From positions 2,418,001 through 2,482,000 of the forward strand of contig NZ_CP011454.1 of NCBI RefSeq assembly GCF_000695095.2: a stretch of DNA of 64,000 nucleotides, given 5' to 3'. A model generated the notes under the pieces. That model worked only from the letters and a program-made list of their open reading frames with translations. It was not told the DNA's origin and did no database searches. Each line of letters begins with the position of its first letter. Position 1 is the first letter of the stretch. Source of the stretch: Gemmatimonas phototrophica (GTDB lineage: Bacteria; Gemmatimonadota; Gemmatimonadetes; Gemmatimonadales; Gemmatimonadaceae). This document shows, in pieces, positions 1 to 64,000 of this stretch. A program made the position numbers and the translations under genes.

Positions 1-885
1 GGCGTTCGCGCTTTTCGCCAGGTGCCGGTGCGTCCTGACTTCACGATGCAGCATGAGCTGTTGAAGGACATGATTGCGGCCGACCGTGCGGCGGGGCTCA
101 TGCCGTTCTGCGTCATTGGCACGGCTGGTACGGTGAACACCGGGGCCACCGACGACCTGAACGCGTTGGCCGATCTGTGTGCCAACGAAGCGCTCTGGTT
201 TCATGTCGACGGCGCATTTGGTGCCCTGGCCGCGCTCTCTCCTCTTGTCCGCGAGCAAGTGGCCGGCATGGAACGGGCCGATTCATTGGCGTTCGATCTC
301 CATAAGTGGGGGTCGATGCCCTTTGAGTGCGCCTGCGTGCTGGTTCGGGACGCCGCCGCTCATCACGCCGCGTTCCACAATAGTGCCAGCTATCTCACGC
401 CGAGCGATCGTGGCCCAACTGCGGGCGGCATGTATTTCAACGAACGCGGCTTGGATCTGACCCGAGGGTTCAAGGCCCTCAAGGTGTGGATGCAGCTGCA
501 GGCAGATGGCGTTGACAAGCTGGGGCGCATCATCGCGCAGAATGTCCACCAAGTGCGTGCGCTGGTCTCACAGATTGATGCGCATCCTGAACTGGAACGG
601 CTGGCGCCTGCTCCACTCAATATCGTCTGCTTCCGGTATCGGCCAATCATTCACGGCAGCGCGTCTCTCTCTTCGGATCGCCTCGATGCACTCAACCGCG
701 AGTTGCTTTCGCGGTTGCAGGAACGGGGGATCGCGATGCCCTCGAGCACGATTGTCGACGGCCAATTCGCCATTCGCGTCGCACATGTGAACCATCGCAG
801 TACCATTGACGACATGACGGCGCTCGTGGGCGACATCGTGGAGTTGGGTCGTGAGGTCCACGGCGCGCAAACCGCTGCGCCGTAA
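1..885 (+). CDS. PLP-dependent (group II) amino-acid decarboxylase, C-terminal part
   Basis: The reading frame is open from the first base, so the N-terminus lies outside the window and about 294 residues are visible. The segment DLHKW carries the lysine that forms the Schiff base with pyridoxal phosphate. It is preceded by the TAGTVNTGATDD loop and by WFHVDGAFG, whose Asp contacts the PLP pyridine nitrogen. These are hallmarks of the aromatic-L-amino-acid/glutamate decarboxylase family, cytosolic enzymes that decarboxylate amino acids to amines. The substrate cannot be told from this part; an aromatic acid is the family default. The gene ends just before a strong bidirectional terminator that separates it from a convergent gene. 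Confidence 0.85.
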   Translation, partial: GVRAFRQVPVRPDFTMQHELLKDMIAADRAAGLMPFCVIGTAGTVNTGATDDLNALADLCANEALWFHVDGAFGALAALSPLVREQVAGMERADSLAFDLHKWGSMPFECACVLVRDAAAHHAAFHNSASYLTPSDRGPTAGGMYFNERGLDLTRGFKALKVWMQLQADGVDKLGRIIAQNVHQVRALVSQIDAHPELERLAPAPLNIVCFRYRPIIHGSASLSSDRLDALNRELLSRLQERGIAMPSSTIVDGQFAIRVAHVNHRSTIDDMTALVGDIVELGREVHGAQTAAP

Positions 886-920
886 ACGATGTGGCCGTTG
901 TCGCCACCCGCACAACGCAA

Positions 921-950
921 CGAGGGGCGACCAATGCTGGTCGCCCCTCG
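921..950. terminator. Bidirectional intrinsic terminator
   Basis: A perfect 13-bp inverted repeat (CGAGGGGCGACCA and its complement) with a 4-base ATGC loop lies between two convergent genes. A T-rich stretch follows on the plus strand. It probably serves both the decarboxylase and the minus-strand WG-rich protein. Confidence 0.75.
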
Positions 951-971
951 TTCCTTGTATTGCAGATCGGA

Positions 972-2318
972 TTAGCGTCCGCCGGGGGGACGCGGCTTCG
1001 CGGTGCGACCGCCACCGTCCGATCCGCCGCCCGAGGAGCTTCCCGCGCCACCACCCGTACCGCCGGAGCTGGCCGGTGGCGTATACGTTGCCCCACCAGT
1101 GCCAGCGCCTGACCCTGCATACGGGTCTGCCCGGGTATACCCGCCACCGTTCACCGCACGCCCTCGGACCGTGGGAACCCCACCGCCACTTCCGGTGCCT
1201 GGGTTCGGGATAATCATCACCGGCCCACCACCGTAAAAGACACCGTTACCCCAACCATTTCCCCAGCCGTTGCCCCACGGTGAAAACTGATTGAAGCCGT
1301 AGTTCATTCCCCAATTCCCGCCGTAGGGGCTGTTGAACCCCCATCCCCACGGATCGAACATGCCAAACCGATAGCCGAGCCCCCACGCGCCCATACCGCC
1401 AGGGCCGTAACAGAAATCATCCATCAAGGCGCATCGGGATTGCACACCGCGCTGACGCAGACCGTTGCGTGACGCGACGATGTCGGGGCCAAGTCCTGCC
1501 CCTTGCGGTGTGACCACTGAGGGGCCGAGTTGGAAGCGCTCCGGATTGGCCAACGCCACCATCACATCAATAACGCGTGACGGGACACCACGATCCGCCA
1601 GCCGAATGAGCGTCTTGCCATCGAGGGCAAACTGCTGTCCGAGCTCGGCGAGCCACGCCTCTGCCAAACTCGCCGGCACGTTGGTCGCGACACTGACCAC
1701 CGCGTCCGTGCTGATCGGTGCTCCCGTAGACAGTCGCAGTGCTCGGGTAGAGCGCAGGGTGCCCGCCGACAAACCGGCGGGCAGAGCGCTATCCCCTTCA
1801 AAGCGGAAGCGCGACACGGTGGTCGCCTCGTTCTTGCCAACGGCGAGATGCTGAAACTGCACCCACTGCCCCGCCGGATTCATGGACATCATCCCAGTTT
1901 CCACGCGCTTGACGCCGCGGGAACAGGTCAGTTCAGCCCGGAGGATCAATCGGGTGTCATCCGCGGCCCACATGGCGGTTTCGTCGCCCTCACATTCATC
2001 GACCTTTCGGGCGTACGTCGAGCCAGGCACCGGTACGGTCATGCGCGACATGAGTGAATCGCGATGGAAGAGCACGATGTCCACCGTGCCTCGCGTTGTA
2101 CTGCTGGGAACGACACACGCGCGGGTTGGCTGCTTGTCGCCGTCGAGTTCTTCGAGGCCGACGCCTCCGTCCATCGTGCGCCAGCAACCGATCCACGGCT
2201 GAAAACGGGGATCGATTCGACTACCACTCTGGGCCGAGGCGGCCGACGCCGGCGCCATCAGTAGGGCCAAGGTGGTGGCTGGCCCGACGATCCATCGGAG
2301 TGCGTGTGAGCGAGACAT
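972..2318 (-). CDS. Secreted Trp/Gly-rich protein of unknown function
   Basis: 448 residues. I chose the ATG at 2318 rather than the one 42 bases upstream because a GGAG lies 8 bases before it and because it opens a clean signal peptide (basic start, hydrophobic ATTLALLMAPASA, cleavage near ASAQS). The N-terminal half resembles a soluble beta-rich domain with DxD-type pairs and a few cysteines. From about residue 310 the protein is a low-complexity tract rich in Gly, Trp, Tyr, Phe and Asn (repeats such as GWGNGWGNG), then a Gly/Ser tail ending RPPGGR. It lies 53 bases after an outer-membrane-type protein gene and is probably co-transcribed. The tail suggests a surface or matrix role, but I recognise no family. 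Confidence 0.7.
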   Translation of the reverse strand: MSRSHALRWIVGPATTLALLMAPASAASAQSGSRIDPRFQPWIGCWRTMDGGVGLEELDGDKQPTRACVVPSSTTRGTVDIVLFHRDSLMSRMTVPVPGSTYARKVDECEGDETAMWAADDTRLILRAELTCSRGVKRVETGMMSMNPAGQWVQFQHLAVGKNEATTVSRFRFEGDSALPAGLSAGTLRSTRALRLSTGAPISTDAVVSVATNVPASLAEAWLAELGQQFALDGKTLIRLADRGVPSRVIDVMVALANPERFQLGPSVVTPQGAGLGPDIVASRNGLRQRGVQSRCALMDDFCYGPGGMGAWGLGYRFGMFDPWGWGFNSPYGGNWGMNYGFNQFSPWGNGWGNGWGNGVFYGGGPVMIIPNPGTGSGGGVPTVRGRAVNGGGYTRADPYAGSGAGTGGATYTPPASSGGTGGGAGSSSGGGSDGGGRTAKPRPPGGR

Positions 2319-2371
2319 GACGGTTGCTCCGAAAAGGGAACGCACAGCTGTGAGCGACATGAGATTGGGTC

Positions 2372-3130
2372 TCAGAAACGGAACTGAAAGCCAGTCGTGA
2401 GACCGACGCCTGAGATGGCCGTTTTGTCAAAGCCGGTATAGTCGCCTTGCATTGGCGCCTGTGAGTGATCGTACCGCAGTTCCGTATTGAGCGCTACCGC
2501 TGGCAGCAGCGACCAGGTGAAGCCGGTGGCGGCGTAACCCAGCGGGGCCCATCCTTTCGCCTCCAGCTTGGCGCGGAAGACGTTGAGATTCACGGACTGG
2601 AAGTCGACGAATTCCCCTTCCTGCTGGAACTTGTACCACATGGCGCCACCACCGGCGGCGACATACGGCACCAGCTTTGCCGGCACCCAGGCGAGACGGC
2701 CGACGGCGCGTCCTGCGGGCACGATGTTGTAGCGAACCCCAAGGCTGAGTGGTACACGACGGAGCCGGGTTGCCTGCTCGATAGGGAGATCATCCCCACC
2801 GATGAAATTGCGGTATTCGGACTCCGCGCGACGCCCAGCCGTGGCCGCGGAGAGCTGCAATTCCACCCGTTGGGTGATTGGCACACCGATATCGGCGCCA
2901 ACATTGAGCGCCGTATAGTCGTTGGGACTCAGCGTGAGTTCTTTGGCGGCGAACGCAAAGACGCCGTTTGAGGCACTTGGACGGGCGGCGCCGATTCGCA
3001 GACTGAGGGAAGCCTTGGGGCGCCCCAGCAGATAGTCTCTACTGGCCGGCTGGGCAGGCATAGAGACCGGGCTTGCTGCCAAAGCGGAGAGGAGCAGTGC
3101 CGCTCCTGCCGCGGTGCGTCGAATTGCCAT
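2372..3130 (-). CDS. Predicted outer-membrane beta-barrel protein
   Basis: 252 residues. The ATG at 3130 is preceded by AAGGAG at good spacing and starts a signal peptide (MAIRRTAAGAALLLSALAAS, cleavage after SMPAQ). The mature part alternates hydrophobic and polar residues in short segments separated by turns, for example AATGFTWSLLPAVALNTELRY. It ends in GFQFRF, a C-terminal Phe typical of substrates of the BAM complex. The size fits an 8- to 10-stranded barrel of the OmpW/OmpA-like kind, but I cannot assign a specific family. It is first in a two-gene unit with the WG-rich secreted protein. Confidence 0.65.
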   Translation of the reverse strand: MAIRRTAAGAALLLSALAASPVSMPAQPASRDYLLGRPKASLSLRIGAARPSASNGVFAFAAKELTLSPNDYTALNVGADIGVPITQRVELQLSAATAGRRAESEYRNFIGGDDLPIEQATRLRRVPLSLGVRYNIVPAGRAVGRLAWVPAKLVPYVAAGGGAMWYKFQQEGEFVDFQSVNLNVFRAKLEAKGWAPLGYAATGFTWSLLPAVALNTELRYDHSQAPMQGDYTGFDKTAISGVGLTTGFQFRF

Positions 3131-3593
3131 AGCGGAGTCTCCTTCGGGATCCGGGAAGAAGATACCCGCTAACCCGAGCAATGGTCCGGTGCCTGGCGCG
3201 GGTCCTACCCTGCCAGTGGTACTGACGACGAGGAGGCACGACTGCGGCCTCTCCCAATTCCGCTCCGCTCGTCCGCGCCAGGCCCGGTGGCCCATGCCAG
3301 CGATGCGGAGCGACGGTACGGAGAGGGTGTCATCACGCTGTCAGTTCAATCGGTGGAATGATATGGCGATTGAGCTTGCAGTTGGATGAACGCAGCCCCA
3401 AGGGGTTGCGAGCAGTTAGAAAACGCTGTTTGACAATCGAAGATAAGATCGATGGATGTGCGGGGCGGTCTCAATGACCTGCGGCTGATCAGGGCTGCAG
3501 CGAGAGATCAACCTGAATTCATTAAGTGATTCCGAGCGATCGCCTTTGGGCGGATCGCGAGGAAGAGCCTATCAAAAGGCTCCAAGAGGTAAA
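3131..3593 (+). other. Intergenic region and rRNA operon leader
   Basis: 463 bases between a minus-strand barrel gene and 16S rRNA. No convincing coding region. It must hold the rrn promoter, but I could not pick -35/-10 hexamers with confidence. The leader contains a boxA-like element near 3425 and two short hairpins close to 16S: one around 3539-3560 built on CGATCGCC/GGCGGATCG, and one at 3565-3582 with stem GAGCCT/AGGCTC. They are probably part of pre-rRNA processing structures. Confidence 0.5.
3425..3437 (+). promoter_or_regulatory. boxA-like rRNA antitermination element (leader)
   Basis: GCTGTTTGACAAT closely resembles the E. coli boxA (GCTCTTTAACAAT), to which the NusB/NusE complex binds to keep RNA polymerase from terminating in untranslated rRNA. 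A near copy occurs before 23S at 5248, the same two places as in E. coli. Confidence 0.65.
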
Positions 3594-8388
<4,795 letters not shown>

Positions 8389-8448
8389 TTACCCCCTTGG
8401 GGTTTCCCAAGTGGGGCACAGGAATTCCGCAGAGCACACGCTTGTCAT

Positions 8449-8478
8449 GGATCGGCCTCGCCCGAAAGGCGACCGATC
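8449..8478 (+). other. Hairpin in the 23S-5S spacer
   Basis: GGATCGG and CCGATCC, with inner TCGCC/GGCGA and a CGAA tetraloop, form a stable stem between 23S and 5S. It is probably an RNase processing structure. It lacks a T tract, so I do not call it a terminator. Confidence 0.45.
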
Positions 8479-8536
8479 CCCTACGATCACACCACCCCGT
8501 TTGTCGAATCCGCGCAACACTTGCGTGCACGATTCG

Positions 8537-8651
<115 letters not shown>

Positions 8652-8660
8652 ACCCTTGAG

Positions 8661-8713
8661 CAGCCCCCGTGGGGAGATCTTCGGATCCCCCCCGGGGGCT
8701 GTTTGTTTTTTCC
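8661..8713 (+). terminator. Intrinsic terminator of the rRNA operon
   Basis: A long stem (AGCCCCCG with CGGGGGCT, inner GGGGAGATC with GATCCCCC, TTCG loop) is followed by GTTTGTTTTTT. It sits 10 bases after 5S rRNA. Confidence 0.9.
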
Positions 8714-9075
8714 GTTTGACTTACATCTTTTTGGCGTGCCACCGTTTCGGCGGCAGATCCAATTAATAACCTTGTGTTTGCTTGGCGTCAACCCCTCTCG
8801 CGATCACTATTTTGATCTTTTTTGAAGATCGAAGGATCGGCGCGCGGGGAGCGCACTCGCACTCGCGAAACCCAGCGAGCGACGGCCTGAATCAGTACCA
8901 CTCATCAGACCCCCTGCCACAACCGTCTTGCCGGTGCCGGACTCGCTGAGCGAGTGCACAACAACCGCGACGCTGTAGGCGGGTCGGGGATTAAAGCACA
9001 TTGGGATGGCGATGTCAACAGGGGGTCACAACTTTCCCCGCGATTGTCTCAATCCCAACGCCCCCCGTACCAAAC
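8714..9075. other. Intergenic region between rrn and secA, no gene seen
   Basis: 362 bases between two terminators, with patches of lower GC than the surroundings. I see no supported gene. There is a short palindrome ACTCGC-TGA-GCGAGT at 8941-8955. On the minus strand a stretch around 8915-8950 would read SESGTGKTVVA, like a P-loop, but without the rest of a domain. Confidence 0.5.
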
Positions 9076-9110
9076 ACGGCGGGCCGCTCCTCTGCGAAGC
9101 GGCCCGCCGT
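9076..9110. terminator. Intrinsic terminator after secA
   Basis: A perfect 13-bp inverted repeat (ACGGCGGGCCGCT and its complement) with a 9-base loop lies 47 bases beyond the secA stop codon. It is probably the end of the long gmd-to-secA run on the minus strand. Confidence 0.75.
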
Positions 9111-9156
9111 TTCCTCCCGTGTCTCCGGTCACCTGCCCCCGGAACGAGTGCACATC

Positions 9157-12100
9157 CTACAAGTGCGCCCCGTGACACTTCTTGAACTTCTTCCCGGACC
9201 CGCACGGACAGGCATTGTTGCGCGGCGTCTGTTCCCATCCCGCCGGCAACCCGGCGCCCGCCGCCTCCCCCAGCGAGCGCACGGGGCCCGCACCAACCAC
9301 CTGGGGGACGCTGTGCGCCACCGTCCGAACCGGCGCGTCGTGCTCGCCCTGGTCGGCGTCAATAATGTCGTCCTCGTCCGCCTCCCCCTGCTCCACCGCC
9401 ATGAGCTCGTCGAGCGGGATATCCTCGAGGATCCCCAACGCGTTGAACCGCTTCGTGGGGCGCCCCACCTCCTCCCGCATGAACTCCGCCGGCATTGGCG
9501 GCGGCTCGAACGCCTCCGTGGGCGACGGCTCAAACACCAGCTGCGCCTTGAGGAACCGCTCGGTGAACGAGTTCGCCACATCGTGCATGAGGTCCACGAA
9601 CATCGTGTACGCATCCTGCTTGTATTCGACGAGCGGATCTTTCTGGCCCCAGGACCGATAGTGAATGGAGGCGCGCAACTGATCGAGATCGTAGAGGTGA
9701 TCCTTCCACTTCTCGTCGATCACATTGAGCGTCACCAGCGACAACAGACGATCCGCGAAGCCGTTGCCGGATTCGTCCGTCACCTGATTGAGACTCTCCA
9801 CCTTGAGCGCGAATGCCGCATGCACGGCCTCCACCGCCAGCGCCTGCGCTTCCTCGAGCGTTGCCGGCGGATGCTCCGCGAACGCCGGGACCTGCAGCAT
9901 GTAATGCATCAGCAGATCCTGCTGCACGTACTCGAAGTCCCAATCCTCCTGCTTGTCGAACGTGGCCAGCGCCTGCTCCACACGCCGCTGTACGCCGCGC
10001 TCAAGCATCTTGATGGCTTCGCCCTTGAGCTCCTCTCCACCCTCCAGCGCAAACGCACGCAGCGAGTAGATAACCTCACGCTGCTGGTTCATGACGTCGT
10101 CATACTCCAGCAGCCGCTTGCGCGACTGAAAGTTCTGCAACTCCACGCGCTTCTGTGCCTGCTCGATGGACCGCGTAATGAGCGGGTGCGTCAACACCTC
10201 ACCGTCCTGCGCTCCCATGCGATCCATCAGTTTGGCAATGCGCTCCGACCCGAAGAGCCGCATCAAATCATCTTCGAGTGACAGGAAGAACTGCGAGGCT
10301 CCCGGATCGCCCTGACGTCCGGAGCGTCCGCGCAACTGCCGGTCGATGCGCCGCGATTCATGCCGTTCGGAACCCACAATGTGCAGGCCACCGATTTCGG
10401 TGATATCGATCTCCTTGCCATCAGGATCGGTGATGCGGGACGCCTTCGCCTCCCGGACCCCTTCGGACAGTTTGATGTCCGTTCCACGGCCCGCCATGTT
10501 GGTGGCGATCATGATGGCGCCTGGGCGTCCCGCCTCCGAGACAATCTCCGCTTCGCGCTGGTGATACTTGGCGTTCAGCACGGCGTGCTTCATGCCAGCG
10601 CGTGTCATGAGTCGTGACAGCGTTTCCGACGCCTCCACGCTGGCGGTTCCGACCAGTACCGGGAACCCCAGCTCATGCAAGCGCCGAGTTTCCTCGACGA
10701 TGGCGTTGTACTTTTCGCGCCGTGTCTTGAAGACCAGATCCTGCCGGTCATCGCGCTGAATGGGACGGTTGGTCGGGATCACCGACACTTCCAGCCCGTA
10801 AATGGTGTGGAACTCCGCCTCTTCCGTTTCCGCGGTACCGGTCATGCCGGCCAGCTTCTCGTACATGCGGAAGTAGTTCTGGATGGTGATGGTGGCGAGG
10901 GTCTGCGTTTCCCCCTTCACCTGCACCCGTTCCTTGGCTTCCACCGCCTGGTGCAACCCCTCGCTCCAGCGACGTCCCGGCATGGTGCGGCCGGTGAATT
11001 CATCCACGATCAACACCTGCCCGTCCTGCACGACGTAGTTGACGTCTTTCTCGTACAAGGCATGCGCCCGCAGCAGCTGATGAATGATGTTCAGTCGCTC
11101 GCTCTTGGTGGCGTACTCCCGCTCCACGGTGTTGCGGCGCTCGAGACGCTCCGCGGCAGAGAGGTCCATGTCGCGATCGATCTGCCCGATCAACAGCGCG
11201 ATATCGGGGAGCACGAAGGTGTCCGGGTGATCGGGCGAGAGCCAATCCAGCCCCTTCTCCGTGAGGTGCACCGTGTGTCCCTTCTCGTCGAGCACGAACA
11301 GGAGGTTGTCCTCCATGTCCTTGAAGGACCGCTTGCTCACGGGGAGCTTCTTGTCGGCAATGACATCGAGCTCAACGCGCTGCACCAGCTGCTTCACGCC
11401 CGGCTCCTGGAGCACCTTCATGAGCCGCTTGTTCTTCGGGCCACCCATCTGCGCCTTGTAGAACTCGAGCGCCGCAGTATCGGTGTCCTTGGCTTCAAGA
11501 GCCCGCTCGCCATCGGCCACGAGCTGATTCACCAGTTCGTTCTGCTTGCGTACCAGGCGCTCGACCGAGGTGTTGAACTCCGCATACTGTCCATCACTCT
11601 CGTTGCCCACCGGTCCCGAGATGATGAGCGGCGTCCGGGCTTCGTCAATCAGGACCGAGTCCACCTCGTCCACGAGCGCGAAAATGTGCGGACGCTGCAC
11701 CCGCTGCTCCAATGACACGACCATGTTGTCGCGCAGGTAATCAAACCCGAATTCGTTGTTGGTCCCGTATGTGATGTCGGCGGCATAGACCGCACGCCGT
11801 TCCCACGACCCGGGCTCGGTGTCGTCGAGACAGCCAACGGTCAGCCCCAGCCAGGTGTAGAGGTGCCCCATCCACTGCGAGTCGCGGCGGGCCAGGTAGT
11901 TGTTGACCGTGACCAGGTGCGAACCCCGACCAGGGAGGGCATTGAGGTACAGCGGCAGCGTGGCCACCAGCGTCTTGCCTTCACCCGTGGCCATTTCGGC
12001 GATGCGGCCCAGGTGCAACTGAATGCCCCCGATGAGCTGCACATCGTACGGGACCATATCCCAGGTGATCTCGTGACCGATGACCGACACCGGCGATCCC

Positions 12101-12483
12101 TTGAGTCGGCGGCAGGCTTCGCGCACCGTGGCAAACGCTTCGGGAAGCAGTTCGTCCAGCGTTTCGGCGATGGCGGTGCGAAGTTCGGCTTCCACGCCGC
12201 CGCGCCCGTCCGCCCCCTGCAATTCGCCATCGATGCGCTCCCGCTCGGCGGCATCGGCGGTGTCGTGCTTGGCCGCCTTGAGCTCCTGGATGCGGGCGTC
12301 AATGGGCCCGGTCCGTTCGGCCAGGATACCACGGAACTTCGCGGTCTGCCCCTGGATCTCGGCGTCCGACAACGTGGCCAATCGCGCTTCGATCTGGTGA
12401 ATCTCATCGAGGATTGGCTGGACACGCTTCCGCTCGCGCTCGTGTCGCGTTCCAAACACCTTACTGATCAAACCCTTCAGCAT
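9157..12483 (-). CDS. secA: Protein translocase ATPase subunit SecA
   Basis: 1108 residues. SecA is the cytosolic motor that drives preproteins through SecYEG by ATP hydrolysis. Visible motifs: Walker A ATGEGKT, DEAD-like VDEVDSVLIDEART, EKGLDWLSP in the preprotein-binding region, GRTMPGRRWSEGLHQAVEAKE, ATNMAGRGTDI, the second-NBD RGRSGRQGDPG and a C-terminal zinc motif CPCGSGKKFKKCH that in the family binds SecB or ribosomes. The start at 12483 has AGAGG upstream. E. coli SecA has 901 residues. Here roughly 130 extra residues sit between LIISGPV and the conserved LRAHALY segment, as in the long SecA of Bacteroidota-like groups. Last gene of the run. Confidence 0.97.
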   Translation of the reverse strand: MLKGLISKVFGTRHERERKRVQPILDEIHQIEARLATLSDAEIQGQTAKFRGILAERTGPIDARIQELKAAKHDTADAAERERIDGELQGADGRGGVEAELRTAIAETLDELLPEAFATVREACRRLKGSPVSVIGHEITWDMVPYDVQLIGGIQLHLGRIAEMATGEGKTLVATLPLYLNALPGRGSHLVTVNNYLARRDSQWMGHLYTWLGLTVGCLDDTEPGSWERRAVYAADITYGTNNEFGFDYLRDNMVVSLEQRVQRPHIFALVDEVDSVLIDEARTPLIISGPVGNESDGQYAEFNTSVERLVRKQNELVNQLVADGERALEAKDTDTAALEFYKAQMGGPKNKRLMKVLQEPGVKQLVQRVELDVIADKKLPVSKRSFKDMEDNLLFVLDEKGHTVHLTEKGLDWLSPDHPDTFVLPDIALLIGQIDRDMDLSAAERLERRNTVEREYATKSERLNIIHQLLRAHALYEKDVNYVVQDGQVLIVDEFTGRTMPGRRWSEGLHQAVEAKERVQVKGETQTLATITIQNYFRMYEKLAGMTGTAETEEAEFHTIYGLEVSVIPTNRPIQRDDRQDLVFKTRREKYNAIVEETRRLHELGFPVLVGTASVEASETLSRLMTRAGMKHAVLNAKYHQREAEIVSEAGRPGAIMIATNMAGRGTDIKLSEGVREAKASRITDPDGKEIDITEIGGLHIVGSERHESRRIDRQLRGRSGRQGDPGASQFFLSLEDDLMRLFGSERIAKLMDRMGAQDGEVLTHPLITRSIEQAQKRVELQNFQSRKRLLEYDDVMNQQREVIYSLRAFALEGGEELKGEAIKMLERGVQRRVEQALATFDKQEDWDFEYVQQDLLMHYMLQVPAFAEHPPATLEEAQALAVEAVHAAFALKVESLNQVTDESGNGFADRLLSLVTLNVIDEKWKDHLYDLDQLRASIHYRSWGQKDPLVEYKQDAYTMFVDLMHDVANSFTERFLKAQLVFEPSPTEAFEPPPMPAEFMREEVGRPTKRFNALGILEDIPLDELMAVEQGEADEDDIIDADQGEHDAPVRTVAHSVPQVVGAGPVRSLGEAAGAGLPAGWEQTPRNNACPCGSGKKFKKCHGAHL

Positions 12484-12545
12484 GCGGACCTCTTTACCAG
12501 AAAGACGAGGACACCGTCTCGCGGCGCCCGGACGCCTTCCGGCGT

Positions 12546-13160
12546 TCAGGTCTCCGCGCGCTCCGGCATCCGGGAATTCTCGAGATACAACCCGGTGGAT
12601 GCGATATACGACGCCACGGACTCCGACACAAAGCCCCGAATGGAGCGATGGTCCCGTACCCGTGCCCTGATTTCGGTTGACGACACATCCACCCGGCGCG
12701 TGGCGAGCCCTTGCGCGCGCACACCGCCGTGAATCTCCGGGTGAGGCGGGACGGCCCCGGCAGTGTCCCGATAGAGTACGACCAGTCGTACCAGACCAAG
12801 CAACCGTTCCGGTTCCTTCCAGCGGGAGAACGTGGGAACCACGTCGCTCCCAACCAAGAGGTGAAGTTCGGCGAGCGGCCAACGCTCTCGCACATTCTCC
12901 ACGGTGTCAACCATGTAAGATAACCCGCCCCGCGTGATTTCCACGGGGTCCACCACCACCTTGGGAACTCCCTCAAAGCAGGCGCGGACCATGGCCAGCC
13001 GATGCGCGGCGTCCGTCTGCCCGGCCCCTTTGAGCGGTTGCTGCGCGGCCGGGATCACCAGGAGGAGATCCAGCTGCAGCGCATCAATGGCATCCTGTGC
13101 GATGAGTAGATGGCCCACATGCGGCGGGTCAAAGCTGCCGCCAAACAGGCCGATGCGCAC
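12546..13160 (-). CDS. nadD: Nicotinate-nucleotide adenylyltransferase
   Basis: 204 residues. The enzyme transfers AMP from ATP to nicotinate mononucleotide to make deamido-NAD in NAD biosynthesis. The N-terminus has GLFGGSFDPPHVGHL, the nucleotidyl-transferase motif with the HxGH signature, and a C-terminal STEIRARVRD (the SSTxIR motif). Length is typical. It lies 17 bases after bamD and 62 bases before secA. In many bacteria nadD sits beside rsfS and proBA; here it is next to envelope genes. Confidence 0.93.
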   Translation of the reverse strand: MRIGLFGGSFDPPHVGHLLIAQDAIDALQLDLLLVIPAAQQPLKGAGQTDAAHRLAMVRACFEGVPKVVVDPVEITRGGLSYMVDTVENVRERWPLAELHLLVGSDVVPTFSRWKEPERLLGLVRLVVLYRDTAGAVPPHPEIHGGVRAQGLATRRVDVSSTEIRARVRDHRSIRGFVSESVASYIASTGLYLENSRMPERAET

Positions 13161-13177
13161 GGACGCGGGGTGGTGGA

Positions 13178-14026
13178 TTATCGGGACACGCGAGGCGCCG
13201 GTCTGGCATACGCCACCGGCGACGTCACGGCCTCAGGCGGCACCCTGGTAGCGGTCGCCGTATCAGTGGCGGCCACTCCACAGGCCACCTTGACGTCCGC
13301 ATCTCCAGGATACGCCTTCCACATGGCTGAGCACGTTTCCGCGGCATCTTCCTTCCAGCGGATCTTGGTGTACAGCTCATGGAGGCGGAGCCACGACAGG
13401 CGTGCGGCCTTGGTCGTGGGGTACGTCGTGACAATGTCCTTCAGGTAAATGATCGCGCCATCGACCACCGGCCGCACTTTGATATAGTGCACGGCCGTGA
13501 GGTAGTCCTTTTGCGCGAACCACTCCTCAAGCTGGGTGATGCGCCGCTTGGCGTCTTCGGTTTCCTTGGCATCGGGATACGACGACAAGAGCGCCCGAAG
13601 AATGGAGGCCGCCTTCTGCCCCTGTTCCGGGTCGAGTGACGGCCGCCGCCAGAGCGACTGGTAGGCGCGACCGGTGCCCAGCATAGCCGTGGGCGCCAGC
13701 GTGTCGTCGGGGAAGCCATCGGTCACCCGCTCAAACGCCTGGGCGGCCAGCAGGTATTCCTGCTTGCGCTCGTGCGTGAGGGCGAGATAGAAGAAGGCCG
13801 GCGCCAAAAGCGGATCACGGGACGACAGATCACTGGTGAGCCGCTCAAATCCGAGTTGCGCGTTATCCCACTTCTTCTGCTGAAACTCGAGCAGCGAGGC
13901 TTGGAAGAGCGCCTCGGGGGTCGCGAAGTCGCGTGGCTGGAACCCGCGCCCACACCCTGCCAGTGCTGTCGCGACAGCGAGCAGCACCAGCAAGCGGAAT
14001 TCAACGCGGTTCGGAAGATGACTCAT
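13178..14026 (-). CDS. bamD: Outer-membrane assembly lipoprotein BamD
   Basis: 282 residues. BamD is the essential lipoprotein of the BAM complex that inserts beta-barrels into the outer membrane. A signal peptide ends in the lipobox LAGC near residue 25. TPR-like helices follow, with FQASLLEFQQKKWDNAQLGFE, AFFYLALTHERKQEYLLAAQ and AFERVTDGFPDDTLAPTA (the spaced FP-D pattern of YfiO/ComL). The C-terminal 30 residues are Ala/Thr/Pro-rich and probably disordered. It lies between the nucleotide-sugar genes and nadD in one transcription direction. A general TPR lipoprotein is the alternative. Confidence 0.8.
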   Translation of the reverse strand: MSHLPNRVEFRLLVLLAVATALAGCGRGFQPRDFATPEALFQASLLEFQQKKWDNAQLGFERLTSDLSSRDPLLAPAFFYLALTHERKQEYLLAAQAFERVTDGFPDDTLAPTAMLGTGRAYQSLWRRPSLDPEQGQKAASILRALLSSYPDAKETEDAKRRITQLEEWFAQKDYLTAVHYIKVRPVVDGAIIYLKDIVTTYPTTKAARLSWLRLHELYTKIRWKEDAAETCSAMWKAYPGDADVKVACGVAATDTATATRVPPEAVTSPVAYARPAPRVSR

Positions 14027-14078
14027 GCGGCAGTAGGTACCCGGGGAATGCGGCGCAGGTTCGCGACGGCAGGAACGA

Positions 14079-15434
14079 TCAGGAAACAGCGCGCGACGCC
14101 GGCCCGGAGGCCAACGGAATGATACGCGCCCGTCCCGCGGCCAGTCCGGCCGTGACGTTCCGCGTATCCACTACGAGGGTAGCGTGATCCACGACCCGCT
14201 GGTAGTCCACCGCCTTGTGATCGGTGATGACCACGACCGCGTCAGCCCAGCGCAACATCTCATCGCTGAGCTCCACCCCCTTCCGGACATGCCCGTCCTC
14301 GCGGAACTCGTGCACGAACGGATCGTGGAACTCTACGTGGGCTCCACGCTCTTCCAGCAGCCGAATCACGTCGAGGGCCGGGCTTTCCCGCACATCATCA
14401 ATATCGCGCTTGTAGGCCACGCCAAGGACCAGGAGACGGCTCCCGCGTACGGCCTTCCGCACCTCGTTGAGCGCATCTGCCACCTTCTGGACCACCCACT
14501 CCGGCATGTGCGAATTGATCTCGCTGGCGAGGTCGATGAAGCGCGTCTTGTAGTTCAGCGTGCGCATCTTCCAGGCGAGATAGTGGGGGTCGAGCGGAAT
14601 GCAGTGCCCGCCAATGCCGGGGCCCGGGGTGAACTTCATGAACCCGAAGGGCTTGGTGGCAGCGGCGTCGATGACTTCCCAGACGTTCACCCCCAGTTTG
14701 TCACACACAATCGCGATTTCGTTCACCAGCCCGATATTCACGGCCCGGAAGGTGTTTTCCAGCAGCTTCACCAGCTCCGCCGCTTCCGGCGAGCTGACCG
14801 GCACCACGGTGTCGATGCAGCTCTGGTATAGCGCCGTGGCCACCTCCACACAGGCCGGCGTAATGCCGCCCACCACCTTGGGAGTGTTCTTGGTGTGGTA
14901 GACCGGGTTGCCCGGGTCGACCCGCTCGGGGCTGAACGCCACGAAGATGTCGCGCCCCACCGTGAGCCCCTGGGCTTCCAGGCGGGGCTGCAGCAGTTCC
15001 CGCGTGGTGCCCGGGTACGTGGTGCTCTCCAGCACCACGCACAGCCCCGGATGGGCCTGCCGCGCGATCGCGTCCGCCGCGCTCAGCACAAAGGCCATGT
15101 CCGGGTCCCGCGTCTTGGAGAGCGGCGTGGGCACCGCAATGGAGATGGCCTCGCACTCCCGCAGCCGATCTTCCTGCGTCGTGGCCACAAACCGCCCCTG
15201 CGCCACCGCCGCCTGCACCGTGTCGCCGGCAATATCCTGAATGTGCGACTGCCCGGCCATGAGCAGGTCCACCACCCGCTGACTCACGTCGTAGCCAATG
15301 ACCGTAAAGCCCGCCTGCACGAATTCCATGGCCAGCGGGAGGCCCACGTAGCCGAGGCCGATCACCCCGATGACGGCGGAGCGATCCGAGATCCGGGTGA
15401 GCAGCTGGTCCTTCATGGATACTGTGTCAGTCAT
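14079..15434 (-). CDS. wbpA: UDP-N-acetyl-D-glucosamine 6-dehydrogenase (WbpA type)
   Basis: 451 residues. UDP-sugar dehydrogenase that uses two NAD to oxidise C6 of UDP-GlcNAc to the uronate. Seen: N-terminal Rossmann motif GVIGLGYVGLPLA, the middle-domain STTYPGTT, the catalytic-cysteine motif GPGIGGHCIPLDPHY, and the third-domain GVAYKRDIDDVRESPA. The specific call rests on the next three genes upstream (wbpE, wbpB, wbpD), which give the complete set for UDP-2,3-diacetamido-2,3-dideoxy-glucuronate. Without that context UDP-ManNAc dehydrogenase would be equally possible. Fourth of the four sugar genes, 12 bases after wbpE. Confidence 0.85.
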   Translation of the reverse strand: MTDTVSMKDQLLTRISDRSAVIGVIGLGYVGLPLAMEFVQAGFTVIGYDVSQRVVDLLMAGQSHIQDIAGDTVQAAVAQGRFVATTQEDRLRECEAISIAVPTPLSKTRDPDMAFVLSAADAIARQAHPGLCVVLESTTYPGTTRELLQPRLEAQGLTVGRDIFVAFSPERVDPGNPVYHTKNTPKVVGGITPACVEVATALYQSCIDTVVPVSSPEAAELVKLLENTFRAVNIGLVNEIAIVCDKLGVNVWEVIDAAATKPFGFMKFTPGPGIGGHCIPLDPHYLAWKMRTLNYKTRFIDLASEINSHMPEWVVQKVADALNEVRKAVRGSRLLVLGVAYKRDIDDVRESPALDVIRLLEERGAHVEFHDPFVHEFREDGHVRKGVELSDEMLRWADAVVVITDHKAVDYQRVVDHATLVVDTRNVTAGLAAGRARIIPLASGPASRAVS

Positions 15435-15446
15435 TTCAGTGGACTC

Positions 15447-16559
15447 TTAACGGCCGAAGAAGCCTCGCACAGCAGCGATGACCTCGTCCAGCTGTGCGGT
15501 GGTGAGTTCGGGGAACACCGGGAGCGACAGGACTTCCCGCGCCGCGCGCTCGGCTTCCGGACACTGCCCCTCGTTATAGCCGAGATAGGCAAAGCACGGC
15601 TGCAGATGCAGCGGTAAGGGATAGTACACGTTGGACCCAATTCCCTGTTCTTTAAGGTGAGCCTGTAGCGCGTCCCGCTGACCCACACGAATGGTGTACT
15701 GGTTGTAGATCGAGGTGTTGGCCGGATCGACGAATGGCGTTCCCACTTCGGGGACATCCGCGAAGGCCGCGTCGTAATAGGACGCATTACGGCGACGGGC
15801 GGCACTCCACGACTCCAGATGGGGCAGCTTGGCGCGCAGTACGGCGGCCTGCAGGGCATCAAGGCGGCTGTTGTATCCAACGATTTCGTGGTAGTACGTG
15901 CGACGGCTTCCATGGGTCCGCAGCTTCATGAGCGCCTCAAAGAGCCCCTCATCCTGCGTGACCATCATGCCGCCGTCGCCATACCCGCCCAGATTCTTCG
16001 AGGGGAAGAAGCTGAAGGTGCCAATGGCGGCGGCCTCCCCGGCCATGACCTTCCGCCCATCAACCATTCGGCTGGCCCCGATGGACTGGGCCGCGTCCTC
16101 GATAACGGGGAGCCCCTTGGCGGCGGCCTTCACCTGCTCAATGGCCGCCATTTGCCCGAACAAATCGACCGCAATGACCGCCTTCGTCCGGGCCGTGATG
16201 GCCGGCGTGACATTGGCGGGCTCGATGTTGTAGGTGCGCGGATCGATATCCACGAACACCGGACGGGCGCCCGCGTTATGAATGGCGCCTCCGGTAGCGA
16301 AAAAGGTGAACGGTGTGGTGATCACCTCATCGCCCTGACCGACCCCCAATGCCCGCAAGGCCAGCAGGATGGCGTCCGTACCGTTGGCGCAGCCGATGGC
16401 GAACTTGACCTGGGACAGTCCGGCCACGCTGCACTCCAGCTGCCCAACCGGATCGCCCAGGATGAAGGCCTGCTGATCGACGACCGCCATGAGTGCGGCG
16501 ACGACGTCGTCGCGGATGGTCGCGTGCTGGGCTTTGAGATCGAGAAGTGGTACGGCCAT
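15447..16559 (-). CDS. wbpE: DegT/DnrJ/EryC1-family sugar aminotransferase (WbpE type)
   Basis: 370 residues. PLP enzyme expected to transaminate UDP-2-acetamido-3-keto-glucuronate at C3 using glutamate. The PLP lysine is in FSFFPSKNLGGYGDGGMM, and the N-terminal GCANGTDAILLALRALGV and DIDPRTYNI motifs are typical of the sugar aminotransferase family. Length matches the family. It lies between wbpB and wbpA with 14- and 12-base gaps, so the genes are almost certainly co-transcribed. Confidence 0.85.
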   Translation of the reverse strand: MAVPLLDLKAQHATIRDDVVAALMAVVDQQAFILGDPVGQLECSVAGLSQVKFAIGCANGTDAILLALRALGVGQGDEVITTPFTFFATGGAIHNAGARPVFVDIDPRTYNIEPANVTPAITARTKAVIAVDLFGQMAAIEQVKAAAKGLPVIEDAAQSIGASRMVDGRKVMAGEAAAIGTFSFFPSKNLGGYGDGGMMVTQDEGLFEALMKLRTHGSRRTYYHEIVGYNSRLDALQAAVLRAKLPHLESWSAARRRNASYYDAAFADVPEVGTPFVDPANTSIYNQYTIRVGQRDALQAHLKEQGIGSNVYYPLPLHLQPCFAYLGYNEGQCPEAERAAREVLSLPVFPELTTAQLDEVIAAVRGFFGR

Positions 16560-16573
16560 GGGAACCCTGCCAA

Positions 16574-17635
16574 TCAGATGTTCACGCGCAGCGGCAGGGG
16601 CACATCGCGCCCTGTCTTCGCTGACTCGTAGATGCCGAGAATGAGCTCGAGCGATTTGCGACCGGCTCGACCGTCCGTATCCGGCGTGGCGCGACCGCGC
16701 AGCACCGCCACCACGTTTCGATAGTAGCCTTCGTGTCCGAATCCATACACACTGGGCGGGTTCGTGTTCGACTGTTCGACCAACTTGTCATCGTCGTCGT
16801 AGTCGGCGAACTGCCAGTGTTCCACCTTGTTGACCGCCGTGCCCCCGATCTTCACGGTGCCTTTCTCTCCAAGAATCGTGATCGAGCCTTCAAGATTCTT
16901 GGGGAAGGTGAGCATCGTGACTTCAATGGTCCCGATGGCGCCCGACCGGAACTTGAGTACCGCCACGCCGGAGTCCTCGGCCTCAATGCGACGGGCCAGC
17001 GTTGCGGTTTTGGCCATGACGCTCTCCACGGGGCCCACGAGCCACTGCACGAGGTCGACGTAATGGGAGGCCTGATTCATGAACGCGCCCCCGTCAAACT
17101 CCCAGGTGCCACGCCACGGCGCCTGATCGTAATACTCCTGCGGCCGCGTCCAGCGCACCGTGCAGTTGGCCATGTAGATGCGCCCGAACCGCCCGTTATC
17201 AATCGCGCGCTTGAGCAGCACGATGGGCGGATTGAGACGGTTCTGCTTGACGACGAAAAGATGCACGTGATGGTCATCGCACGCCTGCACCAGCGCATCG
17301 GCGGCGGCCAGCGAAATGGCCATGGGCTTCTCGCTGATGACATGACGTCCCGCCTTCGCCGCCGTGATGCCATGCTGCGGATGCAGCCCACTGGGCGTGG
17401 CCACCACAACCGCATCGCTCGGCACATCGGCGAGCATCTTCTCGTAGCTGGTAAACCATGGCACACCGGCCGCGCTGCCCGCCTGCTCCGCCCGCTCGGC
17501 CACGATATCGCACACCGAGACCAATTGCAGCTCGGGGATACGCGCGATCGCATCAAAGTGATTCTTGCTGATGCGGCCACAGCCCACCAGCGCCACTCGA
17601 ATGGGCCGCCCTTCCGGAATGTGCTGTCCTGTCAC
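16574..17635 (-). CDS. wbpB: Gfo/Idh/MocA-family UDP-sugar 3-dehydrogenase (WbpB type)
   Basis: 353 residues. In this pathway WbpB oxidises C3 of UDP-GlcNAc-uronate to the ketone that WbpE aminates. The N-terminal Rossmann motif is [13 protein letters not shown] and the catalytic lysine motif is EKPMA. The C-terminal alpha/beta domain carries [18 protein letters not shown], the conserved His-containing helix of the family. The start overlaps the stop of wbpD by 4 bases (ATGA), implying translational coupling. Substrate is inferred from neighbours; other Gfo/Idh sugars cannot be excluded from sequence alone. Confidence 0.85.
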
Positions 17636-18309
17636 GCGTTCTCCTCGACACGCGTCACCACGTCGCCACGGCGCTCATAGAGCGCGCCGGACCCGGTGCA
17701 GCGCAATTGTTCAGACGAAGTGGAATCCGCAGCAGGCGCCACCACTTCGAGGCGAAAGCCGGCTTCAGACATCCAGCCAATACGTTTCGCGGGGACACCT
17801 GCGACCAGCGCGTAATCGGGCACATCACGATTGACGACGGCCCCCGCGGCGATGAACGCGTACCGCCCCACCGTGCTGCCGCAGACGATGGTGGCGTTGG
17901 CGCCGATGCTGGCCCCGCGCTTCACGAGCGTACGCCGGTATTCGTTCTTTCGGGAAACCGCACTGCGTGGATTGTAGACGTTGGTAAAGACCATGGACGG
18001 GCCGCAGAACACATCGTCTTCCAACTCCACCCCTTCGTACAACGACACATTGTTTTGGATCTTGGCATTGTCGCCAACGGTCACGCCATTCATGACCACC
18101 ACGTTCTGGCCAAGAGAACAGCGTGCGCCAATGCGGGCCCCACCGTTCACATGGCAGAAATGCCAGATCCGGGAGCCGTCACCAATGACGGCTCCATCGT
18201 CCACGTACGCGGATTCGTGGACCAGGGCACCCGCACCAAGCGTAACCCCTGGCCCAACGTGTCCTTCGCCCGCCTGGGCAATCATCCCCGGAATAGCTGC
18301 CGCGCTCAC
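17632..18309 (-). CDS. wbpD: Left-handed beta-helix sugar N-acetyltransferase (WbpD type)
   Basis: 225 residues. Expected to acetylate the C3 amino group with acetyl-CoA to give UDP-GlcNAc(3NAc)A. The protein is mostly hexapeptide repeats ([LIV]-G-x-x-x-x), for example [26 protein letters not shown], with the catalytic His probably in the WHFCHV segment, and [15 protein letters not shown] as in WbpD. The start is GTG at 18309, overlapping the carB stop by 4 bases. The end overlaps wbpB. The C-terminal 40 residues are a non-repeat tail. Confidence 0.85.
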
Positions 18310-21300
18310 GCGACCACGGCCGCCTTGGCGGCCTGCGAAATCCGGAGAAGTTCATGCCACTCCTGTAGCGAACGAACGCCGGGCTCCCGAGTGCGGCGCG
18401 CCGCAATGGCCTCGACGGCCGCACTGGCCGCCGTCAGTGTGGTGGTATACGGCACGCGATTGGAGATGGCCGCCTGACGCAGCCGTTCATCATCAACCTG
18501 GGCGTGCTTCCCCAATGGCGTATTCACGAGCAACTGAATTTCGCCGTTGAGAATCATGTCCACGCCGTGCGGCCGTCCCTCGTGCACCTTCAGGACGGAC
18601 GTGACCGGCACGCCGTGCTCCCGGAAAAAGGCCGCAGTGCCACTGGTGGCAAACACACTGAAGCCGAACTCATGGAAGCGGGCCGCCAATTTGGCCGCGG
18701 TCGGCTTGTCGCCATCGTTGACCGTGAAGAACACCGCGCCATCGTGTGGCAGCGCATTGTCCGCCGCGATCTGCGACTTGAGAAAGGCCATCCCGAAGTC
18801 CTCGTCGATCCCCATGACTTCACCGGTTGACCGCATCTCGGGGCTGAGCACCGGATCAAACTCGCGGAACTTGTTGAAGGGGAAGACGGCTTCCTTCACA
18901 CTCGTATATGGCGGAATGATCTCTTCCGTAAATCCAATCTCCGCGAGGGTCTCCCCCAGCATCAGCCGCGCCGCGACGGACGGCAAGGAAACACCGATGG
19001 CCTTGGATACAAACGGTGCCGTACGTGAGGCGCGCGGATTGACCTCAATGACGTAGACGGTACCGTCCTTGTACGCGTACTGCACATTGATCAGGCCCAC
19101 CACGCCCAACTTGCGGGCGAAGGCCACCGTATGCGCCTTCATCTGATCGACAGCCGCGGGCGGGATGAGATACGGCGGGAGAATGCACGCCGAGTCGCCG
19201 GAGTGAATACCGGCACTTTCGATGTGCTCCATGACGGCACCGATCACGACGTTGGTCCCGTCAGACAGGGCGTCCACGTCGGCTTCGAACGCGTCTTCGA
19301 GGAATCGATCCACGAGCACGGGTCGATCTTCCGACACGCGTGCGGCACGCTCGAAGTAGTCGCGTAACGAGGTTTCATCATGCACGATTTCCATGGCGCG
19401 ACCACCCAACACGTACGAGGGGCGCACCAGTACCGGGAAACCGATGTTCTTGGCGATGGCAACGGCCTCATCGACGCTGGTCGCCGTCCCGTTCGCCGGC
19501 TGTTCAATACCCAACTCACGCGCGATGACTTCAAAGCGGCGACGATCCTCGGCCGCATCGATGGCATCTGGCGACGTCCCCAGGATGCGCACACCAGCCG
19601 CTTCCAGTGGCCGCGTAAGCTTGAGCGGCGTCTGACCGCCCAACTGCACGATGACCCCCTCCGGATTCTCGCGCTGCACAATCTCCAGTACGTCTTCGAG
19701 CGTGAGCGGCTCGAAGTACAACTTGTCGGAGATGTCAAAATCGGTGGAGACGGTTTCAGGGTTCGAGTTGACCATGATGGTCTCATAGCCCTGCGCGCGC
19801 AGCGCCAAGACGGCGCGCACACAGCAGTAGTCGAACTCGACACCTTGTCCGATACGATTGGGGCCGGAGCCGAGGATGACCACCTTCTTCTTGCCGGCGG
19901 TCTCCGCTTCGCTTTCCTCATCGTAGTTGCCGTAGAGATACGGCGTGCTCGACGGGAACTCGCCGGCGCAGGTATCGATCATCTTGTACGCCGGGCGCAC
20001 GCCCAAGGCCCACCGCTGCGTTCGCGCTTCGGTTTCGGTCTGGCCACGTAGCGTGGCGAGTTGCCGGTCGGAGAAGCCCATACGCTTCATGCGGCGCATG
20101 GCCTCGGCATCGACCTCCGGCTGCGCCTGATACCACGATTCGGCGTCGATGAGTTCCTGCATCTGCGCGAGGAACCACGGATCCACGCCCGAAATTTCAT
20201 ACAGTTCGGCCGTGCTCATGCCAAGCAGCATGGCGCGCTTGAGCTGGAAGATGCGCTCGGGGGTTGGCCGCCGGAGTGCTCCGCGCAGTTCTTCCTTTGA
20301 GCCTTCCGTAAGGCGGTCATCAACGAGACGCTCGCCAACCGTCCACCCACTCCGCCCGGTCTCGAGCGCACGCAAAGCCTTCTGGAACGCCTCTTTGAAC
20401 GTGCGTCCAATGGCCATGGACTCGCCCACAGACTTCATCTGCGTGGTGAGCCCCGGATCGCTGGAGACGAACTTCTCGAAGGCAAACCGTGGGCACTTCA
20501 CGATGACGTAGTCGAGCACCGGTTCGAAGCTGGCCGGTGTGGTCTTCGTAATGTCGTTGGGGACTTCGTCGAGCGTATACCCAACCGCCAGCTTGGCGCC
20601 GATACGCGCGATGGGGAAGCCGGTGGCCTTGGAGGCCAGGGCCGACGACCGTGAGACGCGCGGATTCATCTCGATGACAATGAGTTCGCCATCCCTCGGA
20701 TTCACGGCGAACTGCACGTTGCACCCGCCGGCGTCCACGCCGATCTCGCGAATGATTGCGACCGCGGCATCGCGCATCACCTGATACTCGCGATCGGTCA
20801 GCGTCATGGCCGGCGCGACCGTGATGGAGTCGCCCGTGTGGACACCCATCGGATCGAGATTCTCAATGGAGCAGACGATCACGACGTTGTCCGCGCAATC
20901 GCGCATGACCTCGAGTTCGAACTCCTTCCAACCGAGCAGCGACCGTTCGATGAGCACGGAGTGCACCGGAGAAAGATCGAGCCCACGGCGCACCATGGTA
21001 TCGAATTCCTCACGATTATACGCAATGCCGCCACCGGTGCCGCCGAGCGTGAAGGACGGGCGGATGATGGCGGGAAAGCCCGTATGCTCCACCGCGGCCA
21101 TGGCTTCATCGATGGACGTGACCGTGGTCCCCGTGGGGCACTTCAGGCCGATCTTCTCCATCGCCTCGGCAAACAACTTCCGATCTTCCGCCACGCGGAT
21201 GGCGCGAGCGTTGGCGCCGATGAGCTGACAGCCGTACTTGTCGAGCACACCGCTGTCGTAGAGCGCGAGCGCCACGTTAAGCGCGGTTTGCCCACCCATG

Positions 21301-21549
21301 GTCGGCAGGACCGCGTCAGGACGTTCCTTGGCGATCACCTTTTCGACGAACTCCGCAGTGACCGGCTCCACATAAGTCCGATCGGCGAACTCCGGATCGG
21401 TCATGATGGTCGCCGGATTGGAGTTCACCAGGATGACTTCATAGCCTTCCTCGCGCAGGGCCTTGGTGGCCTGCGTCCCGGAATAATCAAACTCGGCAGC
21501 CTGCCCGATCACGATCGGCCCGGAGCCGATCACGAGAATCCGGTGCAGG

Positions 21550-21566
<17 letters not shown>
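18306..21566 (-). CDS. carB: Carbamoyl-phosphate synthase large subunit
   Basis: 1086 residues, full length. Makes carbamoyl phosphate from bicarbonate, ATP and ammonia (from CarA) for pyrimidine and arginine synthesis. Two homologous ATP-grasp halves are visible: the first begins [21 protein letters not shown] and the second [21 protein letters not shown]. Each half has a [10 protein letters not shown]- or [10 protein letters not shown]-type motif and an ExNPR-type metal site ([20 protein letters not shown]). The C-terminal MGS-like domain ([14 protein letters not shown]) is the allosteric region. The start overlaps rmd by 17 bases and the stop overlaps wbpD by 4, so carB is locked inside a sugar-nucleotide operon. 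carA is not in the window. Confidence 0.96.
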
Positions 21567-23645
<2,079 letters not shown>

Positions 23646-23867
23646 TTACGCGACGGCGACCTGGCCGCGCGGCGCACGCTGCACCTTGCCGGCGGCAAGG
23701 CAACGCGTGCAGACCTTCACCTTGATGACCTTGCCCGCTTCGAGCGTGCGGACGACCTGAAGGTTGGGCTTCCAGGTACGACGGGTCTTGTTGTTCGCGT
23801 GCGAGACGTTGTTGCCGAAGGCAACACCCTTGTCGCAGTGATAGCAGCGATTGCGATTGATAGCCAT
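23646..23867 (-). CDS. rpmB: 50S ribosomal protein L28
   Basis: 73 residues. Begins [24 protein letters not shown] and continues with [13 protein letters not shown], typical L28. Two CxxC pairs (CYHC and CTRC) indicate the zinc-binding form. It starts 11 bases after rplQ, so it is the last gene of the alpha operon. In most bacteria rpmB pairs with rpmG or stands alone. Confidence 0.95.
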
Positions 23868-23878
23868 GGGTGTGTGCC

Positions 23879-24235
23879 TCAGCCGGTGATGAGTTCGATA
23901 CGCGCCATTTCAGCGCCGTCACCCTTGCGGTGGCCGGTCTTGAGAATGCGCGTGTACCCACCGGGCCGCGTGGCGAACGCGGGGCCAAGCTCCTGGAAGA
24001 GCTTGTCCGCGGCCTCACGCTTGTGCACGTGCTTGCCGGCGAGCCGGCGCGCGTGGAGCGTGCCCGTGCGAGCCTTGGTGATCAGCTTCTCGACGAACGG
24101 GCGGAGCTCCTTGGCCTTGGCCTCGGTCGTCTCGATCGCGCCCTGCTCAATGAGCGAGGTCGCGAGGTTGCGGAGCAGCGCCAGACGCTGCTCACTGGTC
24201 CGCCGGAGCTGGCGGTTGGCCTTACGATGGCGCAT
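23879..24235 (-). CDS. rplQ: 50S ribosomal protein L17
   Basis: 118 residues. [20 protein letters not shown] at the N-terminus and [19 protein letters not shown] at the C-terminus are diagnostic of L17. It starts 6 bases after rpoA, the conserved order. Confidence 0.97.
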
Positions 24236-24241
24236 GGGAGT

Positions 24242-25315
24242 TCAGTCCTCGTCTTCGTCGTCGTCGGGCGCATTTTCGGCAGCGCGGCTGGGCGGGGTGC
24301 CCATATCGAGGATACGGACACCGTCCGTGGATTCCTCGTAGCGCATGCCGAAATTGAGCCCTTCCTTCTCGAGCAGCGCGGCGATTTCCTGCAGAGACTT
24401 CTTGCCGAAGTTCTTGACCTGAAGGATTTGCGCCTCGGTCTGGCGAACCAGATCGCCGAGCGAGCGGATGTTGGAGTTCTTGAGTGAATTGACGGAGCGA
24501 ACCGACAATTCGAGGTCGTCGATGGGGGTACGGAACAGCTCAGCGAGACGGATGGCATCCGAGTTGGCACCATCACCGGCCGCACCGGGCTGCGCGGAGG
24601 CCGACGACCCAAAGCCCACAAAGTACTGGAAGTGGGTCTGGGCGAGGGCTGCCGCATAGCTCACAGATTCCTCAGGCGACATCGTGCCGTTGGTTTCGAC
24701 GGTGAGCGTGAGACGGTCGTAGTCGGTGCGCTGACCGACGCGGGTTTCCGCGACGGTGAAGTTGGCCCGACGGACCGGGTTGTAGATGGCATCGATCCGC
24801 ACGACATCAACCGGGAGGTTCTTGTCGGCCGGATGCTGGTCGCTCTCGACGTAGCCGCGTCCCTTGTTCACGTAGAGTTCGACGGTGAAGTCGCGCTCGT
24901 CGGTGATGGTGAAGAGATGATGCGCCGGGTCGATAACGCGCACGCCTCCCGTGGCGATGATGTCTGCCGCGGTGACCGTGCCCGGGCCCGACTTGACGAT
25001 GCGGAGCACAGCCTGCTCGACTTCGTCAGGGAGGGACAGGGTGAGCGTCTTGAGATTGCCGATGATCTGGTGCACGTCTTCCACGACCCCGCCGATGGTC
25101 TGGTGCTCATGCACCACGCCATCAATGCGGAACGCCCACACAGCGGAGCCACGCAGCGACGACAGCAGCAGTCGGCGCATGGCGTTGCCCAGCGTGTGCC
25201 CGAAGCCGCGTTCGAGCGGCTGCAGGCGGAATTCGGCCAGATTGGGATTGTCCTCGCGCTTGGTCGCTTCAACCAGCTGCGGACGGACCAGCCCGGAAAG
25301 ATCGATAGTTGCCAT
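24242..25315 (-). CDS. rpoA: DNA-directed RNA polymerase subunit alpha
   Basis: 357 residues. The N-terminal dimerisation domain shows FRLQPLERGFGHTLGNAMRR and LLSSLRGSAVWAFRIDGVVHE. The C-terminal domain, from about residue 265, has the UP-element/activator-binding helices: IDDLELSVRSVNSLKNSNI and KNFGKKSLQEI. The last 20 residues are acidic. It follows rpsD after 108 bases that can fold into a hairpin. It provides the scaffold for core RNA polymerase assembly. Confidence 0.98.
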   Translation of the reverse strand: MATIDLSGLVRPQLVEATKREDNPNLAEFRLQPLERGFGHTLGNAMRRLLLSSLRGSAVWAFRIDGVVHEHQTIGGVVEDVHQIIGNLKTLTLSLPDEVEQAVLRIVKSGPGTVTAADIIATGGVRVIDPAHHLFTITDERDFTVELYVNKGRGYVESDQHPADKNLPVDVVRIDAIYNPVRRANFTVAETRVGQRTDYDRLTLTVETNGTMSPEESVSYAAALAQTHFQYFVGFGSSASAQPGAAGDGANSDAIRLAELFRTPIDDLELSVRSVNSLKNSNIRSLGDLVRQTEAQILQVKNFGKKSLQEIAALLEKEGLNFGMRYEESTDGVRILDMGTPPSRAAENAPDDDEDED

Positions 25316-25370
25316 GTGAAGTCTTGAGAAAAGGTCACGCCGGTGTGGTACCGACGACGCGCTGCCTCGC

Positions 25371-25405
25371 CCCGAACGCGTGGCAGCCCCGTAGAGGGGT
25401 TCGGG
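25371..25405 (-). promoter_or_regulatory. Hairpin in the rpsD-rpoA gap
   Basis: CCCGAAC and GTTCGGG pair around an inner CCCC/GGGG stem. It lies about 55 bases upstream of the rpoA start and 10-20 bases after rpsD. No T tract follows, so a leader or processing element seems more likely than a terminator. Confidence 0.35.
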
Positions 25406-25423
25406 CCCCGACCAGCTACTGCC

Positions 25424-26059
25424 TTACTTGGAGTACAGTTCGACGACGAGCTGTTCCTGCGCGGCGAGCGGGATGCTCGTACGCTGCGGCTTCTCGAGCA
25501 CGCGGCCGCTGAACGACTCCTTGTCGACCGCGATCCACGAGAGCGAGCCGCCCTTGGACGCCTGCTCCATGGCGCTCATGACGAGCACCAACTCGCGCGA
25601 GCTCTGCTTGACGCGCACTTCTTCACCCGGCCGCACCTGGTACGACGGGATGTCGAGGAGACGCCCCTTCACTTCAATGTGGCGGTGACGGATGAGCTGA
25701 CGCGCGGCCTTGCGGCTCGGAGCGAAGCCCATGCGGTACACCACATTGTCGAGACGGGTCTCAAGCGCGGCGAGCAGGTTGTGACCGGTGATACCGGCCT
25801 GCGTTGACACACGCTCGAACGTGTTGCGGAACTGCTTCTCGGAGATGCCGTAGATGCGCTTGATCTTCTGCTTCTCGCGCAGCTGCTTGGCGAACTCCGA
25901 CATCTTCTTGCGACGCGCCGTGGCCTGCCCGTGCTGACCCGGGGCGTACGGACGACGCTCCACGGGGCACTTTTCGGTGAAGCACTTGGTGCCCTTCAGG
26001 AAGAGCTTGGCGCCCTCACGACGGCACTGACGGCAGCTGGGACCAGTATAACGGGCCAT
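25424..26059 (-). CDS. rpsD: 30S ribosomal protein S4
   Basis: 211 residues. Begins MARYTGPSCRQCRREG and has a second cysteine pair in CFTEKC, so this is the zinc-binding form. The S4 RNA-binding domain follows: LETRLDNVVYRMGFAPSRKA and ARQLIRHRHIEVKG. S4 nucleates 30S assembly and in E. coli represses this operon. Placed between rpsK and rpoA in the standard order, 3 bases after rpsK. Confidence 0.98.
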   Translation of the reverse strand: MARYTGPSCRQCRREGAKLFLKGTKCFTEKCPVERRPYAPGQHGQATARRKKMSEFAKQLREKQKIKRIYGISEKQFRNTFERVSTQAGITGHNLLAALETRLDNVVYRMGFAPSRKAARQLIRHRHIEVKGRLLDIPSYQVRPGEEVRVKQSSRELVLVMSAMEQASKGGSLSWIAVDKESFSGRVLEKPQRTSIPLAAQEQLVVELYSK

Positions 26060-26062
26060 GGA

Positions 26063-26440
26063 TCAAACCCTCCGGCGCTTGGGGGGACGGCAGCCGTTGT
26101 GCGGAATGGGGGTGACGTCACGAATGGACTTCACCTGCAGCCCCGCAGCGGCGAGCGCCTGGATGGCCGACTCGCGGCCAGAGCCCGGACCCTGCACGCG
26201 CACATGGACGCGGCGCACTCCGGCGGTGAGCGCTTCGCGCGCGCACTGCTCGGACGCCACGGTGGCGGCGAACGGCGTGGACTTCTTCGACCCCTTGAAG
26301 CCCGCCTTGCCGGCCGAGCCCCACGACACCGCGTTGCCATGCATGTCGGTGATCGTGATGGTCGTGTTGTTGAACGTGGCGCTGACGTGGGCGATGCCTT
26401 CGGCCTCGACGACGCGCTTGGTTTTCTTTGCGGTAGCCAT
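26063..26440 (-). CDS. rpsK: 30S ribosomal protein S11
   Basis: 125 residues. Contains [19 protein letters not shown] and [11 protein letters not shown]-like [13 protein letters not shown], and ends [12 protein letters not shown], as in all bacterial S11. It binds 16S near the platform. 3 bases separate it from rpsM. Confidence 0.98.
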
Positions 26441-26443
26441 GGC

Positions 26444-26821
26444 TTACTTGGTCACCTTCTTCTTGCCCGCGATAGCGCGGCGCGGCCCCTTCTTGGTGCG
26501 CGCGTTCGTGTGCGTGCGCTGCCCGCGCACGGGGAGGCCGCGACGGTGGCGCGTGCCACGGTACGAGCCAATGTCCATCAGGCGCTTGATGTTCATCGCG
26601 ACTTCAGTGCGCAAAGCACCTTCGACGCGGAAATTGCGCTCGATTTCCTGACGGAGCTTGTTGAGATCGACATCGTTCAGGTCGCGAACGCGCTGCGCGC
26701 TCGACACACCGGCCGATTCGAGAATCTTCTGGGCGGTCTTGCGACCGATGCCGAAGATGTAGGTCAGGCCGATCTCAATCTTCTTCTCACGCGGGAGATC
26801 GACGCCAGCGATACGTGCCAT
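26444..26821 (-). CDS. rpsM: 30S ribosomal protein S13
   Basis: 125 residues. [20 protein letters not shown] at the N-terminus, the helix-hairpin-helix [12 protein letters not shown], and the basic tail [19 protein letters not shown] identify S13, which contacts tRNA and the 50S head bridge. It starts 15 bases after rpmJ. Confidence 0.98.
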
Positions 26822-26836
26822 ATTCTACGCTTCCCC

Positions 26837-26953
26837 TCAGCCCTGACGCTGCTTGTGCTTGGGGTTGCGCTTGCAGATGATGCGAGTCACGCCCTGTCGC
26901 TTGACGACTTTGCAGTGCTCACAGATCGGCTTTACGCTGCTGCGAACTTTCAC
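26837..26953 (-). CDS. rpmJ: 50S ribosomal protein L36
   Basis: 38 residues, starting at GTG 26953 with GAGGTG 5 bases upstream. It reads [18 protein letters not shown] and continues [15 protein letters not shown], the complete L36 sequence with the zinc ligands Cys-Cys-Cys-His. First gene of the operon, in the usual position before rpsM. infA and secY, which often precede it, are not here. Confidence 0.96.
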
Positions 26954-27185
26954 GGGTCACCTCGGTGCTTCCGCACCGACGGAGTCTCCCGCACCACTGT
27001 TGCCAGTAGCCGGCCGGACTCCCCATGCTGTTCATCGCTCGTGAAGCATCGCGAACGGCATCAGGTTTTCCCGATGCAGCTCTCCGATTCCGCGCATGAG
27101 CGAAGCGAATGTGGCCAGCGGATTGGCCGGTGAATTCCCGCCCCATGGGCGCCACAAAATGGCACCCAAAATGGGCAAGACCTGC

Positions 27186-27214
27186 AGCTTAGCGGACTTA
27201 GGCAATCCCCGCAA
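27186..27214 (-). promoter_or_regulatory. Candidate sigma-70-type promoter of the rpmJ operon
   Basis: On the minus strand TTGCGG and TAAGCT are separated by exactly 17 bases, just after the pyrF stop codon. It would start transcription near 27179, leaving about 225 bases of leader before rpmJ. Match to consensus is only partial. Confidence 0.4.
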
Positions 27215-27228
27215 GTACGCGTGCGGTC

Positions 27229-27936
27229 TTACCTTAGCGCGGCGTGCACGGCAGCCATCGCCGCCGCCGGGTCGTCCGCCGCCGTCACCGCCCGCCCAAG
27301 AATGAGCCACCGGGCACCGGCCGCCGCCGCCGCCGCCGGCGTCATCACGCGGCGCTGATCATGCGCCGCGCCCCCGGGCAGTCGGATTCCGGGAATGAGC
27401 AACCCCAGCCGGTCACCGAAGGCCGCGCGCACCGGCGCCGCCTCGTGGCCGGAGCAGACGATCCCTGCCCCGCCCCCCGTGGCCACCAGCCCGGCCAGTC
27501 GCAGCACCTCATCCTCCACCGTCACCGACGACCGCCCCCACGCCTCCTCCACGCCGGAGGCATCCATGCTGGTGAGAATGGTCACCCCCAGAATGGCACA
27601 GCCGCCGCCGGGCTCCCCGTCGTTGGCCCCATCCACGGCAGCGGCGATCATCTCGCGGCCGCCGCTGGCATGCACCGTCAGCAAGGATGCACCATGGCGG
27701 GCCACGCTCCGCGCCGCCCCCCGCACGGTGTTGGGGATATCGTGGAGCTTGAGGTCCACGAAGACCTCCTTGCCCTGATCCCGGAGCCACGCCACGACCG
27801 ACGGGCCCTCGGCTGCAAAGAGCTCCAACCCGACCTTGTAAAAGGAGCAGCTATCCCCGAGCCGGCGGACCATCGCCTCGGCACCGGCCCGGTCGGACAC
27901 GTCCAGCGCCACGATGGGGATGACAACAGCGGTCAT
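27229..27936 (-). CDS. pyrF: Orotidine 5'-phosphate decarboxylase
   Basis: 235 residues. Final step of UMP synthesis. Near the N-terminus IVALDVSD and then YKVGLELF. The catalytic DLKLHDIPNTV (Asp-Lys-x-x-Asp charge network) is intact. The phosphate-binding loop is ILGRAVTAADDP at the C-terminus. I chose the ATG at 27936 because it overlaps the pyrD stop as ATGA; further upstream starts would run deep into pyrD. The tail is Ala-rich. Confidence 0.96.
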   Translation of the reverse strand: MTAVVIPIVALDVSDRAGAEAMVRRLGDSCSFYKVGLELFAAEGPSVVAWLRDQGKEVFVDLKLHDIPNTVRGAARSVARHGASLLTVHASGGREMIAAAVDGANDGEPGGGCAILGVTILTSMDASGVEEAWGRSSVTVEDEVLRLAGLVATGGGAGIVCSGHEAAPVRAAFGDRLGLLIPGIRLPGGAAHDQRRVMTPAAAAAAGARWLILGRAVTAADDPAAAMAAVHAALR

Positions 27937-28928
27937 GAGTGAGGCCATTCGAGGGTTCCAATGATGGAAGTCAGATCGCGGATGCCCTGCCGATCGGCCC
28001 ACTGCCGCATCTGGCGAACGATCCGTTCCGGGGCACGCGGATCCCGCAGGGCGGCGGTTCCGACCCCAACCAGTGACGCACCGGCCAGCAGATACTGCAC
28101 GGCGTCGTCTCCCGTGCTGACGCCGCCGAGCCCAATCAAAGGGACCCCCGGCAGCGCCTGACTCACCCGCCAGGTCGCCAGAAGGCCAATGGGGAGCACC
28201 GCCGGTCCACTGATCCCGCCACTGCCGAAGCTGATCTTCGGCCGGCGCCGATGCGTATCGATGACCAGCCCTGGCATGGTGTTGACCAGCGTCAACCCAG
28301 TGGCTCCATGGTCCACGGCAATACGGGCCGTATCCACAATGCCCGCCCCCAGCGTTGGCGACAGCTTCACAAATATGGGACGCTGCGTTTTGGCCCGAGC
28401 CGCCGAGACCAGCGCTGCCAGCGCCTGCTGATCGGCGCCAAACTCCAACCCGCCCGCCTTCACGTTGGGGCAGCTCACATTGAGCTCGAACCCATCGATC
28501 CCCCGCTCCCCGTTGATGGCTTCCACGACCGCGGCGAAGTCGTCGATGCTGTTACCCACCACATTCACAAACACCCGGGTCCCAGGGTGATGCGCAGGTA
28601 GCCACGGGAGATATGCGGCTTTGACCGCCTCCAATCCGGGATTGGCCAGACCGATGGCATTGATCATCCCGCCGGCGAACTCACTCACTCTGAGCGCCGG
28701 GTTCCCTTTTCGAGGGCTGATACTGACGGCCTTGGTGGAAATGCCCCCCACGGCATCCAGATCCACCACATCTTCAATCTCCATCCCGAACCCGGCGGTC
28801 CCGGACGCGAGCACAACAGGATTCCGGAACTCAAGGCCGGCCACACGAAGCCCAAGGGGCCGGGCCATTGAAGCACCGGCCGTAACGAGGGGGGGCGTGG
28901 GAGCAGCTGCGACAGTCACGGGTGGCAT
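27933..28928 (-). CDS. pyrD: Dihydroorotate dehydrogenase, class 1B catalytic subunit
   Basis: 331 residues. Oxidises dihydroorotate to orotate with FMN. The catalytic cysteine is in ELNVSCPNVKAGG, and FMN-binding GLGGVSTGDDAVQYLLAGA is near the C-terminus. A Cys base rather than Ser, and no N-terminal membrane helix, put it in class 1. Class 1B enzymes pair with PyrK (an iron-sulphur/FAD subunit), which I do not see in the window. The first 20 residues are an Ala/Pro extension, so a start at the internal ATG near residue 21 is possible. Coupled to pyrF by a 4-base overlap. Confidence 0.93.
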   Translation of the reverse strand: MPPVTVAAAPTPPLVTAGASMARPLGLRVAGLEFRNPVVLASGTAGFGMEIEDVVDLDAVGGISTKAVSISPRKGNPALRVSEFAGGMINAIGLANPGLEAVKAAYLPWLPAHHPGTRVFVNVVGNSIDDFAAVVEAINGERGIDGFELNVSCPNVKAGGLEFGADQQALAALVSAARAKTQRPIFVKLSPTLGAGIVDTARIAVDHGATGLTLVNTMPGLVIDTHRRRPKISFGSGGISGPAVLPIGLLATWRVSQALPGVPLIGLGGVSTGDDAVQYLLAGASLVGVGTAALRDPRAPERIVRQMRQWADRQGIRDLTSIIGTLEWPHS

Positions 28929-28967
28929 GTCTCGGGACGAGGGAAACGGGGAGCTGCGGGCTGGTGA

Positions 28968-30356
28968 CTAGGGAGCTCGCTGGGCGCTACGCGCCCGCAG
29001 CTTGCGTACGCTATCACTCCAGACCCGCACCGCTTCCCCCCAGCGCAATTTCAACAACGTGGGAGCGTTCGCAAAGTCATCAGCCGTTGCCGGATCCTCC
29101 CCACGCAGTCGCAGTGCGACCGCCGACGCGGGATACTCCACCCGGATACGTTGCTGCCAGCGTTCGGCGCTGTCAGGCATGAGCGTACTGGCGGCGTACC
29201 ACGCGTGCGGGGCAAACACGGAGTTCGTGCGCTGCCGCGCAAACTCCGAGAACACGGCTTGCGCCAACCATGCAGAGCGGAGTGAGTCACGTGCCACTTC
29301 GCCCGCGAGAAACGCGGAAGCGCCCGTGGGATCATCGCGTCCGAGCAGCAATCGCAACAGCAGGAGGTGCTCATTGATCTGGCGACCAAAACTCGTCGTC
29401 CACGAGGCGGAATCCACCCGTGCCAACACCGAGTCGGCGCCGCTCATGGAGCGGGCCTGTCGAAGGTCAAGGTACGCTGTGCGTATCATGACTTCCCGCC
29501 GCATCAGCGAATCTTTGCCGGCAAGCGATGCAGATCGGTCCAGATACAGGCGCGCGACCGAGTCCCGTCCCGCTCTGAGCAGCTGGTCGCCGAGGGTGTA
29601 TTGCAGTCGGCCCCGATTCAGATCACGGACCCGCGCATTGTCGTAGGCCCGCACCACGCGCTCGGCACCGTCCAATCGTTGTGCCAGACCGAAGTCGACG
29701 AGGGCCCGCACGACATCGTCGCGAAAGTCGCCGGCGCGCCCGCGAATCACCAGAACGGATTCGGCGCGCACAAAGTCGCGGGCGGCGAGTGCCGCGGCCG
29801 CGATTTCCCATGGGAGAAGCCCGGAATCGACGTCGCCGAGATACTGATCCGTTGCCTGCAGGTCGCCTTGCGCCAGAGCGCTACGGGCGGCCCAGAGCCG
29901 CGCCTGTCGTCTGGTTTCCCCCGCGGGGAGCGAAGGCAGCAGGGAGTCGAGCAACACGCGCGCGCGGGCAGCGTTCGAGGTACGGAGCTCACAGGCAGCC
30001 AGCGCGATGAGCGCCCGCGATTTCTCGTCACCCGATCCGGCTGCCCCGCCGAGAAACGCGGAGAGATACCGACGGCCTGTCTCACAGTCGCCGCTCAAGG
30101 CAGCGCCGCGGCCGGCGAGGTAGGTGGACCGAGACGTCCACTTGGAGGACGGATGCCGAACGATCACCGTTTCGGCATGCGCGGCAGACACCTTGAAGTC
30201 CTCCCGCGCAGCATCGTCTTCATTGCGTTGCAGCTTGGCATCGCCCCGCTTCGCCGACTTTTCGGCGTTATACACGCCGTTGTAGTACACGCAGCCACTC
30301 GCCAACAGCCAGGTCGTCGCCAGGGCTATCAGGCGATGTGCGGCACCGTGTCTCAT
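28968..30356 (-). CDS. TPR-like lipoprotein of unknown role
   Basis: 462 residues. Signal peptide ending in the lipobox LASGC at about residue 22, so an outer-membrane or periplasm-facing lipoprotein. The rest is all-helical, with repeating short helix pairs such as ARVLLDSLLPSLPAGETRRQ and ARLWAARSALAQGDLQATDQ, as in tetratricopeptide scaffolds. There is no enzymatic motif. The start overlaps the stop of the amidase by 4 bases (ATGA), so the two are made together. A role in cell-wall or envelope assembly alongside the amidase is a guess. Confidence 0.6.
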   Translation of the reverse strand: MRHGAAHRLIALATTWLLASGCVYYNGVYNAEKSAKRGDAKLQRNEDDAAREDFKVSAAHAETVIVRHPSSKWTSRSTYLAGRGAALSGDCETGRRYLSAFLGGAAGSGDEKSRALIALAACELRTSNAARARVLLDSLLPSLPAGETRRQARLWAARSALAQGDLQATDQYLGDVDSGLLPWEIAAAALAARDFVRAESVLVIRGRAGDFRDDVVRALVDFGLAQRLDGAERVVRAYDNARVRDLNRGRLQYTLGDQLLRAGRDSVARLYLDRSASLAGKDSLMRREVMIRTAYLDLRQARSMSGADSVLARVDSASWTTSFGRQINEHLLLLRLLLGRDDPTGASAFLAGEVARDSLRSAWLAQAVFSEFARQRTNSVFAPHAWYAASTLMPDSAERWQQRIRVEYPASAVALRLRGEDPATADDFANAPTLLKLRWGEAVRVWSDSVRKLRARSAQRAP

Positions 30357-31588
30357 CCGCCCACCTTCCGGTCGTATTCGTCGAGGTATCGCTCCACAGC
30401 ATCGGCCAACCGATCCGCGAGCTCGGCCTGACGTTCAGGGCTGGTGATGTAGGCGGCCTCGGCCCGATTGGTCCCGAAACCGATTTCCACCAGCACAGCG
30501 GGCATGAACGCGGTAACGAGGACGACCAGGCCAGCCTGCTTCACTCCCCGATTGGGACCTGGATGCACCGTACGCATCCCCGATTGAATGAGCGTTGCGA
30601 GCCGCATGGACTCTCGCAGGTGCTCGTTCTGCGCCATATCCCGCATGATGAATCCAAGCGGATCATCGCGACTGACATCGGCATTCGTTTCGAACTTGAC
30701 GGCTTCGTTTTCCATGGCGGCGACGCGCCGTTCGTCTTCCGTTTTGGCTTCGGCGAGAAAATACGTTTCGAAGCCACGCGCGCCGCCCGGATTCTGCCAT
30801 CGCGGATTGGCAGCATTGACGTGGATGGACACGAACAGATCGCCCTTGGCGGCGTTCGCGATTGGGCCCCGATCGTACAGTCCGATCAATGTGTCAGTGG
30901 TCCGCGTCATGACCACGCGAATGCCGCGCGTTTCGAGGGCACGCTGGAGCTGCTTGGAGACCGCCAGCGTGACGTTCTTTTCGTAAATGCGCGGACCGCC
31001 GCCGATGGGGCCGGACATCCCATTGTCACGTCCGCCGTGACCGGCGTCCACAACGACGACACGCTGACGACCGCTGCGCGTGGCGGCCGCGTTTCCCCCC
31101 GTCGCTCGGGGCGCGGCGCCGGGAGACGCCGGCTGACGAGCGGGTGCGACGGGCCGTTTGGCCGCAGCCACCGGCGCAAACCGGCGCAACTCCCGCTTCT
31201 CCGCATCAAACATGACCCCGGTGCCAATCCGTGGCAGCAGGTCGGCGGCCAACCCCATGGGAACATACAGCTGCGCCGCGCGCCGGAACACGGGCCCACT
31301 CAACGGAAGGGTATCGTTGGCCACCACGGCAAACGCGGTGCCGGTTTCGATATCGATGCCAATGCGCCCGACTTCGAGTCGATACCGTCCGCTGCGCGCC
31401 CCGTCGCGCACCAACTGCCCGCCGAGCGCCTCGGCCAAGACATCCGCCCGCAGGGCGAGCCCGCCACCGTCAGCGGCCACGACTGGAACTTCCCGCACCC
31501 GTTCACCAAGTCGTACCGTGAGCGAAACCGGCTGTGCTACGGCTACCACCTGCAGCATCAGCCCGAGGGCCGCAAACACGGTACTCAT
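30353..31588 (-). CDS. N-acetylmuramoyl-L-alanine amidase (Amidase_3)
   Basis: 411 residues. The C-terminal catalytic domain from about residue 170 has VVVDAGHGGRDNG (first zinc His), an ExxL-like YEKNVTLAVS (zinc Glu), SIHVNAANP (second His) and VLVEIGFGTN (catalytic Glu): a complete zinc amidase of the AmiC/CwlM type that cuts stem peptides from peptidoglycan. Before it lies an AMIN-like or copper-amine-oxidase-N-like beta domain (residues 20-130) and a Pro/Ala linker. The N-terminus is a signal peptide or anchor. Overlaps smpB upstream and the TPR lipoprotein downstream by 4 bases each. Confidence 0.9.
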   Translation of the reverse strand: MSTVFAALGLMLQVVAVAQPVSLTVRLGERVREVPVVAADGGGLALRADVLAEALGGQLVRDGARSGRYRLEVGRIGIDIETGTAFAVVANDTLPLSGPVFRRAAQLYVPMGLAADLLPRIGTGVMFDAEKRELRRFAPVAAAKRPVAPARQPASPGAAPRATGGNAAATRSGRQRVVVVDAGHGGRDNGMSGPIGGGPRIYEKNVTLAVSKQLQRALETRGIRVVMTRTTDTLIGLYDRGPIANAAKGDLFVSIHVNAANPRWQNPGGARGFETYFLAEAKTEDERRVAAMENEAVKFETNADVSRDDPLGFIMRDMAQNEHLRESMRLATLIQSGMRTVHPGPNRGVKQAGLVVLVTAFMPAVLVEIGFGTNRAEAAYITSPERQAELADRLADAVERYLDEYDRKVGG

Positions 31589-32055
31589 CCCTTGCGCAGG
31601 ACGCGCGCAATCTCCCGCTCCGCGTCCCGTTTCTTGAGGTCTTCACGCTTATCGTGCTGGGCCTTGCCGCGAGCCAACGCGATTCGTGTTTTGACCTTGC
31701 CATTCTTGAAATACAGATCAAGCGGCACCAGCGTGAGCCCCTGGCGTTCCACCGATCCGATGAGGCGCCGGATTTCGCGCTTGTGCAGGAGAAGCTTGCG
31801 CGTGCGCGTCGCTTCGTGATTGAACAAGTTGCCGTTGGCGTAGGCGCCAATGTGGAGATTGAGCAGAAACACCTCACCGTCTTTCACAAAACCATAGGCA
31901 TCGGTGAGATTCGCCCGGCCGTCACGGAGCGCTTTCACCTCGGTACCGGTGAGCACAATGCCCGCCTCCCAGGTATCCAGGATCTCATAGTCGTGACGGG
32001 CGCGCTTGTTCCGCGCAATCAGTTCGGTCGGTTCTTCGGTGTCCTTGGTGGCCAT
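31585..32055 (-). CDS. smpB: SsrA-binding protein SmpB
   Basis: 156 residues. Small protein that carries tmRNA to stalled ribosomes. Characteristic blocks: NKRARHDYEILDTWEAGI, LTGTEVKALRDGRANL, DAYGFVKDGEVFLLNLHI, HEATRTRKLLLHKREI, and the basic tail KKRDAEREIARVLRKG. First gene of the run smpB-amidase-TPR lipoprotein-pyrD-pyrF. No tmRNA gene is visible nearby. Confidence 0.97.
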   Translation of the reverse strand: MATKDTEEPTELIARNKRARHDYEILDTWEAGIVLTGTEVKALRDGRANLTDAYGFVKDGEVFLLNLHIGAYANGNLFNHEATRTRKLLLHKREIRRLIGSVERQGLTLVPLDLYFKNGKVKTRIALARGKAQHDKREDLKKRDAEREIARVLRKG

Positions 32056-32124
32056 ACGTGTCCGTAACGTAATCGTTCCACCCCTCCGACGAGCGATCCG
32101 TGATCACGTTTCTTGCCGATGGCG

Positions 32125-32154
32125 TTGACTTCCGGGCTACTCCCGATCTATTCT
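32125..32154 (+). promoter_or_regulatory. Candidate sigma-70 promoter of tRNA-Leu
   Basis: TTGACT and TATTCT are separated by 18 bases, 47 bases upstream of the tRNA gene. A C-rich stretch follows at the expected start point. Confidence 0.55.
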
Positions 32155-32201
32155 TCTCGCCCTGCCGCTCCTGTGGCCACTGGCCATGGGGTGGATGTTC
32201 T

Positions 32202-32285
32202 GCCGGAGTGGTGGAATTGGTAGACGCGCTGCGTTCAGGGCGCAGTGTCCGCAAGGACGTGCCGGTTCGAGTCCGGCCTTCGGCA
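32202..32285 (+). tRNA. tRNA-Leu (anticodon CAG)
   Basis: 84 bases with the long variable arm of class II tRNAs. Acceptor GCCGGAG pairs with CTTCGGC (one G-T pair). The anticodon stem CTGCG/CGCAG encloses TTCAGGG, giving anticodon CAG at 32236-32238. T-arm is GCCGG-TTCGAGT-CCGGC, discriminator A. The CCA end is not encoded. Reads codon CUG, the preferred Leu codon in such GC-rich genes. Confidence 0.96.
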
Positions 32286-32292
32286 CCTGTTC

Positions 32293-32335
32293 ACAAAACG
32301 GGCAACAGTCGCTTCGGCGCTGTTGCCCGTTTTGT
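32293..32335. terminator. Bidirectional intrinsic terminator
   Basis: A perfect 16-bp inverted repeat (ACAAAACGGGCAACAG and its complement) with an 11-base loop lies between tRNA-Leu and a convergent gene. The arms give T-rich exits on both strands. Confidence 0.85.
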
Positions 32336-32346
32336 GTTGTGGCCAG

Positions 32347-32892
32347 TCAGGACCTGAGAGCGCTGGGTCGAACGTCTTCCGGGAGTGAAGCCGCCCCAAA
32401 GGCCGTCCGGAGCTGCTCATTGAGCGCGGCCCGGGTTTCCTGCACAAAATCGGTGCCCACCGCCAGTACCTCCGCCGTGGGAGCAGGCATACCCGCCCCT
32501 TCGAGCAGTACCTTGGCAAGGCGAGCCGCCGGGGTCGTCTGACTGCCCCTTACCGCGAGCGCTGCGGTGTAGCTCCGCCAGCGCTCCGCCCACAGGCGAC
32601 CCGTTTCAGCATGCCGGCGGGACTCGGCGGCGACCACCGGCGCCAAGTGGTGCGCCACGTCGGCCGCTGTTTGGTCATCAAGGGCATCACGCTCGGCTAC
32701 AATGAGTCCAATGGCGCGACGGGCAAAGCCGAGTTCACGCGCCGCAACGTCGGCCGAGCCGCACACTGCGGTCAGCCACGCCAGCGTGGGCGCTTCGGCT
32801 TCCCGCACGAGGTGATTGAGATACACCTCAACACGCTGCTTGCGCGCCCTCGACGCCTGCCAGTCTGCCCACAGCCCCATAATACCGGTCAA
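32347..32892 (-). CDS. Helical protein of unknown function, coupled to an Rrf2 regulator
   Basis: 181 residues from a TTG that overlaps the regulator's stop as TTGA. An ATG 12 bases inside is an alternative start. It is predicted to be almost entirely alpha-helical and rich in Ala, Arg and Glu (for example RARKQRVEVYLNHLVREAEA). It has one Cys, no signal peptide and no membrane segment. I recognise no family. Coupling to the Rrf2 gene suggests a regulatory or accessory role, but that is only context. Confidence 0.55.
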   Translation of the reverse strand: MTGIMGLWADWQASRARKQRVEVYLNHLVREAEAPTLAWLTAVCGSADVAARELGFARRAIGLIVAERDALDDQTAADVAHHLAPVVAAESRRHAETGRLWAERWRSYTAALAVRGSQTTPAARLAKVLLEGAGMPAPTAEVLAVGTDFVQETRAALNEQLRTAFGAASLPEDVRPSALRS

Positions 32893-33380
32893 GGCTGGAG
32901 GATGGGTAAGCCGCCCGGAATCTCGGGCGCGGCATACGCAGGGAGCCCCACGCGATCCCGGACCACCGATTCGTCATCAAGCAGATCGCTGAGCTTCACG
33001 CCCTCGAGCACTTCATCGATACGCTTCTGCAGGAGCATCCATACCGGTCGGATACTGCAATTCTCCGCTTCGGCGCACCGCCCCGCGTCTACGGGATGCG
33101 TGACACAGTGCAGGTCAAAGGTCGTCAGTTCCGATGCCTGAATCACGTCGCGCACCGTGATCTCTTCCGGCGCTCTGGCAAGGGAGTACCCACCGCGCGC
33201 TCCCCGCGTGCTGTTGACGATGCCCGCGCGACGCATGCGCAGCAGAATCTGCTCGACATAGTCACCAGGGAGCCGCTCGCGTGCCGCAACATCGCGGCCA
33301 GTCACCGGCCCCGTGCCTACCCGTCGAGCAAGGTGCAGGGCGCAAATCAGCCCGTATTCGGCCCATGTTGTAATCCGCAT
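32889..33380 (-). CDS. Rrf2-family transcriptional regulator
   Basis: 163 residues. I chose the ATG at 33380 because Rrf2 proteins begin M-R-I-T-T; the upstream 12 residues are atypical. The winged-helix DNA-binding part includes YGLICALHLARR and VEQILLRMRRAGIVNSTRGARGGY. Residues 90-115 contain three cysteines (HCVTHPVDAGRC and AENCSI), as in IscR or NsrR, which hold an iron-sulphur cluster sensing Fe-S status, oxidants or NO. Spacing (9 and 5 residues between Cys) is not exactly that of IscR. It precedes an unknown gene by a 4-base overlap. Confidence 0.85.
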   Translation of the reverse strand: MRITTWAEYGLICALHLARRVGTGPVTGRDVAARERLPGDYVEQILLRMRRAGIVNSTRGARGGYSLARAPEEITVRDVIQASELTTFDLHCVTHPVDAGRCAEAENCSIRPVWMLLQKRIDEVLEGVKLSDLLDDESVVRDRVGLPAYAAPEIPGGLPILQP

Positions 33381-33579
33381 ACCCGAGAGTCTAGGTCGGA
33401 ATCGTGGCCGAGACAAGCCATTCAGGCCCCAGCTCCCCGTTTCCCATGCCGGCGTCGTCTAGACCGACACAGTGCCCCGCTCGCCGGGGGCCCCTCCCCG
33501 CTGTGCGGCATTGTGCCGGCCTTCCCGGGAAGCCTGTAGAGGCCGCAGGCAATCCGGTAGCGACACACTTCAGGACGTC

Positions 33580-35028
33580 CTAGCCTCCAGTCACCGCGCC
33601 ATGGTGTCCCTCAGGAACACCAATCTCCGTAAGGCGACGCAGATCGAGCACCCGGTCCACCTGATCCAACGGCAGGATGGCCTCGCGCTTGACCAAGTCC
33701 CGAATGAGCACGCCCTCGCGAACGCTCCGTTTGGAGAGTTCCGCTGCGGCGGCGTACCCGATTTGTGGCATGAGCGCGGTGGCCAATGCCGCCGAGCGTT
33801 CCACCCAATACGCACACATGGCCGGATTGGCCTGAATGCCGGTGATGCACTTCTGGGTGAGCACGTCCATGGCGTTGGTGAGTAACTGCATGGAAAGCAG
33901 GACGTTATGCGCAATGACCGGCATCATGACATTGAGCTCCAGTTGTCCGTGTTCAGCGGCCATGGTCACGGTGGTATCGCAGCCGATCACCTGAAAGCAG
34001 ACCTGATTGACCATTTCCGGAATGGATGGATTGATCTTGCCCGGCATGATGCTGGAGCCCGGCTGCACGGCCGGCAGCGATATTTCGTCGAGGCCGGTGC
34101 GCGGGCCGGACACCATCAAGCGCAGATCACTCGCGACCTTCGAGAGATCAATGGCGAGTCCGCGCAAGGCGCCGCTGAAAGCCGCGGCATCTCCCATGCT
34201 TTGCATGAGCTGGATACGATCTTCACCCACACGCAGTGTGGGAATACCACTGATCTCCCGCAGATGCTGGACCATGAGTGCGGGATACTGCGGTTCCACC
34301 GTGACGCCGGTGCCAACGGCCGACCCACCGATCCCGAGATCATTGAGATAATCGGCGGCCTCGGCCACCCGACGGCGGCAACGCTCCAGTGTCCCGGCAT
34401 AGGCGGTGAACTCCTGGCCGAGGCGGATGGGCATGGCGTCCTGCAGATGCGTGCGGCCCGCCTTGACGATTCCGTCGAAGGCGCGTCCGCGATCCTGCAG
34501 TGCCTCACTCAGCTCTTGTACCGCCCGCAATAGCGCTGGCAGCTGGCGCAGGACCGCCAGGCGGATGTTGGTAGGGATCGTATCGTTCGTGCTTTGCGCC
34601 ATATTCACATGATCATTGGGATGCACCGGGGCATATTGGCCCCGGGCTGCGCCCAACAATTCATTGGCTCGATTCGCGAGCACCTCGTTCACGTTCATGT
34701 TGTGAGAGGTGCCGGCACCGGCCTGATACGGATCGACGACAAACTGATCCCGGTGATGCCCGGCGAGCACTTCGTCGGCTGCGGTGATAATGGCCGTGGC
34801 GCGTTGGGCATCAAGGCGACCCGTTGCGCGATGCGTACGCGCCGCTGCCTGCTTGATCCAGACCTGCGCGACAACAAACGGCTCCAGCGGTCGCAACCCG
34901 CTGATGGGAAAGTTGTGCAGCGCGCGGACTGTTTGGATGCCATACAGCGCGTCCGCCGGTACCTCGAGCGTCCCCAGCGGATCGCTCTCGAGGCGGGTTT
35001 CCAAGACAGGTGACGACGGCATACTCAT
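33580..35028 (-). CDS. aspA: Aspartate ammonia-lyase (aspartase/fumarase superfamily)
   Basis: 482 residues from ATG 35028, which has GGGAG at good spacing. Catalyses aspartate to fumarate plus ammonia, or the homologous fumarate reaction. The family signature GSSIMPGKINP (catalytic Ser loop) is intact. GAGTSHNMNVNEVLANRA and HPNDHVNMAQSTNDTIPTNI are the other two conserved regions. LYGIQTVRALHNFPISG near the N-terminus and GAGTS rather than GSGTQ favour aspartase over class II fumarase. A terminator hairpin lies 19 bases before the start. Confidence 0.8.
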   Translation of the reverse strand: MSMPSSPVLETRLESDPLGTLEVPADALYGIQTVRALHNFPISGLRPLEPFVVAQVWIKQAAARTHRATGRLDAQRATAIITAADEVLAGHHRDQFVVDPYQAGAGTSHNMNVNEVLANRANELLGAARGQYAPVHPNDHVNMAQSTNDTIPTNIRLAVLRQLPALLRAVQELSEALQDRGRAFDGIVKAGRTHLQDAMPIRLGQEFTAYAGTLERCRRRVAEAADYLNDLGIGGSAVGTGVTVEPQYPALMVQHLREISGIPTLRVGEDRIQLMQSMGDAAAFSGALRGLAIDLSKVASDLRLMVSGPRTGLDEISLPAVQPGSSIMPGKINPSIPEMVNQVCFQVIGCDTTVTMAAEHGQLELNVMMPVIAHNVLLSMQLLTNAMDVLTQKCITGIQANPAMCAYWVERSAALATALMPQIGYAAAAELSKRSVREGVLIRDLVKREAILPLDQVDRVLDLRRLTEIGVPEGHHGAVTGG

Positions 35029-35046
35029 GTGGACTCTCCCAAATGC

Positions 35047-35078
35047 CAACGGGCGCGACCCGAAGGTCACGCCCGTTG
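35047..35078 (-). terminator. Intrinsic terminator between the lipoprotein and aspA
   Basis: CAACGGGCG and GACC arms pair with CGCCCGTTG and GGTC (13 bp around one mismatch) over a CGAA loop. The hairpin follows the lipoprotein stop but ends only 19 bases from the aspA start, so aspA expression may depend on it. Confidence 0.65.
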
Positions 35079-35094
35079 TTGCATGGTCAGGTGA

Positions 35095-35889
35095 TCACGG
35101 AAACACGAAGGTGGTATCGATGGATGACGTGAGATGCAAATTGGCCGCGTTTGTTCCGACCAGATTGGTGCGCCACCTCACGAGCGTCAATGACCGCTTC
35201 GGTGGGCCACTCGCCAGGAACTGTGTGAGGAGCCCGCCAGGAATCACCACGGAGCCATCGTCCCGTAGCGCGCAATACACCTGTTCGTTCGCAACGGGGG
35301 ACGTGGCGGGATTCGCGTACCTGAGCTGCAGGATGATCGCGGCCGTTGGATCGTTGGTGCCATTCCACGTGACGGAGAGATTCGCGCCAGCCGCCGGGAT
35401 GGTCAGCGGTCCGAGCGCGAGGGGCTCGGCCAGCTTGATGGACCCCGTGATGGCGGGGAAACTGGTGCCCTCACCCGGTATACTGACCTGCGCTACGTCA
35501 CCTGCGGTGTATAGCAGAGGGGCGTTGTCGGGCGTCGCATAGCGGGCGTCCGTCGCGGAGTAGGGCAACTGCCGGGTTGCACCGGCCACCGTGATCCCAA
35601 TCGACGTACCGGCCGCACGATCACCCCGCGCGCTCTGCACCGTGGTATCCACCGGGGCGAAAATGCATTGATCACTCTGCTGCGTGATGCTGTTTGGCAC
35701 CTGCAGACCGATAGACTCGAAGAAGACCACGGTCGTCGCAGCGCTGGCCTGCGTGGCCGAAGTGCCCTTCGCGAGAAAGTTGACCGCACCGTACTTCTGA
35801 AGGTTCTGCTCAGTTTCCGTAATGCTTGAGCAGCCTGTCAGCGCGCACGCTGCCAAAGCAAGGGCCGGTAGGGTTCGTTGCGTAGTCAT
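35095..35889 (-). CDS. Lipoprotein of unknown function
   Basis: 264 residues. Signal peptide with lipobox LTGC at about residue 20, followed by Ser-Ser. The mature protein is beta-rich with many Thr/Ala/Val and one DQCIF and one VYCAL segment that may form a disulphide. No family recognised. The gene lies 56 bases after an MBL-fold hydrolase and ends at a terminator, so it closes the trxB run. Confidence 0.6.
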   Translation of the reverse strand: MTTQRTLPALALAACALTGCSSITETEQNLQKYGAVNFLAKGTSATQASAATTVVFFESIGLQVPNSITQQSDQCIFAPVDTTVQSARGDRAAGTSIGITVAGATRQLPYSATDARYATPDNAPLLYTAGDVAQVSIPGEGTSFPAITGSIKLAEPLALGPLTIPAAGANLSVTWNGTNDPTAAIILQLRYANPATSPVANEQVYCALRDDGSVVIPGGLLTQFLASGPPKRSLTLVRWRTNLVGTNAANLHLTSSIDTTFVFP

Positions 35890-35945
35890 CTTGTCTGTGC
35901 GCGAGAGGTAACGGCTGAACGGATGCCGCGTATGGGACCGGGACG

Positions 35946-36596
35946 TCAGGCCCCGATTGGCCGTGCGGCGCCACGCAGAAAGGGATTGGACGCCAACTCA
36001 CGCCCGATCGTAGTCATAACACCGTGCCCTGGTAATACCCGAGTCCCCTCTGGAAGGGTGGCCAGGCGCATGAGGGACTGGTGCATGGCTGGCGGGTCGC
36101 AGAGTGGCAGATCAGTGCGCCCGATGGACCCTGCAAAGAGGACATCACCTGAAATGCAGAGTTCATGCCCGATAAATGCCACATGACCGGGAGCGTGCCC
36201 GGGCACGTGCCATACGGCAAAGGAGTAGGCTCCAAGCGTCAGTGTATTCCCCTCGGCCAGCTGGTGCTGGGCCGGGGGCGGGTTTTCGATCTGAATGCCC
36301 CATCGCCCGGCGTTCTCGGCGGCATGCTCGTAAAAGAACTGGTCTGCCGGGTGCATCCAAATGGGTACCGGATTGGCCCGCACGACCCCCGCCAGCCCTC
36401 CCACATGATCAAAGTGGCAATGCGTAAGCCAGACACCGGCCAGCCGACACCCAGTCGCGGCGACCGCGGCGAGCAGCGTTTCCGCCTCATCACCGGGATC
36501 AACCAGCACCGCCTGCTGCGATTCAGGATCGGAGAGCAGCCAGCAGTTCTCCTCAAGCGGTCCGACGGTCAGTTGCTGCACGCGCAAACCGGACAC
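35946..36596 (-). CDS. Metallo-beta-lactamase-fold hydrolase (glyoxalase II-like)
   Basis: 216 residues from GTG 36596. Metal motif THCHFDH (HxHxDH), third His in HVPGHAPGH, Asp in CISGDVLFAGSIGRTDL, and last His in VLPGHG: the full zinc/iron binuclear site of the hydroxyacylglutathione hydrolase (GloB)/YcbL group. Its neighbour trxB, 2 bases upstream, suggests thiol metabolism, but the exact thioester substrate is not known from sequence. Confidence 0.88.
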   Translation of the reverse strand: MSGLRVQQLTVGPLEENCWLLSDPESQQAVLVDPGDEAETLLAAVAATGCRLAGVWLTHCHFDHVGGLAGVVRANPVPIWMHPADQFFYEHAAENAGRWGIQIENPPPAQHQLAEGNTLTLGAYSFAVWHVPGHAPGHVAFIGHELCISGDVLFAGSIGRTDLPLCDPPAMHQSLMRLATLPEGTRVLPGHGVMTTIGRELASNPFLRGAARPIGA

Positions 36597-36598
36597 GT

Positions 36599-37618
36599 TC
36601 AGTCCTGCGCCGTGGCAATGGAGCTTTCACCCGTTTCGAGTACGGGGGCCTCGCCGATGCCGTGATGCGCCAGCCAACGCTCCGCTTCCAGCGCCGCCAT
36701 GCAGCCGGTGCCCGCCGAGGTGATCGCCTGCCGATAATAGTCATCGATGACGTCGCCTGCGGCAAAGACGCCATCCACGTTCGTGGAGGTCCGCCATGGC
36801 GCCACTTTGATGTACCCGAACTCCGACGTGTCCAACTGCCCGCCGAGGAACTTGGTGTTTGGCGTGTGCCCAATGGCCACAAAGAGCCCACCAACTTCCA
36901 GCTGACTGACGGCCCCGGTCACGGTGTCTGCGAGGGAGAGGCCGGTGATGAAATCATCACCCAGCACCTCGGTCACCTGCGAGTTCCAAATCACCCGGAC
37001 CTTGGGATGCTGGAGTACCCGGTTGGCCATGACTTTTGACGCGCGGAAACTGTCGCGGCGATGAATGATGACCACTTCGCTGGCAAACTTGGTGAGATAC
37101 ATCGCTTCTTCCATTGCAGTATCGCCACCGCCCACCACTGCGAGACGCTTGTTACGGAAGAAGGGCATGGCCCCATCACAGACCGCACACGCCGACACGC
37201 CGCCGCCCTGCTGCGCCATGCGAATCTCACTCTCGAGACCGATCCACTTGGCCGCCGCTCCCGTCGCTACGATGATCGTGTGTGCGGTGACGGCAGGCGA
37301 GTAGTTGGGTGTGATGGTGAACGGGCGTTGCGACAGGTCCACCTGCTTGACGAGTTCGGACACCACCCGCGTTCCGTGATGCACCGCCTGCGCCTTCATC
37401 CGTTCCATGAGGTCGGGGCCACTGATGGCCTCGGGGAACCCCGGAAAGTTCTCGATGTCCGTCGTGAGCATGAGCTGGCCACCAGGGAGCTCAGTGCCGA
37501 CCGGCTCACCCTCGAATACCAGCGGGGAGAGATTGGCACGAGCCGCATAGATGGCCGCCGTCCAGGCCGCCGGGCCGGATCCGATGATGACGACGTTTTC
37601 GGAAGTCGAATCAGACAT
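36599..37618 (-). CDS. trxB: Thioredoxin reductase
   Basis: 339 residues from ATG 37618. Reduces thioredoxin with NADPH through FAD. FAD-binding [18 protein letters not shown], the redox CAVCDG motif, NADPH-binding [15 protein letters not shown], and the C-terminal FAD motif [15 protein letters not shown] are all intact. Length fits. It ends 2 bases before the MBL-fold gene. A longer reading of 58 residues exists upstream but has no family sequence. Confidence 0.96.
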
Positions 37619-37679
37619 GTTCACGATGGGTGAAAGCAAAATGAAGCAGAGCGTTTCGTTGAAACGAAGACGCCGTGTG

Positions 37680-38420
37680 TTATGAAAGTTCGAGGACCCC
37701 AAGCGCACCATGGCAGTGCGAGACCGTACCAACCAGCACGCGACTCGGTCCGTCACTGCCCCACTGTGCCAACTGCTCATCTGCCCGGGCAATGGCGGCA
37801 GCGTCGATCATCCCCACGCCGTAGGTGCGGTGGGTACAATGAAAAATAGCCGTTCCGTGCAGCGTTGGTTCGCGATCCGCCATGCGCCCGATGGCGACCG
37901 GCATGCTCCAGTCGCGGGGGCCACGGGTAGCCGGGCACTTGGCGGGCTCGATACAGTTTACCGGACAGGTCCACGTGGCAAAGCTGACGTAGTGCCGGTT
38001 GTCCGGTGCCGCACGTTCCCAAGGCGTGGGCGGTACGGATGGGAGGGGCACCACCTCCATGCCACGCCCAGGCCACCGAAGACGCGCACGGGCTATCAAC
38101 CAATCGAGGCAGAGGTGCGGCATCAGCGGTGACGGTACCATCGCATCGGCCGCAAGTGCCGGTGCCCCTTCAGCGAGCCAGATGGCGAGATACTCGTCCC
38201 AGGTGGAGACTACCACCCGGACCGGGGCGCCCGTGTAGTGCTGCTGGTCGAGCTGGGTGGCCACTCGACAGTGCGGATCCCGATCGACCACGACGATGTC
38301 CTGGACGGACAACGCCCCACGTTGGGCCGCACGCGTGAGCTGTTGGGTATACCAGCTTCCGTAACAACCTCCGCCAATCACGACGATGCGCCGGAAGGCA
38401 AGCGGTAACGCGGTGCCCAC
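37680..38420 (-). CDS. Unrecognised protein with Rossmann motif and cysteine cluster
   Basis: 246 residues from a GTG directly after the SDR stop codon; an ATG at 38447 overlapping the SDR is an alternative. The N-terminus has a dinucleotide-binding motif [18 protein letters not shown] and DIVVVDRDP, a beta-alpha-beta fold. Near residue 165 lies [12 protein letters not shown] (C-x3-C-x5-C) followed by [10 protein letters not shown]. The C-terminal part has [18 protein letters not shown] and [10 protein letters not shown]. The cysteines and histidines suggest a metal or iron-sulphur site beside a nucleotide site. I do not recognise the family. It lies between an SDR and trxB, which points to redox chemistry. 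Confidence 0.6.
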
Positions 38421-38421
38421 G

Positions 38422-39150
38422 TTAGCGACGGAGATGACGTCCACCATCGACCCGGAGCAAGGTGCCTGTGATGTACGGTGCGTCAACGAGATAGTGCACC
38501 GCACCGACCACATCGAGGGGGGTCCCCGTGCGAGCCAATGGCACGTCGCGCAAGAACTTCTCCCGCGCCGCCTCGGTCATGTCTTCGGGGGCGAGCACGA
38601 GTCCCGGCGCGATGGCATTGACGCGAATGCGCGGTGCAAGATGTTCGGCCACCGTCCGCACCAACTGATGCACCGCCGCTTTGGTGACCTGATGCGGGAT
38701 GAGTTGCGGGAACCCGGTTTCATCGGCCAGGTGGTCGGCCATCTGGATGATGCAGCCGCCGTCGTTCAGCGCACGCGCTGCTGCCTGCATCAGAAAGAAC
38801 GGAGCGCGGAGATTGATGGCTTCGGTGCGAGCCCACTCATCGGGCGTAACAGACTCGAAGTCCCGGAACTCCATGACGGACGCGGAACTGACCACCACAT
38901 CAAGGGCATCAAAGGCCGCGACGGCCGCTTGCACGATTCGCGCGGGCGCGGAGGAATCCTGCAAGTCTTCCTGCACGACCAGCACCCGCACGCCATGCGC
39001 CTGCTCCAGCTCTCTTGCCAGTGTCGCCGCGTCATCGGGCGAGTTTCCGTGATGCAGCACGAGGTGATAGCCGCGTTCCGCAAAACTGCGCGCAATCGCG
39101 GCACCGACCCGCCGCGCACTGCCCGTGACGAGTGCCACCCGTCGCAGCAT
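38422..39150 (-). CDS. Short-chain dehydrogenase, pteridine-reductase-like
   Basis: 242 residues. The NADP motif GSARRVGAAIA, with Ser-Ala-Arg-Arg, is typical of pteridine reductases (PTR1/FolM). The segment IIQMADHLAD keeps the Asp found in PTR1 at the usual Ser position. The catalytic YxxxK motif is altered: HQVTK has His where Tyr is expected. C-terminal TGTLLRVDGGRHL is normal. Either the enzyme uses His as acid or it is no longer a reductase. Tightly packed between the PHP gene and the Rossmann/cysteine protein. Confidence 0.8.
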   Translation of the reverse strand: MLRRVALVTGSARRVGAAIARSFAERGYHLVLHHGNSPDDAATLARELEQAHGVRVLVVQEDLQDSSAPARIVQAAVAAFDALDVVVSSASVMEFRDFESVTPDEWARTEAINLRAPFFLMQAAARALNDGGCIIQMADHLADETGFPQLIPHQVTKAAVHQLVRTVAEHLAPRIRVNAIAPGLVLAPEDMTEAAREKFLRDVPLARTGTPLDVVGAVHYLVDAPYITGTLLRVDGGRHLRR

Positions 39151-39153
39151 GGG

Positions 39154-40010
39154 CTACACCACCGCGTCGCGAGCGGCGACTTTTGCATCCTGCCAATCGA
39201 GCCAGACCTTGGGCACCAGCTGCCCACCGAGCTTCCGGGGTCCCTCCTGGGTGCCATGCCAGTCCGATCCTCCACTGGGCAGCAACCCGGCTTTCTCCGT
39301 GTGCTCCACCAGCCGTTGGACCAGATAGGGCGGATGACTGGGATGCAGCACCTCCACCGCATCCATCCCCATATCGGCGAGGCGGGCAATGCGGGTCGGC
39401 GTGGCCGAGTCGCCGGGGTGCGCCCAGACGGCCAGACCGCCAGCCTTATGGACCAGGGCAATCGCATCAGCAACGTCGAACTTGTCCTTGGCCATATAGG
39501 CCGGACGCCCCAGCCGATCCACTTGTCAAACGCTTCGCGAAACTCGCGCACCCATCCGCCCGCCAGCATGGCACGTGCGATGTGCGGACGGCCAACCGCG
39601 CCGTCGCCCGCTTCCTGCATCACCGCCTGCATGGTGATGGGAATGCTATGGGCATTGAGCGTGGCCACAATGCGCTCGGCGCGCGCGACCCGTTGCAGTC
39701 GAAGGTCGGCCAGCGCGTCCCGCATGGCCTCGCGATTGCTGAGATGCAAGCCAAGCAGGTGCAGCTCATCGTCGTCGAAATGCGTACTGAGCTCGACGCC
39801 GGGAACGATGCGCACGCCAAGGCGCTGACCCGCCTCGGCGGCTTCATCGAGTCCGTCCACGGTATCGTGATCGGTGATGGCGATGGCAAACAGTTGTGCA
39901 TCGGCCGCGGCTTGCACCACGGCGGCCGGTGCGAGCGCTCCATCAGAAGCCGTGGAATGCACCTGCAAATCCACGAACGCCGGCGCCGGCGCCGTGGTCT
40001 CTTCGATCAC
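39154..40010 (-). pseudogene. PHP-domain phosphoesterase with a one-base frameshift
   Basis: The start is GTG at 40010, overlapping the 88-residue gene upstream. The N-terminal part reads normally with PHP metal motifs (VDLQVHSTASDG, AIAITDHDTVDG) to FDKWIG near 39513. It then continues in another frame with LGRPAYMAKDKFDVADAI, VWAHPG and GGSDWHG, to a stop at 39154. Adding one base near 39514 restores a 285-residue protein of normal length. The family (YciV/RNase AM) hydrolyses 3',5'-nucleoside bisphosphates or trims 5' ends of RNA. This is either a real inactivating deletion or a sequencing error in a C/G-rich stretch. Confidence 0.85.
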
Positions 40011-40273
40011 GACCGGTAGCCTGCCTCTGGGGAGCGCGCGCCCGGCTGCGACGCGCGGAAGAGGTCGTGCAACTGCGCGTCATCAAGCTGCGCCAGCGAT
40101 TGCTCCCGCGAGCGGGTTCCCATGGGGGAATAGCGCGTGACCCGCACCTCGCGGGCATCACCCTTGCCTGACACAAAAATCAATCCGAATTCGTCTCCCA
40201 CGTATTGTGTGAGGAAACCGGATGGGTACACCTGCCAGTCACGTCCATCAATGCTGATGTGTCGTGTGGGCAT
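40007..40273 (-). CDS. Small conserved-looking protein of unknown function
   Basis: 88 residues from ATG 40273, one base after the next gene upstream and overlapping the PHP gene by 4 bases (GTGA). The sequence starts MPTRHISIDGRDWQVYPSGF, a beta-hairpin-like pattern, and has Arg-rich and Asp/Gln-rich helices after it. No signal or membrane segment. No family recognised, but its tight packing makes a real gene likely. Confidence 0.65.
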   Translation of the reverse strand: MPTRHISIDGRDWQVYPSGFLTQYVGDEFGLIFVSGKGDAREVRVTRYSPMGTRSREQSLAQLDDAQLHDLFRASQPGARSPEAGYRS

Positions 40274-40274
40274 C

Positions 40275-40520
40275 TCAACCTCCCTGAACTTCGTGCCAGC
40301 AGCTGGCAGACATGTCCTGCCCGTGCACGGCGGCGAGTTCAGTCTCGCTGCCGGCCTCGGTGAACTCTATGAAGCGACCACGCTCAGATGCGTGTTCGAA
40401 AACCCAGAAATGCGCGGGCACTGCCGACGCGCGTTGTTTGCGCTGAGGCAGTGCCGCGAAATAGGCCGCGCGTTCCGCGTCGGGGACCTGACGTTCCACA
40501 ATGGTCAGCGCGCGGGCCAT
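40275..40520 (-). CDS. Small protein, possibly of the dimeric alpha/beta barrel type
   Basis: 81 residues from ATG 40520, with GGGAG and AGGAG just upstream. Pattern LTIVERQVPDAERAAYFAAL, then FWVFEHASERGRFIEFTEAG, resembles the beta-alpha-beta layout of small monooxygenase or stress-barrel domains (ABM-like). Too short to be certain. It ends 1 base before the 88-residue gene and starts 13 bases after sucB. Confidence 0.6.
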   Translation of the reverse strand: MARALTIVERQVPDAERAAYFAALPQRKQRASAVPAHFWVFEHASERGRFIEFTEAGSETELAAVHGQDMSASCWHEVQGG

Positions 40521-40533
40521 GCTCCTCGCTCCC

Positions 40534-41877
40534 TCAGAATCCCGTTTCGGGCATGGATTCAAGCGCCTTCTTGAGGTCGGACATAAAACGATCGGCGTCC
40601 GCACCGTCCACGACCTTGTGGTCGAAGGACAGCGAGAAATAGGCGCAGGTACGGATGGCGATGGTGTCCTCACCATCCGGTCCGGTAATGACTTTGGGAC
40701 GCTTCTCAATGGCACCGAGGCACAGAATGGCCGTGGTGCCAACGGGAATGATGGGCGTACCGGTGATGGAGCCAAACGTTCCCGGGTTGGTGATGGTGAA
40801 CGTGGCGTCCTGGACCTCGGTGGGATTGAGCTTCTTGCTGCGGGCGCGTGCGGCGAGGTCATTCACCGTCCGCGTCAGTCCGGTCAGGGACAACTCATCG
40901 GCGCGCTTGACGACGGGAACGATGAGGCCGTTCGGTTCGAGCGCGACGGCAATACCGAGGTTGATCTGCTTGCGATAAATGACGTCAGTACCGGCGACCG
41001 CCGCATTAAGCACCGGATGACGCTTGAGCTGCATGGTGACAGCCTGCAGGATGAACGGCAGGTACGTGAGCTTCTGTCCGGACTGTGCCTCGAAATCCTT
41101 GCGCATCGCCGTGCGAATGCGGGCCACGCGCGTGAGATCGATTTCGAAGAACGTGGTCACGTGTGCCGCGACCTTGCGGGCGAGACTCATGTGATCCGAC
41201 GTCAACCGACGGATCTTGTTCATGGGTTCAACGACATCGCCAGCCCATGGAGTGGGGAGCGGCCCGTGCTGCTCCACCCCGGCGGGGGCGTACATGGACG
41301 CGCCGGCGACTGACGCCGCGGCACCGCCAGCGGGCCGGGCGGCGAGAAATGCCTCGAGATCCTTGCGTGTCACGCGTCCCGCAATGCCGCTTCCGGAGAG
41401 CGCGGAGATCTCCACCCCGTGCTCGGCGGCAATTTTCCGCACGAGCGGCGATGATTTGGAGCGCAGCCGATCTTCGAGGGAGCCCGGGGACGCGGCGGGA
41501 ATGGCGGTGGCGGGAACAGCGGCGGCGACAGCGGCCACGACAGCGGCACGGGGCACGGCAGCGCTTACTGACGCTGATGCGTCCGCACTCGGTGACGCTG
41601 CCGGCTCTGGCGTCGGCGCGGCGGCAGCCGCGGCGGCGTCCGTCTCCAGGCGCGCCACGACGGTGTTTACCGCCACGGTCAGGCCATCACCGACGAGAAT
41701 CTCCATCAGCACGCCAGCCGACGGCGACGGGATTTCCGCATCCACCTTGTCGGTGGAGATCTCGAAAATGGGCTCATCACGTTTCACACTGTCGCCCACT
41801 TTTTTCAACCAGCGCGACACCGTTCCTTCAGCGATGGATTCGCCCATCTGCGGCATGATCACGTCTACACGAGCCAC
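40534..41877 (-). CDS. sucB: Dihydrolipoamide acyltransferase (E2) of a 2-oxoacid dehydrogenase
   Basis: 447 residues. The N-terminal lipoyl domain carries the lipoyl-lysine motif FEISTDKVDAEIPSP at about residue 43. A long Ala/Pro linker follows, then a peripheral-subunit-binding domain near residue 145 (VRKIAAEHGVEISALSGSG) and the catalytic acetyltransferase core ending SFDHKVVDGADADRFMSDLK (the HxxxDG active site). It transfers an acyl group to CoA. The symbol sucB (2-oxoglutarate complex) is a best guess; the sequence does not exclude a branched-chain or pyruvate E2. No E1 or E3 gene is adjacent. Confidence 0.85.
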   Translation of the reverse strand: MARVDVIMPQMGESIAEGTVSRWLKKVGDSVKRDEPIFEISTDKVDAEIPSPSAGVLMEILVGDGLTVAVNTVVARLETDAAAAAAAPTPEPAASPSADASASVSAAVPRAAVVAAVAAAVPATAIPAASPGSLEDRLRSKSSPLVRKIAAEHGVEISALSGSGIAGRVTRKDLEAFLAARPAGGAAASVAGASMYAPAGVEQHGPLPTPWAGDVVEPMNKIRRLTSDHMSLARKVAAHVTTFFEIDLTRVARIRTAMRKDFEAQSGQKLTYLPFILQAVTMQLKRHPVLNAAVAGTDVIYRKQINLGIAVALEPNGLIVPVVKRADELSLTGLTRTVNDLAARARSKKLNPTEVQDATFTITNPGTFGSITGTPIIPVGTTAILCLGAIEKRPKVITGPDGEDTIAIRTCAYFSLSFDHKVVDGADADRFMSDLKKALESMPETGF

Positions 41878-41881
41878 TCGG

Positions 41882-42184
41882 TCATCCTCGATTCGTGGAA
41901 GCTACATCTTCTGCCTGGTCGCGACGCTTGAGGCGCCACAACGCGAGCACCGGCAATGTCAGTGCGCCAAAGGCGGCACCGTAGCCGGCAAACACCCACC
42001 ATTCACACGCAGGCAGGCCAGGCGCAGGAGTGCAACGATTGAAAAAGCCCATCAGCTTGCCGATGCCCACTCCGGACATCGCCCCGCTCACAGCGCCGAT
42101 AAAAAACGTAAAGCATCCAACGCCGATATTCCTCCCCACCCGATCCTCAGTGGGGGGCGTCACGGACTTTCCGGGTCCAGCCAT
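41882..42184 (-). CDS. Small membrane protein of unknown function
   Basis: 100 residues. Two hydrophobic segments: CFTFFIGAVSGAMSGVGIG and WWVFAGYGAAFGALTLPVLALW, separated by a loop with two Cys. The C-terminus is positively charged. It starts 2 bases after the next gene and ends 4 bases before sucB. No family recognised. Confidence 0.6.
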   Translation of the reverse strand: MAGPGKSVTPPTEDRVGRNIGVGCFTFFIGAVSGAMSGVGIGKLMGFFNRCTPAPGLPACEWWVFAGYGAAFGALTLPVLALWRLKRRDQAEDVASTNRG

Positions 42185-42186
42185 GA

Positions 42187-42480
42187 TCAGTAGCCGGCCG
42201 TGATGGAATGACGCGGGTCGGCCGCCCGATGCAAGGCGTTGAAGTATTTCTTCACGTTCTTGTCGATACGACTTTCACCCACTTGATCGGTGTGGACCTC
42301 AACGAAAGTGTAGTGCCCACCTTCCATTTTCACGGAGAGCTTCACGGTACCAAGCGTTCCGCCGAAGGTACGAGAACGCGCATCGGCGCCCCCGCGTGTC
42401 AGGCCGAGGGCGCCGAAGAAACGATCGGCCTGCTCAAGCACCGCGTCGGGCGAGAGCGAACACCGATGAAAATGCCGCAT
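42187..42480 (-). CDS. Small cytosolic protein of unknown function
   Basis: 97 residues from ATG 42480 with GGAG 9 bases upstream. Alternating beta segments (GGTLGTVKLSVKMEGGHYTF) followed by a helix RIDKNVKKYFNALHRAAD. No signal peptide or metal motif. Packed between a lipoprotein gene and the small membrane protein, so probably real. Confidence 0.6.
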   Translation of the reverse strand: MRHFHRCSLSPDAVLEQADRFFGALGLTRGGADARSRTFGGTLGTVKLSVKMEGGHYTFVEVHTDQVGESRIDKNVKKYFNALHRAADPRHSITAGY

Positions 42481-42503
42481 GACAAATGCTCCGTCGGCGC
42501 CCG

Positions 42504-43034
42504 TCAGGGCACCGGCTTGCGAGTGGAGTCCGGGGTCACTGCCGGGGCCTTGGCCGAATCCGAGACGCGGGTGGACGTGGGCGTCTGGATGTTTCCGGGC
42601 TCGTCGGCCGAGAGAATATCCTGCGTCCAGTCCTGCGTTTTCTGCAGGATTTGCACGGAGTCGCGGCGAAACTGAATCGCCATGGCCCACATGCCCGCGG
42701 TGACAAACATCAGGTTACTGCGATAGGTCCCGAGTTCACCGGTCTCCTCAAGCCCATTGGAGACCGTCTTCATGTCCTTGTTGGTCCCGAATATCCGCCC
42801 TTCCCCGCCCTGAATGGGGAGCCCGGTCTTGGTATCGTGCACCAAGACACGCCAGTACACCGGCTCAAGGGCGCGCGTCGGACGGGTCTCGGGAGAGACC
42901 CGGATGGTAAAGTCCTCCGTCCGAAGACGGAGTTCACCGAGCGGCGGTCGTCCAGCATCGCAGCCGGCGAGCAACACGCCGACTGCGACCGCTGCGACCG
43001 CGCGACTGAACCGACGCGCGTGGGTGAGCATCAC
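42504..43034 (-). CDS. Lipoprotein with a possible YtkA/FixH-like beta domain
   Basis: 176 residues. Lipobox LLAGC at about residue 24, so exported and lipidated. The core (residues 35-115) has LRTEDFTIRVSPET, a VYWRVLVHDTKTGLPI and a GMWAMAIQF strand, the style of small Ig-like YtkA domains. The last 40 residues are Pro/Thr-rich. The start overlaps the ino1 stop by 4 bases (ATGA). Function unknown. Confidence 0.6.
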   Translation of the reverse strand: MMLTHARRFSRAVAAVAVGVLLAGCDAGRPPLGELRLRTEDFTIRVSPETRPTRALEPVYWRVLVHDTKTGLPIQGGEGRIFGTNKDMKTVSNGLEETGELGTYRSNLMFVTAGMWAMAIQFRRDSVQILQKTQDWTQDILSADEPGNIQTPTSTRVSDSAKAPAVTPDSTRKPVP

Positions 43035-44362
43035 TGGTAGTATTCGAGTCCGAGGTGCGTGATCTGCTCTTCACCCATGAGGTGGCGGAGTGTGTTCTTC
43101 AGCTTGGTCTGCTGAATGAAAAGATCATGCTCGGGCTGGAGTCCCGCAGCGACCGTAGGCGCCTTGTAATAGAAGCTTAACCATTCCTGAATGCCCTTCA
43201 TGCCGGCGCGCTGGGCAAAGTCGGAGAACAGCGCCAAGTCGAGCACGAGCGGCGCGGCCAGAATGGAGTCGCGGCAGAGGAAGTTGACCTTGATCTGCAT
43301 CGGGTAGCCGAGCCACCCCTTGATGTCGATGTTGTCCCACCCTTCCTTGTTGTCGCCGCGCGGTGGGTAATAGTTGATGCGCACCACGTGCGAGAAATCC
43401 TTGTACAGCTCGGGGTACTTGTCGGGCTGCAGGATGGTGTGCAGCACGGACAGCTTGGACTCTTCCTTGGTCTTGAACGACGCCGGATCGTCGAGCACTT
43501 CGCCGTCCCGATTGCCCAGGATATTGGTGGAGTACCAGCCTTCGAGGCCCAGCATGCGCGCCTTCATGCCCGGGGCGATCACGGTCTTCATCCACGTCTG
43601 CCCGGTCTTGAAGTCCTTGCCCGAGATGACCACACCCTTCTTGTTGGCGAGGTCAATGAGGGCCGGGAAATCGGCGGACAGATTGGGGGCACCATTGCAG
43701 TACGCCACGCCTTCCATGATGGCGGCATAGGCGTACAGCATGGACGGCGCGATAGAGTCGTCGTTTTCGTCCATGGCCTTTTCAAAGGCCTCGATGGTCT
43801 GGTGCTGCGGGCCGGGCTTGATGTAGGTCTCCGTGGATCCGGTCCACACCATGGCGCCGCGCGTGGCCCCGTTGGCCGCCATGAAGTTGCGCATGTCAGC
43901 GCGCAGCTGCTCGGCGAGATCGCGCTTGGTCGCCCCCGTCTTGACGTTGGTGGCGCCAGTGATGCGCGTGACGTAGCGGCTTTCGAACACCGCGGGCATG
44001 GGCTTGATGCCCTTCAGGAAATCGGCAACCGGCTCGAGATCGTCCTTGGTCAGCACGCCGGCCTTGGTGGCGGCGGTGTAGGCGTCATCCGGAATGGGGT
44101 CCCAGGCCCCGAACACGATGTCATTGAGCGCGGCGAGGGGCACGAACTCCTTGATCATCGGGCTGCGGTTGTCCGTGCGCTTGCCAAGCCGAATGGTGGC
44201 CATTTGCGTAAGCGAACCAATGGGCACCGACAGACCGCGGCGCACACGCTCGACGCCGGCGATGAAAGTCGTCGCCACGGCGCCGAGGCCCGGCGTAAAG
44301 ATGGCCAGCTTGCCCGTGGCCGGGGCGATATTCGCGGGCGTCCCGCGGGTCGAGTCGGACAC
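43031..44362 (-). CDS. ino1: Inositol-3-phosphate synthase
   Basis: 443 residues from GTG 44362 with a GGAG 14 bases upstream; a longer reading would cover the phosphatidyltransferase. Converts glucose 6-phosphate to inositol 3-phosphate using NAD. NAD-binding GLGAVATTFIAGV at the N-terminus and the conserved NGAPNLSADFPAL, GKDFKTGQTWMKT and GWYSTNILGNRDGEVL blocks are present. Its neighbour upstream is a CDP-alcohol phosphatidyltransferase, so inositol is probably destined for a phospholipid. Confidence 0.95.
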   Translation of the reverse strand: MSDSTRGTPANIAPATGKLAIFTPGLGAVATTFIAGVERVRRGLSVPIGSLTQMATIRLGKRTDNRSPMIKEFVPLAALNDIVFGAWDPIPDDAYTAATKAGVLTKDDLEPVADFLKGIKPMPAVFESRYVTRITGATNVKTGATKRDLAEQLRADMRNFMAANGATRGAMVWTGSTETYIKPGPQHQTIEAFEKAMDENDDSIAPSMLYAYAAIMEGVAYCNGAPNLSADFPALIDLANKKGVVISGKDFKTGQTWMKTVIAPGMKARMLGLEGWYSTNILGNRDGEVLDDPASFKTKEESKLSVLHTILQPDKYPELYKDFSHVVRINYYPPRGDNKEGWDNIDIKGWLGYPMQIKVNFLCRDSILAAPLVLDLALFSDFAQRAGMKGIQEWLSFYYKAPTVAAGLQPEHDLFIQQTKLKNTLRHLMGEEQITHLGLEYYQ

Positions 44363-44367
44363 TGCGT

Positions 44368-45009
44368 TTATTCTCCAGGAGAAGTAGGTGTCGGTGCAGC
44401 AGAGGTGATGCGATGCACGTACGCCATGCGCTGAAAAAAGGTGATCCATGCGGTCACCATAAGCAGCGAGACGATACCGGCGAGTACCCACCCATCGAGC
44501 GCGAGGCCGAAAAAGGCCTGCGGGGCCGACAGGAGCGTGATCCGCTCGGGGCGTTGCAGCACTCCCACGCGCGCAGAAAAACCGAGCCCTTCCGCGCGAG
44601 CGTTCGTATACGAAGTGAGAAAGGCGGCAATGAGCGCCAACGTGGCCACGATGACCATGGCGTCATTGGCATGTACGGGGTGCGTGGCATAAAACACCAC
44701 CAACCCGCCCAACAGGAACCCGTCGGCCACCCGATCGAGGGTCGAGTCGTAGAAGGCTCCGAACTGCGAGGTCGTGCCGGTCCGGCGGGCCACCGTCCCA
44801 TCGAGGACATCGAAGAGCGCCGTCAGGCCGAGGAACCAACCGCCAATGCTGATGTGCCCTGTAGCGAAGATAACGCCCGCGGTACACGTGCAGATGGCAC
44901 CGACGGTGGTGATGGTGTTCGGACGCACACGCTTCGCGACCAGCCAGTCCGCCACGGGGGCAATGACTTTCAGGTATCCGCTAACGATGGCGTTCCAAAG
45001 AGCTTTCAT
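44368..45009 (-). CDS. CDP-alcohol phosphatidyltransferase (phosphatidylinositol phosphate synthase candidate)
   Basis: 213 residues, integral membrane protein with about five to six hydrophobic segments. The signature motif D-G-x2-A-R-x8-G-x3-D-x3-D is complete in LDGTVARRTGTTSQFGAFYD followed by STLDR. It couples a CDP-diacylglycerol to an alcohol. Five bases from ino1, the likely acceptor is inositol 3-phosphate (as in mycobacterial PgsA), giving phosphatidylinositol phosphate. Phosphatidylglycerol phosphate synthase is the alternative. It is the first gene of the inositol pair. Confidence 0.8.
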   Translation of the reverse strand: MKALWNAIVSGYLKVIAPVADWLVAKRVRPNTITTVGAICTCTAGVIFATGHISIGGWFLGLTALFDVLDGTVARRTGTTSQFGAFYDSTLDRVADGFLLGGLVVFYATHPVHANDAMVIVATLALIAAFLTSYTNARAEGLGFSARVGVLQRPERITLLSAPQAFFGLALDGWVLAGIVSLLMVTAWITFFQRMAYVHRITSAAPTPTSPGE

Positions 45010-45122
45010 CAGGGCAGGTGTGACTGGACCCGGCTCGGTCGACGCTGGTACGGCCGGATGGAGCCGCCCCCAGCCGTAGCCGGGTTCGGAACCAGCCTGC
45101 GAAAGCTAGGCCTCAAGGACAG

Positions 45123-46472
45123 TCAACGGTAGAGATGGAAGCGTCTTGCGTCCTTCTCGAAGGCAACGACGGCCGGCAGCAGGCGATCGAGCACCGCATC
45201 GGGGTCGGCGCCACCCACGAGCGCCTCTCGGACCTTGGCCGACCCCATGCGCAGATCGAACCCCGGGAGAGTGAGCTTGAGGGAATCGGCATGAACGCGA
45301 TGAAGCGCCCACAGGATGGCCGCGCCGAGGCGCGCCGGCTGGACGCGCTCCCGATCGATGACTTCGAGCCGCACCCCAGGAATGGAACGGCCAGCGAATT
45401 TATTGTCACCCGGCTTATCCGGAGTGAACCGCTCGGCGCGGAACCTCACACCGGTCAGGGACAGATCCTCCAGCAGCCGGGCCACGGAGTCGGCTTTGAG
45501 CCACGGCGCCCCGAAGCGCTGAAACGGCTGCTCGGTTCCCCGCCCAACGGACACATTGCTGGCTTCGAACGGCACCAGCGCGGGATACAGCAGCGCCGTG
45601 GTGAGGTTGGGCATGTTGGGCGAGGGGCGGACCCATGGCAGGTCGGTCTCGTCGAACCACATCTGCCGACGCCAGTTGCGCATGGGGATGACCGTGAGCC
45701 TGGTCCCCATCTTCAGGTTGGCCTGAAAGAGGCGGGCAAGTTCGCCCATGGTGAGCCCATGCCGCAGTGGCGACGCGTACACGGCAAACCCGTTCATGGT
45801 GCCCGTTGCCGTCGGGTAGCTGGGATTGGCCAGCGCCGAATCCAGTATCGCGCCTTCGGTGGCCGCGCCCGAGAGGGGATTCGGGCGATCCAGGACCAGC
45901 ACGGGGATCCCCCGACGCTCGCCCGCCTGCATGCTGTACAGCACAACGCCAACGTACGTCCAGGTTCTGGTCCCGATGTCCTGGAGGTCCACCACAATCA
46001 CATCCACGTCCTGCAACAGACTGTCAGCCGGTGCCATAGTTCGCCGCTGGTACAACGAGTGCACCGTGAGCCCGGTTTTTTCATCCCGTTCATCCGAAAG
46101 CCCGGGACGATCGGCCGTGCCAGTGGCCCCGTGCTCCGGTGCAAACAGCTTGACCAGTTTGACTCCTGCGCGCTGGGCGCGCGGATCGCTGAACAAGAGA
46201 TCGACCGTGCGGCGTCCCTTTTCATCGACACCGGTCTGATTGGTCACCAGCGCGACACGCTTGCCTGCCACCAGCTTGATGCTATCGTCCAACAGGACCG
46301 TGATTCCGGGGCGCACCTTGCGATCGAAGTTCCGAGGGCGCATACCGGGGAGCGGCTCCATCCCATCGTCCGGGGTGGGACCGCTGTCCGGTGGGCCGCC
46401 GCCAGCGCATCCCATGGCGGCCATGGCCAATCCCAACACGATCCAGGTTCGCACCGTTTTCATCGCGTTCAC
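45123..46472 (-). CDS. namZ: NamZ-type exo-beta-N-acetylmuramidase (DUF1343), lipoprotein
   Basis: 449 residues from GTG 46472, which has GGAG 8 bases upstream; the ATG 9 bases further in has no such site. A lipobox AMGC follows the signal peptide. DUF1343 blocks: VTNQTGVDEKGRRTVDLL, LFAPEHGATG, DLQDIGTRTWTY, LDRPNPLSG, and PSPNMPNLTTALLYPALV. The family, YbbC of Bacillus, removes terminal MurNAc from peptidoglycan fragments. A divergent neighbour encodes an AmiE-like serine hydrolase, the same partner as in Bacillus. Confidence 0.85.
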   Translation of the reverse strand: MNAMKTVRTWIVLGLAMAAMGCAGGGPPDSGPTPDDGMEPLPGMRPRNFDRKVRPGITVLLDDSIKLVAGKRVALVTNQTGVDEKGRRTVDLLFSDPRAQRAGVKLVKLFAPEHGATGTADRPGLSDERDEKTGLTVHSLYQRRTMAPADSLLQDVDVIVVDLQDIGTRTWTYVGVVLYSMQAGERRGIPVLVLDRPNPLSGAATEGAILDSALANPSYPTATGTMNGFAVYASPLRHGLTMGELARLFQANLKMGTRLTVIPMRNWRRQMWFDETDLPWVRPSPNMPNLTTALLYPALVPFEASNVSVGRGTEQPFQRFGAPWLKADSVARLLEDLSLTGVRFRAERFTPDKPGDNKFAGRSIPGVRLEVIDRERVQPARLGAAILWALHRVHADSLKLTLPGFDLRMGSAKVREALVGGADPDAVLDRLLPAVVAFEKDARRFHLYR

Positions 46473-46530
46473 GCGCGTATCTCCGATAAGTTCAGGGCGC
46501 GATCCCGCGCCATCCCGCCACTGCCAACAC

Positions 46531-47787
46531 ATGACCGCCCCCAATCCCCATACCCGGTCGGATATTCACGCGGTCCCCACGGGGAAGCTACACCCGCACC
46601 TGCGGCTCCGTGCGGTCTCCCGCCTGCTATTGGCGACGGTCTTGCTTGGCGCCTGCACACAGTCCACCGCACGCCCCTTGACCCCGCTGTCCCTGGTTTC
46701 GGCGGAGGTGCACCGGACTGTGCTGGACAGCGTCCGCCGGGTTGTGGATCAGGCCGTCCATGAGGGAGCATTTCCCGGCGCGTATGCTGTAATCGGCACG
46801 CGCGAGGGCATCCTGGCCGAATACGGGGCTGGCCGGCTCGACAGCGCCGACGCCAGCCGGCCCACGGCCCGGACCATCTGGGATCTGGCGTCACTGACCA
46901 AGGTGGTAGGGACGACCAGCGCGCTCCTGCAACTTGTGGGCAGCGGCCGCGTGGTGCTCGACACCCCCGTGGTTCGCTATCTCCCCGAGTGGACCGTCCC
47001 GGGCGCTCAACGAGTGACGGTACGTCACCTGCTGTCGCACAGCGCCGGACTGCCCGCCTGGCGAGCGCTGTACAAGGAGACGGACACGCCGTCCGAGGCG
47101 TGGCGGCAGGTTCTGGCCACGCCGCTCGACACGGTACCGGGAACGCGCTTTCTCTACAGCGATCTCGGATTCATGCTGCTTGGCCGTCTCGTGGAGAGGG
47201 TCTCAGGCACGGCACTGGCAGACTTTGACGTCCAGCGCGTTTTTCTGCCAGCGGGCATGATGGAAACGAGATATCTGCCGCCAACCAGCTGGCGGAGCCG
47301 CATTGCCCCCACCGAACAAGACCCCTGGCGCCAGCGCAAAGTGCGCGGGGAGGTGCACGACGAGAATGCGGCCCGGGTTGGCGGTGTCTCTGGTCATGCC
47401 GGTCTGTTTTCCACGGCCCACGACCTGGCTCGTTTCGCCCGTCTGTATCTCAACGAGGGAACGCTGGACGGCACGACGGTCTTTGATGCCGCCACCGTCC
47501 GTTCGTTCATACAGGTGCAGGACACCGCCATTTCTCGGCGCGCACTGGGGTGGGAAACCCCGACCGGGCGCAACTCGGCTGGGCAACGAATGACGCCCAT
47601 GGCCTTCGGCCACACCGGGTTTACCGGGACGTCGCTCTGGATGGATCCGGGGCAAAACCTGTTCGTGTTGTTGTTGACCAACCGGGTCAATCCCACCCGG
47701 CAGAATACCCGGATTGGCACGGTGCGAACCGCGCTCGCGGATGCGGTGGTCGGGGCACTGCCGCGCGTGTCTCCCGGGACGCCATGA
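46531..47787 (+). CDS. AmiE/class C beta-lactamase-type serine hydrolase, lipoprotein
   Basis: 418 residues from ATG 46531; the open frame extends upstream over namZ but has no family sequence. The lipobox LLGAC is near residue 43. Ser-x-x-Lys motif LASLTK, Tyr-motif YSDLGFMLLG, and the KTG-like HTGFTGT complete the class C beta-lactamase/penicillin-binding-protein active site. In Bacillus the neighbour of NamZ is AmiE (YbbE), a serine-type MurNAc-L-Ala amidase of this fold, so I suggest that function. An esterase or a beta-lactamase remains possible. Divergent to namZ with 58 bases between starts. Confidence 0.8.
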   Translation: MTAPNPHTRSDIHAVPTGKLHPHLRLRAVSRLLLATVLLGACTQSTARPLTPLSLVSAEVHRTVLDSVRRVVDQAVHEGAFPGAYAVIGTREGILAEYGAGRLDSADASRPTARTIWDLASLTKVVGTTSALLQLVGSGRVVLDTPVVRYLPEWTVPGAQRVTVRHLLSHSAGLPAWRALYKETDTPSEAWRQVLATPLDTVPGTRFLYSDLGFMLLGRLVERVSGTALADFDVQRVFLPAGMMETRYLPPTSWRSRIAPTEQDPWRQRKVRGEVHDENAARVGGVSGHAGLFSTAHDLARFARLYLNEGTLDGTTVFDAATVRSFIQVQDTAISRRALGWETPTGRNSAGQRMTPMAFGHTGFTGTSLWMDPGQNLFVLLLTNRVNPTRQNTRIGTVRTALADAVVGALPRVSPGTP

Positions 47788-47845
47788 CCGGCCCCTGCTT
47801 CCCCGGCAGCGAGGCCATGGATCTCTTTGAGATTCCACGGGTTTC

Positions 47846-47875
47846 TTGCAAGGGGAGTATTCCTGTCGCTATTTT
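47846..47875 (+). promoter_or_regulatory. Candidate promoter of the Fe-S carrier gene
   Basis: TTGCAA and TATTTT are separated by 18 bases, about 110 bases before the start codon of the A-type carrier. The expected start of transcription is close to a 13-base palindrome. Confidence 0.45.
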
Positions 47876-47889
47876 TCCAACAGTACGCA

Positions 47890-47902
47890 CTGACACTGTC
47901 AG
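47890..47902. promoter_or_regulatory. Palindromic operator candidate
   Basis: CTGACA-C-TGTCAG is a perfect inverted repeat of two 6-base arms. It sits 15-27 bases downstream of the -10 candidate, where a repressor would block RNA polymerase. I do not know the cognate regulator. Confidence 0.35.
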
Positions 47903-47985
47903 AGGGACCACTCGCGAGGGCGAGCGGACCGTGACAGGGCAGTCCATCGGGCCGGGGTTGCCGACGGCCGTTTCGGAGGACGAGT

Positions 47986-48342
47986 ATGAGCACGATGCAG
48001 CAGCCGGACGTCATGGTGATTCTCACGCCTGTCGCCGCCGGCGAAGTGCGCAAGTTCATGGAAGCCGAAGGCGTCACCGCCGAGCAGGGTGGTTTGCGCG
48101 TGTCGGTCATGCCCGGTGGATGCAGCGGCTTCAAGTACGGGCTCGTGATCGAGGACAAGTCGGCGGACGACGATTTGACGATCGAGCTCGAGGGGATCAA
48201 AGTGTTCGTCGATCCATTCTCAGCGCAGTACCTCAGCGGCACCACGATCGACTACGTTACGTCGATGCAGGGCTCGGGATTCACGTTCAAGAATCCGAAC
48301 AGCACGGGTGGCTGCGGCTGCGGCAGCTCGTTCTCGGCCTGA
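47986..48342 (+). CDS. A-type iron-sulphur carrier protein (IscA/ErpA/SufA)
   Basis: 118 residues. Delivers Fe-S clusters to apoproteins. The three conserved cysteines are present: one in VMPGGCSGFKYGL and two in GGCGCGSSF near the C-terminus. The fold start LTPVAAGEVRKFMEAEG is typical. It stands alone between the AmiE-like gene and the NagB fusion. ErpA is the broadest match, but I cannot tell A-type subfamilies apart. Expression may be controlled by the palindrome near 47890. Confidence 0.92.
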   Translation: MSTMQQPDVMVILTPVAAGEVRKFMEAEGVTAEQGGLRVSVMPGGCSGFKYGLVIEDKSADDDLTIELEGIKVFVDPFSAQYLSGTTIDYVTSMQGSGFTFKNPNSTGGCGCGSSFSA

Positions 48343-48399
48343 TCCACCCGACAGCCTGCACCAAGAGCGGCGCAGGCGTCCACCACACTCCCCGATTTT

Positions 48400-50364
48400 A
48401 TGTCACAGGCTTCCGGATCCCCGGCGGCCTCTGACGCTGTTCAGGCCCGCGCGCTCGACATGAGCGCCGGGCCTGTGCGCGTTGGAGGATCGCCCTTTGT
48501 GCATGCAGGCGTCACCGGGACTGCGCGCGAGCGCATCCCGACCGTCATTATCGATGAACATGGCGCAATGGCGCGGGTGGTTGCCCAGCGCATTGCGACG
48601 CTCATGCGGGAGCGGAGCGCGGCGGGCCAGACGCTGGTCCTTGGCCTCGCGACCGGCAGCACCCCGATTGGGGTGTATCGGGAGCTGATTCGCCTGCACC
48701 GCGAAGAGGGGCTGAGCTTCAGGCATGTGGTCTCGTTCAATCTCGACGAGTACTACCCCATGCGAGCGGACAGCATCCATTCCTATCATCGGTTCATGTG
48801 GGAGAACCTGTTCTCGCACGTGGACATTGATGCCGCGAATGTGAACATCCCCGATGGCTCGTTGGCCCGGGCCGATGTGGATGCTGCGTGCGCCGCCTAC
48901 GAAGCGAAGATTGTGGCGGCCGGCGGCATCGACTTTCAATTGTTGGGCATTGGCAAGACCGGCCATATCGGATTCAACGAACCGGGTTCCGGTGAGCACA
49001 GTCGCACCCGGCTGGTCCACCTGGATTCGATTACGCGTCGCGATGCCGCCGCGGACTTCTTTGGTGAAGAGAATGTACCGCGCGAAGCCCTTACGATGGG
49101 TATCGCCACCATCATGGCGGCGCGTGAAGTGGCCATTCTTGCCACCGGTGAACACAAGTCGGGGATCGTCCGGCGCTCGGTGGAAGGCGAGATTGACCGG
49201 GCGGTAGCCGCCACGTTTCTCCAGCGCCATCCCAACACCACGTTTTATGTGGATGACGCGGCCGCGGTGGATCTCACGCGGGTTGCGACTCCATGGCTGT
49301 TGGACGAAGTGGTGTGGGATGAGCCACTGGCGGTGCGTGCGGTGACCTGGCTGGCGGCAAAACAGAAAAAGGCCATGCTCAAGCTCACGCAAGCGGATTA
49401 TGCCGAGAACAATCTCACCAGTCTGGTGGCGCGCCATGGTTCACCAGGGGCCGTGAATGGTTTGGTCTTCAACGTGCTGGGCGCCAAAATCCGTGGAAAG
49501 AGCAAACTGCCCCGCGGCCTGAAGACCATCTGTTTCTCACCCCACCCCGATGATGACGTGATCTCGATGGGCGGTATTCTCCGGAAGTTCGTGGAGAATG
49601 AGAACGACATGACGGTGGCGTACATGACGAGCGGCAACATCGCCGTCTTCGACCACGACGTGCGTCGGTACATGGACTTTCTGTTGCGACTCGACAGCGA
49701 GCGCATTGGTGACGGCACCGCCGTACGGCAGTTGGCCGACACGGTGCACGCCTTCCTGCAGCGCAAGCAGGCGGGTGATGTGGACATTCCTGAAGTGCAG
49801 GATATGAAGCGCATCATTCGCGAGTCGGAAGCCGTGAGCGGCATTGAGGTCATGGGACTTGGCAAGGAGCATGCCCGGTTCCTGAACCTGCCCTTCTATC
49901 AAACCGGGAAGGTTCGCAAGGATCCCATTGGACCGGCTGACGTGGCCATCGTGGCGGAGCTGCTGCGGGAGCTGCAGCCTGACCTGATCTTTGTGGCTGG
50001 TGACCTCTCGGATCCCCATGGTACGCACCGCATGTGCAAAGAAGCGATTGATCGGGCTGTGGCAGAGGTGTACACGGGCGCACACGCCGCCAAGCGTCCG
50101 GAGATCTGGCTGTACCGCGGGGCGTGGCAGGAGTGGCCGATAACCGAAGCCACTGTGCTGGTGCCCCTCTCGCAGGAAGAGCTGACGCTGAAGATTCAGG
50201 CCATCTTCAAACACCAGTCCCAAAAAGACTCGGCCCCTTTCCCGGGACAGGATGAGCGCGAGTTCTGGCAGCGTGTTGAGCAGCGCAACAAGACGACCGC
50301 CAAACAACTCGATCAATTGGGCCTGGCGGAGTACTTCGCCATGGAGGCGTATGTCATTGCCTGA
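48400..50364 (+). CDS. nagB: Glucosamine-6-phosphate deaminase fused to a PIG-L-type deacetylase domain
   Basis: 654 residues. Residues about 45-310 are NagB (LATGSTPIGVYRELI, NLDEYYPM, GHIGFNEPG), which turns glucosamine 6-phosphate into fructose 6-phosphate and ammonia. Residues about 370-650 form a PIG-L/LmbE-like domain with the zinc motif SPHPDDD near 381 and DLSDPHGTHRMC, a fold that deacetylates N-acetyl sugars. The Asp found in E. coli NagB before GHI is Thr here (KTGHIGF). The same fusion is known to me from Bacteroidota. It probably deacetylates and deaminates in one protein. Followed 30 bases later by a symporter gene. Confidence 0.88.
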   Translation: MSQASGSPAASDAVQARALDMSAGPVRVGGSPFVHAGVTGTARERIPTVIIDEHGAMARVVAQRIATLMRERSAAGQTLVLGLATGSTPIGVYRELIRLHREEGLSFRHVVSFNLDEYYPMRADSIHSYHRFMWENLFSHVDIDAANVNIPDGSLARADVDAACAAYEAKIVAAGGIDFQLLGIGKTGHIGFNEPGSGEHSRTRLVHLDSITRRDAAADFFGEENVPREALTMGIATIMAAREVAILATGEHKSGIVRRSVEGEIDRAVAATFLQRHPNTTFYVDDAAAVDLTRVATPWLLDEVVWDEPLAVRAVTWLAAKQKKAMLKLTQADYAENNLTSLVARHGSPGAVNGLVFNVLGAKIRGKSKLPRGLKTICFSPHPDDDVISMGGILRKFVENENDMTVAYMTSGNIAVFDHDVRRYMDFLLRLDSERIGDGTAVRQLADTVHAFLQRKQAGDVDIPEVQDMKRIIRESEAVSGIEVMGLGKEHARFLNLPFYQTGKVRKDPIGPADVAIVAELLRELQPDLIFVAGDLSDPHGTHRMCKEAIDRAVAEVYTGAHAAKRPEIWLYRGAWQEWPITEATVLVPLSQEELTLKIQAIFKHQSQKDSAPFPGQDEREFWQRVEQRNKTTAKQLDQLGLAEYFAMEAYVIA

Positions 50365-50394
50365 GTCCCGTTGCCGGATGGCGGGAGCGATGAC

Positions 50395-51930
50395 ATGACC
50401 AACGCGTTCACGGGCCTCGACTGGTCGGTGTTGGTTGTATATCTGGTTGGTACCACGCTCCTTGGCATCTGGCTGGGGCGCGACCAGAAGGATGCCCGGG
50501 ATTATTTCGTTGCCAGTCGGGGCATTCCGTGGTGGGCCATTCTCTTTTCGGTTGTCGCGACTGAAACGAGCGCCCTGACATTCATCTCAATTCCTGGGCT
50601 GGCCTACGTCGGCAACCTGTCGTTCTTGCAGGTCGCCGCCGGCTACGTTGTTGGTCGAATTATCATTGCGTATACCTTGCTCCCCCGATACTACCAGGGG
50701 GAGCTGGTCACGGCGTACGCGCTGCTCGAAAAGCGCTTTGGCCTGGGCACGCGACGATTTGCCTCTGTGGTTTTCATGGTGACACGTGCTTTTGGTGATT
50801 CGGTTCGTGTATTTGCAACCGCCATTCCCGTTGGTCTGATCATAGGTCCGGTTGTGCCAGCGGAATATGTCGGACCGCTCTCCATTCTCATTCTTGGCGC
50901 ATTCACCGTGCTTTACACCTATCACGGAGGAATGCGAGCCGTCGTCTGGACTGACGTGGTGCAGACCGGGGTGTACCTGATTGGCGGGTTGGCGGCAATC
51001 TGGCTGTTGGGCAACGGCGTTGAGGGGGGGTGGAGCGCAATTCTGCTTGGCGCCAACACGCAGGGAAAGTTGCAACTCATCGACACTTATTCCGGGATTG
51101 ACCGTCCACACACCCTGTGGGCCGGGCTTATTGGCGGAGCATTTCTCAGCATGGCGTCTCATGGGGCTGACCAACTGATTGTCCAGCGACTCATGGCGTC
51201 GGGAAGTTTGCGTGACGCGCGCAAATCACTTATTGGCAGTGGCTTCGTCGTTTTGGGACAGTTTGGAATGTTCTTGTTGATCGGCACTGGCCTATTTGCT
51301 TACTATCGTGGCGAGACATTCGCTCGTCCGGATGCGATCTTTCCGCGTTTCATTGTGGAGGTCATGCCTTCGGGACTCACCGGCCTGGTTATCGCCGCCA
51401 TTCTCGCGGCGGCGATGAGCACGGTAAGTGGCGCTCTCAATTCACTGGCCGCTGCCACATTACATGATTTGTACCTCCCCCTGACCGGCAAGAGGGCAGA
51501 CGATCCGGGACTGCTCAAGATCAGCAAATCGTTTACCCTCATGTGGGCGGCGGTGCTGATTGGCGGAGCCATGATGTACCGCAACGAAGGGACGCCTGTT
51601 GTCACCATTGCGCTCTCCATCGCGTCGTTCACGTATGGCGGGCTGTTGGGTGCGTTCTTCCTGGCCATGATGGTACCCCGTGCCATCCAACGGGACGCTC
51701 TCACGGGAATGGTCGTAGGCATTGGTACCATGAGCCTGGTGGTATTCGCCAAGGCACTGAGTGGCTGGTTTCCGGTGCTGGCTCCAACGTTGGCTCCCGT
51801 GGCAAAAATTGCGTGGCCGTGGTACGTCTTGATCGGCACTTCGCTTACTTTCCTCACGGGTTTGATCAGTTCGTTCACACACGCGACGCCACCTCCCGCG
51901 TTGCCTTCACCGTTGGGGACTCGCACATGA
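50395..51930 (+). CDS. Sodium:solute symporter (SSS family)
   Basis: 511 residues from ATG 50395 with GGGAG 8 bases upstream. About 13 hydrophobic helices typical of the SSS/LeuT fold. Blocks such as DYFVASRGIPWWAILFSVVA, SALTFISIPGLAYVGNLSF, and LVIAAILAAAMSTVSGALNSLAAATLHDLY with the sodium-site Ser/Thr pair are present. Position between the NagB fusion and the kinase suggests uptake of N-acetylglucosamine or MurNAc-type sugars. The stop overlaps the kinase start by 4 bases. Confidence 0.9.
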   Translation: MTNAFTGLDWSVLVVYLVGTTLLGIWLGRDQKDARDYFVASRGIPWWAILFSVVATETSALTFISIPGLAYVGNLSFLQVAAGYVVGRIIIAYTLLPRYYQGELVTAYALLEKRFGLGTRRFASVVFMVTRAFGDSVRVFATAIPVGLIIGPVVPAEYVGPLSILILGAFTVLYTYHGGMRAVVWTDVVQTGVYLIGGLAAIWLLGNGVEGGWSAILLGANTQGKLQLIDTYSGIDRPHTLWAGLIGGAFLSMASHGADQLIVQRLMASGSLRDARKSLIGSGFVVLGQFGMFLLIGTGLFAYYRGETFARPDAIFPRFIVEVMPSGLTGLVIAAILAAAMSTVSGALNSLAAATLHDLYLPLTGKRADDPGLLKISKSFTLMWAAVLIGGAMMYRNEGTPVVTIALSIASFTYGGLLGAFFLAMMVPRAIQRDALTGMVVGIGTMSLVVFAKALSGWFPVLAPTLAPVAKIAWPWYVLIGTSLTFLTGLISSFTHATPPPALPSPLGTRT

Positions 51931-52877
51931 GCGCCGGACCTCTCGACCCGACGCCGTTGGTGGTAGGCGTGGATGGCGGCGGAAGCCGTACCCGGGTGTT
52001 ACTCGCCGATGCCAGCGGCAAAGTGCTGGCGCGGATAGAAGGGCCCGCGAGTGCGCTTCAACCGGGACAGGAATCGCTCGCCGCCGACGTAATCAAGTCA
52101 CTCATTGGCGAGGCGCTCACCACCGCTGAGCGGACCGAAACCCGCCCCGCCGTATGCGTGGTGGGCGTTGCCGGCGCTGGACAGGAGCGGGCGGCGCAGG
52201 CGCTTTGGTCGGCATTGGCGCAGCGGCGAATCGCGGACGATGTTTCCGTGCAGGCCGATGCCACCATTGCCATGGACGATGCCTTCGGGGATTCAGCCGG
52301 TGTGCTGCTTATTGCCGGCACCGGCAGTGTGGCGTACTCCAAGGGGCCCGATGGGCGAACCGAGCGGTGTGGTGGTTGGGGGCCCAACATTGGCGACGAA
52401 GGGAGTGCGCATTGGCTGGGGCGCCGGGCACTCAGCGTAATCACGGCAGCACACGATGGTCGTGAGCCGGAAACGGCGTTGACCGGTGCCATCCTGACGG
52501 CGCTTGAGCTGGAGTCCCTGGATGACATCATCCCGTGGGCCGCGAAGGCCACGCCGAGTGCCTACGCGCTGCTGGCCCCTGTGGTCGCGCAGGTAGCCGC
52601 GACCGGTGACTTGCGTGCCAATGCCCTGATTTCCTTCTGCGTTGAAGAGCTGGCGTTGCATGTGCGCACCTTGGCCCGTCGCTGCTTTACCGATGAGCGA
52701 GCGGCCATCCCGGTGGCGTTCGCCGGCGGTTTGCTGGCGCGCGGATCGCTCGTGCGCAAGCGCCTGGAACAACGGCTCAAGAGTGCCGTGCCCGGTGCGA
52801 CCATTCGCAGCGAGGAGGTTGACGCGGCGCGCGGAGCGGTGCGTCGTGCCCGACGTCTGCTGGGTGTTGAGGTGTGA
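51927..52877 (+). CDS. N-acetylglucosamine kinase (BadF/BadG/BcrA/BcrD ATPase fold)
   Basis: 316 residues from ATG 51927, overlapping the symporter stop as ATGA. ASKHA-type sugar kinase: the phosphate-1 motif VGVDGGGSRTRVLLAD, ADATIAMDDAF, the phosphate-2 motif LLIAGTGSVAYS, GGWGPNIGDEGSAHWLGRRA, and an adenosine-site FAGGLL. It phosphorylates the imported amino sugar at C6, the substrate of the preceding NagB fusion after deacetylation. Last gene of the plus-strand run before a terminator. Confidence 0.88.
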   Translation: MSAGPLDPTPLVVGVDGGGSRTRVLLADASGKVLARIEGPASALQPGQESLAADVIKSLIGEALTTAERTETRPAVCVVGVAGAGQERAAQALWSALAQRRIADDVSVQADATIAMDDAFGDSAGVLLIAGTGSVAYSKGPDGRTERCGGWGPNIGDEGSAHWLGRRALSVITAAHDGREPETALTGAILTALELESLDDIIPWAAKATPSAYALLAPVVAQVAATGDLRANALISFCVEELALHVRTLARRCFTDERAAIPVAFAGGLLARGSLVRKRLEQRLKSAVPGATIRSEEVDAARGAVRRARRLLGVEV

Positions 52878-52913
52878 GCGGCAGCTGACACACCGCCTGA
52901 CATGAAGCATGCA

Positions 52914-52951
52914 AAAGGCCACCGTGGACACGGCGATCCACGGTGGCCTTT
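52914..52951. terminator. Bidirectional intrinsic terminator
   Basis: A perfect 15-bp inverted repeat (AAAGGCCACCGTGGA and its complement) with an 8-base loop separates the kinase gene from the convergent hydroxylase gene. Both arms end in A/T-rich tails. Confidence 0.85.
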
Positions 52952-52963
52952 CTCGTACGCCGA

Positions 52964-54268
52964 TCATGAGTGGGCGTGGTGCCAGTCCATCCGCTCATCG
53001 CTGGGCGCGACGAATGCCGATCGCATGGCCCATAGCCAGAACAGGCTGGCCGCACAGACCGTAAGGAGCAGACCACCGGCCAACCAATGCGTGGTGGTCA
53101 GCAAGGCGATCCCGGCAATCAAGAGGGCTCCCAGTCGCGCCTGTTCGGCCGTGAGCGCCCATCGCCTGGCTTCGAGAGTGCCTCCGACATTGGTGAGCGC
53201 GAGCACGATATAGAATGCCCCGGCACTCAATTGTCCAATCGGCAATGTGCCGGCGTTGGAGAGCAGCCATAGCGCTGGGGGAATGCTGAGGACAAAGTGC
53301 GTCAGTGCGTAGCGCGTCAACGCTGAAGGGATCGCCGGATCGAAAAGGGCAAATGTCTCACGGGATACTTCCGGTACCACCACGGCACCTCCCTGCTCCA
53401 CCGGACGCCACCCTGGCGATCCAAACACGTGGTGCCAGCGATCAGACCATGACCGGGCCTGCCATACGCTGCGCGCGATGGCCACATACTGGTGGACCTG
53501 CACCCAGAGCGGATTCCAGCTTCGGAGCGGCGTGGTGAGCCCGTACACCGGCTCCTGTCGCTCCTCGGTAAAGGTGCCGAACCAGCGATCCCACACAATA
53601 AACACACCAGCGTAGTTGCGATCCTGATACTCCGGGTTCACGCCATGGTGCACCCGATGGTGTGACGGTGTATTCAGGAGCCGTTCACACCATGACGGCA
53701 AACGATCGATGGCGCGGGTATGAATCCAGAACTGGTACACCAGGTTGAGGGCATAGCACGCGGCGAACTGCTCCCACGGCATGCCGAGCACGGCGAGCGG
53801 GACATAGAAAATCCATGACAACAGCCCCCCCACGGCACTTTGCCGGAGCGCCACGGCAAGGTTGTACTCCTCGCTGCTGTGGTGCACCACATGCCCTGCC
53901 CAAAAGACATTGACTTCGTGTGAGACCCGGTGGAACCAGTAATAGGCAAAGTCCACCAGGACGAACGCCACACACCAGCCCATGATGTTGGCAGGATCAA
54001 TGCCGCCAGTACTGGCGCGCCACGACCCGGCCGGCCACGCGGCCACGGGCAAGAACCGCTGGACACGAGCGTGTTCGGCAATCCAGGCGTATGCTCCGAT
54101 AAGCAGCACCTTGGTGAACACGCCCGCGATCTGACTGATGGTGCCGGCCGACAAATCACTGATGCTGTCATTCAGGCGGTACAACGACCGACGGCCGAAC
54201 CGCGCGTAGAGCAGTTCGACCGTGATCAGCAGAAAGAACAGCGGGATCGAGGCCTGGATGATCCCCAT
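52964..54268 (-). CDS. Membrane-bound fatty-acid/sterol hydroxylase, AGMO-like
   Basis: 434 residues. The eight-histidine di-iron motif of the fatty-acid hydroxylase superfamily is complete: HRVSHEVNVFWAGHVVHHS and SHHRVHH. Hydrophobic helices flank it at the N-terminus and there is a separate group of about four to five near the C-terminus (residues 320-420). The extended C-terminal helical part is like alkylglycerol monooxygenase (TMEM195). It probably hydroxylates lipid chains or cleaves ether lipids using O2. Ends 12 bases after the terminator shared with the kinase gene. Confidence 0.85.
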   Translation of the reverse strand: MGIIQASIPLFFLLITVELLYARFGRRSLYRLNDSISDLSAGTISQIAGVFTKVLLIGAYAWIAEHARVQRFLPVAAWPAGSWRASTGGIDPANIMGWCVAFVLVDFAYYWFHRVSHEVNVFWAGHVVHHSSEEYNLAVALRQSAVGGLLSWIFYVPLAVLGMPWEQFAACYALNLVYQFWIHTRAIDRLPSWCERLLNTPSHHRVHHGVNPEYQDRNYAGVFIVWDRWFGTFTEERQEPVYGLTTPLRSWNPLWVQVHQYVAIARSVWQARSWSDRWHHVFGSPGWRPVEQGGAVVVPEVSRETFALFDPAIPSALTRYALTHFVLSIPPALWLLSNAGTLPIGQLSAGAFYIVLALTNVGGTLEARRWALTAEQARLGALLIAGIALLTTTHWLAGGLLLTVCAASLFWLWAMRSAFVAPSDERMDWHHAHS

Positions 54269-54286
54269 GTATCGCCCGTGCTCCGC

Positions 54287-55579
54287 TTACGCGGGCACCA
54301 CCACGTCGGCGCCATCCTTTGGTGTTTCAAGGACGCCTTCCCAGCGGGCCATCACGGCCGTCGCCAGACAGTTGCCCAGCAGATTCACCGACGTACGGGC
54401 CATGTCCATGATGGCATCAACGCCGAGAATGATGGCGATGCCCTCAAGCGGCAGGCCAAACTGCGCGAGCGCGCCCGACAGGATGACCAACGATGCGCGC
54501 GGTACCGCTGCCACGCCTTTCGATGTGAGCATGAGCGTCAGCATCATGAGCAACTGCGTGCCGATGGGCATGTCGATGCCGGCGGCCTGTGCCACGAAGA
54601 CCGAGGCTATGGCGAGGTACAGCGTGCTACCGTCGAGGTTGAACGAATAGCCCGTAGGCAACACGAACGAGACGATGCGGCGCGGAACGCCGAACTTCTC
54701 CATGGCCTGCATGGCCTGGGGGAAGGCGGCCTCCGAGGAGGCCGTGGTAAACGCGATGAGCCACGGTTCCTTGACCAGCGCCCAGAAGCGCTTGAGATCG
54801 AGCTTGGCCAGCATCGCGATGGGCAGCAATACCACCACCACGAAAATGATGAGGGACACGTAGAGTGTACCCACAAGCTTGGCCAGGTTGATCATGACAT
54901 CCAGACCGCTCTTGCCCACCGTTACGCCAATAGCCGCCCCGATCCCGATGGGTGCGTACGTCATGACGATACCGACGAACTTGAACATGATGTCGCTGAG
55001 CGACTGCAGCCAATCGAGCATGAACTTCTTGGACGGTCCCTCAACCTTGGCGAGCGCGACCGCAAAGATGATGGCAAAGAACACGATCTGCAGCACTTCA
55101 TTTTGTGCGGCCGCTTCGAAGAAACTCTGCGGCACCGTGTGCTCCAGTACCGATCCGAACGTGGGTGTCTTCGCCGCCAGGGCCTTGAACTCTTCGCTGT
55201 CAGCAGCGGCCGAGATGGATAGTCCCACGCCGGGCTTGACCACGTTGACGGCAATGAGACCGATGGCCAACGCCAGCGTGGTAACGACTTCGAAGTAGAT
55301 GATGGATCGCAGGGCCAGCTTCCCCACCTTCTTCATGTCGTCGCCGTGGCCGGCGATGCCCACCACGAGGGTACTGAACAGCAGCGGCACGATCAACGAC
55401 TTGATCATGCGCAGGAAGATGTTGGCGAACGGCTTGAGATTGGGCGCGAAGTCCGGCGCCAGCCAACCCACGAGGATACCCGCGATCATCGAGATGATGA
55501 TCCAGCCGGTGAAACCAATGCCCAGGAAGCCCTTCTTTCCCGGAGTGGCGGCGGACGTGTCGGCGGAGAGATGAGCCAT
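54287..55579 (-). CDS. Dicarboxylate/amino-acid:cation symporter (DAACS family)
   Basis: 430 residues. Glutamate/aspartate or C4-dicarboxylate transporter of the GltP/DctA group. Serine-rich re-entrant loop FTTASSEAAFPQ, NLDGSTLY in helix 7, a second hairpin TSKGVAAVPRASLVIL, and MARTSVNLLGN in helix 8, which binds the substrate. About eight helices plus two hairpins. Substrate choice (Glu, Asp or malate) cannot be read with certainty. Starts 27 bases after the permease gene. Confidence 0.92.
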   Translation of the reverse strand: MAHLSADTSAATPGKKGFLGIGFTGWIIISMIAGILVGWLAPDFAPNLKPFANIFLRMIKSLIVPLLFSTLVVGIAGHGDDMKKVGKLALRSIIYFEVVTTLALAIGLIAVNVVKPGVGLSISAAADSEEFKALAAKTPTFGSVLEHTVPQSFFEAAAQNEVLQIVFFAIIFAVALAKVEGPSKKFMLDWLQSLSDIMFKFVGIVMTYAPIGIGAAIGVTVGKSGLDVMINLAKLVGTLYVSLIIFVVVVLLPIAMLAKLDLKRFWALVKEPWLIAFTTASSEAAFPQAMQAMEKFGVPRRIVSFVLPTGYSFNLDGSTLYLAIASVFVAQAAGIDMPIGTQLLMMLTLMLTSKGVAAVPRASLVILSGALAQFGLPLEGIAIILGVDAIMDMARTSVNLLGNCLATAVMARWEGVLETPKDGADVVVPA

Positions 55580-55606
55580 GAGTCGGTCGAGAGGAATTGC
55601 AGTCGG

Positions 55607-57091
55607 TCAGCGATCCGTGGCGCCGGTACGCAGCACGGAGTTACGGTAGCCGTAGATGAAGTAGACGCCAAGCCCAATTGCCATCCATACGCCGAACGCA
55701 ATCCAGGCGCTGACGGGCAATCCCTTCATGATGAACACACACGCGCTGGCGCCCATGAGGGTCACCCCCCACACGAACGGCACCCGGAACGGGCGCGGAC
55801 GATCCGGCTCGCGGATGCGCAGCACCAGCACCCCAATACAGACCACGGAAAAGGCCGCAAGCGTCCCGATATTGGTGAGATCATAGGTGGCCGCATCGTC
55901 CGCCAGGAGTGAGCCCAACGCCACCAGCACCCCGGTGATCAGGGTGGTCACCTTGGGGGTGCGTGTTTTGGGATCCAGCTTGGCGGCAAACTTTGGGAGC
56001 AGCCCGTCACGCGCCATCGCGTAGAAAATGCGCGGCTGGCCATACTGGAATACGAGCAACACGGCAGACATGGAGACCACGGCACCAGCGGCAACAATCC
56101 AGCTGGCCGTGTCCAGTCCGGCCAATGAAAGCGCCTTGGCCAAGGGATCAGAGCTGCGCAACTGCTGGTACGGGACAAGCCCCGTGGCCACGAACCCGAC
56201 CACGACATAGATCAGCGTACAGATGGCCAATCCCCCCAGAATACCGCGCGGCAAGTTGCGCTGCGGATCCTTGGTTTCTTCGGCGGCCGTCGAGATGGCA
56301 TCAAAACCGATATACGCAAAGAAGACGATGGCCGCGCCCTGATGAATACCGGTGAATCCGTTGGGGGCGAACGGCTTGTAGTTGGCCGGATCGATGTGCA
56401 ACGCGCCAACAATCACGAACAAGCCCAGCACAATGAGCTTGATGATGACCATGATGTTGTTGGCACGGGTGCTTTCCTTCACGCCTTGCATGAGCAAGGC
56501 CGTGATGGCAGCGACAATACCAAACGCGGGGAGGTTGATGAGCACTGGCATGCCGGCAATGCGCGGTGCCGTATCCAACAACGCGCGTACCGCAGGATCC
56601 GCACTGGCCTTTACGTTCCAGTACCCGTGTGTCATCCACCCCGGGAGATCAATGCCAAATCCGCTCAGCAGGGAATTGAAGTACCCGGCCCATCCGATGG
56701 CCACCGCCACGTTCCCGACGGCATACTCAAGAATGAGCGCCCAACCGACAATCCAGGCCACGATTTCGCCGAGCGTCGCATACGAATACGCGTAGGCGCT
56801 CCCGGCCTGTGGGATCATTGAGGCCAACTCGGCATAGCAGAGTGCCGCCAGTCCACACACGGCGCCGAGCAGCACGAAGGAGAGCACGAGTGCGGGACCG
56901 GCGCCGTATCGGACGACCGTGCCGTCGGCGAGCGTTTCTCCCGCAGCGGCCGTACCGAGCGACGAGAAAATGCCGGCGCCGATGACGGCGCCAATTGCGA
57001 GCATGACGAGATCGCCTGCGCCGAGGGTGCGGCGCATGCCGTGTTCACCGTCTTCTGCAGTAACGATCGGCTTACGATCGAACAGCCCCAT
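55607..57091 (-). CDS. APC-family amino-acid permease
   Basis: 494 residues, about 12-14 transmembrane helices. Begins with a short cytosolic tail, then GDLVMLAIGAVIGAGIFSSLG, the APC family signature. FVLLGAVCGLAALCYAELAS and IVFFAYIGFDAISTAAEETKDPQRNLPRGI (helix 6, substrate region) are typical of the cationic amino-acid transporter-like YfnA group. Substrate unknown. First gene of the minus-strand trio with the DAACS symporter and the hydroxylase. Confidence 0.9.
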   Translation of the reverse strand: MGLFDRKPIVTAEDGEHGMRRTLGAGDLVMLAIGAVIGAGIFSSLGTAAAGETLADGTVVRYGAGPALVLSFVLLGAVCGLAALCYAELASMIPQAGSAYAYSYATLGEIVAWIVGWALILEYAVGNVAVAIGWAGYFNSLLSGFGIDLPGWMTHGYWNVKASADPAVRALLDTAPRIAGMPVLINLPAFGIVAAITALLMQGVKESTRANNIMVIIKLIVLGLFVIVGALHIDPANYKPFAPNGFTGIHQGAAIVFFAYIGFDAISTAAEETKDPQRNLPRGILGGLAICTLIYVVVGFVATGLVPYQQLRSSDPLAKALSLAGLDTASWIVAAGAVVSMSAVLLVFQYGQPRIFYAMARDGLLPKFAAKLDPKTRTPKVTTLITGVLVALGSLLADDAATYDLTNIGTLAAFSVVCIGVLVLRIREPDRPRPFRVPFVWGVTLMGASACVFIMKGLPVSAWIAFGVWMAIGLGVYFIYGYRNSVLRTGATDR

Positions 57092-57179
57092 GACGTGTCT
57101 GGATGTGGGGGAGGCCGCAGTCCCGGAGGGAGTATGACTGCGAGCACGCTATCGGGGGCAAGCTAGTGCCCCGCACCGA

Positions 57180-58028
57180 TCACAGCGAGTAGGTGATCTC
57201 GGTCCGCGCACGCACGGGGACGCCCTGCGCATTGACAGCGGGGCGGAATCGGATGGCAATCAGCGCATCACGCAATTTGCGATTGTAGGACCCGTCTTTC
57301 GTGGGGTTGAACTGCAGGTCGAGGACCTTGCCCGTTGAATCGACGTCGAAGACGACCACGATGGTGCCCTTGGCCTTGTTGGGCACGGGCAGAGGGGGGA
57401 GAAACAGTTCGGTGGGTGCCGGCGGGTAGACGGTACCAGGCCCACCGCCCGTGCCAGCCCCTACGGAAGTGCCCTTCCCGGTGCCTACCCCGGAGCCTAC
57501 GCCGCCGCCTGACCCTGGCCCGCTGCCGCCACTCCCATCTGAGCCAGCGCCGCCACCACTTCCGGAGGTGGCGCTCTTCACGTCGGCCGATTGGGTGGCC
57601 GTTGTCGGCGTGGGCTGGGGTGTGGGCTGAGGTGTTGGCGGTGGAGGAACCGGCGGAGGCGGAACCACCGGCGGCTTGATCACCGGCGGGTTGATCTGCG
57701 GCGTGGTGACAGGAGTCGGTGCCGGAGCCACTCGGACATACTGGAGGCGTTCCTGCTTCATTTGGCCCCCAGTTCCCTGATTGCCCCCACCTCCGCCGCC
57801 TGCGGGCCCCAATCCGCCCGCTCCCAGCACCTCCCTCATGAGTTCCGGCGACGTGAACGGAACGATCAGGAGGGCGATGATGGCCACGTGCAGAAAGATG
57901 GCCAGCATCAGGCTGGCGGTTCGTTTCTGCTTCGCGACGGGGATACCGATTGGTGGCCGGTACCGGGGACGCTGGGGGGCGTCTGGCGGCGGCAACGGTA
58001 CGGTGTCGTCTGGGGGAAGAGCGGCCAT
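57180..58028 (-). CDS. TonB-family energy transducer with Gly/Pro-rich linker
   Basis: 282 residues. An N-terminal cytosolic Pro-rich tail of 35 residues, one membrane helix (SLMLAIFLHVAIIALLIV) and a periplasmic stretch of Gly and Pro repeats. A C-terminal beta domain (GTIVVVFDVDSTGKVLDLQF, ALIAIRFRPAVNAQG) matches the TonB C-domain. It would pass proton-motive force from ExbB/ExbD to outer-membrane receptors. A terminator separates it from the exbD genes upstream, so it may be expressed on its own or by read-through. Confidence 0.8.
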   Translation of the reverse strand: MAALPPDDTVPLPPPDAPQRPRYRPPIGIPVAKQKRTASLMLAIFLHVAIIALLIVPFTSPELMREVLGAGGLGPAGGGGGGNQGTGGQMKQERLQYVRVAPAPTPVTTPQINPPVIKPPVVPPPPVPPPPTPQPTPQPTPTTATQSADVKSATSGSGGGAGSDGSGGSGPGSGGGVGSGVGTGKGTSVGAGTGGGPGTVYPPAPTELFLPPLPVPNKAKGTIVVVFDVDSTGKVLDLQFNPTKDGSYNRKLRDALIAIRFRPAVNAQGVPVRARTEITYSL

Positions 58029-58057
58029 GCCCGGGGATTGGAGGATGATGAAACGTA

Positions 58058-58095
58058 ATACGGCGGGCGAGCCCTATTGGGTTCGCCCGCCGTAT
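58058..58095 (-). terminator. Intrinsic terminator between exbD and the second tonB
   Basis: A 17-bp stem (ATACGGCGGGCGA plus GCCC pairing with GGGT) over a TATT loop. It lies 45 bases after the exbD stop. On the minus strand the exit is weakly T-rich. Confidence 0.7.
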
Positions 58096-58140
58096 AGAAC
58101 ACCGAAGACCGTGGATGGGTGCCCTACGGGCGCCCGCCGC

Positions 58141-58548
58141 TTACTTGGGTGCGACGCCGATAACCTTGACGCCGGCACCGCGCGCCTGGTCCATGGCCCA
58201 GATCACGTTGGCATAGATCGCCATCGTGTCGCCCTTGATGAAGATGATCTTCTCAGGACGGGGGTCATAGATCGCCTTGAGGCGATTGAACAGGTCGGCC
58301 CGCTCCACCGGCTCCTTATTGACCGCGTACTTGTCTTCCGGGAGGATTTCAAGCACGATCTGGTCAGGATTGACCTGTGTGGTTTGCGGCTGCGGATTCG
58401 GATCGGGGAGCTGCGTGTCGATGGCCTTGCGGCTCATCGGGATGATCATCATGAAGATGATGAGCAGCACGAGGAGCACGTCGATCATGGGGGTGACGTT
58501 GATCTCATTATTGAGACTGCTGCCACCGCCGCCGGTTGACATACCCAT
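58141..58548 (-). CDS. exbD: ExbD/TolR-family biopolymer transport protein
   Basis: 135 residues. One N-terminal membrane helix with the proton-carrying Asp in NVTPMIDVLLVLLIIFMM, and a periplasmic domain. The start codon overlaps the stop of the first exbD (TAATG), so the two are coupled. Works in the ExbB/ExbD motor that drives TonB. Confidence 0.92.
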   Translation of the reverse strand: MGMSTGGGGSSLNNEINVTPMIDVLLVLLIIFMMIIPMSRKAIDTQLPDPNPQPQTTQVNPDQIVLEILPEDKYAVNKEPVERADLFNRLKAIYDPRPEKIIFIKGDTMAIYANVIWAMDQARGAGVKVIGVAPK

Positions 58549-59012
58549 TACTGGCTCCCCCCTGGCTTGATGCGATCCGACTCGACGAGCGATTCGGTAC
58601 CGTTGAGCTGTTCCGTGATGAGTGCCGCGACGCGGACCCCACCCTTGGAGAGCACACCCAGCGCGTCGACGACTTTCAGATACTGAAGGTCCTTGTGGGC
58701 CTTCACGTACATGATGTAGTCCTCGCGCTCCTGTCCGTAGATGTCACGGACGGCCGTTTCGAGATCCTCGTTCCGGATCGGCTTCTTGTTCAGGTAATAG
58801 CGACCCTGATCGTCGATACCGAGTACCTGGTCACCATCTTCTTCCGGGTGCGGCTTGAGGTTTTGCCCCTCAGGCGGCACCGCCTTGAAGCCCGCGTTGA
58901 TCTGCGGGATCGTGATCATGAAGATGATGAGCAGTACCAGCATCACGTCGATCATGGGGGTGACGTTCGGTTCGGCCTTTACGCCGCCGCCGCCGCCGAG
59001 ACTCATGCCCAT
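58548..59012 (-). CDS. exbD: ExbD/TolR-family biopolymer transport protein
   Basis: 154 residues. Same architecture as its neighbour: N-terminal NVTPMIDVMLVLLIIFMI helix with the key Asp, then a longer periplasmic domain. Paralogue of the downstream gene; two ExbD copies following one ExbB are common in TonB loci of several phyla. They may assemble as a heteromeric motor. Confidence 0.92.
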   Translation of the reverse strand: MGMSLGGGGGVKAEPNVTPMIDVMLVLLIIFMITIPQINAGFKAVPPEGQNLKPHPEEDGDQVLGIDDQGRYYLNKKPIRNEDLETAVRDIYGQEREDYIMYVKAHKDLQYLKVVDALGVLSKGGVRVAALITEQLNGTESLVESDRIKPGGSQ

Positions 59013-59089
59013 GGCGTTACTCCGTGATTACGCCGCCGGAGAACGCTCCCGATGGAGCGCTCACCCGCGAATCGTCGTGAAGGGATCGC

Positions 59090-59821
59090 TTACTGCGAGA
59101 TCGACGACTGGCCAGCCGTGTTGAACTCGCGCGTGAAGCGCGACCGGCCGAACTCACCCGAGACACCCTTGATGAGGTAGTCGATCATTTCCTTCGACGT
59201 GTACGTCATTTCGGCGATGAGGTTGTCGATCTTCGTCTGGAAGAAGTTGAACGACCACACCGCAGGAATGGCGACGCCGATACCGATGGCCGTCGTGATG
59301 AGGGCTTCGGCGACACCGGCCGCGATGGCGGAGATACCGCCGGCGCCCGAGCTGGCCATACCCGTGAACGAGTTCACGATACCCATCGTGGTACCCAGCA
59401 GACCGACGAACGGCGCAGTGGCGCCGACGGTGGCGAGGATACCCAGACCACGCTTCAGGTCAACGACCGTCATCAGCATTTCGCGCTCAACCGCACGCTC
59501 GGCCGAGTTGATGTCAGCCACCGTGACGGAGCCGTCCTGAATGAGCGGACGGATTTCGCTGAGGGCGCCACCGAGCACTCGCGCCACATGCGACTTCTTG
59601 TAGCCTTCGGCGAGCTTGATGGCTTCGTTGAGATTGTCTTCTTCGAGGAACTGCGAGAACTCAGGGGCGAACTTGCGCGTCTCGGCCTGCGCCTTCCGCA
59701 TGGCCCACCACTTCTGAATGAGCACCGTGAACGAGAACGCCGACATGCCGAGCAGCGTAAAGACGATGCCCTTGGCGAACCAGCCCATCGAGTGGTACAG
59801 CTCCATCAACGACATGTTCAT
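59090..59821 (-). CDS. exbB: ExbB/TolQ/MotA-family proton channel
   Basis: 243 residues. Three membrane helices, including LGILATVGATAPFVGLLGTTMGI with the conserved Thr and Gly/Pro kink, and a helix with AEALITTAIGIGVAIPAV. Forms the pentamer around ExbD that converts proton flow to work on TonB. It lies 33 bases after tonB and 77 bases before exbD. Confidence 0.94.
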   Translation of the reverse strand: MNMSLMELYHSMGWFAKGIVFTLLGMSAFSFTVLIQKWWAMRKAQAETRKFAPEFSQFLEEDNLNEAIKLAEGYKKSHVARVLGGALSEIRPLIQDGSVTVADINSAERAVEREMLMTVVDLKRGLGILATVGATAPFVGLLGTTMGIVNSFTGMASSGAGGISAIAAGVAEALITTAIGIGVAIPAVWSFNFFQTKIDNLIAEMTYTSKEMIDYLIKGVSGEFGRSRFTREFNTAGQSSISQ

Positions 59822-59854
59822 GAGTCGTATCTCCGCAAAACGTTAGGTAGGGGC

Positions 59855-60571
59855 TCAGCGATTGAGCGAGAACTGGAACGGCTGCTGGACGAGCTGCTTC
59901 ACCTTGCGTCCGCCCACTTCTGCGGGGAGGAAGCGCATACGCTGCAACGCGTTCTTTACGGCGGTCGTGAACAGGTCGTTATCGGACTTGAGCGCCTTGA
60001 AGGTGCCCATTTCGGCGCGGCCCGTGGTATCCACGACGAACTGCGCGAGCACCTGGCCTTCGATACCGGCCGTCCGAAGCATGTCCGGATACGCCGGACC
60101 TTGCGCGCCTGGTGCCATCACGACGGGCTTTTCCACCTGGAAGTCGAAATAGGGCTGGTCGCCTTGCGGGACCGGCGCTTTCCCGCCTTCGACACCCTTG
60201 GCGATACCACCGGCAACACCCTTACCCGAGAAGTCGGCCTCGTCTGTGACCTTCTTGGACAAGTCGATTTCGGGAATGACGTTGGGGATTTCGACGGGGG
60301 CCGAAAGCACCTGGAAGCCCTTTGGTGGTGGCGGCGCGGCCACCGCGTCTGGCGGTGGGGGCGGCTTTTCCGGCTCGGGCGGTTTGGGCTCGTCCTTCTT
60401 GACCTCAACGAAATCGACCTTCTCTTCTTTCGGCTTTTCGTTCACGATGCCGGCGTTCTTCGTCACGACGACGAGCGCGGCAACGATGGCCGTATGGAAG
60501 ACGATCGAGGCAAAGGACCCACCCAAGCGCTTCTGCTTCTTCGCCTGTGACTCAAGCAGGTTGTTGAACAT
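59855..60571 (-). CDS. tonB: TonB-family energy transducer
   Basis: 238 residues. N-terminal membrane helix SIVFHTAIVAALVVVT, then a proline/lysine/glutamate stretch (PKPPEPEKPPPPPDAV) that spans the periplasm, and a C-terminal TonB domain with AQFVVDTTGRAEMGTFKAL and NALQRMRFLPAEVGG. It heads the operon tonB-exbB-exbD-exbD and has a likely promoter about 65 bases upstream. Confidence 0.92.
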   Translation of the reverse strand: MFNNLLESQAKKQKRLGGSFASIVFHTAIVAALVVVTKNAGIVNEKPKEEKVDFVEVKKDEPKPPEPEKPPPPPDAVAAPPPPKGFQVLSAPVEIPNVIPEIDLSKKVTDEADFSGKGVAGGIAKGVEGGKAPVPQGDQPYFDFQVEKPVVMAPGAQGPAYPDMLRTAGIEGQVLAQFVVDTTGRAEMGTFKALKSDNDLFTTAVKNALQRMRFLPAEVGGRKVKQLVQQPFQFSLNR

Positions 60572-60633
60572 CTCGCTTGTCCGGGGTGCGGGCTACGATG
60601 TCGCATCTCAGGGCGTCCGAGGGCGACTGTGCG

Positions 60634-60661
60634 ATTCTACGCCCCCCGCATGATCCGGCAA
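60634..60661 (-). promoter_or_regulatory. Candidate sigma-70 promoter of the tonB operon
   Basis: On the minus strand TTGCCG and TAGAAT are separated by 16 bases; the -10 matches consensus at five of six positions. Transcription would start near 60627, 55 bases before the tonB start. It lies between the end of the kinase gene and tonB. Confidence 0.55.
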
Positions 60662-60683
60662 TGGAAAGAAGATTAGGATCGGA

Positions 60684-62219
60684 TTAATCCGGGGTTAGCA
60701 TTCCATTCATGTCGATCGCCCCCTCGGAGCTATTGACAACAGACTGATACTCACCAGTCATTCCCGACCCTGGGGCGCCGGCCAACGGCAGGGTCACCGT
60801 AAAAGTACTCCCCCGCCCCAGCCGGGACTGGACGTCCAGGGCGCCCCCATGCGCCTGTGCGATCCATTGCGAAATGGCCAGGCCGAGCCCGAAGCCGCCC
60901 CGTTCACTGGCCCGTGACCGCACCCGGTCGGCCCGCCAGAACCGCTCGAACACATACGGAAGATCGGCAGCGGCAATGCCAATACCGGTATCGCGCACCG
61001 CAAACCGCACGACCTGCTCCTCTCGATGCACGGTGATCTCCACCGTGCCGCCGCGCGGCGTGTACTTGATGGCGTTGGTCACGAGATTGAGAAAGAGCTG
61101 CCGCAGGCGGGTGACATCACCCAGCACTTCCGCATTCTCGAAATGCTGCGCTTCAATGATGAGACCGGAATCCTCCCCCAGCAGTCGGGCGGTCTCCACG
61201 ACCTCCCGCGCCAGCGGGGCCAACTCAATGGGTTCCCGATAGAGATCAAACCGTCCTTCGTCGGCGCGGGCGAGTGTGAGGAGCGAATCCACCAGATCGG
61301 CCATGCGGGTGACCTGCTGCAGCGCCTCTTCGAGGGCAATGGCCTGCTCGATTTCACCGGCCGTGGGGTGCATGGCGCGCTCCACGTCGGCCCGCATCAC
61401 GGCCAACGGTGTCTTGAGCTCGTGGCTGGCATCGGCCGTGAAGCGACGCAGCGCGCCGAATGACGTTTCAATGCGTTCGATGAACGCATTGAGCGTGGCT
61501 GACAGGCGGGCCAACTCTTCCCCGGCCGCGCCAATGGCCAGTCGGCGGTGCAGCGAGCGCCCGTCGGTGATCGCTTCCACCTGGTCGATGATGCGGTCAA
61601 TAGGACGGAAGACGCGTCCGGCGATCCCATACGCAAAGATGACCGAGACGGCCACCAGAAACGGCGAGATCACGACCATTGTCCACGCGATGCCGCGCAG
61701 GGTCGCCCCGATTTCGTTGGTGCTCAAGGCGGCATACACGCGATACCGGGCATTGTCACTCAGCGGCACATCACGCGCCGCCAGCAGCACCTTATCGTTG
61801 AACAGCACCACACGCTGCATGACATTGCCCGCGCGGGACTTTCGCGCCGCTTCACTGAACAGATCGCGGTCGGATGTGGAGAGCTCGCGGACCAGTGGTG
61901 ACGCGTAAATGTCGTAGCCGGTGCTGTCCTGTACCAACACATAGCCGTCCAGCAGCGACAGAAACGCGCCCATGCGCTGCCCCACTGAGCGCGCCGCCAA
62001 CGGGTCTTCCTTGATGAGCATCGGCTCCGTACCGGTGGTCCGTGCCAGGTTGATGGCCTTCACGATGTGTTCGGCCTCACTTTGCACGCGCGCTTCCAGT
62101 TCCTGAAACAGGATCTCGCGTCGGACCGCCAGCAACGTGATGGAGAAGATGAACAGCGTCCCGATGGACGCCGCCGTCCAGGCCACCGTCAGCCGCGCGC
62201 GGATGGACCGCATGGCCAT
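60684..62219 (-). CDS. Sensor histidine kinase
   Basis: 511 residues. Helix 1 ([20 protein letters not shown]), a periplasmic sensor of about 130 residues without recognised fold, helix 2 near residue 175, and a HAMP linker. The phospho-acceptor His is in [23 protein letters not shown]-binding N, G1, F and G2 boxes follow: [27 protein letters not shown] and GGFGLGLAI. The kinase phosphorylates the OmpR-type regulator that starts 10 bases upstream. The stimulus is unknown. Confidence 0.93.
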
Positions 62220-62229
62220 GAAGACGCTC

Positions 62230-62898
62230 CTACGCGCGAATCATGTAGCCAACCCCACGCACCGTGGTGATCAGCTTCTTCTCGAACTTGGCGTCGATTT
62301 TCTTGCGGAGATGATTAATCACCACGTCGACGATGTTGGTGCCCGGATCAAAATGATATCCCCAGGCATACTCCGTTATGAGCGTGCGGCTCATGACACG
62401 CCCCGCATGGCGCATCAGATACTCCAGCACCGCGAATTCCTTGGGCGTGAGTTCAATGAATTCGTCAGACCGGCGAACCTCCCGCGTCCCCTGATCCAGT
62501 TCGAGATCGCCAACCCGCAGCTGCGGGCTGGCCATGGCGCGGGGGCGGCGCAGCAAGGCTTCCGCGCGCGCGAGCAACTCCTCGAAGGCAAATGGCTTGG
62601 TGACATAGTCGTCGGCCCCGGCCCGCAGTGTTTCCACTTTGGCATCCACCGCATCCTGCGCGGTAAGCACCAGCACCGGGCGCTCAAACCCCTTGGCCCG
62701 CAGCGACCGGAGCACATCGAGACCGTTGCGACCGGGAAGACGCATGTCGAGAATGATCAGATCATACGGCTGCGCCGTGGCCAGCCGTTCACCTTCCAGC
62801 CCGTTATTGCACAAGTCCGCCTGCCACCGCTGTTCCTCCAGGCCGCGACGGACAAATTCCCCTACGGTGGGATCGTCTTCGATCACCAGAATTTTCAT
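62230..62898 (-). CDS. OmpR/PhoB-family response regulator
   Basis: 222 residues. Receiver domain: acidic pair in VIEDDP, phospho-Asp in [13 protein letters not shown], Thr in VLVLTAQD and Lys in TKPFAF. Winged-helix DNA-binding domain with [31 protein letters not shown] and [15 protein letters not shown]. The start overlaps the NtrC-type gene upstream by 4 bases, so the three signalling genes are made together. Confidence 0.95.
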
Positions 62899-64000
62899 AC
62901 GCTTCGTCCCGACGGTCGCTTGAATCCGTATTCACGGATCTTGCGATAGAGAGTTTTGGGCGAGATGCCCAACATCTCGGCGGCCCGGCCCTGATGCCAA
63001 TGACTGCGCTCCAGCACATCGGCAATGTGACGCCGTTCCAGTTCTCCAAGCGACAGCACCTGCGCGGGGGTCGGACGCACCCCGGCCCCCACCTCTGCGC
63101 CCAGCGGCAGGTCCGCGGCCTCGACCACTCCGTTGGTCGCCAACAGCGCCGCCCGTTCCATGACGTTCCGCAACTCCCGCACGTTGCCAGGCCAGCGATA
63201 CTTCTCCAGCGCGCTCAGCGCGTCGTCGGTGAGCCGCAACGAGCGCCCGTAGGCAAACTCGGCCAGAAAGTGCTGCGCCAGCAGGGGAATATCCACGATC
63301 CGCTCTCGCAGCGCCGGCAGCGCGATGCGGATGGTATTGATACGATGCAGCAGGTCGTCGCGGAACGTACCCGCTTGCACCATGCGCGACAGGTCTCGCG
63401 TGCTGGATGCCACCACCCGCACGTCTACTTCCACTTTCTGCGTGCCCCCGACCCGATAGAAGCTGCCTGATTCCAGCGCCCGCAGCAGTTTCCCCTGCAC
63501 CTTGAGGTCCAGGTCACCGACGTTGTCCAGATAGAGTGTGCCACCGGCGGCCAACTCAAACAGCCCCATCCGGCGCTGATCGGCCCCGGGAAACGCCCCC
63601 TTCTCGACACCGAAGAGCTCCATCTCCATAACCGACTCGGCAATGGCAGCGCAGTTCAGATCGACGAACGGCCCCTCGGCGCGCATCCCGTTGGCGTGCA
63701 ACAGACGCGCCACGAGGTCCTTGCCCGTCCCCGACTCGCCACCAATGAGGACGGGTGAGGGGCTGGGGGCAATCTTGTCCACCATGCTGAGCACGGCCGT
63801 CAGCGGCGCAAAGTGCGTCACGAACTGCGAGTGCGGCGTGGCGCGCTGCAGTCGGGACGCCATATGCATATTGTCCCGCGCCAGCATGCGCTTCTCCCAG
63901 GCGCGACGCACCAACGCTTCAATTTCCGCCATGCGATAGGGCTTGGACAGGAAATCGTACGCGCCAAGCTTGAGTGCCGCGATGGCGGTCTCAATGGTCC
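62895..64000 (-). CDS. NtrC-type response regulator with degenerate AAA+ domain, N-terminus outside the window
   Basis: About 367 residues visible; the frame stays open to the window edge. The first residues (IETAIAALKLGAYDFLSKPY) are the end of a receiver domain. The AAA+ domain has an intact Walker A (GGESGTGKDLVA), but the sigma-54-contact loop reads GAFPGA instead of GAFTGA and Walker B reads LYLDNVG instead of LDEIG. The C-terminus has a Fis-type helix-turn-helix with GRAAEMLGISPKTLYRKIRE. It is therefore uncertain that it activates sigma-54 promoters. It overlaps the OmpR-type gene by 4 bases. Confidence 0.9.
   Translation of the reverse strand, partial: TIETAIAALKLGAYDFLSKPYRMAEIEALVRRAWEKRMLARDNMHMASRLQRATPHSQFVTHFAPLTAVLSMVDKIAPSPSPVLIGGESGTGKDLVARLLHANGMRAEGPFVDLNCAAIAESVMEMELFGVEKGAFPGADQRRMGLFELAAGGTLYLDNVGDLDLKVQGKLLRALESGSFYRVGGTQKVEVDVRVVASSTRDLSRMVQAGTFRDDLLHRINTIRIALPALRERIVDIPLLAQHFLAEFAYGRSLRLTDDALSALEKYRWPGNVRELRNVMERAALLATNGVVEAADLPLGAEVGAGVRPTPAQVLSLGELERRHIADVLERSHWHQGRAAEMLGISPKTLYRKIREYGFKRPSGRSV

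Follow-up and report, generated by a model that had tools for sequence, protein, structure and literature searches.

Gene X and its genomic context

The genome of Gemmatimonas phototrophica encodes, between a short-chain dehydrogenase (SDR) and a thioredoxin reductase (TrxR), a protein in which a dinucleotide-binding loop is combined with a cysteine cluster. To which family this protein, referred to here as X, belongs and which reaction it may catalyse are the questions raised by this locus. The gene was analysed within a window of 64,000 nucleotides, that is, the whole stretch of DNA presented above, and its features are listed in Table 1.

Table 1. Coordinates of gene X, its conserved motifs and domains, and the flanking genes in the window
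Feature	Coordinates	Strand	Evidence
X (protein X, 255 aa)	37680..38447	-	ORF; conserved in relatives
Rossmann dinucleotide-binding half, residues 16-133	38049..38402	-	AlphaFold2 model; VIA-align to Rossmann proteins over residues 7-113
C-terminal half, residues 134-255	37683..38048	-	modelled alone: pLDDT 90
GGGCYG loop, residues 25-30, invariant C28	38358..38375	-	alignments (107 + 20)
CPxxCxEPxxCP ([12 protein letters not shown]), residues 161-172; invariant C161, C165, C171, E167	37932..37967	-	alignments
C204-T-H206; H206 invariant	37830..37838	-	alignments
C245-H246, both invariant (SxCHGA)	37710..37715	-	alignments
SDR (short-chain dehydrogenase, pteridine-reductase-like), upstream of X, same operon	38422..39150	-	
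Thioredoxin reductase (TrxR), downstream of X	36599..37618	-	TIGR01292 above cut-off, CAVC active site

X is a genuine gene: the dN/dS values of about 0.07-0.17 between close relatives are evidence of strong purifying selection and, together with the conservation of the protein, rule out a chance or spurious ORF. The SDR gene overlaps X by up to 26 nt, depending on whether X starts from the ATG at 38447 or from an alternative GTG at 38420, immediately beside the stop codon of SDR; the interval 37680-38420 considered in an earlier note on this DNA corresponds to X with the GTG start as its end. That note correctly placed TrxR beside X, but described the SDR gene as divergent, while all three genes are located on the same strand, with SDR upstream and TrxR downstream of X. 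A frameshift near 39500 interrupts the PHP-domain gene adjacent to SDR (39154-40010, minus strand), which reflects either a sequencing error or a recent pseudogene; in a close relative (L029) the gene is intact and encodes a protein of 286 aa.

The gene order around X is conserved as PHP-SDR-X-TrxR-MBL, with an AhpC/TSA gene between PHP and SDR and a DUF309 gene between X and TrxR present in some genomes only. The fuller order in Gemmatimonadales comprises the genes for 2-oxoacid dehydrogenase E1-E2 (named from sequence rather than from a profile scan), a small protein and the PHP-domain protein, followed by SDR-X-TrxR, a metallo-beta-lactamase-fold protein and an aspartase-like gene. In another genome of the set an Rrf2-family regulator (PF02082; L143:10825-11277), possibly conserved, is encoded a few genes downstream of X, past the aspartase-like gene. 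Several genomes that lack X carry the same run of genes, with X absent between SDR and TrxR, and X is therefore an accessory, removable member of the operon. For the same reason, namely that the whole order is conserved also in genomes without X, the adjacency of X and TrxR in Gemmatimonadales is weak evidence of a functional link.

The TrxR genes found beside X belong to two lineages which are about 38% (36-42%) identical to each other, one present mostly in the genus of the window and the other in most of the remaining genomes. The occurrence of the window TrxR at the position occupied by the second lineage in most other Gemmatimonadales suggests a replacement in place. The thioredoxin reductase gene of G. 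phototrophica is reported to be constitutively transcribed (PMC11406998).

A different genomic context was found in two genomes of the sister order, L139 and L140, where X is located outside the Gemmatimonadales operon, directly after a gene encoding a TrxR-fold protein and about 25 nt apart from it. This neighbour contains no CxxC motif and scores far below the TrxR cut-off. Among its best relatives in the PDB, most carry the name ferredoxin-NADP reductase (FNR), although the single best one, 2zbw, is an entry named thioredoxin reductase. A separate TrxR-like gene is present elsewhere in the same genomes. Since L139 and L140 are related, the pairing of X with an FNR-like protein probably represents one evolutionary event. 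Two facts, the association of X with two dissimilar TrxR lineages and its FNR-like neighbour in the sister order, strengthen the case for a redox link.

Conserved residues and predicted structure

Conservation was analysed in an alignment of 107 relatives of X, part of which had been gathered via motif filters; 20 further relatives, found by profile only with no motif filter, were therefore checked as well. Among the 107 sequences, counting at each position those with a residue there, the following were conserved without exception: G25, G27, C28, G30, D55, H111, W159, C161, P162, C165, E167, P168, C171, P172, R178, W180, H206, S243, C245 and H246. This set includes five cysteines (C28, C161, C165, C171 and C245), three histidines (H111, H206 and H246) and the acidic residue D55. 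The positions inspected in the 20 profile-only relatives, including these five cysteines, the three histidines and D55, were invariant too. Less strict conservation was observed for C60, present in 105 of the 107 sequences and replaced by proline in both sequences from the sister order, and for C204 (about 90% of sequences). The combination of motifs claimed in the earlier note is present in full, as GGGCYG (25-30), C-x3-C-x5-C (161-172), C204-x-H206 and C245-H246, and is conserved far beyond chance.

The AlphaFold2 model of X, built from 58 sequences, has a mean pLDDT of 91 and a pTM of 0.87; apart from the N-terminal tail, confidence is lowest in the cysteine cluster (residues 161-180). Strands and helices alternate in the N-terminal half as in a Rossmann domain, with the GxGxxG motif at the turn between strand 1 and helix 1 and the acidic D55 ending strand 2. 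The C-terminal half, which carries the cysteine cluster, folds separately in the prediction. A Foldseek search of the PDB and viral libraries with the full-length model revealed nothing at E<=0.001, and the C-terminal half searched against the PDB likewise gave nothing at this threshold (best E 0.49). In VIA-align comparisons the N-terminal half matched many generic Rossmann proteins with Z of 5-7, while for the C-terminal half the best row was FabH (Z 4.1, rmsd 4.4 over 95 residues), a level of similarity that common arrangements also reach.

Family status and distribution

Searches of Pfam, NCBIfam, PHROGs, PADLOC and PDB sequences with the window protein gave no match; no curated cut-off of the first four databases was reached, and a 58-row profile of X revealed nothing significant among PDB sequences. 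Some relatives of X have marginal matches to generic Rossmann families. The earlier suggestion that X belongs to no recognised family therefore holds for these five collections; none of them yielded a characterised family whose profile would account for both the dinucleotide-binding motif and the cysteine cluster. A literature search found no description of the family. A defence role was considered and dropped, as PADLOC gave no match.

Relatives of X were identified in 29 of 41 close genomes and in 109 of 298 genomes sampled across Gemmatimonadota, nearly all from the order of the window; in the sister order (that of genome G166) a convincing match was found in only 2 of 154 genomes. The distribution beyond this phylum was assessed by one contig scan with two motif patterns, in which the best 80 of 92 X-like loci were all Gemmatimonadota-like. 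One locus (L039) comes from a record titled Candidatus Kuenenia stuttgartiensis, which is apparently a genome of the genus Gemmatimonas, since its contig number is that of genome G010 and its position is nearly the same. Viral contigs, phage records and plasmids contained no relatives, which argues against a phage or plasmid origin of X. Taken by sequence, X appears to represent a hitherto unnamed family, found in this analysis only in Gemmatimonadota. The family is small and conserved, and some close relatives lack X but keep the remaining genes of the operon, so that its function is easily testable.

Proposed function

Because the enzymes adjoining X feed electrons to other proteins, X is itself likely to be a redox enzyme of a new kind, dependent on a metal or on thiols. 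Our best explanation, offered tentatively, is that X is a cytosolic two-domain oxidoreductase that binds NAD(H) or FAD and contains a cysteine-ligated metal centre, perhaps an iron-sulfur cluster, electronically coupled to flavoproteins of the TrxR/FNR type. The Rossmann half and the separately folding C-terminal half, together with the Cys/His/Asp set invariant in both groups of sequences, are consistent with this proposal. The N-terminal half would bind the dinucleotide, with NAD(H) or FAD favoured over NADP by the position of D55. The metal centre would be located in the C-terminal half, with C161, C165, C171 and probably C245 as ligands, and H206 and H246 might serve as metal ligands or in acid-base catalysis. 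Electrons would move between this centre and a TrxR-fold flavoprotein, TrxR in Gemmatimonadales and ferredoxin-NADP reductase in the sister order. In this scheme we infer all of the metal, the cofactor, the direction of electron flow and the contact with the partner. The idea, raised in the earlier note, of a redox-sensing or metal-dependent nucleotide-binding enzyme agrees with the invariant cysteines, the modelled Rossmann half and the two types of flavoprotein reductase neighbours, and may be retained as a candidate activity.

FNR contains no dithiol and cannot itself reduce disulfides; a partner directly reduced by it would thus need to be an acceptor of one electron or of hydride. Because a partner common to TrxR and FNR would have to accept single electrons or hydride, an iron-sulfur cluster is preferred over zinc as the most likely centre of X. 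Proline residues beside cysteines are common in iron-sulfur motifs, and proline adjoins both C161 and C171. Zinc is equally compatible with the putative ligands.

It is possible, if somewhat doubtful, that X is a zinc-site Rossmann enzyme or regulator, in which the cysteines hold a structural Zn2+, NAD(H) is sensed or used, and the proximity to TrxR is incidental. The Cys3-Cys/His arrangement is typical of zinc sites too, and the preservation of the SDR-TrxR order in genomes lacking X indicates that the operon does not need it; however, structural zinc leaves unexplained the invariant C28 in the dinucleotide loop, and the pairing with FNR at a different locus also speaks against this reading.

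Rather unlikely is the role of a thiol-disulfide substrate or relay of TrxR, whose putative redox-active disulfides (e.g. C28-C60), reduced by TrxR or thioredoxin, would control dinucleotide binding. The invariance of C28, the near-invariance of C60, the TrxR neighbour and an AhpC/TSA-like gene just upstream in some genomes agree with such a relay, but in both genomes with an FNR neighbour C60 is replaced by proline, and FNR itself is unable to reduce disulfides.

An E1/ThiF-like adenylating enzyme with a zinc motif is very improbable. In VIA-align, chains of UBA5, SAE and Uba4 rank among the highest-scoring rows (Z 6.6-6.8), level with unrelated Rossmann proteins. Compared by hhalign with ThiF proteins from the same phylum, however, X can be aligned over just 25 columns, those around GxGxxG (probability 4.5%), and its alignment lacks both the NLxRQ motif and the paired CxxC motifs that 11 ThiF proteins from related genomes contain, so that sequence contradicts this membership.

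A bolder version of the oxidoreductase proposal, which we regard as unlikely in its entirety, is that X represents an undescribed class of iron-sulfur, NAD(H)/FAD-dependent oxidoreductases, with a cluster-domain fold so far absent from the PDB, and constitutes a branch of the TrxR/FNR electron-delivery network in Gemmatimonadota. The redox biology of this phylum is little studied, and a metal- or iron-sulfur-dependent partner of TrxR and FNR would add a new acceptor to an electron-delivery system that is among the most fundamental in the cell. If X is a structural zinc protein, it would be simply another uncharacterised Rossmann family.

Comparison with known systems

With the TrkA_N (PF02254), NAD_binding_8 (PF13450) and DAO (PF01266) families X shares the GxGxxG loop and the acidic residue after strand 2. 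Some members of the X family have weak matches to these families, but the window protein has none, no member matches convincingly over its full length, and the cysteine-rich C-terminal half is absent from all three. The thioredoxin reductase/FNR flavoproteins contain two Rossmann domains in about 310-340 aa and are described by TIGR01292-type profiles; X, with its 255 aa and no NCBIfam match, is not a member of this group. The ThiF/E1 superfamily has the Rossmann half in common with X, and some C-terminal strands could also be aligned by VIA-align. When solved folds of the thiolase/FabH-like kind are considered for the C-terminal half, the best VIA-align row is the FabH match given above. Uncharacterised TrkA_N-like Rossmann proteins with CPxxCPEP and a C-terminal CxCHG motif occur in deltaproteobacteria of the Desulfovibrio/Geobacter type. 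An approximate query for these proteins, not taken from an actual record, gave no match in plasmids and viral contigs. Their motif order is like that of X, and such proteins would represent a wider family to which X belongs, rather than an explanation of it.
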